DNA of 39,951 nt. Source: Collinsella intestinalis DSM 13280 (GTDB taxonomy: Bacteria > Actinomycetota > Coriobacteriia > Coriobacteriales > Coriobacteriaceae). Below are positions 1-39,951 of the stretch, one piece after another. A program made the translations under genes and the position numbers. Each line of letters opens with the position of its first letter. Position 1 is the stretch's first letter. The stretch is from contig NZ_GG692711.1 of assembly GCF_000156175.1 (NCBI RefSeq), positions 225,320-265,270 of the forward strand. The letters run 5' to 3'. Under the pieces are notes generated by a model. That model made no database searches, was not told the origin of the DNA, and saw only the letters and a list, made by a program, of their open reading frames with translations.

Positions 1-250
1 GATTCCATTCGATGTATTAGCGTTCTGTAAACTGGTTAAGGAAAAGTTGAACGGGGCCTGACTAAGTCAGACCTTACACAACTGTTCTTGAAAAGTACAT
101 CACTGCTGACACCTTCTAAATGGTGTCTCCACTTGTTCCGTCTCTTCGCGGTATCCGGTTCTCAAGGTACCCGCCGCGGGTCTTCCGAGCTCGTTCGCTC
201 TCGGCCACCCGCGCGGCGAAGAGATATATTGCCAGAGTCCAAGACGCTGT
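1..250 (-). other. Probable rRNA operon leader (rRNA genes beyond the left edge)
   Basis: Read on the minus strand, this stretch carries a GTACCTTGAGAACCGGATA segment near 165, resembling the conserved CTTGAGAACT-type sequence of Gram-positive rRNA leaders and 16S-23S spacers. A hairpin with GCGGGT/ACCCGC arms precedes it. No mature 16S, 23S or 5S sequence is inside the window, so the rRNA would begin to the left. No convincing protein gene is present. A poor promoter candidate (TTGCAT, 17 bases, ATTTAT) lies near 280-310. The assignment rests on a short motif and is tentative; it could equally be a spacer fragment. Confidence 0.35.
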
Positions 251-557
251 GCAGTGAGAATCAGCACTTCACACTTCCTCCATAAATGGCATATTCGACC
301 CTTTATGCAAAGGAAGGCGCTTCAGGCGATCTCTCACCTCATATGGATGACGACCATTCGGTTCTCGTACATATGTGCGGCGGTCATCTGTATGGAACAC
401 GCACCCTGTTCCGGCCGGGCAACGCCGCGCCCCCGCCTCCCCGCGCCGATCCGCCTGAACGCTCGGCAACTTCGCACGAACCCAAGGGAAGAAGGGGCCC
501 GAACTTGGCCTTTCCGGAGAGCTCCGAACCGGCCCGGGGATCGCGAGCGCATATAGG
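251..557. other. Intergenic stretch without a recognised gene
   Basis: About 300 bases lie between the presumed rRNA leader and the rplT terminator. Both strands have open frames, but none has a ribosome binding site or a family-like sequence. The promoters of the leftward rRNA operon are expected here; I could not identify a good -35/-10 pair. Confidence 0.4.
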
Positions 558-594
558 AAAACGGGACGCCCCCTGCAGGGGCGTCCCGTTTGAA
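558..594 (-). terminator. Rho-independent terminator of infC-rpmI-rplT
   Basis: Just after the rplT stop, an inverted repeat (arms CGGGACGCCCC and GGGGCGTCCCG, TGCA-centred) is followed on the minus strand by TTTT. It ends the ribosomal protein operon before the leftward rRNA leader. Confidence 0.85.
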
Positions 595-600
595 GGCACA

Positions 601-960
601 TTAGGCCTCGAGGGCCTTCTTGGCGATGGCGGCGAGCTCGTTGAAGGACTCGATGTCCTCATAAGCCATCTGAGCGAGGACCTTGCGGTCGAGCTCGATG
701 CCGGCGAGCTTCAGGCCGTGCATGAACTGGGAGTAGGAAATGTCGTTCATGCGAGCAGCAGCGTTGATACGAGTGATCCACAGGGAGCGAATCTCACGCT
801 TCTTGTTACGGCGATCGCGGTACTGGTACTGGAGGGAGTGCTGCACCTGCTCCTTGGCGTACTTATAGGAACGAGATGCCTGACCGTAATAACCCTTTGC
901 ACGGTTAAGGACGGTACGACGCTTCTTCTTGGCGTTCACAGCGCGCTTCACACGAGCCAT
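601..960 (-). CDS. rplT: 50S ribosomal protein L20
   Basis: This 119-residue protein is a full-length L20, which binds 23S rRNA early in large-subunit assembly. The basic N-terminus ([15 protein letters not shown]), the central [21 protein letters not shown] and the helical C-terminal part ([20 protein letters not shown]) are the typical family blocks. It is the last gene of infC-rpmI-rplT, the usual order in bacteria, 42 bases after rpmI, and is followed by a strong terminator. The AGGAG before the ATG is about ten bases away, slightly long. In other bacteria L20 represses this operon through its mRNA leader; here the visible control element is an attenuator-like hairpin upstream of infC. 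Confidence 0.97.
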
Positions 961-1002
961 ATCTAATCAACTCCTAAATGAGATTACAGCGGTAAATACG
1001 GA

Positions 1003-1200
1003 TTAACGGCCGGCGAGGCGGGCGTTGATGACCTTGGCGTCAGCGGCGGCCAGCTCGGCCTCCTGGCGGAAGCCACGCTTGCGCTTGGTGGACTTCTTGG
1101 TCAGGATGTGGCTCTTGTAAGCCTTGGCACGCATGATCTTGCCAGTGCCGCTGCGGCGGAAACGCTTCTTGCTGCCGCTGTGGGTCTTCATCTTAGGCAT
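1003..1200 (-). CDS. rpmI: 50S ribosomal protein L35
   Basis: The 65-residue product is a normal-length L35 with the signature [20 protein letters not shown] at its N-terminus and a very basic middle ([11 protein letters not shown]). It is a small component of the large ribosomal subunit. An AGAAGGAG ribosome binding site lies six bases before the ATG. It sits between infC and rplT and is presumably cotranscribed with both. Confidence 0.97.
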
Positions 1201-1230
1201 GGAAAACTCCTTCTAATACCTGGTGGTTAA

Positions 1231-1788
1231 CTACTTATCGCTCGGCTCGGCGTCGCCCTCGTTGTCGAAGGCTCCCTTGATTGGGGCGAGCAGCATGAGC
1301 ATGTTACGGCCTTCCAGCTTGGGCTGGGACTCGACCGTAGCGAACGGTTTGAGGTCCTCTGCGAGGCGCTCGAGCACGTTCAGACCCTGCTCCGGGTGGG
1401 CCATCTCGCGGCCGCGGAACATGATGGTGATCTTGACGCGCGCGCCCTTCTTGAGGAAGCGCAGGACGTGACCCTTCTTGGTCTCGTAATCGCCCACATC
1501 GATCTTCGGTCGGAACTTCATTTCCTTGACCTCGACCTTGGACTGGTTCTTACGAGCCTGCTTGGCCTTCATGGCCTGCTGGTACTTGAACTTGCCGTAG
1601 TCCATGACCTTGCACACGGGAGGCTCGGCGTTGGGCGCGATCTCCACCAAGTCAAGGTTCTGGTCGTCGGCGATGCGCTGCGCATCACGAGTGTCGAACA
1701 GACCCAGCTGCGATCCATCGACGCCGATGAGACGGACACGCGGGGCGCGGATCTCATCGTTGATGCGGGTGTCATCAGACTTAGCTAT
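1231..1788 (-). CDS. infC: Translation initiation factor IF-3, starting at an ATA codon
   Basis: IF-3 binds the 30S subunit, prevents premature joining of the 50S and proofreads start codons. The 185-residue protein has the N-domain (INDEIRAPRVRLIGVDGSQLG), the lysine-rich linker and the C-domain (EMKFRPKIDVGDYETK, VKITIMFRGREMAHPEQG). The frame is open up to an ATG at 1818, but a strong AAGGAGG at 1796-1802 lies inside that extension and sits exactly seven bases before ATA at 1788, whereas the ATG has no ribosome binding site and lies next to the U-tract of a terminator-like hairpin. I therefore choose ATA (ATT at 1794 is too close). Rare AUU/AUC/AUA starts are a known feature of infC and let IF-3 repress its own translation. 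Confidence 0.93.
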   Translation of the reverse strand: MAKSDDTRINDEIRAPRVRLIGVDGSQLGLFDTRDAQRIADDQNLDLVEIAPNAEPPVCKVMDYGKFKYQQAMKAKQARKNQSKVEVKEMKFRPKIDVGDYETKKGHVLRFLKKGARVKITIMFRGREMAHPEQGLNVLERLAEDLKPFATVESQPKLEGRNMLMLLAPIKGAFDNEGDAEPSDK

Positions 1789-1816
1789 CTCAATACCTCC
1801 TTCTTGCAACTCGAAC

Positions 1817-1848
1817 AAAAAACCCGGCCACCTTAACGGTATCCGGGT
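1817..1848 (-). terminator. Attenuator-like terminator in the infC leader
   Basis: On the minus strand, arms ACCCGG and CCGGGT (with inner ACC/GGT pairing) are followed directly by TTTTTT, then within about 15 bases by the infC ribosome binding site. A terminator placed between promoter and gene indicates control by transcription attenuation. Confidence 0.75.
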
Positions 1849-1979
1849 CTACAGATCTTGGGAGATGTACGCACCGAGGTGCGGACATACATCTTGATTT
1901 GTACGACCAGACAGCTACCGATATGGCGCCGAAAGGTGGGAACCCGCAGGTCCCTCTTTCCTGCTGGAAAACCAGCGAC
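1849..1979 (-). promoter_or_regulatory. Structured 5' leader of the infC operon
   Basis: The region between the promoter and the attenuator holds several hairpins. The clearest is at 1864-1893 with outer arms GATGTA/TACATC, an inner CGCA/TGCG stem and a CCTCGG loop; smaller CTGG/CCAG and CAGG/CCTG pairings lie around 1940-1975. This is the position where L20- or IF-3-responsive leaders occur in other bacteria. I cannot match it to a specific Rfam family by eye. Confidence 0.55.
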
Positions 1980-1985
1980 TTGTGA

Positions 1986-1994
1986 ATCATACCA
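1986..1994 (-). promoter_or_regulatory. Extended -10 promoter of infC-rpmI-rplT
   Basis: TGGTATGAT on the minus strand is an extended -10 element (TG, one base, TATGAT). No good -35 was found. Transcription would begin near 1979, giving a leader of about 190 bases. Confidence 0.5.
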
Positions 1995-2074
1995 CGGAAC
2001 GCATTCGCTCCATGGTTTCATCACGAGAATACCGCCTCCCTCGATCTTGCATCAAAGGGATGCGAACGCGCATA

Positions 2075-2160
2075 TGGTGCCCGAGGTGAGAGTCGAACTC
2101 ACACGCCCTCGCGGGCGGAGGATTTTGAGTCCCCTGCGTCTGCCATTCCGCCACTCGGGC
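2075..2160 (-). tRNA. tRNA-Leu (anticodon CAA)
   Basis: The minus strand folds as a class II tRNA. The acceptor stem pairs GCCCGAG with CTCGGGC, the anticodon arm reads GGA-CTCAAAA-TCC with anticodon CAA, the variable arm is long and GC-rich (CCGCCCGCGAGGGCG) as expected for leucine, and the T arm contains GTTCGACTC. The 3' CCA is encoded at 2075-2077. It reads UUG leucine codons. It lies only ten bases downstream of the fba terminator hairpin. Confidence 0.95.
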
Positions 2161-2170
2161 ATAAATAAAT

Positions 2171-2200
2171 GCGCTGGGCTATGGTACCACAGCCCAGCGC
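2171..2200 (-). terminator. Rho-independent terminator of fba
   Basis: A perfect ten-base-pair stem (GCGCTGGGCT/AGCCCAGCGC) is followed on the minus strand by ATTTATTTAT and, ten bases on, by the tRNA-Leu. Its loop and 5' arm overlap the tRNA promoter. Confidence 0.85.
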
Positions 2201-2209
2201 GCGCATCAA
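2181..2209 (-). promoter_or_regulatory. Promoter of tRNA-Leu inside the fba terminator
   Basis: On the minus strand a -35 TTGATG (2204-2209), a 17-base spacer and a -10 TACCAT (2181-2186), preceded by TG one base upstream, predict a start near 2174-2176, a short pre-tRNA leader. The -10 lies in the loop of the fba terminator. Confidence 0.55.
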
Positions 2210-2225
2210 AGCTGAAATGAATCAG

Positions 2226-3092
2226 TTACGCCTTGTTGACGGAGCCGAACTCCTCCATGAGCTCCTTGGTGCGAGCCACGATGGCCTCGCGACCGGGCTT
2301 GAGCACCTTGCGGGGGTCGAAGCCCTTGCCCTCGAGGTCCTTGCCAGCCTCGATGTACTCACGGGTAGCAGCAGCGAAGACGAGCTGCAGGTCGGTGTTC
2401 ACGTTGATCTTGGAAACGCCGAGGGAGATGGCCTTCTGGATCTGGTCCACCGGGATGCCAGTGCCGCCGTGGAGAACCAGCGGCAGGTCGCCCACGGCCT
2501 CCTTGATGGCAGCAAGAGCGTCGAAGGACAGACCGGCCCAATCCTCGGGGTACACGCCGTGGATGTTGCCGATGCCGCAGGCGAGGAAGTCGACACCGAG
2601 AGCGGCGATCTGCTTGCACTGATCGGGGTCGGCGATCTCGCCCTGACCAACGATACCGTCCTCGACGCCACCGATGCCGCCGACCTCGGCCTCGACGGAG
2701 ATGCCCTTCTCGTGGGCGATTTTCACGATCTCAGCGGTGCGGTCGAGGTTGATCTGGAAGGTCTCCTCGTGGGAGCCGTCGTACATGACGGAGGTGAAGC
2801 CGGCCTCGATGCACTCAAGGCAGTTCTCGTAGGTGCCGTGATCGAGGTGTAGGGCGACCGGGACGGTCACGCCGGTGGCCTCGACGGCGGCCTTCACCAT
2901 GTCGGCGCAGACCTTGAAGCCGCCCATCCACTTGGCGGCGCCGGCGGAGCACTGGATAATCAGCGGGGACTTGGCCTCCTCGGCGGCCTGGAGGATGGCG
3001 AGCGTCCACTCCAGGTTGTTGGTGTTAAACGCGCCGAGGGCGTAGTGACCGGCCTCGGCATCCTTCAGCATCTGAGCTGCATTGACGAGCAT
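2226..3092 (-). CDS. fba: Class II fructose-bisphosphate aldolase
   Basis: The enzyme splits fructose 1,6-bisphosphate into dihydroxyacetone phosphate and glyceraldehyde 3-phosphate in glycolysis, and runs the reverse in gluconeogenesis. The 288-residue chain has the class II marks: ALHLDHG at 81-87 with the catalytic Asp and zinc-binding His, YDGSHEE, the EVGGIGG segment and HGGTGIPVDQIQKAI followed by GVSKINVNTDL for phosphate binding. The frame is open for 63 more codons upstream, but GGGAGG lies seven bases before the ATG at 3092, and an extended -10 and an operator lie inside the longer frame, so the short start is correct. It appears monocistronic, ending at a strong terminator. Confidence 0.95.
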   Translation of the reverse strand: MLVNAAQMLKDAEAGHYALGAFNTNNLEWTLAILQAAEEAKSPLIIQCSAGAAKWMGGFKVCADMVKAAVEATGVTVPVALHLDHGTYENCLECIEAGFTSVMYDGSHEETFQINLDRTAEIVKIAHEKGISVEAEVGGIGGVEDGIVGQGEIADPDQCKQIAALGVDFLACGIGNIHGVYPEDWAGLSFDALAAIKEAVGDLPLVLHGGTGIPVDQIQKAISLGVSKINVNTDLQLVFAAATREYIEAGKDLEGKGFDPRKVLKPGREAIVARTKELMEEFGSVNKA

Positions 3093-3122
3093 ATTGGACC
3101 TCCCATTGTCCATACTCTGAAC

Positions 3123-3144
3123 GGTAAACGTTTGCATTTTACCA
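3123..3144 (-). promoter_or_regulatory. fba promoter with overlapping cre/LacI-type palindromic operator
   Basis: On the minus strand, TGGTAAAAT is an extended -10 (TAAAAT at 3136-3141). Immediately downstream the 12-base palindrome-like GCAAACGTTTAC (3124-3135) overlaps the expected start of transcription. With its flanks (ATGCAAACGTTTACC) it fits the cre-site pattern of CcpA and LacI-family sites with a mismatch only at the last position. Binding there would block transcription. The regulator itself is not in the window. Confidence 0.6.
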
Positions 3145-3207
3145 CGCGAACGGAGGCGCGGCGTGTTCAAACGAGGTGTAAACCCACCTAAACCGCGGAG
3201 ATGAGTG

Positions 3208-3906
3208 CTATCGGTAATGACGCAGACCGCGACGCATGAAGAGATTGCTCTCGAGCTCGCGCTCGATGGTGGTCGTGTCATTGTGGCCGATCAGGCACAG
3301 GGTATCCGCGGGCAGGAGCGCTCCGATCTTGCCGAGTGAATCGATAATCTGCTTCTCCGAACCGCCCTCCAGGTCGGTGCGGCCGTGCGCACCGGGGAAC
3401 AGCGTATCCCCCACAAAGGCAACATTGCCGGTGGCGGCGGCGCAGAAAAGCACAATGCCGCCCGGCGTGTGCCCCGGCGTTGCCACGACCTGCAACTCCA
3501 CATCGCCAAAGGCAACGACATCTCCCTCGTTAAGCAGGCGATCGGGCGCGGGCGGCAGCTCGTGGTCGAAGCCCCACATCTCGCGCATGTCCTCGATGGC
3601 ACGCCCCATGATCTCCGAATCGGCTTCGGAGATGAGGAGCGGGACGTCGCTGCCGAGTGCGCGACGCATGCCGGCGACGCCACCGATATGGTCGGCGTGC
3701 CCGTGTGTACAGATAATGGCAGCGACCCGCTTGCCGGGACAGCGATCGGCCAGCACCTCAGCGAGCCTCTCCCCCTCCCAGGCGGGGTCGATGACGACGA
3801 CCTCATCGTCGCTCACGGCAAAATACGTATTGGTTTGGATGGGACCGTTCGTCACGCAATGGATGGCGAGGCTCCCCTTCCTGTTCATATCAAGCGTCAT
3901 GTCCAT
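3208..3906 (-). CDS. Metallo-beta-lactamase-fold hydrolase (glyoxalase II-like)
   Basis: The 232-residue protein is a stand-alone MBL-fold hydrolase. The metal-binding motif THGHADH lies at about 67-73, followed by TPGHTPGG, GDTLF and GHNDTTTI, which supply the other metal ligands and the C-terminal signature. This glyoxalase II-like subfamily hydrolyses thioesters or related compounds; the substrate cannot be read from sequence. The frame begins at a TTG at 3936, but that would sit only about three bases from the predicted transcription start after TAAAAT (3946-3951). ATG at 3906, preceded by GAGAG, is more likely. It follows relA after a repeat-bearing spacer of about 270 bases, so it may have its own promoter. 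Confidence 0.85.
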   Translation of the reverse strand: MDMTLDMNRKGSLAIHCVTNGPIQTNTYFAVSDDEVVVIDPAWEGERLAEVLADRCPGKRVAAIICTHGHADHIGGVAGMRRALGSDVPLLISEADSEIMGRAIEDMREMWGFDHELPPAPDRLLNEGDVVAFGDVELQVVATPGHTPGGIVLFCAAATGNVAFVGDTLFPGAHGRTDLEGGSEKQIIDSLGKIGALLPADTLCLIGHNDTTTIERELESNLFMRRGLRHYR

Positions 3907-3992
3907 ACCACGCTCTCGTTCACGTCTAATACTCAACAGGGCTCAATTTTACCCATGGCAACTCCGATATTACCTATGGTCACTCGGAGATC

Positions 3993-4043
3993 GCTTATGG
4001 TTTTCCACCATTTGAACCGCTCAAACGGCGAAAACCCATAGGC
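3993..4043. repeat. Long imperfect hairpin in the relA-MBL spacer
   Basis: GCTTATGGTTTTC (from 3993) and GAAAACCCATAGGC (to 4043) form inverted arms with one mismatch and one bulged base. Inside, TTTGA and TCAAA pair again. No T-run follows on either strand, so it is unlikely to be a simple terminator; it may be part of a REP-like element with the neighbouring tandem repeats. Confidence 0.55.
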
Positions 4044-4081
4044 AATTCATCGCTTCGCATGGCGTTCGGCTGAGGCCGGCG

Positions 4082-4172
4082 TGACTCAATTTATACCTGA
4101 CTCAATTTGTACCTGGCCCCATTTGAGACGTGGAGACGGCGCTTCTTTGAGGCACCTGACCCCATTTGAGTC
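4082..4172. repeat. Four copies of a 16-base repeat downstream of relA
   Basis: Three copies are directly adjacent: TGACTCAATTTATACC (4082-4097), TGACTCAATTTGTACC (4098-4113) and TGGCCCCATTTGAGAC (4114-4129). A fourth, TGACCCCATTTGAGTC, is at 4157-4172, ending three bases before the relA stop codon. All share TGRCYCMATTTR. No function is known to me. Confidence 0.7.
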
Positions 4173-4174
4173 GG

Positions 4175-6568
4175 TTAGCGGCGGCGCTTCATCGTCTTGC
4201 TGCCCTCGCCCGGCATGAGGCGGCGAGCATCGTAGACGCTCTCGACGGAACCAATTGCGCCGAGGAGCGGGTCGAGACGGCTCGCGTCGGAGATCTCGAT
4301 GAGGAAGCGCAGGGTCGCGATGCCCTCGCGATTGGTGGACGTGGCGGCGGAAAGAATGTTGCCGCCGGCGTCGCCGATCGCGATGGTGACGTCCTTGAGC
4401 AGGCCCATGCGGTCGATGCACTCGACAACGATCTCGACCTGGAAGAGGGCGTCGGCGCCGTTATCCCAGCTCACACCGATCATCCGCTCGGGATGTTCCA
4501 TGAGCCCCTTGACGTTGGGGCAGGTGGCGCGATGAACGGAGACGCCGCGGCCGCGGGTGATGAACCCCACGATGTCATCGCCCGTCACGGGGTTGCAGCA
4601 ATGCGCGAGGCGCACGAGCATGCTATCGCCCTCCGCCCCCTCGACGAGCACGCCGCTGTTGCCCTTGGAACGCTTGCCCTTGCCGCTACCGCCCGTGCGC
4701 GGCGGCTGATGCACCACGCTCGCGATGGCCTCCGCCTTGGCATCGGCGGCGCTCTGGGGCCTGGGGTCGAGAATCGCCTGGACCTTGTTTCCCACAGCTC
4801 GCGGCTGGACCTTGCCGGCGCCCACCGCTGCAAACAGATCCTCGAGGGACTTGTAATTCATATCGGTGGCGACCGCGTTCAGCGCGCGGGTGGAGCGGGG
4901 AGTGGAGATGCCGTAGCCGCGCTTGCGCAAATCGCGGGAGAGCATCTCTCGACCAGCCGCGGCATCCTCGTCCTTGGTGGCCGCCGCGAAATACCGACGG
5001 ATCTTGGACTTGGCGCTCGGCGTCTTGACGATGTTCAGCCAGTCGCGCGAGGGCTTGGCATTCTTGTTGGTGAGGATTTCAACACGGTCGCCCATCGACA
5101 GCTCGTGGGTGAGCGGGGCCACGGCGCCGTTGATGATCGCGCCCACGCAATGGTTGCCAACCTCGGTATGGACCGCATAGGCGAAATCGAGCGGAGTGGA
5201 CCCCACGCGGAGGTTGAGTACCTCGCCCTTGGGGGTGAAGACGTAGATCTCCTGGTCGTACAGCTCGACCTTGAGAGAATGCAGAAACTCCTTCGGATCC
5301 TCGATCTCGTCGCTCGCGGCCCAATCGAGACTGCGCTTGAAGGCGTTGATCTGGTCATCCAAGCTCTGGGCGCCGGCGTCCTTGCGAGCGCTCGAACCGC
5401 CCGAACGCTTGTAGAGCCAATGCGCGGCGATACCATATTCGGCCTGCTCGTGCATCTCGTACGTGCGAATCTGAATCTCGAGCGGACGGGCCGTGGGACC
5501 GATGACCGTGGTATGCAGGCTCTGGTAGTTGTTGGCCTTGGGCATGTTGATGTAATCCTTGAAGCGCCCGGGCACGGGCGTCCACAGGGAGTGCGCGGCG
5601 CCGAGCGTGGAATAGCAATCGACGACGCTCTTGGTGATCACGCGCAAAGCGACCAGGTCGTAGATCTCGGAGAACTCCTTGCCTTTGCGCTTCATCTTCT
5701 GATAGATCGACCAATAGTGCTTGGAGCGGCCCGTGATCTGATAGCCCTCGATACCGGCGCGCTTCAGCTCGTCGTCGAGCGCCTTGATGGTCTCGGCCAA
5801 GAAGCGCTCGCGGGCCTCGCGGCTCTCGCTCACCATACGGGCGATGCGCTGGTACGACTCGGGCTCGAGGTAGAAGAAAGACAGATCCTCGAGCTCCCAC
5901 TTGATAGAGCTCATGCCCAAGCGGTCGGCGAGCGGCGCGTAAACGTCCATGGTCTCGCGCGCCTTGAACAAGCGGCGATCGGCGGGCAGCGCCGCCAGGG
6001 TACGCATGTTGTGCAGTCGGTCGGCGAGCTTGACGATGACCACGCGGATGTCACGGCTCATTGCGAGGAACATCTTGCGCAGGTTGAGCGCCTGCTTGCC
6101 GTCCATGGTATCGACATCGATGTTGGTGAGCTTGGTCACGCCGTCCACAAGATCGGCGACAGTCGCGCCGAAGAACGCCGTGACGTCCGCAAGCGAGGTG
6201 GTGGTGTCCTCGACCGTGTCGTGCAGCAGCGCCGCGCAAACTACGTCGCAGTCCATCTTGAGCTCGGACAAGATGATGGCCACCTCAACCGGATGGTTGA
6301 TGTAGGCCTCGCCGCTACGGCGCTTCTGCGCGCAATGCTTCTCGGCGGCGAAACAGTACGCCTGCTCGACAAGGGCGCAATCCTGCTCCCCCATGTACTT
6401 GCGCACCAATGAGGCCAGTCGATCGTAGTTGTCCGCCTGGAACTCGGTGGGCAGGTCGTCTGCATGCGCGTAGTGCACCATCTCGGCGCTCGGGCGCAGA
6501 GATTCGGCACCCGCCTTGTACTCCATAGCCTTGTCCGGATGGGTCCCTGTGGCCGTCTGCTTATCCAT
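4175..6568 (-). CDS. relA: Bifunctional (p)ppGpp synthetase/hydrolase RelA/SpoT family
   Basis: The 797-residue protein makes and degrades the stringent-response alarmone (p)ppGpp. Domains in order: HD hydrolase (HPVEVAIIL, then LLHDTVEDT near 118, with the HD pair intact, and KLADRLHNMRTL), the synthetase domain (ITGRSKHYWSIYQKM, EIYDLVALRVI, NYQSLHTTV), TGS (IYVFTPKGEVLNL), a helical region and a C-terminal ACT domain (FQVEIVVECIDRMGLLKDV). Both active sites look intact, as in a long Rel enzyme. The start ATG at 6568 is preceded by GAGGGGGG eight bases away; a GTG three codons upstream overlaps that site and is unlikely. The ATG overlaps the end of the recJ-fusion gene (AATGGATAA), implying translational coupling. 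Confidence 0.95.
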   Translation of the reverse strand: MDKQTATGTHPDKAMEYKAGAESLRPSAEMVHYAHADDLPTEFQADNYDRLASLVRKYMGEQDCALVEQAYCFAAEKHCAQKRRSGEAYINHPVEVAIILSELKMDCDVVCAALLHDTVEDTTTSLADVTAFFGATVADLVDGVTKLTNIDVDTMDGKQALNLRKMFLAMSRDIRVVIVKLADRLHNMRTLAALPADRRLFKARETMDVYAPLADRLGMSSIKWELEDLSFFYLEPESYQRIARMVSESREARERFLAETIKALDDELKRAGIEGYQITGRSKHYWSIYQKMKRKGKEFSEIYDLVALRVITKSVVDCYSTLGAAHSLWTPVPGRFKDYINMPKANNYQSLHTTVIGPTARPLEIQIRTYEMHEQAEYGIAAHWLYKRSGGSSARKDAGAQSLDDQINAFKRSLDWAASDEIEDPKEFLHSLKVELYDQEIYVFTPKGEVLNLRVGSTPLDFAYAVHTEVGNHCVGAIINGAVAPLTHELSMGDRVEILTNKNAKPSRDWLNIVKTPSAKSKIRRYFAAATKDEDAAAGREMLSRDLRKRGYGISTPRSTRALNAVATDMNYKSLEDLFAAVGAGKVQPRAVGNKVQAILDPRPQSAADAKAEAIASVVHQPPRTGGSGKGKRSKGNSGVLVEGAEGDSMLVRLAHCCNPVTGDDIVGFITRGRGVSVHRATCPNVKGLMEHPERMIGVSWDNGADALFQVEIVVECIDRMGLLKDVTIAIGDAGGNILSAATSTNREGIATLRFLIEISDASRLDPLLGAIGSVESVYDARRLMPGEGSKTMKRRR

Positions 6569-9500
6569 TGACGGCACCCCCCTCGTGTACCTGCGGTGTT
6601 ATGGGACGGTTGATGCGTGTCAGCATATCATGCGCGGACGCGGAAAGCGCCCAATCGCGGAAGGCGGAGAACTCTCGGCGGGCGTGAAGGCCCTCGAGAT
6701 ACAAAATCGAGCGATTCAGGTCGACATGACCGGGGTTCTCGACCATCTCGATGGCCCGGGCATCGTCATCTCCAGTCACACGAGCGAAACCGAGCTCCTC
6801 GAAAATGGCCAGGCCGCTGGGCACCGCACGTTCGTCGACGGGCGTGCGGGCATCGACTGCCAAGCACATCTGCGCGATGTCGAGATCGCTCGCGGGCAGC
6901 GGGCCCGTGGGCGCACCACCGCGATGGCGGCGCCACATGGTCTGCAGCGCGCGATACAGCGTCACCAACTCACGACGATCGGGGGCCGCAGCGTCCAAAA
7001 GCCGCTCGTTGATGCGCGCGTCGCGGCCGGAATAGAGCAGGTGGATGCTGGCGGGCGCCCCATCGCGCCCCGCGCGGCCGCTCATCTGATTGAACTCGAT
7101 ATCGCCAAAGGGCATATGGTAGAGGACCACATGACGGATGTCGGGGATGTTCACTCCCTCGCCAAAGGCGGAGGTGGATACGATGCATGCGAGCTCACCG
7201 TCGCGGAAAGCGGCCTCGACGGAGGCGCGCTCGGGCCGTGTGAGCCCCGCATGGTAAAACGCGATGCGGGCGCCCAGCTCGGGCACTCGCCGCCGCAACG
7301 TACGGCACAGCGCCTGGGCCTGATCGCGCGAGTTCACGTACACCACGCTCTTCTGCCCCGTGGCAACGATCGACACCAGCCTGTTCTCGCGGCTGGAAAG
7401 ATCGCGACCATCGTCGAGCTCCAGATTCTCGCGCACGGCGGCGTCCACGACCTGGGCGTCGACGGGCAAAAGACGGCGGATCTCTGCCGCGACCTCGGCC
7501 GAAGCGGTCGCAGTCACCGCAAGCACAGTTGGATCGAGCAGGTCGTGCAGGATCTGGGGCATGTCGAGGTAGGCCGTACGGTCGCCGCCCTTGGCGCCCG
7601 CCACATGATGGGCCTCGTCCACAACCACGAACCCGATGCGACGCGACGCGGCGAAGCGTGCGCGATGGATGGAAAGGAACTCGGGCGTGGTGAGGACGAT
7701 GTCGAGCTTCCCGGCCCCCAATAGGGAGAACGCACGGTCGCGCGCAGCCGAGGGTGTGTCACCCGTGAGGACGCCCACGCGGACTCCGAGAGAGGCGAGC
7801 GTCTCCTGCAGGTGATAGGCCTGATCGGTCACAAGTGCGCGAAGCGGATAGATGAATATGCTCGCGGAGCCGTTGAGTATCGCCTCTCGAACCGCGTGGA
7901 CGTGGAAGATGAGGGACTTACCACGGCCCGTGCCCATCACGGCGAGCACACCGCGACGACTTTTGAGGGCGTCGAGCGCCTCCATCTGCGCGCGATGAGG
8001 CTCGGCCGGGCCGATGAACGTATGAATGAGGTTGCGCGTGAGTTGCTCGTAGGGAAGACGCGCCAACGCGGCGCGTCGATCGGCGTCGACCGAAGTCGCG
8101 CACGGGCGGGCGCACGTGGGCTTCGACGCGTGGTCCCCCTCCCCCGCCCGCTCTCCGACTCGGACAAGGGCCTCGCCCGCCGAGACGGGCTCCTCACACG
8201 AGCGGCACAGGATGTCCTTGACCATGAGCTTGGGCTTCACGCGCCCTTGCCAGCACTCGGCGACCGCCTCGAACACAAGGTCAACCACCGTATCGCAATT
8301 CACCAACTGCTCGACCTCGGGCGCCCGGAACATGATCGCCGGCACGCTCGCAGCTCCATCCGTGGCGATGAAGCGCATATGGTCGCCGGTCTTGCCCACG
8401 ACAGCGCGGTCGCACATCGTCACACCGCGGGCGGCCAGCAGGGGAACGCGATTTCCCTGACCGAATGGCTCGAGCATCCCGATCTGGCGGATGGTCTCGA
8501 TGTCGAGCTCGTCGAGTCCCACCGTGGCGGCAATCTCGCCCCGGTCCTCGAAATCCTCAGCCGGAAGATCGGCCAGCACCGCGTTCAGGCGGTCGCGCAG
8601 GGCGTCGAGGTTCTCGACCGCGCAGGTGACGCCAACGGCGCCGGCATGGCCCCCGAAGCGAATGAGCAGGTCGGAGCACTTCTCCACCGCCTCGAACAGG
8701 TTGACGCTACCCACCGAGCGGCCCGATCCGCGGGCAACGCCGTCCTCGATGGAAAACAGCAGCGCCGGCACGTGATAACGGTTGACCAGACGGCTCGCAA
8801 CGATGCCCTTTACACCTTCGTGCCAGCCCTCCCCGCCCACAACGATGGCGCGACCGCCGTCGTACGAGCGCTCGGCGAGCTCCTCGGCCTGGCCGGTGAG
8901 CTCGGCCTCGATTGCACGGCGCTGCTGATTTATCTCCTCGAGCGCAGCGGCGAGGCGGCCGGCCTCCACGGCGTCGCGGGCGAGCAGCAAGTCGAGGGCG
9001 AGCGTCGGGTCCGCCATGCGGCCGGCTGCATTCAAGCGCGGGATGAGGGAGAAGGACAGCGCATCGGCCGTGATGGTGGACAGGTCGGTCCTGGTGACCG
9101 CCGCCAGGGCGATGTAACCGGGACGGGCGGTCGCGCGCATATGCGCGATACCGTCGGCCACGAGGGCGCGATTCTCGGGCGTGAGGCACATCATGTCGCT
9201 TACCGTGCCGAGGGCGGCGACCTCCGTATAGGAACGCCAGAGCTGCGGCTGCCCCAGTCGCTCGCCCAGGATCTGGACGAGTTTGAGGGCCACTCCGGCG
9301 CCCGCGAGCTCACGGCTGGGGCTCTCGTCGACCATCTTGGGGTCGGTCACCGGAATGCCCACGGGAACAAGATCGGACGGCTCGTGGTGGTCAGTCACCA
9401 CGATGTCGATCCCGCGGCCGGCAAGCGCCACCACCTCATCACGTGCGGCGATTCCATTGTCCACCGTGATGACGAGGGAGGGCTCACACGCCTCGACCAC

Positions 9501-9905
9501 GCGGTCGAGCGCCTGGGCCGTGAGGCCGTACCCTTCCTCGAAGCGGTGGGGAATGAAGGGGTGCACACATGCGCCGAGCTGGCGCAGGGCCTCGGTCAGC
9601 AGGCAAGTCGAGGTGATGCCGTCCACGTCGAAATCGCCGAACACCGCAATGACCTCGCCGTCGCGCACGGCGCGCTCCACACGGGCGGCCACCTCTGCCA
9701 TACCGGGGATGATGTGCGGATCGGCCCAATCGCGTTCGAGGGAGGGGGTGAGGAAGAGCCTGCCCTCCTCGACGCCGCCGATCCCATGCGCGACCATGAT
9801 GCGCGCGACCAAAGGCGCGACGCCGAGAGCGGAGGCGAGCCGCTCCTCGAGTTCGGGGTTGTTAGGGGCAATGCACCAGCGGTGCGTGGTGGAAAGCGAA
9901 GCCAT
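6561..9905 (-). CDS. recJ: RecJ single-strand exonuclease fused to a RecQ-like DEAH helicase
   Basis: The 1114-residue protein joins two enzymes. Residues 1 to about 570 are RecJ, a 5'-3' single-strand DNA exonuclease: DFDVDG at 91-96 (the DHH motif I, usually DxDxDG), TDHHEPS at 171-177, the DHHA1 part with GGEGWHEGVKGIVASRL and GGHAGAVG, and an OB-like segment. Residues from about 630 are a superfamily 2 helicase with GTGRGKS (about 657-663), DEAH (about 762), VTATAS, VYVNSRDQA and QMSGRAGRDG (about 945). RecJ and RecQ act together in RecF-pathway recombination, so the fusion makes functional sense. The start ATG at 9905 has AAAGGA nine bases upstream. Typical RecJ is about 560-800 residues, so the extra length is the helicase. 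It is coupled to relA. Confidence 0.92.
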   Translation of the reverse strand: MASLSTTHRWCIAPNNPELEERLASALGVAPLVARIMVAHGIGGVEEGRLFLTPSLERDWADPHIIPGMAEVAARVERAVRDGEVIAVFGDFDVDGITSTCLLTEALRQLGACVHPFIPHRFEEGYGLTAQALDRVVEACEPSLVITVDNGIAARDEVVALAGRGIDIVVTDHHEPSDLVPVGIPVTDPKMVDESPSRELAGAGVALKLVQILGERLGQPQLWRSYTEVAALGTVSDMMCLTPENRALVADGIAHMRATARPGYIALAAVTRTDLSTITADALSFSLIPRLNAAGRMADPTLALDLLLARDAVEAGRLAAALEEINQQRRAIEAELTGQAEELAERSYDGGRAIVVGGEGWHEGVKGIVASRLVNRYHVPALLFSIEDGVARGSGRSVGSVNLFEAVEKCSDLLIRFGGHAGAVGVTCAVENLDALRDRLNAVLADLPAEDFEDRGEIAATVGLDELDIETIRQIGMLEPFGQGNRVPLLAARGVTMCDRAVVGKTGDHMRFIATDGAASVPAIMFRAPEVEQLVNCDTVVDLVFEAVAECWQGRVKPKLMVKDILCRSCEEPVSAGEALVRVGERAGEGDHASKPTCARPCATSVDADRRAALARLPYEQLTRNLIHTFIGPAEPHRAQMEALDALKSRRGVLAVMGTGRGKSLIFHVHAVREAILNGSASIFIYPLRALVTDQAYHLQETLASLGVRVGVLTGDTPSAARDRAFSLLGAGKLDIVLTTPEFLSIHRARFAASRRIGFVVVDEAHHVAGAKGGDRTAYLDMPQILHDLLDPTVLAVTATASAEVAAEIRRLLPVDAQVVDAAVRENLELDDGRDLSSRENRLVSIVATGQKSVVYVNSRDQAQALCRTLRRRVPELGARIAFYHAGLTRPERASVEAAFRDGELACIVSTSAFGEGVNIPDIRHVVLYHMPFGDIEFNQMSGRAGRDGAPASIHLLYSGRDARINERLLDAAAPDRRELVTLYRALQTMWRRHRGGAPTGPLPASDLDIAQMCLAVDARTPVDERAVPSGLAIFEELGFARVTGDDDARAIEMVENPGHVDLNRSILYLEGLHARREFSAFRDWALSASAHDMLTRINRPITPQVHEGGAVNG

Positions 9906-9923
9906 GCGATCAAATCCTTTGTC

Positions 9924-9965
9924 GCCCGCTACGGCGGGCATGCACGTTGAACGAATCAAAGTATA
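9924..9965 (-). promoter_or_regulatory. Candidate recJ-relA promoter and leader hairpin
   Basis: A TATACT -10-like hexamer (9960-9965, minus strand) lies about 55 bases before the recJ start. Between them is a hairpin GCCCGC-CGTA-GCGGGC (9924-9939) placed just upstream of the AAAGGA site. No convincing -35 was seen, so the promoter is tentative. Confidence 0.35.
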
Positions 9966-10093
9966 CACGTGCGTTCCGACAAGAATCTCACCCGCTCGGC
10001 GAACGCGCCGCAGCGGCCGGCGCGGAACCCGTAACGAAACGGCAATGCGCGCGGGGTATGCTGGGTGCCCAAAGACCAAATGAGGAGGCCGGC

Positions 10094-11086
10094 ATGGACG
10101 CATGGAAGCGGCTTGGAGGATTCATCGGGGCGAACATGCCCGTCATCGTCGTGGGATGCGTCGCCACGGGCGTGCTGCTCCCACACGAGCTCGCCTGGCT
10201 CAAACCGCTCGTCCCGGCCCTCTTCGCCTTCATGACGTTTCAAGGATCCCTCGGCAACACCTTGGGTCAACTCGGCGAGGTACTCCGCCATCCGGCGCCA
10301 CTGCTCGCCATCCTCGGCGTGTCCCTCGTCGCCATGCCCGCCCTCGCGTTCCTCCTGTCGAGCGCGATCTTCGCCGGCAACACCAACATCGTCACCGGAA
10401 TTTTGATCGAGTACAGCGTTCCCATAGGAATCGTCAGCTTCATGTGGGTGGGTATGTTCTCGGGCAACACCGCCCTCGCCCTGACGGCGATCCTCGTCTC
10501 CACCCTGGTGTCGCCAATCACCATCCCGCTCACGCTTAAGCTGCTCATGGGAGCAAGCATCGATGTCGATGCGCCGGCCATGATGTTCGACATGACGCTC
10601 ATGATCGCGGCGCCGGCGCTCGTCGGCATGATCGTGAACGACCTCACGAGAGGCTGGGGACGCGACGTGCTCTCGCCCGCCGCCGCCCCGCTCTCCAAAA
10701 TATTCCTCGTGCTCATCATCACGTCGAACTCGACGGCCATGAGCGAGTACGTTTTGCACATGACCTGGACGCGACTGGGCGTCGCGCTGTTCATCCTGTT
10801 GTTCGCGCTGAGCGGTTTTGCCTGGGGCGCGCTCGTGGCCCGGGTCCTGCGCGTGAACGCGCCCACGGCCGTGACAATGAGCTTCGATTGCGGCCTGCGC
10901 AACATCTCGTCGGGCGCCGTGATCGCCACGCGTTATTTCCCGGGGGAGGTCGTGTTCCCCGTCATGTGCGGGACTTTGTTCCAGCAGCTGCTGGCGTCGT
11001 TGGTGGGACGCGCCATGACTCGCGCGGTCGGGCGGAGGGACGCACCGCAGGGACAAAAGGGCCGATGCGACGAGGGACGCGGCTAG
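10094..11086 (+). CDS. BASS-family (bile acid:sodium symporter-like) transporter
   Basis: The 330-residue protein is an integral membrane carrier with about nine or ten hydrophobic segments, starting with VIVVGCVATGVLLP. It shows the BASS-family layout: PLVPALFAFMTFQGSL early, a VPIGIVSFMWVGMFSGNTALAL region with broken helix, and FDCGLRNISSGAVIATRYFPGEVVFP near the end (the conserved G-x-R-N segment). Members move bile acids, pantoate, oxoacids or other organic anions with sodium; the substrate here is unknown. The start has GAGGAGG five bases upstream. The C-terminus ends in a charged tail. Its stop codon TAG is shared, within one CTAG, with the stop of cutC on the other strand. Confidence 0.85.
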   Translation: MDAWKRLGGFIGANMPVIVVGCVATGVLLPHELAWLKPLVPALFAFMTFQGSLGNTLGQLGEVLRHPAPLLAILGVSLVAMPALAFLLSSAIFAGNTNIVTGILIEYSVPIGIVSFMWVGMFSGNTALALTAILVSTLVSPITIPLTLKLLMGASIDVDAPAMMFDMTLMIAAPALVGMIVNDLTRGWGRDVLSPAAAPLSKIFLVLIITSNSTAMSEYVLHMTWTRLGVALFILLFALSGFAWGALVARVLRVNAPTAVTMSFDCGLRNISSGAVIATRYFPGEVVFPVMCGTLFQQLLASLVGRAMTRAVGRRDAPQGQKGRCDEGRG

Positions 11087-11760
11087 AGGACGACGATCTT
11101 GGTGCCGTGCAGCTCATCGACGCCCAGGGCACACGCGACCTGCTCCGCGTTCTTTGCGGTGATACCGCCGCCGGGCAGGATCGTGAGTCGATCGCCCGCA
11201 TGGGTGATCAGGGCGCGAAGGTGCTCGTAGTTGTCCTCGATGGACGTGTTGGCCGGACCGCCATGCGTGAGAATGTGGTCGACCCCGAGCTCCGCCAGCG
11301 CATCGATCGCGGTGAGCTGCTCGGCCTCATCGAGCGCATCGAACGCCATATGGAACGTGATGCCGAGCTCGCGGCCGCGCATCTCGCCCACGCCCTGAGC
11401 GACCTTGACGAGGCGGCCGGTGGCATCGAGGTCGAGTTCGAAGCCCTTGCCCTTGGAGCGGCGCTTGAGGCAACCGAGGACGACGCCGTCGACGCCGTTG
11501 GCACCCGCGTAGCGGATGTCGGTCTCCATCGCCCTCATCTCCGCCTTGGAATAATCGAAGTTGCCGCGACGGGGACGGATGATCACACGGAGCTCGGCCC
11601 CCTCGTGCTCACGCACGATGCGCACAGCCTGCTCGATCACGCCGGCGGACGGTGTGGTACCGCCCTGGGCGAGGTTGTCGCACAGCTCGATGCGATCGGC
11701 ACCGGCGCGCAGGGCCGCCTCGATATTGGTGAAGTTCTCGGCGCAATATTCGAACAGCAT
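11083..11760 (-). CDS. cutC: CutC family protein (copper homeostasis protein CutC)
   Basis: The 225-residue TIM-barrel protein has the CutC blocks: RAGADRIELCDNLAQGGTTPS near the N-terminus, IIRPRRGNFDYS, GVDGVVLGCL, ITFHMAFD, LGVDHILTHGG and LTILPGGGITAKN. CutC was first linked to copper tolerance in E. coli, but its biochemical role is disputed and copper binding has been shown only for some members. GGGGAGA precedes the ATG. The gene converges with the BASS transporter gene, overlapping it by the last four bases. Confidence 0.9.
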   Translation of the reverse strand: MLFEYCAENFTNIEAALRAGADRIELCDNLAQGGTTPSAGVIEQAVRIVREHEGAELRVIIRPRRGNFDYSKAEMRAMETDIRYAGANGVDGVVLGCLKRRSKGKGFELDLDATGRLVKVAQGVGEMRGRELGITFHMAFDALDEAEQLTAIDALAELGVDHILTHGGPANTSIEDNYEHLRALITHAGDRLTILPGGGITAKNAEQVACALGVDELHGTKIVVL

Positions 11761-11914
11761 AAGGTCTCCCCAAAGTAGAAACGTTTGCCCCCAGGATAGC
11801 GCACGCCCCCGCGTCGCGATCGGGAACAGGCGCAAATTGCGACATTGGACGTACTCCGATTCGCGCTGATTCCCAAATAACGCGCGCTCCCGTGCGGCGA
11901 CGACGCATGAAAAT

Positions 11915-11951
11915 GCGCGCCTCCCGCCGGATGGCATTGCGGGAGGCGCGC
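11915..11951 (-). terminator. Terminator of the liv operon
   Basis: A perfect 13-base-pair stem (arms GCGCGCCTCCCGC and GCGGGAGGCGCGC, 11-base loop) lies just after livF. On the minus strand it is followed by ATTTTCAT, giving a short U-run. Confidence 0.8.
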
Positions 11952-11994
11952 TGAGGCAAGGACGCTCGTCTCGGATACGGATCCGAGGCAAACG

Positions 11995-12708
11995 TCAGCC
12001 ACCGAGATAAGCGCGACGGACGTCGTCGTTGTGCAAGAGCTCCTCGCCCGTGCCGGAGAGCGTGACCTTGCCCGTCTCCATCACATAGGCGCGGGTGGCG
12101 ATCGAAAGCGCCATCTGGGCATTCTGCTCGACGAGCAGAATCGTCGTACCCGCCTCGTGCAGCTCCTTCACGATCTGGAAGATCTGCTCGATGAGAATGG
12201 GCGCCAGGCCCATGGAGGGTTCGTCGAGCATGAGCAGATGAGGGCTGCTCATAAGGGCGCGACCCATGGCGAGCATCTGCTGCTCGCCGCCGGACAGCGT
12301 ACCGGCCACCTGCCTACGACGCTCCTTCAGGCGCGGGAAATGCGCGTAAACGCGCTCCAGGCCGGGGGCGATCTCGGCGTTGGGACGCGTATAGGCACCC
12401 ATTTCGAGATTCTCCTCGACGGTCATCTGGGCGAAGACGCGGCGCCCCTCCGGGACGTGCGCCAAGCCGCGAGACACGAGCTTGTCGGCGAGGGTGCGCA
12501 TGATATCCTCGCCCATGAATTCAATAGAACCGGTGTTGGAGCGCAAAAGGCCGGAGACGGTCTTCAGCGTAGTGGACTTGCCGGCGCCGTTCGCGCCGAT
12601 GAGCGCCACGATCTCACCGTCGAACACCCGGAAAGAAACGTCCTTGATGGCATGGATCGCGCCGTAATATACGTTGATGTCCTCGACGTTCAGAATGCAA
12701 TCGGCCAT
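11995..12708 (-). CDS. livF: Branched-chain amino acid ABC transporter ATP-binding protein LivF
   Basis: This 237-residue ATPase is the second nucleotide-binding subunit of the branched-chain amino acid importer. It has Walker A GANGAGKST near 37-45, the Q-loop region, signature LSGGEQQML, Walker B LLMLDEPSMGL and the switch histidine region replaced by the usual LivF LLVEQN. The start VEDINVYYGAIHAIKDVS and the end YVMETGKVTLSGTG are typical of LivF rather than LivG. It is the last gene of the operon, beginning five bases after livG ends, and is followed by a strong terminator. Confidence 0.95.
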   Translation of the reverse strand: MADCILNVEDINVYYGAIHAIKDVSFRVFDGEIVALIGANGAGKSTTLKTVSGLLRSNTGSIEFMGEDIMRTLADKLVSRGLAHVPEGRRVFAQMTVEENLEMGAYTRPNAEIAPGLERVYAHFPRLKERRRQVAGTLSGGEQQMLAMGRALMSSPHLLMLDEPSMGLAPILIEQIFQIVKELHEAGTTILLVEQNAQMALSIATRAYVMETGKVTLSGTGEELLHNDDVRRAYLGG

Positions 12709-12713
12709 GGCCC

Positions 12714-13565
12714 TTACGCCTCCTTCCGCTTGCCGAGATACGCCTCGATGACGGTCTCGTTGTTCTGGATCTCCTCGGCGGTGCCCTTAGCGATCACCTT
12801 GCCGAAATTGAGCACGCAGATGCCCTCGCAGATATTCATGACGAGGTTCATGTCGTGCTCGATGAGCATGATCGCGATGTTGAAGGTGTCGCGGATCTTG
12901 ACGATGTTCTCCATGAGCTCGACTGTCTCGGACGGGTTCATGCCGGCGGCGGGCTCATCGAGCAACAACAGACTCGGGTTGGTCGCAAGTGCGCGAACGA
13001 TCTCCAAGCGGCGCTGAGCACCGTAGGGCAGGCTACCGGCTTGATGGTCGGCGAGGTCCTGCATGTCGAAGATCGACAGCAGTTCCAGCGCACGCTCGTG
13101 CGCCTCGCGCTCGCGCCTCCAATACGCAGGCGCGCGCAGGATGCCCGAGAGCGTGGAGTACGCCTCGGTGTTGTGCAAACCGACCTTTACATTCTCCTCC
13201 ACCGTCATGGTGTCGAACAGGCGGATATTCTGAAACGTACGGGCGATGCCCATGCGGTTGACCTGGTGGACCGTCTTGCCGCTCGTGTCGTTACCGTTGA
13301 GCAGAATCGTCCCGCGCGTGGGCGCATACACTTTGGTGAGCAGGTTGAACACCGTGGTCTTGCCTGCGCCGTTGGGTCCGATAAGGCCAGCGATCTCGGT
13401 CTTGCCGATGGTGAGGTTGAAGTCGTCGACCGCCTTCAGACCGCCGAAGTCGATACCGAGATGCAGGGCCTCCAGGACGGGGGCGGAGTCGACGTCGCGC
13501 TCGGGCACGATGGAATGGCTCGGCACCGGCACCATCTTGCCACGTTCAAACTCGAACTTAGGCAT
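12714..13565 (-). CDS. livG: Branched-chain amino acid ABC transporter ATP-binding protein LivG
   Basis: The 283-residue protein is the first ATPase of the importer: Walker A GPNGAGKTT, RTFQNIRLFDTMTVEENV (the long LivG-specific segment after the Q-loop), signature LPYGAQRRLEIVRAL, Walker B LLLLDEPAAGMNPSE and switch region IEHDMNLVM. A 30-residue N-terminal extension precedes the usual start of the family. The start codon overlaps the end of livM by eight bases, indicating coupled translation. Confidence 0.95.
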   Translation of the reverse strand: MPKFEFERGKMVPVPSHSIVPERDVDSAPVLEALHLGIDFGGLKAVDDFNLTIGKTEIAGLIGPNGAGKTTVFNLLTKVYAPTRGTILLNGNDTSGKTVHQVNRMGIARTFQNIRLFDTMTVEENVKVGLHNTEAYSTLSGILRAPAYWRREREAHERALELLSIFDMQDLADHQAGSLPYGAQRRLEIVRALATNPSLLLLDEPAAGMNPSETVELMENIVKIRDTFNIAIMLIEHDMNLVMNICEGICVLNFGKVIAKGTAEEIQNNETVIEAYLGKRKEA

Positions 13566-14640
13566 CGGCGCTCACCTCCTCTTTCACGCCCTTCCGTTTA
13601 GGCATGAAGCGCCCCACGAACCCCTTGATGGTGTCGTTGTTGGAGACGATCATGACCAGGATCAGGACGATGGCGTACACGAGCATGCGGTAATCGGAGA
13701 ACTGGCGCAGGGCCTCGGGCAGAATGGTGAGGACCGTCGCCGCCAGGATGGAGCCGCGCATGTTGCCCAGACCGCCGAGCACCACGAACACCAGGATGAG
13801 GATGGACATGTTGAAGTCGAACTTGGTGGCGGACAACTGGGAGAAGCTGTTGCCGAACAGGGCGCCGGCGGCGCCGGCCAGCGCGGCGGACACCACGAAG
13901 GCAATCATACGGTACTTGGTGGTGGAGATGCCGACCGACTCCGCGGCGATGCGGTTGTCGCGCACGGCCAGGATCGCACGACCGGTGCGGCTGCGCACGA
14001 GGTTCAGTACGACCACCAGTGCGACCATGATGAGCACGAACCCGGCGAAAAACGTCGAGATCATCTCGGTGCCCGAGGCGCCCTGCGCGCCCTTGATGAT
14101 CGCCGTGCCCGTCTCGGTGAGGCCAAGATCATCGACGGTGAGCTTGCCGGTGAGGTTGAACAGGACATGCAGACCGTGCTCGTCCACACCCACGATCAGA
14201 CAGGTCACGACCTCTTTGATGATCTCGCCAAACGCAAGCGTCACGATGGCGAGGTAGTCACCCGACAGGCGCAGGACCGGAATGCCAATGAGGAAACCCG
14301 CGAGCGCGGCGCTGGCAGCGCCCACCACGAGCGCGATCACGAGGCGAACCGTGTCGCTGGGAATGGCCTCGGACAGGCTCATGGCGGCGACGATGCCGCT
14401 GTAGGCGCCCACGCTCATGAAGCCCGCATGGCCGAGCGAGAGGTCGCCCGCCACGCCGACCACGAGGTTGAGCGAGATGGCCATGACGATGTAGGAGCAG
14501 ATGGGCACCAGCTGACCCACGATCATGCGCGGAATCATGCCGTTTGACTTCATAACCGTGATGAGCGCGAAGGCAAGGACAACCATGGCGTAGGTTGCCA
14601 GGTCGCGGCGCGTCTTCTTGTCTTTGAGAAACTTCGGCAT
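13558..14640 (-). CDS. livM: Branched-chain amino acid ABC transporter permease LivM
   Basis: This 360-residue permease is the LivM subunit of the channel in the cytoplasmic membrane. It has many hydrophobic segments and the family marks ISLNLVVGVAGDLSLGHAGFMSVGAYSG near the N-terminus and VRDNRIAAESVGISTTKYRMIAFVVSAALAGAAGALF with the EAA-like loop. The open frame extends further upstream into livH, but the ATG at 14640 has GAAGGTG seven bases before it and starts the homologous region, four bases after livH ends. Confidence 0.94.
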   Translation of the reverse strand: MPKFLKDKKTRRDLATYAMVVLAFALITVMKSNGMIPRMIVGQLVPICSYIVMAISLNLVVGVAGDLSLGHAGFMSVGAYSGIVAAMSLSEAIPSDTVRLVIALVVGAASAALAGFLIGIPVLRLSGDYLAIVTLAFGEIIKEVVTCLIVGVDEHGLHVLFNLTGKLTVDDLGLTETGTAIIKGAQGASGTEMISTFFAGFVLIMVALVVVLNLVRSRTGRAILAVRDNRIAAESVGISTTKYRMIAFVVSAALAGAAGALFGNSFSQLSATKFDFNMSILILVFVVLGGLGNMRGSILAATVLTILPEALRQFSDYRMLVYAIVLILVMIVSNNDTIKGFVGRFMPKRKGVKEEVSADA

Positions 14641-14644
14641 GGCG

Positions 14645-15526
14645 CTACACCTTCTCGGGGACGTACTTGCCGAACAGGCCGGCAGGCTTGACGAGCAGCA
14701 CCACGATGAGCACACCGAACACAATCGAGTTGGCGAGGCTGGTGGAGATGTAGGCCTGGGCCATGGCCTCGATGATGCCGAGCAATATGCCGCCCACGAA
14801 CGCGCCGGGAATCGACCCGATGCCGCCGAAGACGGCCGCGGTGAAGGCCTTGATGCCGGGCATGGAACCCGTGGTGGGCTGCAGAACTGGCGAGTAGGAG
14901 CACAGCAGCACGCCAGCTATGGCGGCGAGCGCGGACCCGATGGCGAACGTCATCGAAATAGTACGGTTCACGTTGATGCCCATGAGCTGGGCGGCAGCCT
15001 TATCCTCGGAGCAGGCACGCATGGCCTTGCCCATCTTGGTCTTTCCGGTGAACCACATGAGACCGGCCATGATGACCAGGCACGCGACCACGGTCACGAG
15101 CGAGACGGCCGAGACGTTGTAGGCCTTCAGGAACTCAGGGACGGGGAAGCTCACGATGGACGTGAAGTTCTTGGGAGTCGCACCCCAGACGAGCTGGGCG
15201 GCGTTCTGCAGGAAATATGAGACGCCGATGGCCGTGATGAGGACCGCCAAGGGGCCGGCTTGACGCAACGGCTTGTAGGCGAGCCCCTCGATGAGGATGC
15301 CGAGCGCCGTGCAAACGGCGACGGCGGCCAGCACCGAGACGATGGCGGGCATGCCCAGGTACGAAGTGACACAGAACGAGACGTACGCGCCGATCATGAT
15401 GACGTCGCCGTGCGCGAAGTTCAGCATCTTGGCGATGCCGTACACCATGGTGTAGCCGAGCGCGATGATCGCGTACACGCTTCCCATGGACAGACCGTTC
15501 ACCAGGTACTGCAAAAAGACCGTCAT
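14645..15526 (-). CDS. livH: Branched-chain amino acid ABC transporter permease LivH
   Basis: The 293-residue LivH permease has the family start FLQYLVNGLSMGSVYAIIAL and GYTMVYGIAKMLNFAHGDV, followed by several transmembrane helices and the cytoplasmic coupling segment RACSEDKAAAQLMGINVNR. It pairs with LivM to form the translocation pore for leucine, isoleucine and valine (or related amino acids). GGGGGAGAGG lies just before the ATG. It is separated from the upstream binding-protein gene by 126 bases that contain a hairpin. Confidence 0.95.
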   Translation of the reverse strand: MTVFLQYLVNGLSMGSVYAIIALGYTMVYGIAKMLNFAHGDVIMIGAYVSFCVTSYLGMPAIVSVLAAVAVCTALGILIEGLAYKPLRQAGPLAVLITAIGVSYFLQNAAQLVWGATPKNFTSIVSFPVPEFLKAYNVSAVSLVTVVACLVIMAGLMWFTGKTKMGKAMRACSEDKAAAQLMGINVNRTISMTFAIGSALAAIAGVLLCSYSPVLQPTTGSMPGIKAFTAAVFGGIGSIPGAFVGGILLGIIEAMAQAYISTSLANSIVFGVLIVVLLVKPAGLFGKYVPEKV

Positions 15527-15577
15527 GGTACCTCTCCCCCTTTCGCAGACAGGCGCCGCATGGGCGCGACAGACAAA

Positions 15578-15607
15578 GGGGACGAACCTCGATCAAGGGC
15601 CGTCCCC
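15578..15607 (-). terminator. Internal hairpin between livJ and livH
   Basis: On the minus strand, arms GGGGACG and CGTCCCC are followed by TTTGTCT. As a weak terminator or mRNA-stabilising hairpin it would raise binding-protein expression over the membrane and ATPase subunits, a common arrangement in ABC import operons. Confidence 0.5.
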
Positions 15608-15652
15608 ACGTGGTACTCTTGCGCGCCGAACACGGCGCCGGACGGACGGCGA

Positions 15653-16840
15653 TTACGCCGCTACGTACTTCCCGTCCTGAATGACATAGACCATCGGGTC
15701 CTTCTCGACCTCGCCCTTGTCGTTCCAGGTGAGGGTGCCGGTGAGGCCCTCGACCGTGATCTTGGTCATAGCCTCGGGGAGTTTGGCTGCGACGTCGGCG
15801 GTACTGGCATCGGCGCCCAGGCCGGCCTCCTCGAGCGCGAGGGAGACGGCGTGCACCGCGTCATAGGCGTCGGCGGCGAACTGATCGGGCACCTCGCCGT
15901 AAGCGTCCTTGTAGGCGTTCACAAAATCGGCGTTCTTCTCCTCGTCGGCGGAGAACGGGGTCATGAGGTAGAGGCCCTCGGCGAGCGCGGTGTCGAAGCC
16001 CTCGACGCCCAGGATGCCGTCCATACCGTCGCAGCCCATCATCTTGACGTCGTAGCCCATCTCTTTGGCGTTGGCGAGCAGCACCGACGCGGGGGTGTAG
16101 TAGATGGGGGCGAAGATCATCGTGGCGCCCTTGTCCTTGGCCTTGGTGAGCTGGTTGGTGAAGCTCGTGGCGGAATCGTCTTTGAAGGACTCCTCGTCCA
16201 CGATCTCGAGCTTGAGCTTCTCGGCCTCGGCGACAAAGGAGTCGCGGATACCGGAGGAATAGGTGTCGCCGGAGTTGTAAAAGACGACGAACTTCTCATC
16301 GGGGAACATTTCGAGGAGCTTCTTGGCGGCGTTGACGCCCTGGTTGGGGTCGTTGAAGCACGCCTGGAAGACGCAGGTCTTATTGGCGGTAACGTCCGGC
16401 GCGGACGCGGACGGGGTAATCATGAAGACCTGGGGCTCGGAGTTGGCGACCTCGGCAACGGCGATGGAGGCACCGGTGGTGGTGGGGCCGACGAGCGCCT
16501 GCATGCCCCAGTCGGCGAGCGCGTTGAAGGCGTTGACAGACTTCTCACCGTCGGCGACGTCGTCCTCGGACTTGAAGGCGAACTTCAGCGCGTCGGTGGA
16601 GAAATCCTTGCAACCGAGCTCGGCTCCGTTGCACACGGAGTTGCCGTAGGAGGCATTCGGTCCGGTCAGCGGACCGATGGAGCCGATCTTGAACGCGGCG
16701 GCGCCGGCGGCGGAACCGCCCTCGGAGCCGTTATCGGAGCAGCCGCTAATGAGGGAGCACGCCCCCAGACCTGCTACGCCTGCGATAACGCTCCTGCGAT
16801 TCATAACAGGATTGAATGACTTACCAGTGAGGCTCGACAT
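15653..16840 (-). CDS. livJ: Branched-chain amino acid ABC transporter substrate-binding lipoprotein
   Basis: The 395-residue protein is the periplasmic-binding-type receptor (Peripla_BP_6, Leu/Ile/Val-binding fold) of the importer. A signal region contains NRRSVIAGVAGLGACSLISGC: a lipobox with Cys34, so the mature protein should be lipid-anchored outside the membrane, and a twin arginine before the hydrophobic stretch that is weakly Tat-like. The mature part has the family layout (KIGSIGPLTGPNASYG, VGPTTTGASIAVAEV, YNSGDTYSSG, QFAADAYDAVHA). The start at 16840 has AAAGGAG six bases upstream; an internal ATG at 16804 lacks one. Ligand specificity cannot be fixed by sequence; the operon context favours branched-chain amino acids. 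Confidence 0.92.
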   Translation of the reverse strand: MSSLTGKSFNPVMNRRSVIAGVAGLGACSLISGCSDNGSEGGSAAGAAAFKIGSIGPLTGPNASYGNSVCNGAELGCKDFSTDALKFAFKSEDDVADGEKSVNAFNALADWGMQALVGPTTTGASIAVAEVANSEPQVFMITPSASAPDVTANKTCVFQACFNDPNQGVNAAKKLLEMFPDEKFVVFYNSGDTYSSGIRDSFVAEAEKLKLEIVDEESFKDDSATSFTNQLTKAKDKGATMIFAPIYYTPASVLLANAKEMGYDVKMMGCDGMDGILGVEGFDTALAEGLYLMTPFSADEEKNADFVNAYKDAYGEVPDQFAADAYDAVHAVSLALEEAGLGADASTADVAAKLPEAMTKITVEGLTGTLTWNDKGEVEKDPMVYVIQDGKYVAA

Positions 16841-17268
16841 GCGGCTCTCCTTTCAAATGCGGCCGGCCCTGAGACGCGGCGATGTACTTCCCCTCCTTGA
16901 CGAGCGCCAATGAGGTTGTTTCAGCTTACACGCTTTATCAAGCAAAAGTACCCGACGAAACGTCCGAAATATCGGCGAAACAATTCACCCCATTTGCGCG
17001 GCCGCTCGCACCGTTCGCATGTCAGGAGCTTGTCCGCAGTGACTTTGTGCTACCCCCCGCCGTTCGCCCCCCGACCTCGATGGCGAGCGCGCCGCCAATG
17101 ACGGGAGAGCGAGCGGCAGAGCGGACCGCCATCTATGAGAACCTATGTAAACGCCTGCGAACCTTCTCGTCCCGAACGGGCGCATGCCGTCCGGGGCGGG
17201 TAGAATGCAAGCCAGCAAGCATCGCCGGACCCCCGCCCCAAGCGGCACGGGGAGCAAAAGGAGCCCTC
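16841..17268. other. Divergent livJ / hom intergenic region
   Basis: This region of 428 bases must hold the promoters of livJ (leftwards) and hom (rightwards). A TAGAAT at 17201-17206 is a possible hom -10. On the livJ side a small palindrome GCTTTATCAAGC lies near 16931-16942. I see no known riboswitch, T-box or convincing small gene; open frames here lack ribosome binding sites. Confidence 0.4.
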
Positions 17269-18582
17269 ATGCAGTCGAGCAACCGCACCGTACATATCGG
17301 CCTCATCGGCCTGGGCACCGTGGGCGGCGGCGTCTTCCGCCTCATCCAATCGCACGCGGAACGCTACCGCAAGACCCGGGGCATCGACCTGCGCATCTCG
17401 CACGCATGCGGCCTCGACGAGGGGCGCGCCCGCGAACTCGGTGTCACTCCCGAGCAGTTCACCACCGACTGGCTCGATATCGTGAACGACCCGTCCGTCG
17501 ACATAGTGGTCGAGGTCATCGGCGGCGAGCACCCCGCGACGGAGATCTTCATGGAGTCCTTCGCGCACGGCAAACACGTGGTCTCCGCCAACAAGGCGCT
17601 GCTCGGCCGCCATATGGAGAAGCTCGCGGGAACGGCCCACACGGAGGGCGTCCAGCTGCGCTGCGAGGCGTCCTGCGGCGGCGGCATCCCCATCGTCGAC
17701 ACCCTCGAGCACGATCTCTCCGGAAACACCGTTCTCGCCATCGCTGGCATCGTGAACGGCACCACCAACTACATCCTCTCCCGCATGGCGGAAGAGGGCC
17801 TCGACTACGAGGAGGTCCTCGCCGACGCCCAGCGCCTGGGCTATGCCGAGGCCGACCCCAGCGCCGACGTCGACGGCTTCGACGCCGCGAGCAAGATCGC
17901 CATCCTCTCCTCCATCGGCTTCGCCACGCGCATCACCACCGACGACGTGTTCATGCAGGGAATTCGTACGATCTCCGTCGAGGACATCGAGGCCGCCCGC
18001 GACCTTGGGTACGCCATCAAGATGCTCGCCATAGGGCTCCGCACCGATGAGGGCGCCGACATCCGCGTGCATCCGGCGATGATCCCGGCCACCCATCCGC
18101 TCGCAGGCGTGTCCGGCGCCATGAACGCCGTGTACGTGGTCGGCGATGCCGTGGGCGAGACCATGTTCTACGGCGCCGGCGCGGGTGCCTTCCCCACCGC
18201 GAGCGCCGTGGTGGGCGACGTCCTGGCGCTCGCCGAGAGCATCTCCGCGGGCGTGAAACCGCTTCCCGAGCCCGAACCGTACTCGCGCCAGATGCCGGTC
18301 CGCAGCATCGAGGACCTCATGACCCGCTACTACGTGCGCCTGCTCCCCGGCGACGGCGTCGCGGCGACCGCGACCGAGGTGCTCGCCGCGCACGGCATCA
18401 TCGTGGACGAGGTCATCACACGCGGCGACGGTTCGGTCGTCCTCGTCACCGACACCTGCCGTGAGGGCGATATGGTCGCCGCGCTCGACGCTCTCGCGGC
18501 ATCCGATACAGCCGCCCAGGTCGCCAACGTCATCCGCATCGAGAACATCGCCGCCTGGAGCGAGGGCGTCGAGGCCAACTAG
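17269..18582 (+). CDS. hom: Homoserine dehydrogenase
   Basis: The enzyme reduces aspartate semialdehyde to homoserine with NAD(P)H, the branch point to threonine and methionine. The 437-residue protein has an N-terminal Rossmann motif GLIGLGTVGGGV, the SANKALLGRH segment, the catalytic domain with GIVNGTTNYIL, and YAEADPSADVDGFDAASKIAIL holding the substrate-binding and catalytic residues, and a C-terminal ACT domain (YYVRLLPGDGVAATATEVL) typical of feedback-controlled monofunctional enzymes. AAAAGGAG precedes the ATG. The long open frame upstream is not coding. It is monocistronic, ending at a strong terminator. Confidence 0.95.
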   Translation: MQSSNRTVHIGLIGLGTVGGGVFRLIQSHAERYRKTRGIDLRISHACGLDEGRARELGVTPEQFTTDWLDIVNDPSVDIVVEVIGGEHPATEIFMESFAHGKHVVSANKALLGRHMEKLAGTAHTEGVQLRCEASCGGGIPIVDTLEHDLSGNTVLAIAGIVNGTTNYILSRMAEEGLDYEEVLADAQRLGYAEADPSADVDGFDAASKIAILSSIGFATRITTDDVFMQGIRTISVEDIEAARDLGYAIKMLAIGLRTDEGADIRVHPAMIPATHPLAGVSGAMNAVYVVGDAVGETMFYGAGAGAFPTASAVVGDVLALAESISAGVKPLPEPEPYSRQMPVRSIEDLMTRYYVRLLPGDGVAATATEVLAAHGIIVDEVITRGDGSVVLVTDTCREGDMVAALDALAASDTAAQVANVIRIENIAAWSEGVEAN

Positions 18583-18608
18583 CATCTCGCCGGCATCATG
18601 CGAACTCG

Positions 18609-18655
18609 ATCGGGCGCAGCGCCATCCATCCGGGAGACGCTGCGCCCGATTTTTC
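18609..18655 (+). terminator. Terminator of hom
   Basis: A perfect 13-base-pair stem (ATCGGGCGCAGCG / CGCTGCGCCCGAT) is followed by TTTTTC. Confidence 0.9.
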
Positions 18656-18840
18656 TTGCCAATGCGGATATTCCCACGGTACATTTATTCGTTGTGCCTG
18701 TTAATCCACGGTGCCGACCACCCTCCATGCACACCCCGACGGGACAGCCGGCGGGGCGTGCGATCCACCGCCGAGCCCCGCTCCCGCAAACCGATCGGCG
18801 ACGGGTCGTCGAGACGGCGCCCAATCACAGAAAGACCGAC

Positions 18841-19833
18841 ATGCTTTTGCAACTCTTCCTCATCATCGTAGGATTCGCTCTCCTCGTCTGGGGCGCCGAC
18901 CTGCTCGTCAACGGCTCCAGTCAAATCGCCGCGCGCGTGGGCCTGCCCGACCGCGTTATCGGCCTCACGGTCGTCGCCGTGGGCACCGCCATGCCCGAGC
19001 TCGTCGTGAGCGTAGTCTCGGCGATCGACGGGCATGCCGATATGGCGTTCGGCAACGTCGCCGGCAGCTGCCTGGCGAACCTCCTGCTCATCCTAGGTAT
19101 GAGCGCCGTCATCACGCGACTGCCCCTCGCACGTCACACCCAGCGCTTCGAAATCCCCGTGAGCGTCGCCTCCGTGCTGCTGCTCATGCTGCTCGCCAAC
19201 ACGGGCGGAGAGCTCACCGCCCTCGAGGGCATCATCCTGCTGGTCGTTTTTGCCGCCTTCATGTCTTACACCGTGTTCTTGGGTCTGCGCGAGGGCGATA
19301 GCGGCCACGACGACCTCGACCCCGAGACGCAGCTCGAGCCCCACGAGCTCGAAGATGACGATGCCGACGCCGATGAGCCCCGAGGCATGCTCGTGTCCAT
19401 CGCGCTCGTGCTGTTCGGCATTGCGCTGCTCAAGTTCGGCGCCGACTACGTGGTCAACAACTCCGTGACCATCGCCACTGCCTTGGGCATCAGCGAGCGC
19501 GTCATCGGCATCACCGTCATCGCTCTGGGCACGTGCCTGCCCGAGCTCGTCACCTCCGTCGTCGCTGCGTTCAAGGGCAACACCGATATCGCCGTCGGCA
19601 ACGTCGTGGGCTCCAACATCACCAACGTCCTGCTGGTCATGGGTGTGCCGGCGCTGTTCTCCCCCGTTGCCTACGCCACTGGGTACAACCTCGATTTCGC
19701 CCTGCTCGCCATCTTCTCCATCATGCTCGTGGGCTTTGCCTTTGTGGGCACCAAGCACACCATGACCCGCCGCGAGGGTGTCATCTTCGTGTTCCTCTAC
19801 GTCATCTACATCGTGGCCTCCACCGTGCTGTAG
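18841..19833 (+). CDS. Sodium/calcium exchanger family protein (CaxA/YrbG-like)
   Basis: The 330-residue membrane protein belongs to the Ca2+/cation antiporter superfamily. It shows the two inverted alpha repeats that form the ion site: VIGLTVVAVGTAMPELVVSV with GNVAGSCLANLLLILG, and VIGITVIALGTCLPELVTSV with GNVVGSNITNVLLVMG. Each has about five membrane helices; between them is an acidic cytoplasmic loop (ETQLEPHELEDDDADADE). It probably exports calcium or another cation against sodium or protons. The ATG at 18841 starts the first helix; no strong ribosome binding site is visible, only AGAAAGA, so weak or unusual initiation is possible. The frame is open further upstream without similarity. 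Confidence 0.9.
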   Translation: MLLQLFLIIVGFALLVWGADLLVNGSSQIAARVGLPDRVIGLTVVAVGTAMPELVVSVVSAIDGHADMAFGNVAGSCLANLLLILGMSAVITRLPLARHTQRFEIPVSVASVLLLMLLANTGGELTALEGIILLVVFAAFMSYTVFLGLREGDSGHDDLDPETQLEPHELEDDDADADEPRGMLVSIALVLFGIALLKFGADYVVNNSVTIATALGISERVIGITVIALGTCLPELVTSVVAAFKGNTDIAVGNVVGSNITNVLLVMGVPALFSPVAYATGYNLDFALLAIFSIMLVGFAFVGTKHTMTRREGVIFVFLYVIYIVASTVL

Positions 19834-19910
19834 GACGCCGACTCGCACCGATTGAGTGCGCGACCGTCCCGCATGCATCGCCCGGCAGATCGGGCACTTC
19901 TCACAGACCA

Positions 19911-19942
19911 GACCCGTGAACCCCAAGTTCGCGGGTCTTTTT
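19911..19942 (+). terminator. Terminator of the exchanger gene
   Basis: An 11-base-pair stem (GACCCGTGAAC / GTTCGCGGGTC, one G-T pair) is followed by TTTTTAT. Confidence 0.88.
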
Positions 19943-19977
19943 ATGGCACTCGATGCACCCCTCGCTTTCCATATTTT

Positions 19978-20006
19978 AGAACATATGTTCTATTTTGTGC
20001 TATACT
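19978..20006 (+). promoter_or_regulatory. Promoter with LexA-type SOS box for the Lhr-like helicase
   Basis: The perfect palindrome AGAACATATGTTCT (19978-19991) fits the Gram-positive LexA site GAAC-RNRY-GTTC. Exactly 17 bases separate AGAACA, which serves as the -35, from TATACT (20001-20006), which also has an upstream TG (extended -10). Repressor binding would cover the -35. It predicts induction by DNA damage. Confidence 0.75.
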
Positions 20007-20039
20007 CTTTTCACGAGATTTGGAAGGAAGGGGGCCGAC

Positions 20040-22556
20040 GTGAACGCATTCAACCGCTATGCGCCTTTTATCCAAGACTTCATCTATGCCCATAACTGGG
20101 AGAACTTGCGCTCCATCCAGGTTGCCGCGGCGGACGCGATCTTCAATACCGAAGACAACGTCCTGCTCACCGCATCGACGGCGTCGGGCAAAACCGAGGC
20201 GGCCTTCTTCCCCATCCTCACCGAGTTTTGGGAAAACCCACCGGCAACCGTCGGTGCCCTATATATCGGCCCGCTCAAGGCCCTCATCAACGATCAGTTC
20301 CAGCGGCTCGACGCCCTTTGCAAGGAAGCGGGCATCCCGGTCTGGCGATGGCACGGGGATGTCTCCTCTTCCCACAAGGCGAAGCTTCTCAAAAAGCCGA
20401 GTGGCATCCTGCAAATCACACCGGAATCTCTAGAGGCGCTACTGCTCCACCGTCACGCGGCGGTCGGGCGTCTGTTTGGCGACCTGCGCTACGTCGTTAT
20501 CGACGAAGTTCACTCCCTGCTGCGGGGAGATCGCGGTGGACAGGCCCTCTGCCTCATAGAGCGCCTATCTCGCATGGCGGGAGTCAATCCTCGGCGTATC
20601 GGGCTATCGGCAACCATCGGCGACCCCGAGCGCACGGGAGCCTTCCTCTCATCTGGCACGGGAAGGGGCTGTGTCATCCCGCGCTTCGAGGAACCACGCC
20701 GCACATGGCGTCTATCCATGGAGCACTTCTATATGGCCGGGCCACAGGCGCTGGAGCGAGCCGTCGAGGCCCTTGGAGCGCTCGAAGCCGATGTGGTGCA
20801 TGGCGGTAACCCGCATGAGCCCTACGCGGATGACGAGGTGTGCATCGATGCGCTTCCCAGCGGAGAAATCATGGCCCGAACCGACATCGCGCCACAGGAA
20901 GCCGATCCGGGCCTCGGCTACATCTTCGAGCACACGCGCGGGCGCAAATGCCTCGTCTTCGTCAATTCCCGCGAGGAAGCCGAGGCCGTCTGCTCGTGCC
21001 TGCGCTCGTATTGCGAAGCCCAACACGAGCCCGGCCGCTTCCTCATCCACCACGGCAACCTCTCTGCTTCATATAGGGAGAGCGCCGAAGAGCTCATGCG
21101 CGATGACGAGCAACGCCAAACAACCGTCACCACCGCGACCCTGGAACTCGGCATCGATATCGGTCGGCTCGAGCGGGCCTTCCAGATCGACGCGCCATTC
21201 ACCGTGTCGAGCTTCTTACAGCGGATGGGACGCACAGGCCGGCGCGACCTGCCGCCTGAGATGCACTTCGTCATGCGAGAAGAGCAACCCGAACCGCGAG
21301 CGATGCTGCCCGAGACCATTCCCTGGAAGCTGATCCAGGGAATCGCCTTGGTCCAGCTTTACCGCGAAGAGCATTGGGTCGAACCTCCGGCGCTCGACCG
21401 CTTGCCCTACAGCCTGCTGTATCACCAGGTCATGAGCACACTCGCGAGCTGCGGCGAACTCACGCCAGCAGAACTCGCGAACCGCGTGCTCACCCTCTCG
21501 TACTTCCATCGCATCAGCGCCGACGACCTGCGCTGCCTGCTGCACCACCTCATCGAAACAGAGCACATCGAGGTCACCGAGGGAGGGGGCATCATCGTCG
21601 GGCTATCCGGGGAACGAATCACAAACTCCTTCAAGTTCTACGCGGTGTTCCAAGAAAACGAGGAATTCAGCGTACGATGCGAATCCGCGGAACTCGGAAC
21701 GATTGTGAACCCGCCGCCTGCGGGGGAACGCATCGCCATTGCAGGCCACTGCTGGCTCGTCGAAGAGGTTGATTGGAAGCGGCATCTCGTTTACTGCACC
21801 CAGGTGAAGGGTCGCGTTCCCGCCTATTTCGGAGACTGCGCGGGCGACATCGACACCCATGTGCTCGAGCGCATGCGGCGCGTACTCGAGGAGAACGACG
21901 TCTATCCATATCTGATGGGCAACGCCCGCGCACGCCTCGCGCAGGCGCGCCATGTCGCAGCCAACGCGGGGATAGCTGGCAGGAACCACGGTTCAATCGC
22001 CGTATGTGCCAAAAACCACATCGATGATGCCGAGGATATCTGGGAGGCCGATGAGCAAGGCGCGATTCATTGCGTCGGCTCCGCGGTCGCACCAGCTGAC
22101 GCGCGGACCCCTGACGAGGCGCGTATAGCAAACGAGACCGAGACCGTCCCGTCAATGGGAGCAGGATCCCTCATCAACCTGGGCGGAGACACATGGGCGC
22201 TCTTCCCATGGCTGGGTAGCTACGCATTTCTCGCACTCGAACGGCTGCTCAAAATCAAATGCGCAGCCGAACTGGGAATCAAGGGGCTCGATCCGTCCCG
22301 CCCCTATTTCATGCAGTTTCGCATGAAAGCGGATGCGCGCACGTTCTTCGAGGTGGTGGCAGCCGAAGCCGAGATGGACTTCGACCCAATCGAGCTCCTA
22401 TATCCCGGCGAGGTCCCCTATTTCGACAAATACGACGAGTTTTTGCCCGCCGAGTTGGTCCGCAAGGGCTTTGCCGAAGGCGTGCTCGACATAGATGGCA
22501 TGCGTCGAAGGGTCGTCGGCTGGCGCGATGCGATGATGCGAGGAAGGGAGTTGTAG
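20040..22556 (+). CDS. Lhr-like superfamily 2 helicase
   Basis: The 838-residue protein is an ATP-dependent helicase of the Lhr type (large helicase-related, Lhr-Core length). Motifs in order: Walker A TASTASGKTEAAF near 44-56, LYIGPLKALINDQ (Ia), DEVH in YVVIDEVHSLLRG (II), GLSATIGDP (III), LVFVNSREEAE (IV), TTATLELGIDIG (V) and QRMGRTGR (VI). After it come a winged-helix-like and an Lhr-specific C-terminal part. Lhr proteins are 3'-5' translocases linked to DNA repair; mycobacterial Lhr is damage-induced. GTG at 20040 is chosen because GGAAGGGGG lies five bases upstream; the longer frame would start inside the promoter. The LexA-type box upstream supports a DNA-repair role. It converges with the CapA-like gene, with no terminator visible in the 58-base gap. 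Confidence 0.9.
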   Translation: MNAFNRYAPFIQDFIYAHNWENLRSIQVAAADAIFNTEDNVLLTASTASGKTEAAFFPILTEFWENPPATVGALYIGPLKALINDQFQRLDALCKEAGIPVWRWHGDVSSSHKAKLLKKPSGILQITPESLEALLLHRHAAVGRLFGDLRYVVIDEVHSLLRGDRGGQALCLIERLSRMAGVNPRRIGLSATIGDPERTGAFLSSGTGRGCVIPRFEEPRRTWRLSMEHFYMAGPQALERAVEALGALEADVVHGGNPHEPYADDEVCIDALPSGEIMARTDIAPQEADPGLGYIFEHTRGRKCLVFVNSREEAEAVCSCLRSYCEAQHEPGRFLIHHGNLSASYRESAEELMRDDEQRQTTVTTATLELGIDIGRLERAFQIDAPFTVSSFLQRMGRTGRRDLPPEMHFVMREEQPEPRAMLPETIPWKLIQGIALVQLYREEHWVEPPALDRLPYSLLYHQVMSTLASCGELTPAELANRVLTLSYFHRISADDLRCLLHHLIETEHIEVTEGGGIIVGLSGERITNSFKFYAVFQENEEFSVRCESAELGTIVNPPPAGERIAIAGHCWLVEEVDWKRHLVYCTQVKGRVPAYFGDCAGDIDTHVLERMRRVLEENDVYPYLMGNARARLAQARHVAANAGIAGRNHGSIAVCAKNHIDDAEDIWEADEQGAIHCVGSAVAPADARTPDEARIANETETVPSMGAGSLINLGGDTWALFPWLGSYAFLALERLLKIKCAAELGIKGLDPSRPYFMQFRMKADARTFFEVVAAEAEMDFDPIELLYPGEVPYFDKYDEFLPAELVRKGFAEGVLDIDGMRRRVVGWRDAMMRGREL

Positions 22557-22614
22557 CACCGAGAGAGCGCGAAGCAAGATGCGGAGAGGCGGAAGCAAAG
22601 ATCAATCGATGGGG

Positions 22615-23991
22615 CTACAGCGGATTGACCTCAAGCAGCAGAGACGATGACGCACGGTCATATGACGCGCCGAGGACTTTCGACGCAAAGTCATGGCAAC
22701 CGGCCACCGTGAACGAGGGGAAATCCTCAGTCGTCTCCACGTTGTTCCCGCCCGCGAGCTCGTCACTGTAGTCGGCGAGACGATAGACTCGCATCTCCGT
22801 ATCCGATCGAGATGTCTTGTGCATCACGGTCGGCTGGATGGAACACGAGGTGATCGCGCACACATCGCCGATCTTCTCCACCGTGAGACCGGCGAGACCC
22901 CCGACGGTCCGCGGCGCTTCCATCTGACGTGAGATGAGATTGCCAAGCGACCAGAAGACCGGCACGCGCCGTCCATCTGGTCGAGATATCAATTCAACGG
23001 GCTGCAAAACATGCGGATGCGTTCCGATGATCGCGTCCACCCCAGCCTCAATCAGACGAGAGGCGAGACGTCGTTGCGCCGCATTTGGCTCGTAGACATA
23101 CTCAGTCCCCCAGTGAGGGCAAGCGATGACGATGTCGGCTCCCGCCTCGCGAGCGCGGGTGACATCCGCCGCGAAGTTCGACCTGTATAAGCTTTTGACA
23201 CAATACGGATGCTCAGCCGGCATGGGGATGCCATTGGTGGTCTCGGTGTAGCTGAGAATCGCAACCGCGATGCGACCGCGAGTGGCGATATGCGGCCTAT
23301 CTGCCGCTTCATTCGAATCGGCAATGCCCGGCACGAGCATCTCAGGATGCCTTTCGCGCCAAAAACGCAGGGTTGCTTCAATCCCCTCGAAGCCCTTGTC
23401 GAGCGCATGGTTAGTCGCAGCGAGAGTGACATCGATGCCGGCGGCCGCTTCGGCATCGCCGAGCTCCTGGGGACTGTTGAAGGTCGGGAAACCAGATAGA
23501 CCCATCTCCGCCCCGCCCAACACCGTCTCCTGGTTGATTATCGCTATGTCGGCAGATTTGAACGTGGGCGCGATCGCACTGAAAAGATGGTCGTAATTGC
23601 GCGTGCCGTCGGCGCGCTCGCCGCTCATCCAAATGCCGCGATGCGCCAAGACGTCTCCGCCCATGACGATTGAGATACGATGCGCGCCCCGTTCGCTGTC
23701 CTGAATCGTCGCAAGCGAAGCGTGGCCCGCAGCGTCGAAGTCGCGCGATCCCGCCTCACCGGGGAGCCCCGAACAGCCCGTTGCACATGTGGCCACAACC
23801 ATGCCGAATCCCGCCGCGGCGGTTGCCAGGAAACGGCGACGGGTCATGCCGCCGGCAAGTGCAGACCCGAGCCGTTCGTCCATCGCAGAGTGAGTGGATG
23901 GCGCACACGCAGGACCGTCCTCACGGCCGAATCGGGCATCGGGGCAGTGGGGACCGAAATGGGACCCAAAAAGGGCCTCGTTCTTAGACAT
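22615..23991 (-). CDS. CapA-family putative lipoprotein (poly-gamma-glutamate capsule type)
   Basis: The 458-residue product has the CapA metallophosphoesterase-like fold: MGGDVLAHRG, ADIAIINQETVLGG, TLAATNHALDKGFEGIEAT, HWGTEYVYEPN, GVDAIIGTHPHVLQPVE and FWSLGNLI. In Bacillus CapA takes part in poly-gamma-glutamate surface polymer production; many homologues are uncharacterised. A Tat-type signal MTRRRFLATAAAGFG with a later TGC lipobox-like site suggests export and lipid anchoring. The most likely start, ATG at 23991, overlaps the stop of the upstream spermidine-synthase-like gene (ATGTCTAA) and gives a 48-residue segment before the Tat motif; a start at MTRRRF is the alternative. No other capsule genes lie nearby, so the role is open. 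Confidence 0.8.
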   Translation of the reverse strand: MSKNEALFGSHFGPHCPDARFGREDGPACAPSTHSAMDERLGSALAGGMTRRRFLATAAAGFGMVVATCATGCSGLPGEAGSRDFDAAGHASLATIQDSERGAHRISIVMGGDVLAHRGIWMSGERADGTRNYDHLFSAIAPTFKSADIAIINQETVLGGAEMGLSGFPTFNSPQELGDAEAAAGIDVTLAATNHALDKGFEGIEATLRFWRERHPEMLVPGIADSNEAADRPHIATRGRIAVAILSYTETTNGIPMPAEHPYCVKSLYRSNFAADVTRAREAGADIVIACPHWGTEYVYEPNAAQRRLASRLIEAGVDAIIGTHPHVLQPVELISRPDGRRVPVFWSLGNLISRQMEAPRTVGGLAGLTVEKIGDVCAITSCSIQPTVMHKTSRSDTEMRVYRLADYSDELAGGNNVETTEDFPSFTVAGCHDFASKVLGASYDRASSSLLLEVNPL

Positions 23992-24874
23992 CGCGCATGA
24001 CCTCGCCGTACAAGGCTTCATCGAGAGGCAGTTCGCCATGGAAGGAATACGCGCCGTCAGTTGCAATGAGCAGGTAGTTGTCCTCAGCGCCAAACGCGGC
24101 ATCCTCGCAAGGAACCACATGGACATGCGAGAATACCGCTGCAGCGGTCGCGACGGCGTCGCGGAGATAATCGATGTTCTCCCCACCCGCGGAGCTAACG
24201 ACATTCGCCAGGTACAAACCTCCGGGATTCAGGCAGACCTTGACCTGGCACAGGGCCTCCACCGTGGCGAGAGCGTGAACGGGCTCGCAGCCCGCAAAGC
24301 AATCGTTCACAACTGCATCGTAGCGAGTCCCCTCGGCAAGGGCCTGGGAGATGAACGTGCGTGCGTCCGCCGTGATCAGACGCAGCCGATCGGCGGCGAT
24401 GCGCTCGAGCTCATCGAGGAAAAACCACCGGCGAGCCAGCCTCGTAATGGAGGGGTCGATTTCAACGACATCCATATCGAGGGCCGGATGCGCAGTGAGC
24501 GCGTGCTTGGGATACGCGTATCCGCCGCCGCCCATCACGAGCACGCGATCGATGCCGCCACCCGTTGCCGCGCGCTTGGACGCCTCGGCATCGAACATGC
24601 GGTCGAACGCCCGGTAGTACGCGAACACCGGATCAAAGCGTCGCCCATCCAAATACGTGGCGCTCTGATACACGCCGCCCTGCTGGAGAACGCGAACCTG
24701 ATTGCCCGCCCCATCTCGAACCTTCTTCACCCGCGCCATGCCCGACCTGGTGCGCACGAGCTGCAGGCATTGAGACCCTACAAAAATCGCCGCCGCGCCG
24801 ACGGCGACGGCGCCGAGGGCCACCCCCGCCGCAATTCCGGCGCCCGCAGAAGCATTCGAGGGCTTTTGGGTCAT
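23984..24874 (-). CDS. Spermidine synthase-like aminopropyltransferase/methyltransferase-fold protein
   Basis: This 296-residue protein has an N-terminal hydrophobic segment (GIAAGVALGAVAVGAAAIFVG) and then a spermidine-synthase-type Rossmann domain: VLVMGGGGYAYPKHAL, DMDVVEIDPSITRLARRWF, LRLITADARTFI and YDAVVNDCFAGCEPVHAL. The GGGGY..P and E-I-D-P patterns are those of the family, but classical spermidine synthases have GGGDGG and a catalytic DSTDP-like motif; here the position reads NDCFAG, so polyamine synthesis is uncertain. The membrane anchor is also unusual. AAAGGAG precedes the ATG, which overlaps the elp3 stop as ATGA; the gene is coupled to elp3 upstream and to the CapA-like gene downstream. 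Confidence 0.72.
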   Translation of the reverse strand: MTQKPSNASAGAGIAAGVALGAVAVGAAAIFVGSQCLQLVRTRSGMARVKKVRDGAGNQVRVLQQGGVYQSATYLDGRRFDPVFAYYRAFDRMFDAEASKRAATGGGIDRVLVMGGGGYAYPKHALTAHPALDMDVVEIDPSITRLARRWFFLDELERIAADRLRLITADARTFISQALAEGTRYDAVVNDCFAGCEPVHALATVEALCQVKVCLNPGGLYLANVVSSAGGENIDYLRDAVATAAAVFSHVHVVPCEDAAFGAEDNYLLIATDGAYSFHGELPLDEALYGEVMRDV

Positions 24875-26799
24875 GAGAGCTCCTTTTGCTGATACAGGCC
24901 ACAATCGATGAAGCCGAGATGGCGATAGTACTCACGCGTGCCCACCGCGCTGATCACATTGAGGCGGCTGTAACCCGCCTCACGAGCGATCTCGGAGGCC
25001 CGCTCGATGAGGCGGCGGCCCAAGCCAAGATGCTGGGCAGATGTTCCACCCACACCGAGCTGCGTGGCCATGCCGTACACATGGACCTCGCGAATCATCG
25101 CCTCACCAGGCGCGACGGGCAGGCACCCGCCCCCAGAGCAGGCCGCCTCGGATTCAAGGCCCACCTCGCGGGGAGCGGGAAACGAGCGCACATACTCCTC
25201 GTTTGGCAGAGACAGGCGCAGGAAACCCGCAATGCGGTTCTCGGGCGTCACCCACTGCAGGAAGTGCTCGCACGTGTTCGATGTCCCATACGAGACGTCC
25301 TCCATGCGCAGCTCATCGACAGGAACTTCGCCCGTGGCGACCTCGCGAAAACGAATCTCCTGGATGCCGCGCACATCCCCCTGAGAACGCAGACGGTTCT
25401 CGACGAGCTGGCGAAGGTTCGGCTTCTTGTTCCCCGCCACGATGTCGTGCGATGAAAAGTCACGGATCATGCGAGAGATCCGGCAAAACGGAGGGGTTGC
25501 GGCGACGTCGCTTACCAGAATGTCGAGCAACTCCGCCTCGGAATAGGGCGCCCATTCTCCCGCCTCGAAGCGCTCCTGCAGTCGGGCGCCCTCGATAAGC
25601 GCGCATGGGTAGAGCTTGATCTCGTCGGGCTGGAACGGCAAGCCGCGCACAAGGCGCAGGTAGTCGTCCTTATCCCGTTCCGGCGTAGAACCCAGCAGGT
25701 TGACCATCGCGTGCGCGTGGATTTTGAACCCGAACACGCGCAGCAGCTCGAACGCCCGCTCGATCTGGGAGATCTCGATACCGCGATCGTTCGCATCCAG
25801 AACGGCCTGGTCAAGGGACTGAATGCCCATCTGCACCTTCGTGCATCCAAGGTGGCGGATAATCGTCAGCGAATCGGGGGTGATGGCGTCCGGCCGTGTT
25901 TCCACCACAAGTCCAACCACGCGGCAACGGGCGGTTTCGTTCTCGCGCTGCAACCGCTCGAGTTCATCGAATGTGGCGACCTGCTCGGCTGCAACGGCGT
26001 GCCAAGGAGAACCGGCACCGTAGTGCTCGGAAAATGCCTGGTTGTAAGAGCATGCATGCTCGTCCAGCCGGCGCTGAACATCTTCCGCCGCTCGACCAAA
26101 CTGCGAACCGTCTTGGGGGAATCCGAGCGTTCGGTATAGCTCTCCCCGTTCCTCGGCACTCGAACGGATGAGGATGCGGGGCTGCTCATCATCTGACGAG
26201 CGCGCGGTGGAGGCGCACGCCCCGTCCACAGCGGGCTCGAACTCGTTCAGCGCGCGGAACAGCTCCGCGATGAACCACACCTGATAACCCCGCGGATAGT
26301 CGCTCCAAGTTCCGCCGAGCACGATGAGCTCGATCTTGTCGATGGCGTGACCCATCTGGCTGAGCGCGGTCAGGCGCGAGGTGACCTGCAGATACGGATC
26401 GAACCAGTTTTGCTCGGCACGCTCGCACGCAGGCTCGTTATGCAGATAGCTCTTAGGCATGCGGATATCGTTCGGGCAAAACAGGCAATCACCGCCGCAC
26501 GGCCAGGGCTTGGTGATGACCGTGATGGTCGCCACGCCCGAGGCGCTGCGTCGCGGCTTCATGCGCAAGACGGAAAGGAGCTGCTTTTCAAGCTCGGGGG
26601 TCACGCCCCACGACTCCCAGCGAGCACGGTCATCACTCTTCACCTGCTGGTAAAACGGCAGCAAACGTCGCTTGGCGAACGCGCGCTTGTCTGAGCCGGA
26701 ACGACGCGCCGCCGCGTGCCCCATCTTGAGCAAGGTGCGATCGTCGACGTTCCGGCCGGCACGCAGCTCTTCGAGTATGTCGAGAATAATCTGTTCCAT
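24871..26799 (-). CDS. elp3: Elp3-type tRNA wobble-uridine radical SAM/GNAT enzyme
   Basis: The 642-residue protein matches Elp3, which uses S-adenosylmethionine radical chemistry and acetyl-CoA to add a carboxymethyl group (cm5) to uridine 34 of certain tRNAs. Residues 93-110 (TVITKPWPCGGDCLFCPN) carry the [4Fe-4S] cysteines C101, C105 and C108, preceded by an Elp3-like N-terminal tRNA-binding part. VIGLVVETRPD-type strand, KVQMGIQSLDQAVLDANDRG and LGSTPERD.DDYLRL continue the radical SAM barrel; EIRFREV and the end (HLGLGRRLIERA, YYRHLGF) form the GNAT domain. Standard Elp3 is about 550 residues; the extra 90 residues lie inside the barrel near 200-290. Eukaryotic Elongator partners are absent, as in other bacteria with Elp3 alone. 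The start appears leaderless. Confidence 0.92.
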   Translation of the reverse strand: MEQIILDILEELRAGRNVDDRTLLKMGHAAARRSGSDKRAFAKRRLLPFYQQVKSDDRARWESWGVTPELEKQLLSVLRMKPRRSASGVATITVITKPWPCGGDCLFCPNDIRMPKSYLHNEPACERAEQNWFDPYLQVTSRLTALSQMGHAIDKIELIVLGGTWSDYPRGYQVWFIAELFRALNEFEPAVDGACASTARSSDDEQPRILIRSSAEERGELYRTLGFPQDGSQFGRAAEDVQRRLDEHACSYNQAFSEHYGAGSPWHAVAAEQVATFDELERLQRENETARCRVVGLVVETRPDAITPDSLTIIRHLGCTKVQMGIQSLDQAVLDANDRGIEISQIERAFELLRVFGFKIHAHAMVNLLGSTPERDKDDYLRLVRGLPFQPDEIKLYPCALIEGARLQERFEAGEWAPYSEAELLDILVSDVAATPPFCRISRMIRDFSSHDIVAGNKKPNLRQLVENRLRSQGDVRGIQEIRFREVATGEVPVDELRMEDVSYGTSNTCEHFLQWVTPENRIAGFLRLSLPNEEYVRSFPAPREVGLESEAACSGGGCLPVAPGEAMIREVHVYGMATQLGVGGTSAQHLGLGRRLIERASEIAREAGYSRLNVISAVGTREYYRHLGFIDCGLYQQKELS

Positions 26800-26807
26800 G
26801 GGCCCAT

Positions 26808-26836
26808 TGTATATGAGCCCCGCGCCGCCGCCCCAA
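26808..26836 (-). promoter_or_regulatory. Promoter of elp3 implying a leaderless transcript
   Basis: On the minus strand TTGGGG (26831-26836), a 17-base spacer and TATACA (26808-26813) form a promoter. Only eight bases separate the -10 from the elp3 ATG at 26799, so transcription would start at or within two bases of the start codon. No ribosome binding site precedes it. Confidence 0.55.
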
Positions 26837-26856
26837 CGGATGCAAGCCGAGCCACA

Positions 26857-26884
26857 TTGTCGTCCCTGTGTTCCGCTTTACAAT
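26857..26884 (+). promoter_or_regulatory. Promoter of the Trm9-like methyltransferase gene
   Basis: TTGTCG (26857-26862), a 16-base spacer and TACAAT (26879-26884) predict a start near 26891 and a 32-base leader ending in GGGAG before the ATG. It is back-to-back with the elp3 promoter. Confidence 0.55.
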
Positions 26885-26922
26885 AGCCGTACCGATATGA
26901 TCGCATTTTTGCCGGGAGCCCC

Positions 26923-27756
26923 ATGGACCTCACCACTGCGCACGAACTCATCGAGCTCAACAACCGCTTTTACGCCGAGCACGCCGCATCATTCTCCGCA
27001 ACGCGCAGCGCGCCGTGGGAGGGTTGGAATCGCGCGGCCGAGCTCTTGACGCAGCTCCGTTGGCCTCGAGCGCACAACGGCGGCGCCAGCTGCCATTCGC
27101 CGCTCGTCCTCGATCTCGCCTGCGGCAACCTACGCTTCGAACGGTTCCTCCTCAACGCCTTTCCCGACGTCGATCTCCGATTCCACGCGGTCGACGCCTG
27201 TGCCGACCTCGCGAAAGACGCCTCCCAGATCCCCGGCGCGGACTTTTACGAGATGGATGTTCTCGGAAGCTTTCTAGATGACTGGGCACGGCTCGGCGAC
27301 CTTGGACACACCGTCCCGAATCGCCGACTCGCCGACGCCGGCATCCCCGAGTGCGATTTGGCCGTTTGCTTTGGTTTCATGCATCATGTCCCGGGGTTTG
27401 ACATGAGGGCGTCCGTGCTCGACGCAATCGTTGAGCGCACCGCGCTCGGCGGGGTTGCGATTGTTTCATTTTGGCAGTTCATGCGCGATGAGAGACTGGC
27501 GCGCAAGGCCCTCGCGGCCGATTCCGCCGCCCGCGAGTCCGCGTCAAGCGGCACGTTCCCGCTCGACGAAAACGACCACTTCCTCGGCTGGCAATCCGAC
27601 CCCTCCCCCTTGCGCTACTGCCATCATTTTGACGAATCGGAAATCGACGAGCTTGTAGCATCTGTGGGAACATGCGCCCGCGAGGTCGCGCGCTACTCCG
27701 CGGACGGGGGCTCTGGTACCCTCAATCGGTACCTCATGCTCGAGCGATTCGCATAA
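26923..27756 (+). CDS. Trm9/ALKBH8-like SAM-dependent methyltransferase
   Basis: The 277-residue protein is a class I methyltransferase: VLDLACGNLRFE at 62-71 is the SAM-binding motif I, followed by FHAVDACADL (the acidic motif II) and DLAVCFGFMHHVPG (motif IV region). Its N-terminus NRFYAEHAASFSATRSAPW (14-32) resembles the Y..IA..FS.TR..PW segment of yeast Trm9 and the methyltransferase part of ALKBH8, which methylate cm5U34 of tRNA to mcm5U34. Those enzymes act directly after Elp3, and here the gene sits divergently next to elp3 with 123 bases between the starts. The functional match is an inference from the motif and the context; a different small-molecule or protein substrate is possible. 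Confidence 0.75.
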   Translation: MDLTTAHELIELNNRFYAEHAASFSATRSAPWEGWNRAAELLTQLRWPRAHNGGASCHSPLVLDLACGNLRFERFLLNAFPDVDLRFHAVDACADLAKDASQIPGADFYEMDVLGSFLDDWARLGDLGHTVPNRRLADAGIPECDLAVCFGFMHHVPGFDMRASVLDAIVERTALGGVAIVSFWQFMRDERLARKALAADSAARESASSGTFPLDENDHFLGWQSDPSPLRYCHHFDESEIDELVASVGTCAREVARYSADGGSGTLNRYLMLERFA

Positions 27757-27802
27757 TTAACCCGCTCCGACCAGAAGCTCCAATCCCATCCGAGAGGCCC
27801 CC

Positions 27803-28639
27803 ATGCACGCACGTATGCCCAAGAACTTCGTCCTCGACCAGCGCATCGAGCGCGCGTCCGACGCCATCGAGACCGGCGCTGCGGCGTACCGGGGCCGTTG
27901 GGCCGAAGCATGCTGCCCGCTCATTCCGGGCGGCGTCGAGTGCTTCGATCATGTGCATCTCGATTTGGGCTGCGGCAAGGGCGCCTATATCGCCGCCATG
28001 GCGCAGCGCCACCCCGATACCCTGTTCATCGGCATGGACAGCGAGCCCGTGTGCGTTGTGCACGCAGCCCAGCTCGTTCTCGACCTGGGTCTCAAAAACG
28101 CGCTGGTCATTCCCGGCGATGCCGCCAACCTCGCCGGAATCTTTGCGCCCGGCGAACTCTCGAGCATCTCCATCAACTTCCCCACGCCCCATCCCAAGCG
28201 CCGCCATGCGCGACTTCGCGTAACCACGGCCGAACATCTCGACGGGTATCGGTCACTCATCGCCGAGGGCGGCATGCTCACGCTTCGCACCGACAGCCTG
28301 CCGCTGTATGAGTATTCGTTACCGCAGTTCAAAGCCATTGGATGGGAAGTGGTGTGCGCCACGTATGACGATCGCACCGCCCATCCCGAGCAGCCCATCA
28401 CCGAGTACGAGCAGCGTCTCACCGAACAGGGCGCGACTGTGCACGCGGTCTATGCGAGGCCCGCGAGCAAGCCTGCCACGCCCGAGCAGCTCCAATCCGC
28501 CCTCGATATGCCCCAGAGCCTCATCGACTATCTGCCTGAGGACCTTTTCGCCGAGGGCTATATCCCGTACGGCATGAGCTACGCCGTCGACAACCTTCGA
28601 AATCGTCGCCAACATCTCGCAGCGCGACAAAATGTATAA
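27803..28639 (+). CDS. TrmB-like tRNA (guanine-N7) methyltransferase homologue
   Basis: The 278-residue protein has a class I methyltransferase core with HLDLGCGKGAYIAAMA at about 52-67, FIGMDSEP, and NFPTPHPKRRHARLRVT around 128-144, which matches the TrmB block N-F-x-D-P-W-P-K-K-R-H but with T-P-H-P instead of D-P-W-P. LRTD follows. TrmB makes m7G46 in the tRNA variable loop. The altered block and a longer C-terminal tail suggest either a divergent TrmB or a related enzyme. Start: GAGAGG five bases before ATG; a second ATG four codons on is possible. It is the third tRNA-modification-type gene in a row, 46 bases after the Trm9-like gene and likely cotranscribed. Confidence 0.78.
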   Translation: MHARMPKNFVLDQRIERASDAIETGAAAYRGRWAEACCPLIPGGVECFDHVHLDLGCGKGAYIAAMAQRHPDTLFIGMDSEPVCVVHAAQLVLDLGLKNALVIPGDAANLAGIFAPGELSSISINFPTPHPKRRHARLRVTTAEHLDGYRSLIAEGGMLTLRTDSLPLYEYSLPQFKAIGWEVVCATYDDRTAHPEQPITEYEQRLTEQGATVHAVYARPASKPATPEQLQSALDMPQSLIDYLPEDLFAEGYIPYGMSYAVDNLRNRRQHLAARQNV

Positions 28640-29082
28640 ATCCATTACCTATTAAGCTTCCGCTGCATATCTTTTTCTCGTTTGCCGCGTTGTAGGCGTA
28701 CGTTTTCCCGATGATGGTCAAAATACCCTGATTGTGCGGCGAAGCTGCGCACGCCGCGCAACAAATGCCCAGGATTCGATCGGGCGATCGCGTTGGCAAC
28801 GACCGCGCTGAAACGGACTGTCCGTCAGGCGATATCAAAACCCCAGGATTTTTCTAGCGGTAGGGATATACATGCCTCCCGACGGGGCTCGTTCAGCGCA
28901 CAATCAGGGTATTTTGACCACTTCTGTGATTTCATATATTTAGCGACCCCCCTATCGAGGCCTGAACGGCTCGCTTTTACGCCCCGAACCACCAACAACC
29001 TGCACCCAGCACTCCAAGCGCACGTCCAACACGCCGCGTTCGGTCATAATAGGCACAGCAACATCGACGAAACGGAACGAAT
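28640..29082. other. Intergenic region with repeats and a promoter
   Basis: Between the TrmB-like gene and the Ski2-like helicase gene lie 443 bases without a supportable gene. They contain the 24-base inverted repeat and related copies described separately. A promoter for the helicase gene may use TTGACC (28914-28919), which lies within the right arm, with TATATT or TATTTA 15 or 17 bases on. Confidence 0.45.
28716..28920. repeat. 24-base perfect inverted repeat with internal related copies
   Basis: The left arm at 28716-28739 begins TGGTCAAAATACCC and ends GATTGTGCG; the right arm at 28897-28920 is its exact reverse complement. They enclose 157 bases. Inside, two degenerate direct copies of the motif CAAAANCCCAGGATT occur, near 28763-28779 (CAAATGCCCAGGATTCG) and 28836-28854 (TCAAAACCCCAGGATT). 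The arrangement could be a mobile element remnant, a set of protein binding sites, or a long hairpin RNA. Confidence 0.75.
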
Positions 29083-31866
29083 ATGCCTGACGCGACCAAC
29101 TCCACCGACCCCTTTGCCCATGGCTCCCTGGGCTCGCTCGCACCTAGCTGGTGGGAGCCGGAATCCGATGAAACCGAACAGGCCTTGGAGCCCGAACCCT
29201 GGCTGACACCTGAAGAGGCATACGAGCGATTCATGGAATGGGTCTCCTCTCGCGGCATCGAGCCTTGGGAACACCAGGAAGATGCGTTGTTCTCTCTGGC
29301 CGCGGGCAGCAACGTAATCCTGGGCACACCCACGGGCTCGGGCAAGTCGCTGGTCGCGCTCGGCATGATGTTCATGGCCATGGCCAGCGGACAGCGCGCA
29401 TACTACACGGCGCCCATCAAGGCCCTCGTTTCCGAGAAATTCTTTTACCTGGTCGACATCCTCGGCCGCGACAACGTGGGCATGATCACCGGCGACTCGC
29501 ACATCAACACCGGCGCCCCCGTCATCTGCTGCACCGCCGAGATCCTTGCCAACCAAGCGTTGCGCGAGGGCGAAGACACCGATGTGGGCTGCGTCGCCAT
29601 GGACGAATTCCACTTCTTCTCCGACCCCGACCGCGGATGGGCCTGGCAGGTCCCACTGCTCACGTTGCCCCACACGCAGTTCCTGCTCATGAGCGCCACC
29701 CTGGGCGACATGACCGCCATCGGCGATACCCTCACCCGCACCACCGGCCGCGACCTGGAGCTCATCGCCGACGCTCCGCGCCCGGTGCCCCTCTCCTACG
29801 AATACGTGAAAACCGCCCTGGAAGGAACGGTCGAACTCGCGCTTCGCCAAGGCGACTCACCGCTTTATATCGTGCACTTCTCCCAGGACGCGGCCCTGCA
29901 GTCCGCCCGTGCGCTGGCAAGCTACGGCGTTGCCAGCAAAGAGCAGCGCGAGGCGATCAAGGAGGCGATCAAGGGAGGGCGCTTCACCACGGCGTTCGGC
30001 AAAACGCTCAAGCATCTCATCTCGAGCGGCGTGGGCCTACACCACGCCGGCATGCTACCCCGCTACCGCCTGCTCGTCGAGAAGCTCGCCCAGCAGGGCC
30101 TTCTTCCCGTGATCTGCGGCACCGACACACTCGGCGTGGGCATCAACGTGCCCATCCACACCGTCCTGCTCACCGGTCTTACGAAATTCGACGGCTACAA
30201 GCAGCGCCGTCTGCGCTCGCGCGAGTTCCACCAGATCGCCGGGCGCGCGGGCCGCTCGGGCTTTGACACCGAGGGCGTGGTCATCGCCGAGGCGCCGGAG
30301 TTCGAGATCGAGAACCATAAGGCCGAGCTCAAGGCCATGGGTGACCCCAAGAAGATGAAGAAGCTCAAGAAAAAGCGCCCGCCGGAGGGCTTTGTCACCT
30401 GGAACGAAGACACCTTCACCCGTCTGATCGAGAGCGAGCCCGAGACCCTCAAGCCCCGTCTGCGCATCACGCACTCCATGGTGCTCGCGGAGGTCGAGCA
30501 GGGCGGCGACGCATGGGAGCGTGTGCTGGCGCTCATCGACGCGTCGCTTCAAACCCCCGAGGAAAAGGCCAAGCTGAAGGGCCGTGCCGCCGAGATCTTC
30601 GCCACGCTCATCGACGCTGGTGTCGTGGTCCGAGAGGCTTGCGGGGCGGACGCGGATGCCGATAACGGCAACGTCGATTCGATTCCTGCGGTCTCGCTCA
30701 CCGAGGCACCCGAGAACCTGGAGGAGCTCAGGGCACTCGACGCCGAGCGCGATGAGGAGGACGGCGCGAATGACGAGGTCAGCCGCGCGATCGTCGAGGA
30801 GGGCACCGCGACGGGCCACCCCCTCGACGGGGCGGCGAACTACTTCCTCACGGTCGACCTGCCTGAGGACTTCGCCCTCGACCAGCCGCTCTCGCCGTTT
30901 TTGCTCGCGGCGCTCGAGCTGCTTGATCCGGAGAGCCCCACGTACACCCTCGACCTCATCTCCATGGTCGAGGCGACGCTCGAGGATCCCAAGCAGATCC
31001 TGCGAGCGCAGGAACGTCGTGCCCGCGATGCGGCGATGAACGCCATGAAGGCGGAGGGCGTCGACTTTGAGGAGCGCCTCGACCGCCTGCAGGACGTCAC
31101 CTACCCCAAGCCGCTCGTGGAGATGCTCGACGTTGCGTTCGCCACGTACTGCGCGCAGGTCCCGTGGGCAAACGATTACGAGCTCAGTCCCAAGTCGGTC
31201 CTGCGCGACATGCTCGAGACCGGCTGCGACTTTAAGAGCTACATCGCGCAGTACAAGATCGCGCGCTGCGAGGGCATCCTGTTGCGCTACCTCACCGAGG
31301 CATATCGCTCGCTCGACCGCACCGTGCCGGTGGAGCGCCGAACCGAGGAGCTCGACGACATCGTGTCCTGGCTGGGACTTGTGGTGCGCTCGGTCGACTC
31401 GAGCCTTGTGGACGAATGGGCCAACGCGGGCATGGAGCCGGGTGCGGCGCCCATCAAGCACGGTGACGAGGTGGTTGCCGATCGTCGCGGGATGACGCTC
31501 ATGGTTCGCAACACCCTGTTCCAGCGCGTGCGACTGGCCGCCCTCGACCGTGCCGACGCCCTCGGCGACCTCGACGTCGACTGGGGCTTCGGCGAGAGCC
31601 GTTGGGCACGCGTGCTCGATGCGTTCTACGAAGCACACGAGGACCTGCTCATCGACGCCGATGCGCGATCTGCGGCGTTCCTCGAAATCGACGAATCGGA
31701 CGAGCAGACCGATCACGTCTGGCACGTGCACCAGGTATTCCACGACTCGGACGGCGATCACGACTTTGGCATCATGGCCGACGTCGACCTGGACGCCACG
31801 CAAGACGGCGACGGCATCGTCTTCAAGAACTACCGGGCCGGCGTGATCGAGGACCTCGTTCGCTAA
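29083..31866 (+). CDS. Ski2-like DExH RNA helicase (DUF3516-type)
   Basis: The 927-residue protein is a superfamily 2 helicase of the Ski2/Mtr4-like group found in actinobacteria. Motifs: HQEDALFSL (Q region), GTPTGSGKSLVAL (Walker A), YYTAPIKALVSEKF (Ia), MDEFHFFSD (motif II as DEFH), MSATLGD (III), GLHHAGMLPRYR and GTDTLGVGINVPIHT (V) and QIAGRAGRSG (VI). The C-terminal 450 residues, with an acidic insertion around 520-590, correspond to the DUF3516-type extension of this group. Likely role is RNA unwinding in decay or ribosome maturation; direct data are scarce. The ATG at 29083 lacks a strong ribosome binding site (GAACGAAT precedes). A stable hairpin follows the stop. Confidence 0.88.
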   Translation: MPDATNSTDPFAHGSLGSLAPSWWEPESDETEQALEPEPWLTPEEAYERFMEWVSSRGIEPWEHQEDALFSLAAGSNVILGTPTGSGKSLVALGMMFMAMASGQRAYYTAPIKALVSEKFFYLVDILGRDNVGMITGDSHINTGAPVICCTAEILANQALREGEDTDVGCVAMDEFHFFSDPDRGWAWQVPLLTLPHTQFLLMSATLGDMTAIGDTLTRTTGRDLELIADAPRPVPLSYEYVKTALEGTVELALRQGDSPLYIVHFSQDAALQSARALASYGVASKEQREAIKEAIKGGRFTTAFGKTLKHLISSGVGLHHAGMLPRYRLLVEKLAQQGLLPVICGTDTLGVGINVPIHTVLLTGLTKFDGYKQRRLRSREFHQIAGRAGRSGFDTEGVVIAEAPEFEIENHKAELKAMGDPKKMKKLKKKRPPEGFVTWNEDTFTRLIESEPETLKPRLRITHSMVLAEVEQGGDAWERVLALIDASLQTPEEKAKLKGRAAEIFATLIDAGVVVREACGADADADNGNVDSIPAVSLTEAPENLEELRALDAERDEEDGANDEVSRAIVEEGTATGHPLDGAANYFLTVDLPEDFALDQPLSPFLLAALELLDPESPTYTLDLISMVEATLEDPKQILRAQERRARDAAMNAMKAEGVDFEERLDRLQDVTYPKPLVEMLDVAFATYCAQVPWANDYELSPKSVLRDMLETGCDFKSYIAQYKIARCEGILLRYLTEAYRSLDRTVPVERRTEELDDIVSWLGLVVRSVDSSLVDEWANAGMEPGAAPIKHGDEVVADRRGMTLMVRNTLFQRVRLAALDRADALGDLDVDWGFGESRWARVLDAFYEAHEDLLIDADARSAAFLEIDESDEQTDHVWHVHQVFHDSDGDHDFGIMADVDLDATQDGDGIVFKNYRAGVIEDLVR

Positions 31867-31892
31867 CCCCTGTTCCCCCATCGATTCTCCCG

Positions 31893-31927
31893 TGCATCGC
31901 CGGCCCGCTCTCATTGGGCCGGCGATG
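31893..31927 (+). terminator. Hairpin downstream of the Ski2-like helicase gene
   Basis: A perfect 13-base-pair stem (GCATCGCCGGCCC / GGGCCGGCGATGC) follows the stop codon; a TTTTT run comes only 17 bases later, so termination is likely but not textbook. Confidence 0.65.
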
Positions 31928-32052
31928 CGCCGTATTAAGTCATTTTTAACCTCCCGTTAAGCACCGTGACCAACCTGTCACGCAGGCGTCACGGGAACGC
32001 ATGGGGCTCTCTTCATCATGGTTGGCATAGCAAGCATCCAAGGAGTTGAGCC

Positions 32053-32895
32053 ATGGGTACCTATGGGAGAAATGACGACCGGCGCCCTCTTAGGGAATTT
32101 GACGGACCCCTTGAGGGAGGCAGATTCCGAGCCGATCACGGGACACGGCAACGACGTGCCGCTGCACCGCAGAGAACCGGCGCACCTCAGCGAAAGCTCG
32201 CCGCGGCCAATCGAAGGCCCGGTACGGCGCCGAGAGCACGGAGACCCAAATCGCGCAGGGGAAAGATGGCGATCATCGGCCTCGGAATCGTAATCGCCTT
32301 CGTTCTCGCAGTCCAATCGCTCATGCAACAGAATGTTGGAACGGGTCGAAGGAGCGCACCAACCCAAGAGGAAACCGCCCACTCGACACCGGCACACGCC
32401 TGGCGCAAGGGAGAGGTCCCGTTCCTGTACCAAATCGACCCCCAATGGTCCGACGAACCCTATGCGGGAGGAAACATCCACGAGAACGGATGCGGCCCGA
32501 CCTGCCTTTCCATGGTCTACATATCGCTCACAGGAAAGACCGACCTCGATCCCGTGGCAATGGCGCGCTTCAGCGAGCAAAACGGCTTCACCGTCGACGG
32601 CATGACGGCATGGGCGCTTATGACGGACGGTGCGACGATGCTCGGCCTTCACAGTGCCGAACTCTCCGCAAGCGCCGACGTCGTCCGTGCCGAGCTCGAG
32701 GCGGGGCGGCCGATCATATGCAGCGTGCGACCCGGCGACTTTACCAGCACGGGGCATTTCATCGTGCTCGCAGGCCTGACCGACGACGGGCAGGTCATGG
32801 TGCGGGATCCAAACAACGCCGGCAACGGCGATCATCCCTGGGACCTCGACCGGATCCTTGACCAGTGCGCGAACCTGTGGAGCTTCTCCGCATAA
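32053..32895 (+). CDS. Membrane-anchored C39-like cysteine peptidase
   Basis: The 280-residue protein has a long basic cytoplasmic N-terminus (1-71, rich in Arg, Ala and Pro), one membrane helix (MAIIGLGIVIAFVLAVQSLM, 72-91) and an extracellular peptidase_C39_2-type domain. The catalytic Cys is in NENGCGPTC (Cys147), the His in TGHFIVLAG, and a likely Asp in VRDPNN. Such domains cleave peptides or cross-bridges in cell-wall-related or leader-peptide processing; bacteriocin ABC transporters use the related C39 domain, but there is no transporter or bacteriocin gene nearby. AAGGAG lies seven bases before the ATG. Upstream, overlapping inverted CCGTGAC/GTCACGG pairs around 31962-31997 could be an operator or hairpin. 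Confidence 0.82.
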   Translation: MGTYGRNDDRRPLREFDGPLEGGRFRADHGTRQRRAAAPQRTGAPQRKLAAANRRPGTAPRARRPKSRRGKMAIIGLGIVIAFVLAVQSLMQQNVGTGRRSAPTQEETAHSTPAHAWRKGEVPFLYQIDPQWSDEPYAGGNIHENGCGPTCLSMVYISLTGKTDLDPVAMARFSEQNGFTVDGMTAWALMTDGATMLGLHSAELSASADVVRAELEAGRPIICSVRPGDFTSTGHFIVLAGLTDDGQVMVRDPNNAGNGDHPWDLDRILDQCANLWSFSA

Positions 32896-33076
32896 TCCCG
32901 CGGATGGGCTACCGCCGCGCCCCCGTCCGCGCGTCGCTGCCGGAACCCCATCTGCGCACCGAGCTCTCGCACGCTCGGCGTTGCAGCCATCGCGCACATG
33001 CGAGGCTTGCGCAAACGCGCTACCATGGGCCCATCGACCCCGTTGTGACATATTGCACAGAAAGGTGGCATTGCAC

Positions 33077-33439
33077 ATGAAGCTCGCAGTTCCCTCCGTC
33101 GGCGAAGGCGGCCTGGACGCCCAGCGCTCGGCCCACTTCGGTCACGCCGATTGCTTCACGATCCTGAACGTAGAGAACGGCCAGGTCTCCCTCGATGGCA
33201 CCATCGTCAATCCCCCGCATGAGGAGGGAGGCTGCATGCGACCCGTGGGCATCCTCGCCGACGCGGGCATCGACGCCATCGTCGCCGTGGGCATGGGCAT
33301 GCGCCCCATGCAGGGCTTCGCCGCCGCCGGCATCACCGTCTTGCACGACGCCGAATCCCCCACCGTGGGCGCCGCCGCTGAGCGCGTCGCCGCCGGCCAG
33401 CTCGAGGCCATGGGGCCTGAGCACGCCTGCCATCATTAG
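33077..33439 (+). CDS. NifX/NifB-domain (dinitrogenase cofactor biosynthesis-like) protein
   Basis: The 120-residue protein is a single NifX-type domain: MKLAVPSVGEGGLDAQRSAHFGHADCFTI at its start, GGCMRPVGILADAGIDAIVAVGMGMRPMQGF in the middle, and a C-terminal GPEHACHH with Cys and His residues that may bind metal. In nitrogen fixers this domain carries iron-molybdenum cofactor intermediates, but stand-alone copies are widespread in anaerobes without nitrogenase, where their iron-sulfur or metal role is unclear. AAAGGTGG precedes the ATG. It has its own terminator. Confidence 0.85.
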   Translation: MKLAVPSVGEGGLDAQRSAHFGHADCFTILNVENGQVSLDGTIVNPPHEEGGCMRPVGILADAGIDAIVAVGMGMRPMQGFAAAGITVLHDAESPTVGAAAERVAAGQLEAMGPEHACHH

Positions 33440-33460
33440 ATGGGCCATCTCGACTGTCTC

Positions 33461-33494
33461 GGGCCGAGCGCACATTCGCGCTCGGCCCTGTTTT
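33461..33494 (+). terminator. Terminator of the NifX-like gene
   Basis: A perfect 11-base-pair stem (GGGCCGAGCGC / GCGCTCGGCCC) is followed by TGTTTT. Confidence 0.88.
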
Positions 33495-33512
33495 CGATGA
33501 ACGGAGGGCTCT

Positions 33513-33806
33513 GTGGCAAGCAACAAAAGATCGGCGCGCGCCAAGCAGCGCGCGGCATTTGAGGCCGGGTTCGACGGATGCGCCATGGGCGACCTGTTCA
33601 CACGCGAGCGGGAACGCGAGGATCGTCTCGATGCCGAACACGAGGCCGCGCTCCGACGCAAAGCCTGCGAGTCCAAGAACCGCTACTCGAGCAAAGCGGA
33701 AGCGGAGAACGCTATAGCCGCATGCGCCGAGCACGGGCGCCGGGGCCTTTCAGCCTACCGCTGCCCCTACTGCAATGGATGGCACCTCACAAGCCATCCG
33801 AGGTAG
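33513..33806 (+). CDS. Small CxxC (zinc-ribbon-like) protein of unknown function
   Basis: The 97-residue protein starts at GTG with ACGGAGGG six bases upstream. Its C-terminal half (KNRYSSKAEAENAIAACAEH, then YRCPYCNGWHLTSHP) forms one CxxC knuckle with nearby His residues, typical of a short zinc-binding domain seen in many uncharacterised bacterial and phage proteins. The N-terminal half is charged and helical. The single CxxC means metal binding would need the His residues or dimerisation. I do not know its function; it shares no clear operon with its neighbours. Confidence 0.72.
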   Translation: MASNKRSARAKQRAAFEAGFDGCAMGDLFTREREREDRLDAEHEAALRRKACESKNRYSSKAEAENAIAACAEHGRRGLSAYRCPYCNGWHLTSHPR

Positions 33807-33879
33807 AAGCGCGCGACCATCGCTCGGACGAGAGACGCAAGCCACCGGCACTCAGACGCCGCCCACGGCCCTCTTGAAC

Positions 33880-34443
33880 TTAAGCGTGGTAAGGGCATTC
33901 GCTTCCGAGACACGCCTTGTTCAACGACGCCACGGCGCACTCCGGCACCTGCTCACCGACCTTGAGACGCAACCCAAAATTGTCGTTAAACCATGGGACG
34001 GCCGTGCGAACGGCGATGCGCGAATCTCGCTTGCAACAACGAGGCGATCCCGCCCGGGCGATAGCGCCCAGGATCTCCGAGACCATCAGCTGGCCCTCGC
34101 TCCAACCCTCGCGGCGCAGGGGCGCATTGCCGGCTAGAACGGCGAATGCCATACCGCACGAAGCCGCCGCCCCGCACACACCCCACTTCGCACATGTAGC
34201 TCCCGGCACACATGCCGCACGGGAGTCGAGTTCGGCCAACGCCTCGGAAAGGCCGGCACCATCATGGTGGGCGGTCTGCCATGCGCAGGCGAGGAGCGAG
34301 GCGCCGACCAGGAAATGATGCACGGGCCCAAACGCCGCACAGCGCTCATCGGACATAAGCGCCTCCAACAGCGCCGCGGGATCTTCGCCCCGCCACGCCA
34401 AGCACACCTCGTGAACCCATGTACTGTCGTCTGAGCTCGCCAT
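33880..34443 (-). CDS. DUF5714-like cysteine-rich protein
   Basis: The 187-residue protein is cysteine-rich: GATCAKWGVCGAAASCGMAF in the middle, SPRCCKRDSRIAV and CLGSECPYHA at the C-terminal end. These clustered Cys residues and the PRCCKR motif recall the DUF5714 family, known from anaerobic bacteria and archaea without an assigned function. Metal, metalloid or iron-sulfur binding is likely from the sequence alone. The ATG at 34443 has GGAAAGG eight bases upstream; the frame also offers a TTG seven codons earlier inside the promoter region. It is divergent from the ArsC-ArsR fusion, sharing an operator-rich spacer, so it is probably under ArsR control. Confidence 0.68.
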   Translation of the reverse strand: MASSDDSTWVHEVCLAWRGEDPAALLEALMSDERCAAFGPVHHFLVGASLLACAWQTAHHDGAGLSEALAELDSRAACVPGATCAKWGVCGAAASCGMAFAVLAGNAPLRREGWSEGQLMVSEILGAIARAGSPRCCKRDSRIAVRTAVPWFNDNFGLRLKVGEQVPECAVASLNKACLGSECPYHA

Positions 34444-34466
34444 GTGGCCCGCCTTTCCGCTCAAGT

Positions 34467-34501
34467 ATCGACATCTGTCGATATGTTATCATATCGATAT
34501 G
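34467..34501. promoter_or_regulatory. ArsR-type operator region between DUF5714-like gene and arsC-arsR
   Basis: ATCGACATCTGTCGAT (34467-34482) is an inverted repeat with two central bases unpaired, and CATATCGATATG (34490-34501) is a perfect palindrome; CGATATG/CATATCG (34479-34496) makes a third overlapping dyad. TATGAT (34488-34493, minus strand) may be the -10 of the leftward gene. Overlapping dyads of this kind are typical for ArsR-family dimers in a divergent promoter. Confidence 0.65.
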
Positions 34502-34545
34502 TATCAATATTGAGTAATTGCAGGTAGATATAGGAGGGTCAGGAT

Positions 34546-35244
34546 ATGGGCAAGCCAGTCGTGGCATTCGTCTGCACGCACAACGGCTGTCGGAGCCAGA
34601 TCGCAGAGGCGATGGCGCGCCGATTCGCAGATGACGTCATGCTCGCCCGCTCCGCGGGAACGCACCCAGCGAAGATCGTCAATCCCGATGCCGCGCGTCT
34701 ATTGGCAAGCGAATACGAATTCGACGTTGCCTCCCTCGAGCCCAAATCCCTGACCTGCCTGCCCGATGTCGACATCCTCATCACCATGGGGTGCGGCGTT
34801 GAATGCCCCTCCCTACCGGCGATGTACCGTGAGGACTGGGGACTGGAAGATCCAACCGGCAAAGGCGACGATGCGTTCCTCCGCACGATGCGCGCCATCC
34901 AGCAACGCGTCATCGGACTCCGAGCCCGCATCGTGGCCGGCGAGTTCGACCGCGAGCGGCTCGCATCGAACCTCAAGGCGCTGGGCGACCCCAACCGGCT
35001 CCGCATCGTCGAGCTGCTATGGGACGGCGAGGAGCAGTGCGCCTGCAACCTCCTCTCGGAGCTCGAGATCTCGCAGCCCACGCTCTCCCATCACATGGCG
35101 GCGCTCCGAGATGCGGGGATCGTCCGTGCCCGCAAGGACGGCCGTTGGATGCACTACCAGCTCGACCACGATGTCCTCGATGCAATCGCCGCACTGCTCG
35201 GACAGAGCATCGCCTACCGCGCATGGGAGGATCCAGAGGAGTAG
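34546..35244 (+). CDS. ArsC-ArsR fusion: arsenate reductase domain plus HTH repressor
   Basis: The 232-residue protein has two domains. Residues 1 to about 135 are a low-molecular-weight-phosphatase-type arsenate reductase: CTHNGCRSQIAEA with Cys10, Cys15 and Arg16 as the active-site loop, and TMGCGVECP holding the pair of Cys that relay electrons to thioredoxin. Residues from about 140 are an ArsR-type winged helix: LKALGDPNRLRIVELL, QCACNLLSELEISQPTLSHHM and AGIVRARKDGRWMHYQL; the CAC in the alpha3-like helix could bind arsenite. All catalytic Cys are present, so it may be active. AGGAGGG lies before the ATG. A dyad-rich operator is directly upstream. Confidence 0.9.
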   Translation: MGKPVVAFVCTHNGCRSQIAEAMARRFADDVMLARSAGTHPAKIVNPDAARLLASEYEFDVASLEPKSLTCLPDVDILITMGCGVECPSLPAMYREDWGLEDPTGKGDDAFLRTMRAIQQRVIGLRARIVAGEFDRERLASNLKALGDPNRLRIVELLWDGEEQCACNLLSELEISQPTLSHHMAALRDAGIVRARKDGRWMHYQLDHDVLDAIAALLGQSIAYRAWEDPEE

Positions 35245-35331
35245 ACAGCGCATTCAGACATCAGCCAATCGAACGGCAGACGCTTGCCGGGCATCGGGCA
35301 CCCAACCATCCCACACCCGCCGGCAAGGCGA

Positions 35332-35360
35332 TGGACCGTCGGCTTCGGCCGTGCTACACT
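35332..35360 (+). promoter_or_regulatory. Promoter of the ABC-F gene
   Basis: TGGACC (35332-35337), a 17-base spacer and TACACT (35355-35360), with an extended TG, predict a start near 35367, so the leader before the ABC-F start is about 127 bases. Confidence 0.5.
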
Positions 35361-35426
35361 CACCCTCGCCCGCCCGATGGATTCGGGCCCCATGCGAGGG
35401 CACCACCGCGAAGAGACAAGGCGACC

Positions 35427-35438
35427 ATGCGCTTTTAG
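35427..35438 (+). CDS. Possible three-codon leader peptide (MRF) before the ABC-F gene
   Basis: ATG CGC TTT TAG with AAGGCG four bases upstream lies between the promoter and the ABC-F start. Very short upstream frames are known to control antibiotic-resistance ABC-F genes. The frame is too short for any sequence-based proof. Confidence 0.3.
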   Translation: MRF

Positions 35439-35463
35439 ACATCCACCTCAACGATTCTGTTGG

Positions 35464-35483
35464 CCTCCGATCAAACAAGGAGG
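35464..35483 (+). promoter_or_regulatory. Hairpin that would hide the ABC-F ribosome binding site
   Basis: CCTCC (35464-35468) can pair with GGAGG (35479-35483), which is part of the ribosome binding site of the ABC-F gene; the loop is ten bases. A stalled ribosome on the upstream leader could open it. Confidence 0.45.
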
Positions 35484-35493
35484 GGATGTCTTT

Positions 35494-37014
35494 ATGCAGC
35501 TCGCACTCTCGCGTGTGACCTACACGCACCCCGCAGCGCAAGACCCCATTTTGAATAACGCGACCATTGCCTTCCCGCAAGGCTGGACCGGGCTTTTGGG
35601 CGACAACGGCTGCGGCAAGTCCACGCTCGCCAAAATCGCCTGCGGCCTTCTGAAACCCGACTCGGGAACGGTTTCGGGCAATCTGCTCGCCGCCTACTGC
35701 CCACAGGAGGCAGACGAAGCGCCCACGATCCTGGCGGACTTTGCGCTCGACTTTGGCCGCGAGGCCCGCAGCCTCCGCAAACGCCTGAGTCTCACCGATG
35801 ACATGCCCTGGCGCTGGGACGAGCTCAGCTTCGGTGAGCGCAAGAAACTGCAGATCGCCTGCTCGCTCTGGCAGCGACCCGATGTGCTCGCAGTGGATGA
35901 GCCGACCAATCACCTCGATTGCGAGGCCCGTGCCCAACTGACAGGACTGCTGGCCAGCTTCACCGGCGTCGGCATCCTCGTGAGTCACGACCGCGGGCTG
36001 CTGGATGCGCTCGCATCGCGCTGCGCGTCGTTCGAGGCAAGTGGGCCCCGCGGGGAGACTCACATCGTCATCCGCCCCGGCGGATACTCGCAAGCAAGCA
36101 GCCAGGCGGAACGCGAGCGAATGACCGCGATAGACGAACGAAAGAGGGCGAAGGATCATCTCGCGCGCCTTTCCGCTGAGCGCGAGCAGCGTGCCCAGGA
36201 GGCTGCGAGGGCGGATGCCAGGCGTTCGAAACGAGGGCTCGACCCCAAGGATAAAAGCGCCCGCGCCAAGATCGATCTCGCAATCGTCTCGGGCCAGGAC
36301 GGGGCCCGAGGCAAGCTGCTGCGACAGATGGACGGGCGTATGGCAAGCGCCCAGGCCAGAGTCCATGCGGCATATGCGCCCAAACGCTATGACGGCAACC
36401 TGTTCCTGGATGCCGAACCCAGCGCTCGCAAAACCGTGCTTCACATACCCGCGGGCAGTATCCCATGCGGGGCGGGAACCCTCGAGCTACCCGAGATCTT
36501 TGTGGGAAACACCGAGCACATCGGCATCATAGGACACAACGGCGCAGGCAAAACCACACTTCTCGACCACATACGCGAGCTGCTCGCGTGCGATGGTGCC
36601 AAAGGAGGCCGACGGCTTTCGGTCCTCGACATCCCCCAAGAGCCGAGTCGGGAGCAACGGTCGCAGATACTCGAAGAGGTCCGCTCCCTCTCCCCTACCG
36701 ACTGCGGACATGTATTCAGCTGCGTGGCGCAGCTGAACTCAGAACCCGACCGCATCATGGAAGGCGCTGCAACCAGCCCCGGTGAGTTGCGAAAACTGAT
36801 GATTGCCCGCGGCCTGCTGGACGCGCCCGCGCTCATCATCATGGACGAACCCACCAACCACCTCGACCTGCACTCGGTCGAGGCGCTCGAACGGGCGCTC
36901 GCGCAGTTCGGCGGCGCGCTGCTGTTGGTGAGCCACGACCATGCGTTCCTGCGAGAGTGCACAAGCATCACCTGGGAGATTAAAGGCGGGACCCTAAAGA
37001 CACGCCAAAGGTGA
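35494..37014 (+). CDS. ABC-F family ATPase (possible ribosome protection protein)
   Basis: The 506-residue protein has two ABC domains and no membrane part. The first has Walker A GDNGCGKST (36-44), signature LSFGERKKLQIA and Walker B VLAVDEPTNHLD; the second has GHNGAGKTT (about 348), signature SPGELRKLMIARG and LIIMDEPTNHLDLHSVE. A basic, helical interdomain linker (about 205-290, rich in Arg, Lys and Glu) is the part that reaches into the ribosome in ABC-F proteins. Its size and short linker resemble the antibiotic-resistance (Lsa/Vga/Msr-like) type rather than EttA, but sequence alone cannot show resistance. GGAGGGG lies eight bases before the ATG, inside a possible hairpin. Confidence 0.88.
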   Translation: MQLALSRVTYTHPAAQDPILNNATIAFPQGWTGLLGDNGCGKSTLAKIACGLLKPDSGTVSGNLLAAYCPQEADEAPTILADFALDFGREARSLRKRLSLTDDMPWRWDELSFGERKKLQIACSLWQRPDVLAVDEPTNHLDCEARAQLTGLLASFTGVGILVSHDRGLLDALASRCASFEASGPRGETHIVIRPGGYSQASSQAERERMTAIDERKRAKDHLARLSAEREQRAQEAARADARRSKRGLDPKDKSARAKIDLAIVSGQDGARGKLLRQMDGRMASAQARVHAAYAPKRYDGNLFLDAEPSARKTVLHIPAGSIPCGAGTLELPEIFVGNTEHIGIIGHNGAGKTTLLDHIRELLACDGAKGGRRLSVLDIPQEPSREQRSQILEEVRSLSPTDCGHVFSCVAQLNSEPDRIMEGAATSPGELRKLMIARGLLDAPALIIMDEPTNHLDLHSVEALERALAQFGGALLLVSHDHAFLRECTSITWEIKGGTLKTRQR

Positions 37015-37095
37015 ACAATATGCTGCAATGTCTATTCGATCTCACCCCATTGATCCAGACTCCCTCTCACTGGAAATCACAATTTGATTGCCTAC

Positions 37096-37138
37096 TTGTA
37101 TACGAACATATGTTCTTATAGAATTAGAACAGGTGTTC
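37096..37138 (+). promoter_or_regulatory. SOS-type promoter of the toxin-antitoxin module (two LexA boxes)
   Basis: TTGTAT (37096-37101), a 17-base spacer and TAGAAT (37119-37124) form a good promoter. Box 1, GAACATATGTTC (37104-37115), fills the spacer; box 2, GAACAGGTGTTC (37127-37138), covers the predicted start. Both fit GAAC-RNRY-GTTC and lie 23 bases apart, about two helical turns. Confidence 0.8.
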
Positions 37139-37165
37139 GTCTCAAATAGTATGTTTTGCCAATTA

Positions 37166-37181
37166 TTATCATATGTGATAA
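37166..37181 (+). promoter_or_regulatory. Palindrome likely bound by the antitoxin
   Basis: TTATCA-TATG-TGATAA is a perfect 16-base dyad between the promoter and the toxin start. HigA-type antitoxins bind such dyads to repress their own operon. Confidence 0.55.
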
Positions 37182-37194
37182 GTTTAGGAGTAAG

Positions 37195-37548
37195 ATGGCA
37201 ATGGAGGTCCAGTATTTCGAAGACGATCAAGGACGGCAACCTGCAAAGGAGTTCATCGATGGACTCGACCCAAAGATGAGAGCCAAAGTTTTCGGGAGGC
37301 TGCTCCTTTTGGAAGAATATGGCGAACGGCTACCGATGCCATTTGCCCGGCATCTCGAGGATGGCATCTTCGAGCTGAGAACACCCCAAGGCTCGAACAT
37401 CACCCGCCTCCTCTATTTCTTCTTTGTTGGCAATCGCGCTATCGTCACCAACGGTTTCGTGAAAAAGACTCAGCGAACGCCAAGAAAAGAAATAGAGCGT
37501 GCAAAGAAGTTCAGGGAGATCTGGAGGTCACACAATGACCGGCTTTAG
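37195..37548 (+). CDS. HigB/Gp49-like toxin of a type II toxin-antitoxin module
   Basis: The 117-residue protein matches the phage Gp49-like/HigB (RelE superfamily) toxins: FEDDQGRQPAKEFIDGL at its start, the core ARHLEDGIFELRTPQGSNITRLLYFFF with the ExR, R and F residues typical of RelE-fold mRNA interferases, and TNGFVKKTQRTPRKEIERAKKFREI. It probably cleaves mRNA at the ribosome. AGGAG lies before ATG 37195 (a second in-frame ATG at 37201 is possible). The gene overlaps the antitoxin gene by 14 bases; toxin-first order is that of higBA. The segment is more AT-rich than the flanks, suggesting horizontal transfer. Confidence 0.88.
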   Translation: MAMEVQYFEDDQGRQPAKEFIDGLDPKMRAKVFGRLLLLEEYGERLPMPFARHLEDGIFELRTPQGSNITRLLYFFFVGNRAIVTNGFVKKTQRTPRKEIERAKKFREIWRSHNDRL

Positions 37549-37807
37549 GGAACATCTTGATGAGTCTCTCAAAGACCCCGCCTTCCGTCATGAATGGAGT
37601 GCTCAGGAAACCGAACGTGAAGTCATGAAAAGCATCGTGAAGGCGCGCATCGCCGCAGGGCTGACCCAAAAGGAACTGGCCGACCGCTGCGGCATGAAGG
37701 CGGCCAATCTCTGTAGACTGGAAAATGGCAATGGCAATCCTTCGGTGGCGACGCTTTCCAAAATAGCCCACGGTCTCGGCAAAAAGCTGCAGATCAGCTT
37801 TGTGTAG
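37535..37807 (+). CDS. XRE-family antitoxin (HigA-like)
   Basis: The 90-residue protein has an N-terminal segment (FREHLDESLKDPAFRHEW) that likely wraps the toxin and a helix-turn-helix of the XRE/Cro type (AGLTQKELADRCGMKAANLCRLENGNGNPSVATLSKIAHGLG). It should neutralise the HigB-like toxin and repress the operon at the dyad upstream. GGAGG lies seven bases before the ATG. The overlap with the toxin frame implies coupled translation. Confidence 0.9.
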   Translation: MTGFREHLDESLKDPAFRHEWSAQETEREVMKSIVKARIAAGLTQKELADRCGMKAANLCRLENGNGNPSVATLSKIAHGLGKKLQISFV

Positions 37808-37828
37808 CACAATCACCAGTCGAGTAAA

Positions 37829-37859
37829 CAGGGCCGATCCCATATGGGACCGGCCCTGT
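37829..37859 (+). terminator. Hairpin after the toxin-antitoxin operon
   Basis: CAGGGCCG and CGGCCCTG pair, with an inner TCCC/GGGA stem around ATAT. There is no T-run, so its strength as a terminator is uncertain. Confidence 0.5.
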
Positions 37860-37936
37860 CGCGTCATCATCGCCACGGAAGGGCCCTCGAATTGAGAGCA
37901 ATTGATTTTTCACAAGCGAAAAAGAGACCCATTCGA

Positions 37937-38059
37937 AGTTCTGCCGCGGTTTTCGAGCACCTCGTGAGTAGACGACGATTACGTCCCGACAAAGTCGCAG
38001 GTAGAACGCTTGTCGTTTTTTCGTCTACCTTCAAGGTCACCGAAAACTGCGGCAGAACT
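37937..38059. repeat. 123-base element with imperfect terminal inverted repeats
   Basis: AGTTCTGCCGCGGTTTTCG (37937-37955) and CGAAAACTGCGGCAGAACT (38041-38059) are reverse complements with one mismatch. Pairing extends inwards imperfectly through GTAGACGA (about 37968) and TCGTCTAC (about 38024). The centre has no open frame. The shape suggests a miniature inverted-repeat element or a structured RNA. The region 37860-38075 has no gene. Confidence 0.7.
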
Positions 38060-38075
38060 ACCCTTCAAAAGCGAA

Positions 38076-38110
38076 CAGGGGGTTCCGCTCATCGCGAGCG
38101 GAACCCCCTG
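38076..38110 (-). terminator. Terminator of guaA
   Basis: A perfect stem (CAGGGGGTTCCGCTC / GAGCGGAACCCCCTG) is followed on the minus strand by TTCGCTTTTG. It could also stop rightward readthrough. Confidence 0.75.
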
Positions 38111-38200
38111 CATCAACAACAGCCGGATTCGGGAGGGCTCGAGCTTGAATTATCGTCAGCCCTCATGGGGACCAACTTGCGCCTGCCCCCGATTACCCGA

Positions 38201-39184
38201 TTACTCGAATTCGATGGTCCCGCAGGGCTTCGGGGTGAGGTCGTACAGGACACGACAGATGCCCGCGACCTCGGAGGCGATGCGGTCGCCGATCTTCTTG
38301 AGGAGCGCCCAGTCGAGCTCGGGCACCTCGGCGGTCATAGCGTCGACCGTGTTGACGGCGCGGATGAACGCCGGCCACTCGTAGAGGCGCTTGTCGTCCT
38401 TCACGCCGGTAACGCGGAAGTCGGGCACGGACACGAAGTACTGCCAAACCTTGCCCTCGAGGCCGGCCGCGGCGAACTCCTCGCGCAGGATCGCGTCGGC
38501 CTCACGCAGGGCCTCCAGGCGATCGCGGGTGATGGCGCCGAGGCAGCGCACGCCCAGGCCGGGGCCCGGGAAAGGCTGGCGCTCGACCATGCTCTCGGGC
38601 AAGCCGAGCTCGCGACCAACCACGCGGACCTCGTCCTTGTACAGCAGGCGGACGGGCTCGCAGAGCTCGAACTGCAGGTCATCGGGCAGACCGCCCACGT
38701 TGTGGTGGGCCTTCACGCCGTCGGACTCGAGGATATCGGGGTAGATGGTGCCCTGAGCGAGGAAGGAAACCTCGTCGCCCACCTTGCGGGCCTCCTCCTC
38801 AAACACGCGGATGAACTCGGCGCCGATGATCTTGCGCTTGGCCTCGGGCTCGGCAACGCCGTCGAGCAGGGACAGGAAGCGGTCGATGGCGTCGACGTAG
38901 ACGAGGTTGGCGTCGAGCTGGTTGCGGAACACGTCGACGACCTGCTCGGACTCGCCCTTACGCATGAGGCCGTGGTTCACGTGCACGCAGATGAACTGCT
39001 TGCCGATGGCCTTGATCAGCAGCGCGGCGACCACGGAGGAGTCGACACCGCCGGACAGGGCCAGAAGGGCTTTCTTATCACCGATTTGCTCGCGGCAGGC
39101 GGCGACCTGCTCGGCGATGAAGGCCTGAGCAAGCTCAGGGGTGGTGATACGGACCATGTCGTCGGGGCGCTTGTTCAGATCCAT
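38201..39184 (-). CDS. guaA: GMP synthase ATP-pyrophosphatase subunit without glutaminase domain
   Basis: The enzyme converts XMP to GMP, the last step of guanine nucleotide synthesis. The 327-residue protein contains the ATP-pyrophosphatase domain with the P-loop LSGGVDSSV at 43-51, ALLIKAIGKQFICVHVNHGLMRKGE, the EAKRKIIG and FLAQGTIYPDILES segments, and the dimerisation domain ending YDLTPKPCGTIEFE. The N-terminal glutamine amidotransferase domain of the usual 510-residue GuaA is absent: AAAGGAG lies four bases before the ATG at 39184 and no glutaminase sequence precedes it. This is the split form known mainly from archaea, needing a separate glutaminase (GuaAa) or free ammonia. No such subunit is visible in the window. 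Confidence 0.93.
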   Translation of the reverse strand: MDLNKRPDDMVRITTPELAQAFIAEQVAACREQIGDKKALLALSGGVDSSVVAALLIKAIGKQFICVHVNHGLMRKGESEQVVDVFRNQLDANLVYVDAIDRFLSLLDGVAEPEAKRKIIGAEFIRVFEEEARKVGDEVSFLAQGTIYPDILESDGVKAHHNVGGLPDDLQFELCEPVRLLYKDEVRVVGRELGLPESMVERQPFPGPGLGVRCLGAITRDRLEALREADAILREEFAAAGLEGKVWQYFVSVPDFRVTGVKDDKRLYEWPAFIRAVNTVDAMTAEVPELDWALLKKIGDRIASEVAGICRVLYDLTPKPCGTIEFE

Positions 39185-39303
39185 GGGTCTCCTTTCAAGG
39201 GCACGCGCAGCGAGCGCGACGGGACGTCTTGTAGGCGGGACGTCATATATTACACAGCATTATGCCTTTTCCGCGTGATAGATGCAGGAGAATCGTGCGG
39301 TGA

Positions 39304-39312
39304 TGATACGAT
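39304..39312 (+). promoter_or_regulatory. Extended -10 promoter of the modD-like gene
   Basis: TGATACGAT (TG, one base, TACGAT) lies about 33 bases before the start codon and would give a short leader with AAAGGAGG. No clear -35 was found. Confidence 0.4.
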
Positions 39313-39344
39313 TTCCACCGTAGAAATCTTCAAAAGGAGGACCG

Positions 39345-39951
39345 ATGGTCACCCTATCCGACGCGCGCATCGACGAGCTAATCGCCGAAGACGTGCCTTA
39401 TATCGACCTGACCAGCCATATCCTGGGCGCCGGCACTCAAGCCGGCGCCATGGAATACTTCACCCGCGAGGCCTGCGTGCTCGCCGGAGGCGAGGTCGCG
39501 TCGCGCATCGCCACCAAACTCGGATGCGTCGTCACCAACATCCTGCCCGACGGTACGGCGCTCGAGGCCGGGCAGTCGTTCATGACGATCGGCGGGACCG
39601 CCGCCCAGCTCCATCAGGCCTGGAAGGTCTGCCTCAACGTCTTCGACCATCTTTCCGCCGTGGCCACCAAGACCCGTGCGATGGTCTACGCCGCGCATGC
39701 CGCCAACCCGTCCTGCGAGGTCCTCACCACGCGAAAGAGCATGCCGGGCGTGAAGGACCTCCTCGTTGAGGCCACCATCGCGGGCGGGGCGTTCCCCCAC
39801 CGCTTGGGCCTGTCCGAGACCGTACTCGTATTCGACCATCACCTCTCGTTCATGGGCGGGATCGACGCGCTCATCGAACAGCTACCCCAAATCCGTTCAC
39901 GCTGCATCGAGAAGAAGCTGTTCGTCGAGGTGAACGCCGAGCAGGCGCTCG
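39345..39951 (+). CDS. modD: ModD-like nicotinate-nucleotide pyrophosphorylase homologue (partial)
   Basis: The frame runs open from ATG 39345 to the window end (202 codons), so the C-terminus is missing. It resembles NadC/ModD: DELIAEDVPYIDLTSHILG at the start, FDHLSAVATKTRAMV, then LTTRKSMPGVKDLL, GGAFPHRLGLSETVLVF and FVEVNAEQAL. The TTRK and HRLGLSET motifs fit ModD, a NadC relative often encoded with molybdate transporters, better than true quinolinate phosphoribosyltransferase (which has HR.GL.D..L.K.NH). The ModD reaction is not established. AAAGGAGG lies four bases before the ATG. Whether modABC genes follow is beyond the edge. Confidence 0.82.
   Translation, partial: MVTLSDARIDELIAEDVPYIDLTSHILGAGTQAGAMEYFTREACVLAGGEVASRIATKLGCVVTNILPDGTALEAGQSFMTIGGTAAQLHQAWKVCLNVFDHLSAVATKTRAMVYAAHAANPSCEVLTTRKSMPGVKDLLVEATIAGGAFPHRLGLSETVLVFDHHLSFMGGIDALIEQLPQIRSRCIEKKLFVEVNAEQAL

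Follow-up and report, generated by a model that had tools for sequence, protein, structure and literature searches.

A divergent elp3 and Trm9-like methyltransferase gene pair in Coriobacteriia as a candidate bacterial route to mcm5U34

Collinsella intestinalis DSM 13280 encodes, side by side and in divergent orientation, an Elp3 protein and a class I methyltransferase resembling eukaryotic Trm9. We consider it likely that with these two enzymes the bacterium has a counterpart of the eukaryotic Elongator–Trm9 route, in which cm5U34 made by Elp3 would be esterified to mcm5U34 by the Trm9-like enzyme. A wider proposal, held somewhat less firmly and still regarded as probable, is that Coriobacteriia, along with a small number of other actinobacterial lineages, hold a complete bacterial mcm5(s2)U34 pathway comprising a stand-alone Elp3, a Trm112-independent Trm9-type ester-forming methyltransferase and MnmA for sulfur, which would join bacterial-type thiolation to a side chain of the eukaryote/archaeal type, in place of MnmE/MnmG. 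Judging from their gene sequences, Collinsella-type bacteria may produce a tRNA modification regarded as typical of eukaryotes; the pertinent section of PMC2584109 lists mcm5U as characteristic of Eukarya. Both proposals draw on observations of gene content and homology, on conserved residues, and on the linkage and co-occurrence of the two genes.

The window analysed is a stretch of 39,951 nucleotides (contig NZ_GG692711.1, positions 225,320 to 265,270), within which 24871–28639 comprises elp3, the divergent class I methyltransferase gene and then trmB (Table 1). As claimed in a preliminary description of this DNA, elp3 is intact, having no internal stop, and lies divergent from the methyltransferase gene (− and + strands, respectively). 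The divergent intergenic region contains a single sigma-70-like site at 26857–26884 (+ strand), scoring 9/12, which is no better than shuffles of the scanned region.

Table 1 Features of the elp3 locus, in window coordinates.
Feature	Coordinates	Strand	Description
spermidine-synthase-like gene	23984..24874	-	NF037959 81.9 bits; Spermine_synth 33.4 bits
elp3	24871..26799	-	radical SAM/GNAT enzyme, 642 aa, cm5U34 formation predicted
elp3/methyltransferase divergent intergenic region	26800..26922	.	123 bases, promoters presumed
Trm9-like class I SAM methyltransferase	26923..27756	+	277 aa, cm5U34 carboxyl O-methyltransferase predicted
trmB homologue, tRNA m7G46 methyltransferase family	27803..28639	+	278 aa, TIGR00091 match

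The Elp3 protein scored 391 bits against TIGR01211, above the curated cut-off of 350, and its PDB matches carry the names Elp3 or Elongator complex protein 3. With positions counted by hand, its residues C101, C105, C108, K155, K359, E571 and Y624 align with C23, C27, C30, K77, K193, E386 and Y441 of 5l7j, which we take to be DmcElp3, and in an alignment of 72 Elp3 proteins each of the seven is at least 97% conserved. The three-Cys radical SAM cluster motif is present, as are counterparts of all of K77, K193, E386 and Y441, the residues named in the relevant part of PMC6367351. The predicted product of the enzyme is cm5U34.

Co-occurrence of the methyltransferase with elp3, proposed earlier as a test, was near complete. 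Among 119 genomes of the class, the methyltransferase was present in 49 of the 50 with a strong elp3, with weak matches in 2 of the 69 others; among 296 genomes of the phylum it was present in all 23 carrying elp3 (17 also in the class sample and six from outside the class), with weak matches in 3 of the 273 lacking it. One genome (G119) has elp3 and no detectable methyltransferase partner. The Fisher value for the pairing, 6.5e-33, ignores kinship, and we put no weight on it. Forty-eight of the 49 class pairs lie on one contig within 4 kb, 46 of them head-to-head and two co-directional, and elp3 is divergent upstream of the methyltransferase gene in 76 of 80 named loci, the remaining four ending near a contig edge. 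Adjacency in excess of chance, recurring across the class Coriobacteriia and other actinobacterial lineages, was thereby confirmed; linked genes can go missing together, so that co-occurrence is not independent of linkage. The contig scan relied on patterns derived from the Coriobacteriia family, which biases it towards that family. Named strains carrying the pair belong to Collinsella, Slackia, Adlercreutzia, Atopobium and Raoultibacter, and the purpose of bacterial Elp3 is thereby open to direct testing.

Against Pfam the methyltransferase stayed under the curated cut-off (Methyltransf_12, 22.9 bits; cut-off 30), and there was no NCBIfam match at E 0.05. The 45 members of its family matched generic methyltransferase models only, bar one stray PID match. 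Pfam, NCBIfam and the fold alone give generic methyltransferase labels, so that profiles were needed. A single-sequence PDB search with the C. intestinalis protein (P0002) returned no match, and a smaller 10-member profile ranked Trm9 (5cm2) fourth (E 0.027). The 45-member profile placed 5cm2 first among 177,635 PDB sequences (E 6.9e-6; runner-up 2e-4), at 28.8 bits, with a best single stretch of 1e-4 and the central part alone aligned; for the Coriobacteriia branch by itself, homology to Trm9 is thus remote. The same structure came first when one non-Coriobacteriia member served as sole query (9.8e-18; runner-up 2.2e-15), and again with a joint profile of the family and six homologues from outside the class (6.5e-17; runner-up 3.3e-9), which aligned residues 2–183 of 205 in 5cm2. 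The best elp3-negative generic methyltransferases reached 42 to 44 bits with the joint profile, against 54 and 67 for two Trm9 proteins. Phage records held no relative of P0002 at E 1e-5. A plasmid search with the methyltransferase of another genome (G208) matched 620 records, of which 25 were listed and four were taken for comparison.

Residues R29, H115, R241, Y243 and N271 of yeast Trm9 are mapped as important in the Trm9 passages of PMC5372719. Four of them (R29, H115, R241 and N271) are identical in 51/51 bacterial proteins, namely 45 from Coriobacteriia and six others. The corresponding R28, H154, R231 and N268 of the C. intestinalis enzyme are invariant in 45/45 family members and 51/51 overall, the invariance of N268 being alignment-dependent, as in a second alignment the six outside proteins have their Asn at a different place. 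The Y243 position is not kept: it is Cys in 44 and Ala in one of the 45 Coriobacteriia proteins, and Cys (three), Phe, Tyr and Val (one each) in the six others. The enzyme has the Trm9 pattern of FSxTRxxPW, HH, RYxH and a C-terminal Asn, and the segment quoted in the preliminary description as Trm9-like, NRFYAEHAASFSATRSAPW, is its residues 14–32. With 5cm2 ranked top by profile and four of the five mapped residues kept, the resemblance to Trm9 proposed there holds.

When seven other methyltransferases were aligned afterwards, all four residues occurred in one haloarchaeal protein, which from its sequence looks like an archaeal Trm9, and together in none of the remaining six. Because it has the Trm9 pattern, this haloarchaeal protein, from a Natronorubrum record among the four plasmid records compared, was grouped with the relatives instead of serving as a control. 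None of the weak matches in the elp3-negative genomes G225, G359 and G395 has the four-residue pattern in full. An alternative is that the enzyme is a general class I methyltransferase with some other function, acting on a protein or small molecule and co-regulated with elp3 by chance, which would fit the generic Pfam matches and a fold that many small-molecule methyltransferases have. This explanation is nevertheless very unlikely, given the top rank of Trm9 by sequence profile over most of 5cm2, a four-residue pattern invariant in the family but incomplete in six other methyltransferases, and the recurrence of the elp3 pairing in distant actinobacteria.

The AlphaFold2 model of the methyltransferase (pLDDT 92.7) has a class I fold, one common to many small-molecule methyltransferases. 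Foldseek returned 5cm2 at rank 4. VIA-align placed METTL6 structures on top (Z 19.9, rmsd 3.1, 220 aligned), and 5cm2 was absent from the best 50 entries listed. Comparison of the predicted structure thus fails to single out Trm9, many class I enzymes standing close behind METTL6. The METTL2/6/8 enzymes produce m3C32, and the METTL6 hits would suit an enzyme of that kind, or another anticodon-loop enzyme with an Elp3-modified tRNA as substrate. We give such a role hardly any credence: no METTL chain was named among the best 60 of 78 joint-profile PDB matches, and the enzyme shows the Trm9 pattern (FSxTRxxPW, HH, RYxH and Asn). The lead of METTL6 is small, with the next methyltransferases at Z 17 to 19, and a METTL6-like role was dropped on this ground.

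Other wobble-modification genes were surveyed in the 119 class genomes. MnmE was over its cut-off in none, that of C. intestinalis included, and MnmG in one, with no MnmG found in C. intestinalis. MnmA is present in the C. intestinalis genome, elsewhere than the elp3 locus. CmoB (TIGR00452) was over the cut-off in 0/119, with weak matches in two and none in C. intestinalis, and a cmo5U explanation was dropped because CmoB was not found. Trm112 (PF03966) had no match at E 0.001 in the C. intestinalis genome; PF03966 matches occurred in 16/119 class genomes (14 over the cut-off). The frames that contain them are 141 to 836 aa long and so exceed the length usual for a bacterial Trm112, about 60 residues according to the corresponding part of PMC5372719.

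From these data we infer the substrate, product, step order, thiolation and independence from Trm112 of the following scheme. Elp3, using radical SAM chemistry and acetyl-CoA, would add a carboxymethyl group to U34 of certain tRNAs to give cm5U34. The divergently transcribed Trm9-like enzyme would bind the anticodon loop, with R28, H154, R231 and N268 orienting the base, and would transfer a methyl group from SAM to the carboxylate, yielding the ester mcm5U34 and working without Trm112. In the tRNAs for Lys, Glu and Gln, the bacterial-type thiolase MnmA could add the 2-thio group to form mcm5s2U34. The elp3/methyltransferase pair would replace MnmE/MnmG, which are almost entirely missing from the class.

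A variant in which the ester is a mere intermediate, mcm5U34 being made and then converted by a further enzyme, for example to the amide ncm5U34, is unlikely. It gains from PMC3110198, whose title reports that a trm9 mutant of yeast builds up ncm5U and that the pathway has a further step, and from ncm5U34 in an archaeon, reported in a passage of PMC5372719; however, none of the neighbouring genes surveyed is linked throughout, trmB being found in 43/80 loci and the spermidine-synthase-like gene, downstream of elp3, in 41/80.

The proposed route with mcm5U34 as its product resembles that of eukaryotes, where Elongator (Elp3) acts with Trm9–Trm112 or ALKBH8 (mcm5U34, mcm5s2U34), in the radical SAM and acetyltransferase residues of Elp3 and in the Trm9 pattern. 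It differs in that eukaryotic Trm9 enzymes use Trm112, that their Y243 is mostly Cys in the bacterial family, that thiolation would use MnmA, and that the bacterial genes form a conserved divergent pair. An equivalent Elp3 and Trm9-homologue pair is predicted in archaea (Haloferax volcanii, Sulfolobus solfataricus), the genes being clustered in S. solfataricus, according to the archaeal sections of PMC2584109 and PMC5372719, and mcm5U34 is documented in H. volcanii in the matching section of PMC7663514. According to the same sections of these papers, archaeal genomes often encode a free or fused Trm112 as well as Tuc1, the latter for thiolation. The bacterial family is a separate branch, its six outside proteins being 22–25% identical to P0002. 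The MnmE/MnmG system (cmnm5U34, mnm5U34) is likewise bacterial and acts on the same base, but its amino side chain is of different chemistry. Dehalococcoides DmcElp3 offers the likeness of an Elp3 acting alone. The bacterial part of a 2020 review (PMC7663514) places Elp3 in one hard-to-culture bacterial clade and for this reason describes xcm5U34 derivatives as lacking direct evidence, including for the Dehalococcoides Elp3, and that of a 2017 review (PMC5372719) gives Trm112-partner methyltransferases as undetected in bacterial genomes. The reviews consulted mention no Trm9 from bacteria. Detection of mcm5U would demonstrate Trm9 chemistry in bacteria, probably without Trm112.

The trmB product scored 125.6 bits against TIGR00091 (cut-off 112.65), a threshold exceeded in just 2 of 29 relatives, and 119.9 bits against NF001080, under the cut-off of 132. 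The altered P-H-P block described previously was seen: it reads NFPTPHPKRRH, against NFSDPWPKKRH in the PDB TrmB proteins 1yzh and 7nyb, and the DPW-type block, whose Asp is presumably catalytic, is absent. That this TrmB-like protein acts on the wobble base too, in a three-enzyme wobble locus, is most improbable. Its TPH in place of DPW and the same-strand downstream position of trmB in 43/80 loci (all titled Collinsella, Enorma or Coriobacteriaceae) would accord with such a role, but trmB is the sole match to the TrmB family in the C. intestinalis genome, and in the 37 loci where it was not found, some on short stretches, 33 still have elp3 beside the methyltransferase gene. The claim of three tRNA-modification enzymes in a row is therefore unsupported, and we read trmB as a neighbour rather than a pathway member. 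What stands of the mcm5U34 reading in the preliminary description is the Trm9 likeness and the elp3 pairing; its three-enzyme locus does not, and the enzyme departs from canonical Trm9 in the missing Trm112 match and the replaced Y243. On the other side of elp3, the ATG of the spermidine-synthase-like gene overlaps the elp3 stop codon (ATGA), and an upstream TTG at 24904 is open too.

The window corresponds to G000:C2:225320-265270 of the C. intestinalis genome (G000; 1.81 Mb, 99.96% complete), and three open genes lie within 24871–28639. The elp3 and methyltransferase genes are divergent and 123 bases apart. Relatives of the methyltransferase were collected by a scan of genome contigs, and among the best 80 of 237 relatives (the named loci), the nearest was titled Collinsella, with 79% identity.

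Genes in the region of the elp3-methyltransferase pair
Gene	Position	Strand	State
elp3	24871-26799	-	open reading frame
class I methyltransferase, 277 aa	26923-27756	+	open reading frame
trmB	27803-28639	+	open reading frame

The preliminary description had called elp3 intact, and this was upheld: the gene is open, its product (P0001) scored 391 bits against the curated Elp3 model (cut-off 350), and catalytic residues are present. All nine PDB matches at E 0.001 were named Elp3 or Elongator complex protein 3. Residue positions were hand-counted on an alignment with 5l7j, which we take to be DmcElp3, and the cluster cysteines C101, C105 and C108 were found. K155, K359, E571 and Y624 align with DmcElp3 K77, K193, E386 and Y441, which are named in PMC6367351. 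Across an alignment of 72 Elp3s, each of these seven residues was kept in 97% or more; besides P0001, the set holds 67 proteins of over 560 aa, drawn from the 76 named loci that have elp3, and four proteins that lie outside the class Coriobacteriia. Coriobacteriia Elp3s also carry a variable, poorly conserved insert (approximately residues 189–278, about 90 residues, in P0001), absent in the four outside-class Elp3s.

The gene pair is real and conserved. Strong elp3 matches (E 9.2e-69 or better) were found in 50 of 119 class genomes, 46 of them above the curated cut-off; in the remaining 69, the best match (4.3e-13) covered only part of the model. A search of the same genomes with A2, a 45-member Coriobacteriia methyltransferase profile, gave a match in 49 of the 50 strong-elp3 genomes, partial or split in three (G058, G076 and G065). 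The exception, G119, apparently has another gene upstream of elp3. Genomes without strong elp3 yielded two weak methyltransferase matches (G127, 3.4e-5; G122, 4.9e-4). Families f2, f5 and f17 each include genomes with both genes and genomes with neither, and genus g23 has both in three genomes and neither in G082. Forty-six of the 49 pairs were head-to-head, two were co-directional neighbours and one was on separate contigs; same-contig matches were at most 3.9 kb apart. Within the named loci, elp3 was divergent upstream of the methyltransferase in 76/80, some elp3 genes being cut by the stretch end; in the other four (L037, L062, L075 and L086) a contig edge is less than 2.1 kb away from the methyltransferase. 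In locus L143 (G065:C9:165000-176000) both genes are cut short at the ends that face each other, as though a single event had damaged the pair. G084 has two methyltransferase copies (G084:C6:123767-124519 and G084:C4:255276-256094), one adjoining elp3 and the other elsewhere.

In a sample of the phylum Actinomycetota, elp3 (E 1e-40 or better) was present in 23 of 296 genomes, and all 23, 17 of which also belong to the class sample, had the methyltransferase, bearing out across both samples the co-occurrence expected from the preliminary description. Weak methyltransferase matches (6e-8 to 7e-6) appeared in three of the 273 genomes without elp3. The six outside-class genomes with elp3 (G172, G196, G208, G345, G374 and G384) had head-to-head pairs in four cases and both genes near contig ends in two. 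Near the pair of G208, an NAD synthetase-like gene (L134 9178-10992) has, by eye, an apparent in-frame intein-like insert.

None of the curated families claimed the methyltransferase, and its sequence (P0002) as sole query had no PDB match. With a 10-member profile, the Yarrowia Trm9 structure 5cm2 ranked fourth (E 0.027). With A2, which includes P0002, 5cm2 led all 177,635 distinct PDB sequences at E 6.9e-6, with 1e-4 for its best single stretch; the runner-up had 2e-4. A single outside-class actinobacterial homologue likewise placed 5cm2 first (9.8e-18; runner-up 2.2e-15), and A3, a joint profile of 20 members that takes in outside-class homologues, matched it at 6.5e-17 (next match 3.3e-9). 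At the sequence level, these outside-class homologues bridge the gap between the Coriobacteriia methyltransferase and Trm9. A joint bacterial profile scored the three best elp3-negative matches at 42 to 44 bits, 5cm2 at 54 and yeast Trm9 at 67.

Forty-five Coriobacteriia and six other bacterial proteins were aligned with 5cm2 and yeast Trm9, the last with a sequence presumed correct. In this one alignment, the equivalents of Trm9 R29, H115, R241 and N271 were identical in 51/51 bacterial proteins; the Asn depends on the alignment, a second one placing that of the six outside-class proteins elsewhere. At the Y243 position, 44 of the 45 Coriobacteriia proteins have Cys and the remaining one has Ala. 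Mutation of these five yeast residues harms tRNA affinity and activity, according to PMC5372719. The resemblance to Trm9 put forward earlier is therefore sustained by 5cm2 topping the PDB with A2 and A3 and by four of the five mapped residues. Among seven comparison methyltransferases aligned by the same procedure, none of six carried all four residues; the seventh, from Natronorubrum, did, and looks like an archaeal Trm9 by sequence. Its gene is plasmid-borne (L148 2456-3166) and labelled merely class I SAM-dependent.

The AlphaFold2 model of the methyltransferase is of high confidence (pLDDT 92.7, pTM 0.91) and has a class I fold. Foldseek ranked 5cm2 fourth; VIA-align placed METTL6 top (Z 19.9) and other methyltransferases at 17 to 19, with 5cm2 not among the 50 entries listed. 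The predicted structure does not single out Trm9.

We also searched for other wobble-uridine enzymes. MnmE reached the cut-off in 0/119 class genomes and MnmG in one, our genome being without it; in control genomes each was above cut-off in 9/14. Partial MnmE matches in 117/119 genomes fell mostly at about residues 200–340 of 446, presumably the GTPase domain, and are expected because other GTPases would give them. CmoB was above cut-off in none of the 119, with two weak matches. Of the xm5U34 starters looked for, this leaves only Elp3. MnmA is present in our genome (284.6 bits; cut-off 236.95). Trm112 had no match there, so the second enzyme would act without it; 16/119 class genomes had Trm112 matches (14 above cut-off), within reading frames 141 to 836 aa long. 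Because the Y243 equivalent and a Trm112 partner were sought and not found, we file the methyltransferase as Trm9-like rather than canonical Trm9.

The pair is very probably a bacterial mcm5U34 route. In the best supported mechanism, whose substrate, product and order we infer from homology, conserved residues and linkage, Elp3 would form cm5U34, the Trm9-like enzyme would esterify it to mcm5U34, and MnmA would add sulfur in some tRNAs. PMC2584109 calls mcm5U typical of Eukarya and predicts an Elp3/Trm9 route in some archaea, and mcm5U34 is documented in Haloferax volcanii according to PMC7663514. Accounts of bacteria differ: PMC7663514 places Elp3 in one bacterial clade, direct evidence of xcm5U34 derivatives there lacking, whereas PMC13315578 credits numerous bacteria with Elp3. 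Our literature search, covering no preprints and few subscription journals, turned up no paper on either a Trm9 from bacteria or the Elp3 of Coriobacteriia.

The TrmB-like neighbour, noted for its altered P-H-P block, had been counted as a third member of a wobble-modification locus. The block was seen; the membership was not supported. No other TrmB match was found in the genome, and trmB was found in 43/80 named loci, all 43 titled Collinsella, Enorma or Coriobacteriaceae. The simplest reading is therefore a standard m7G46 enzyme whose gene lies close to the pair in these taxa. The TrmB block reads NFPTPHPKRRH, versus NFSDPWPKKRH in the two PDB TrmBs listed, with Asp and Trp replaced (DPW to TPH); this is odd in a sole TrmB, yet a separate matter from the pair. 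On the other side, elp3 is followed by a spermidine-synthase-like gene (23984-24874; NF037959, 81.9 bits), the two overlapping at ATGA; in 41/80 named loci such a gene lies downstream of elp3, within 356 bases by match ends.
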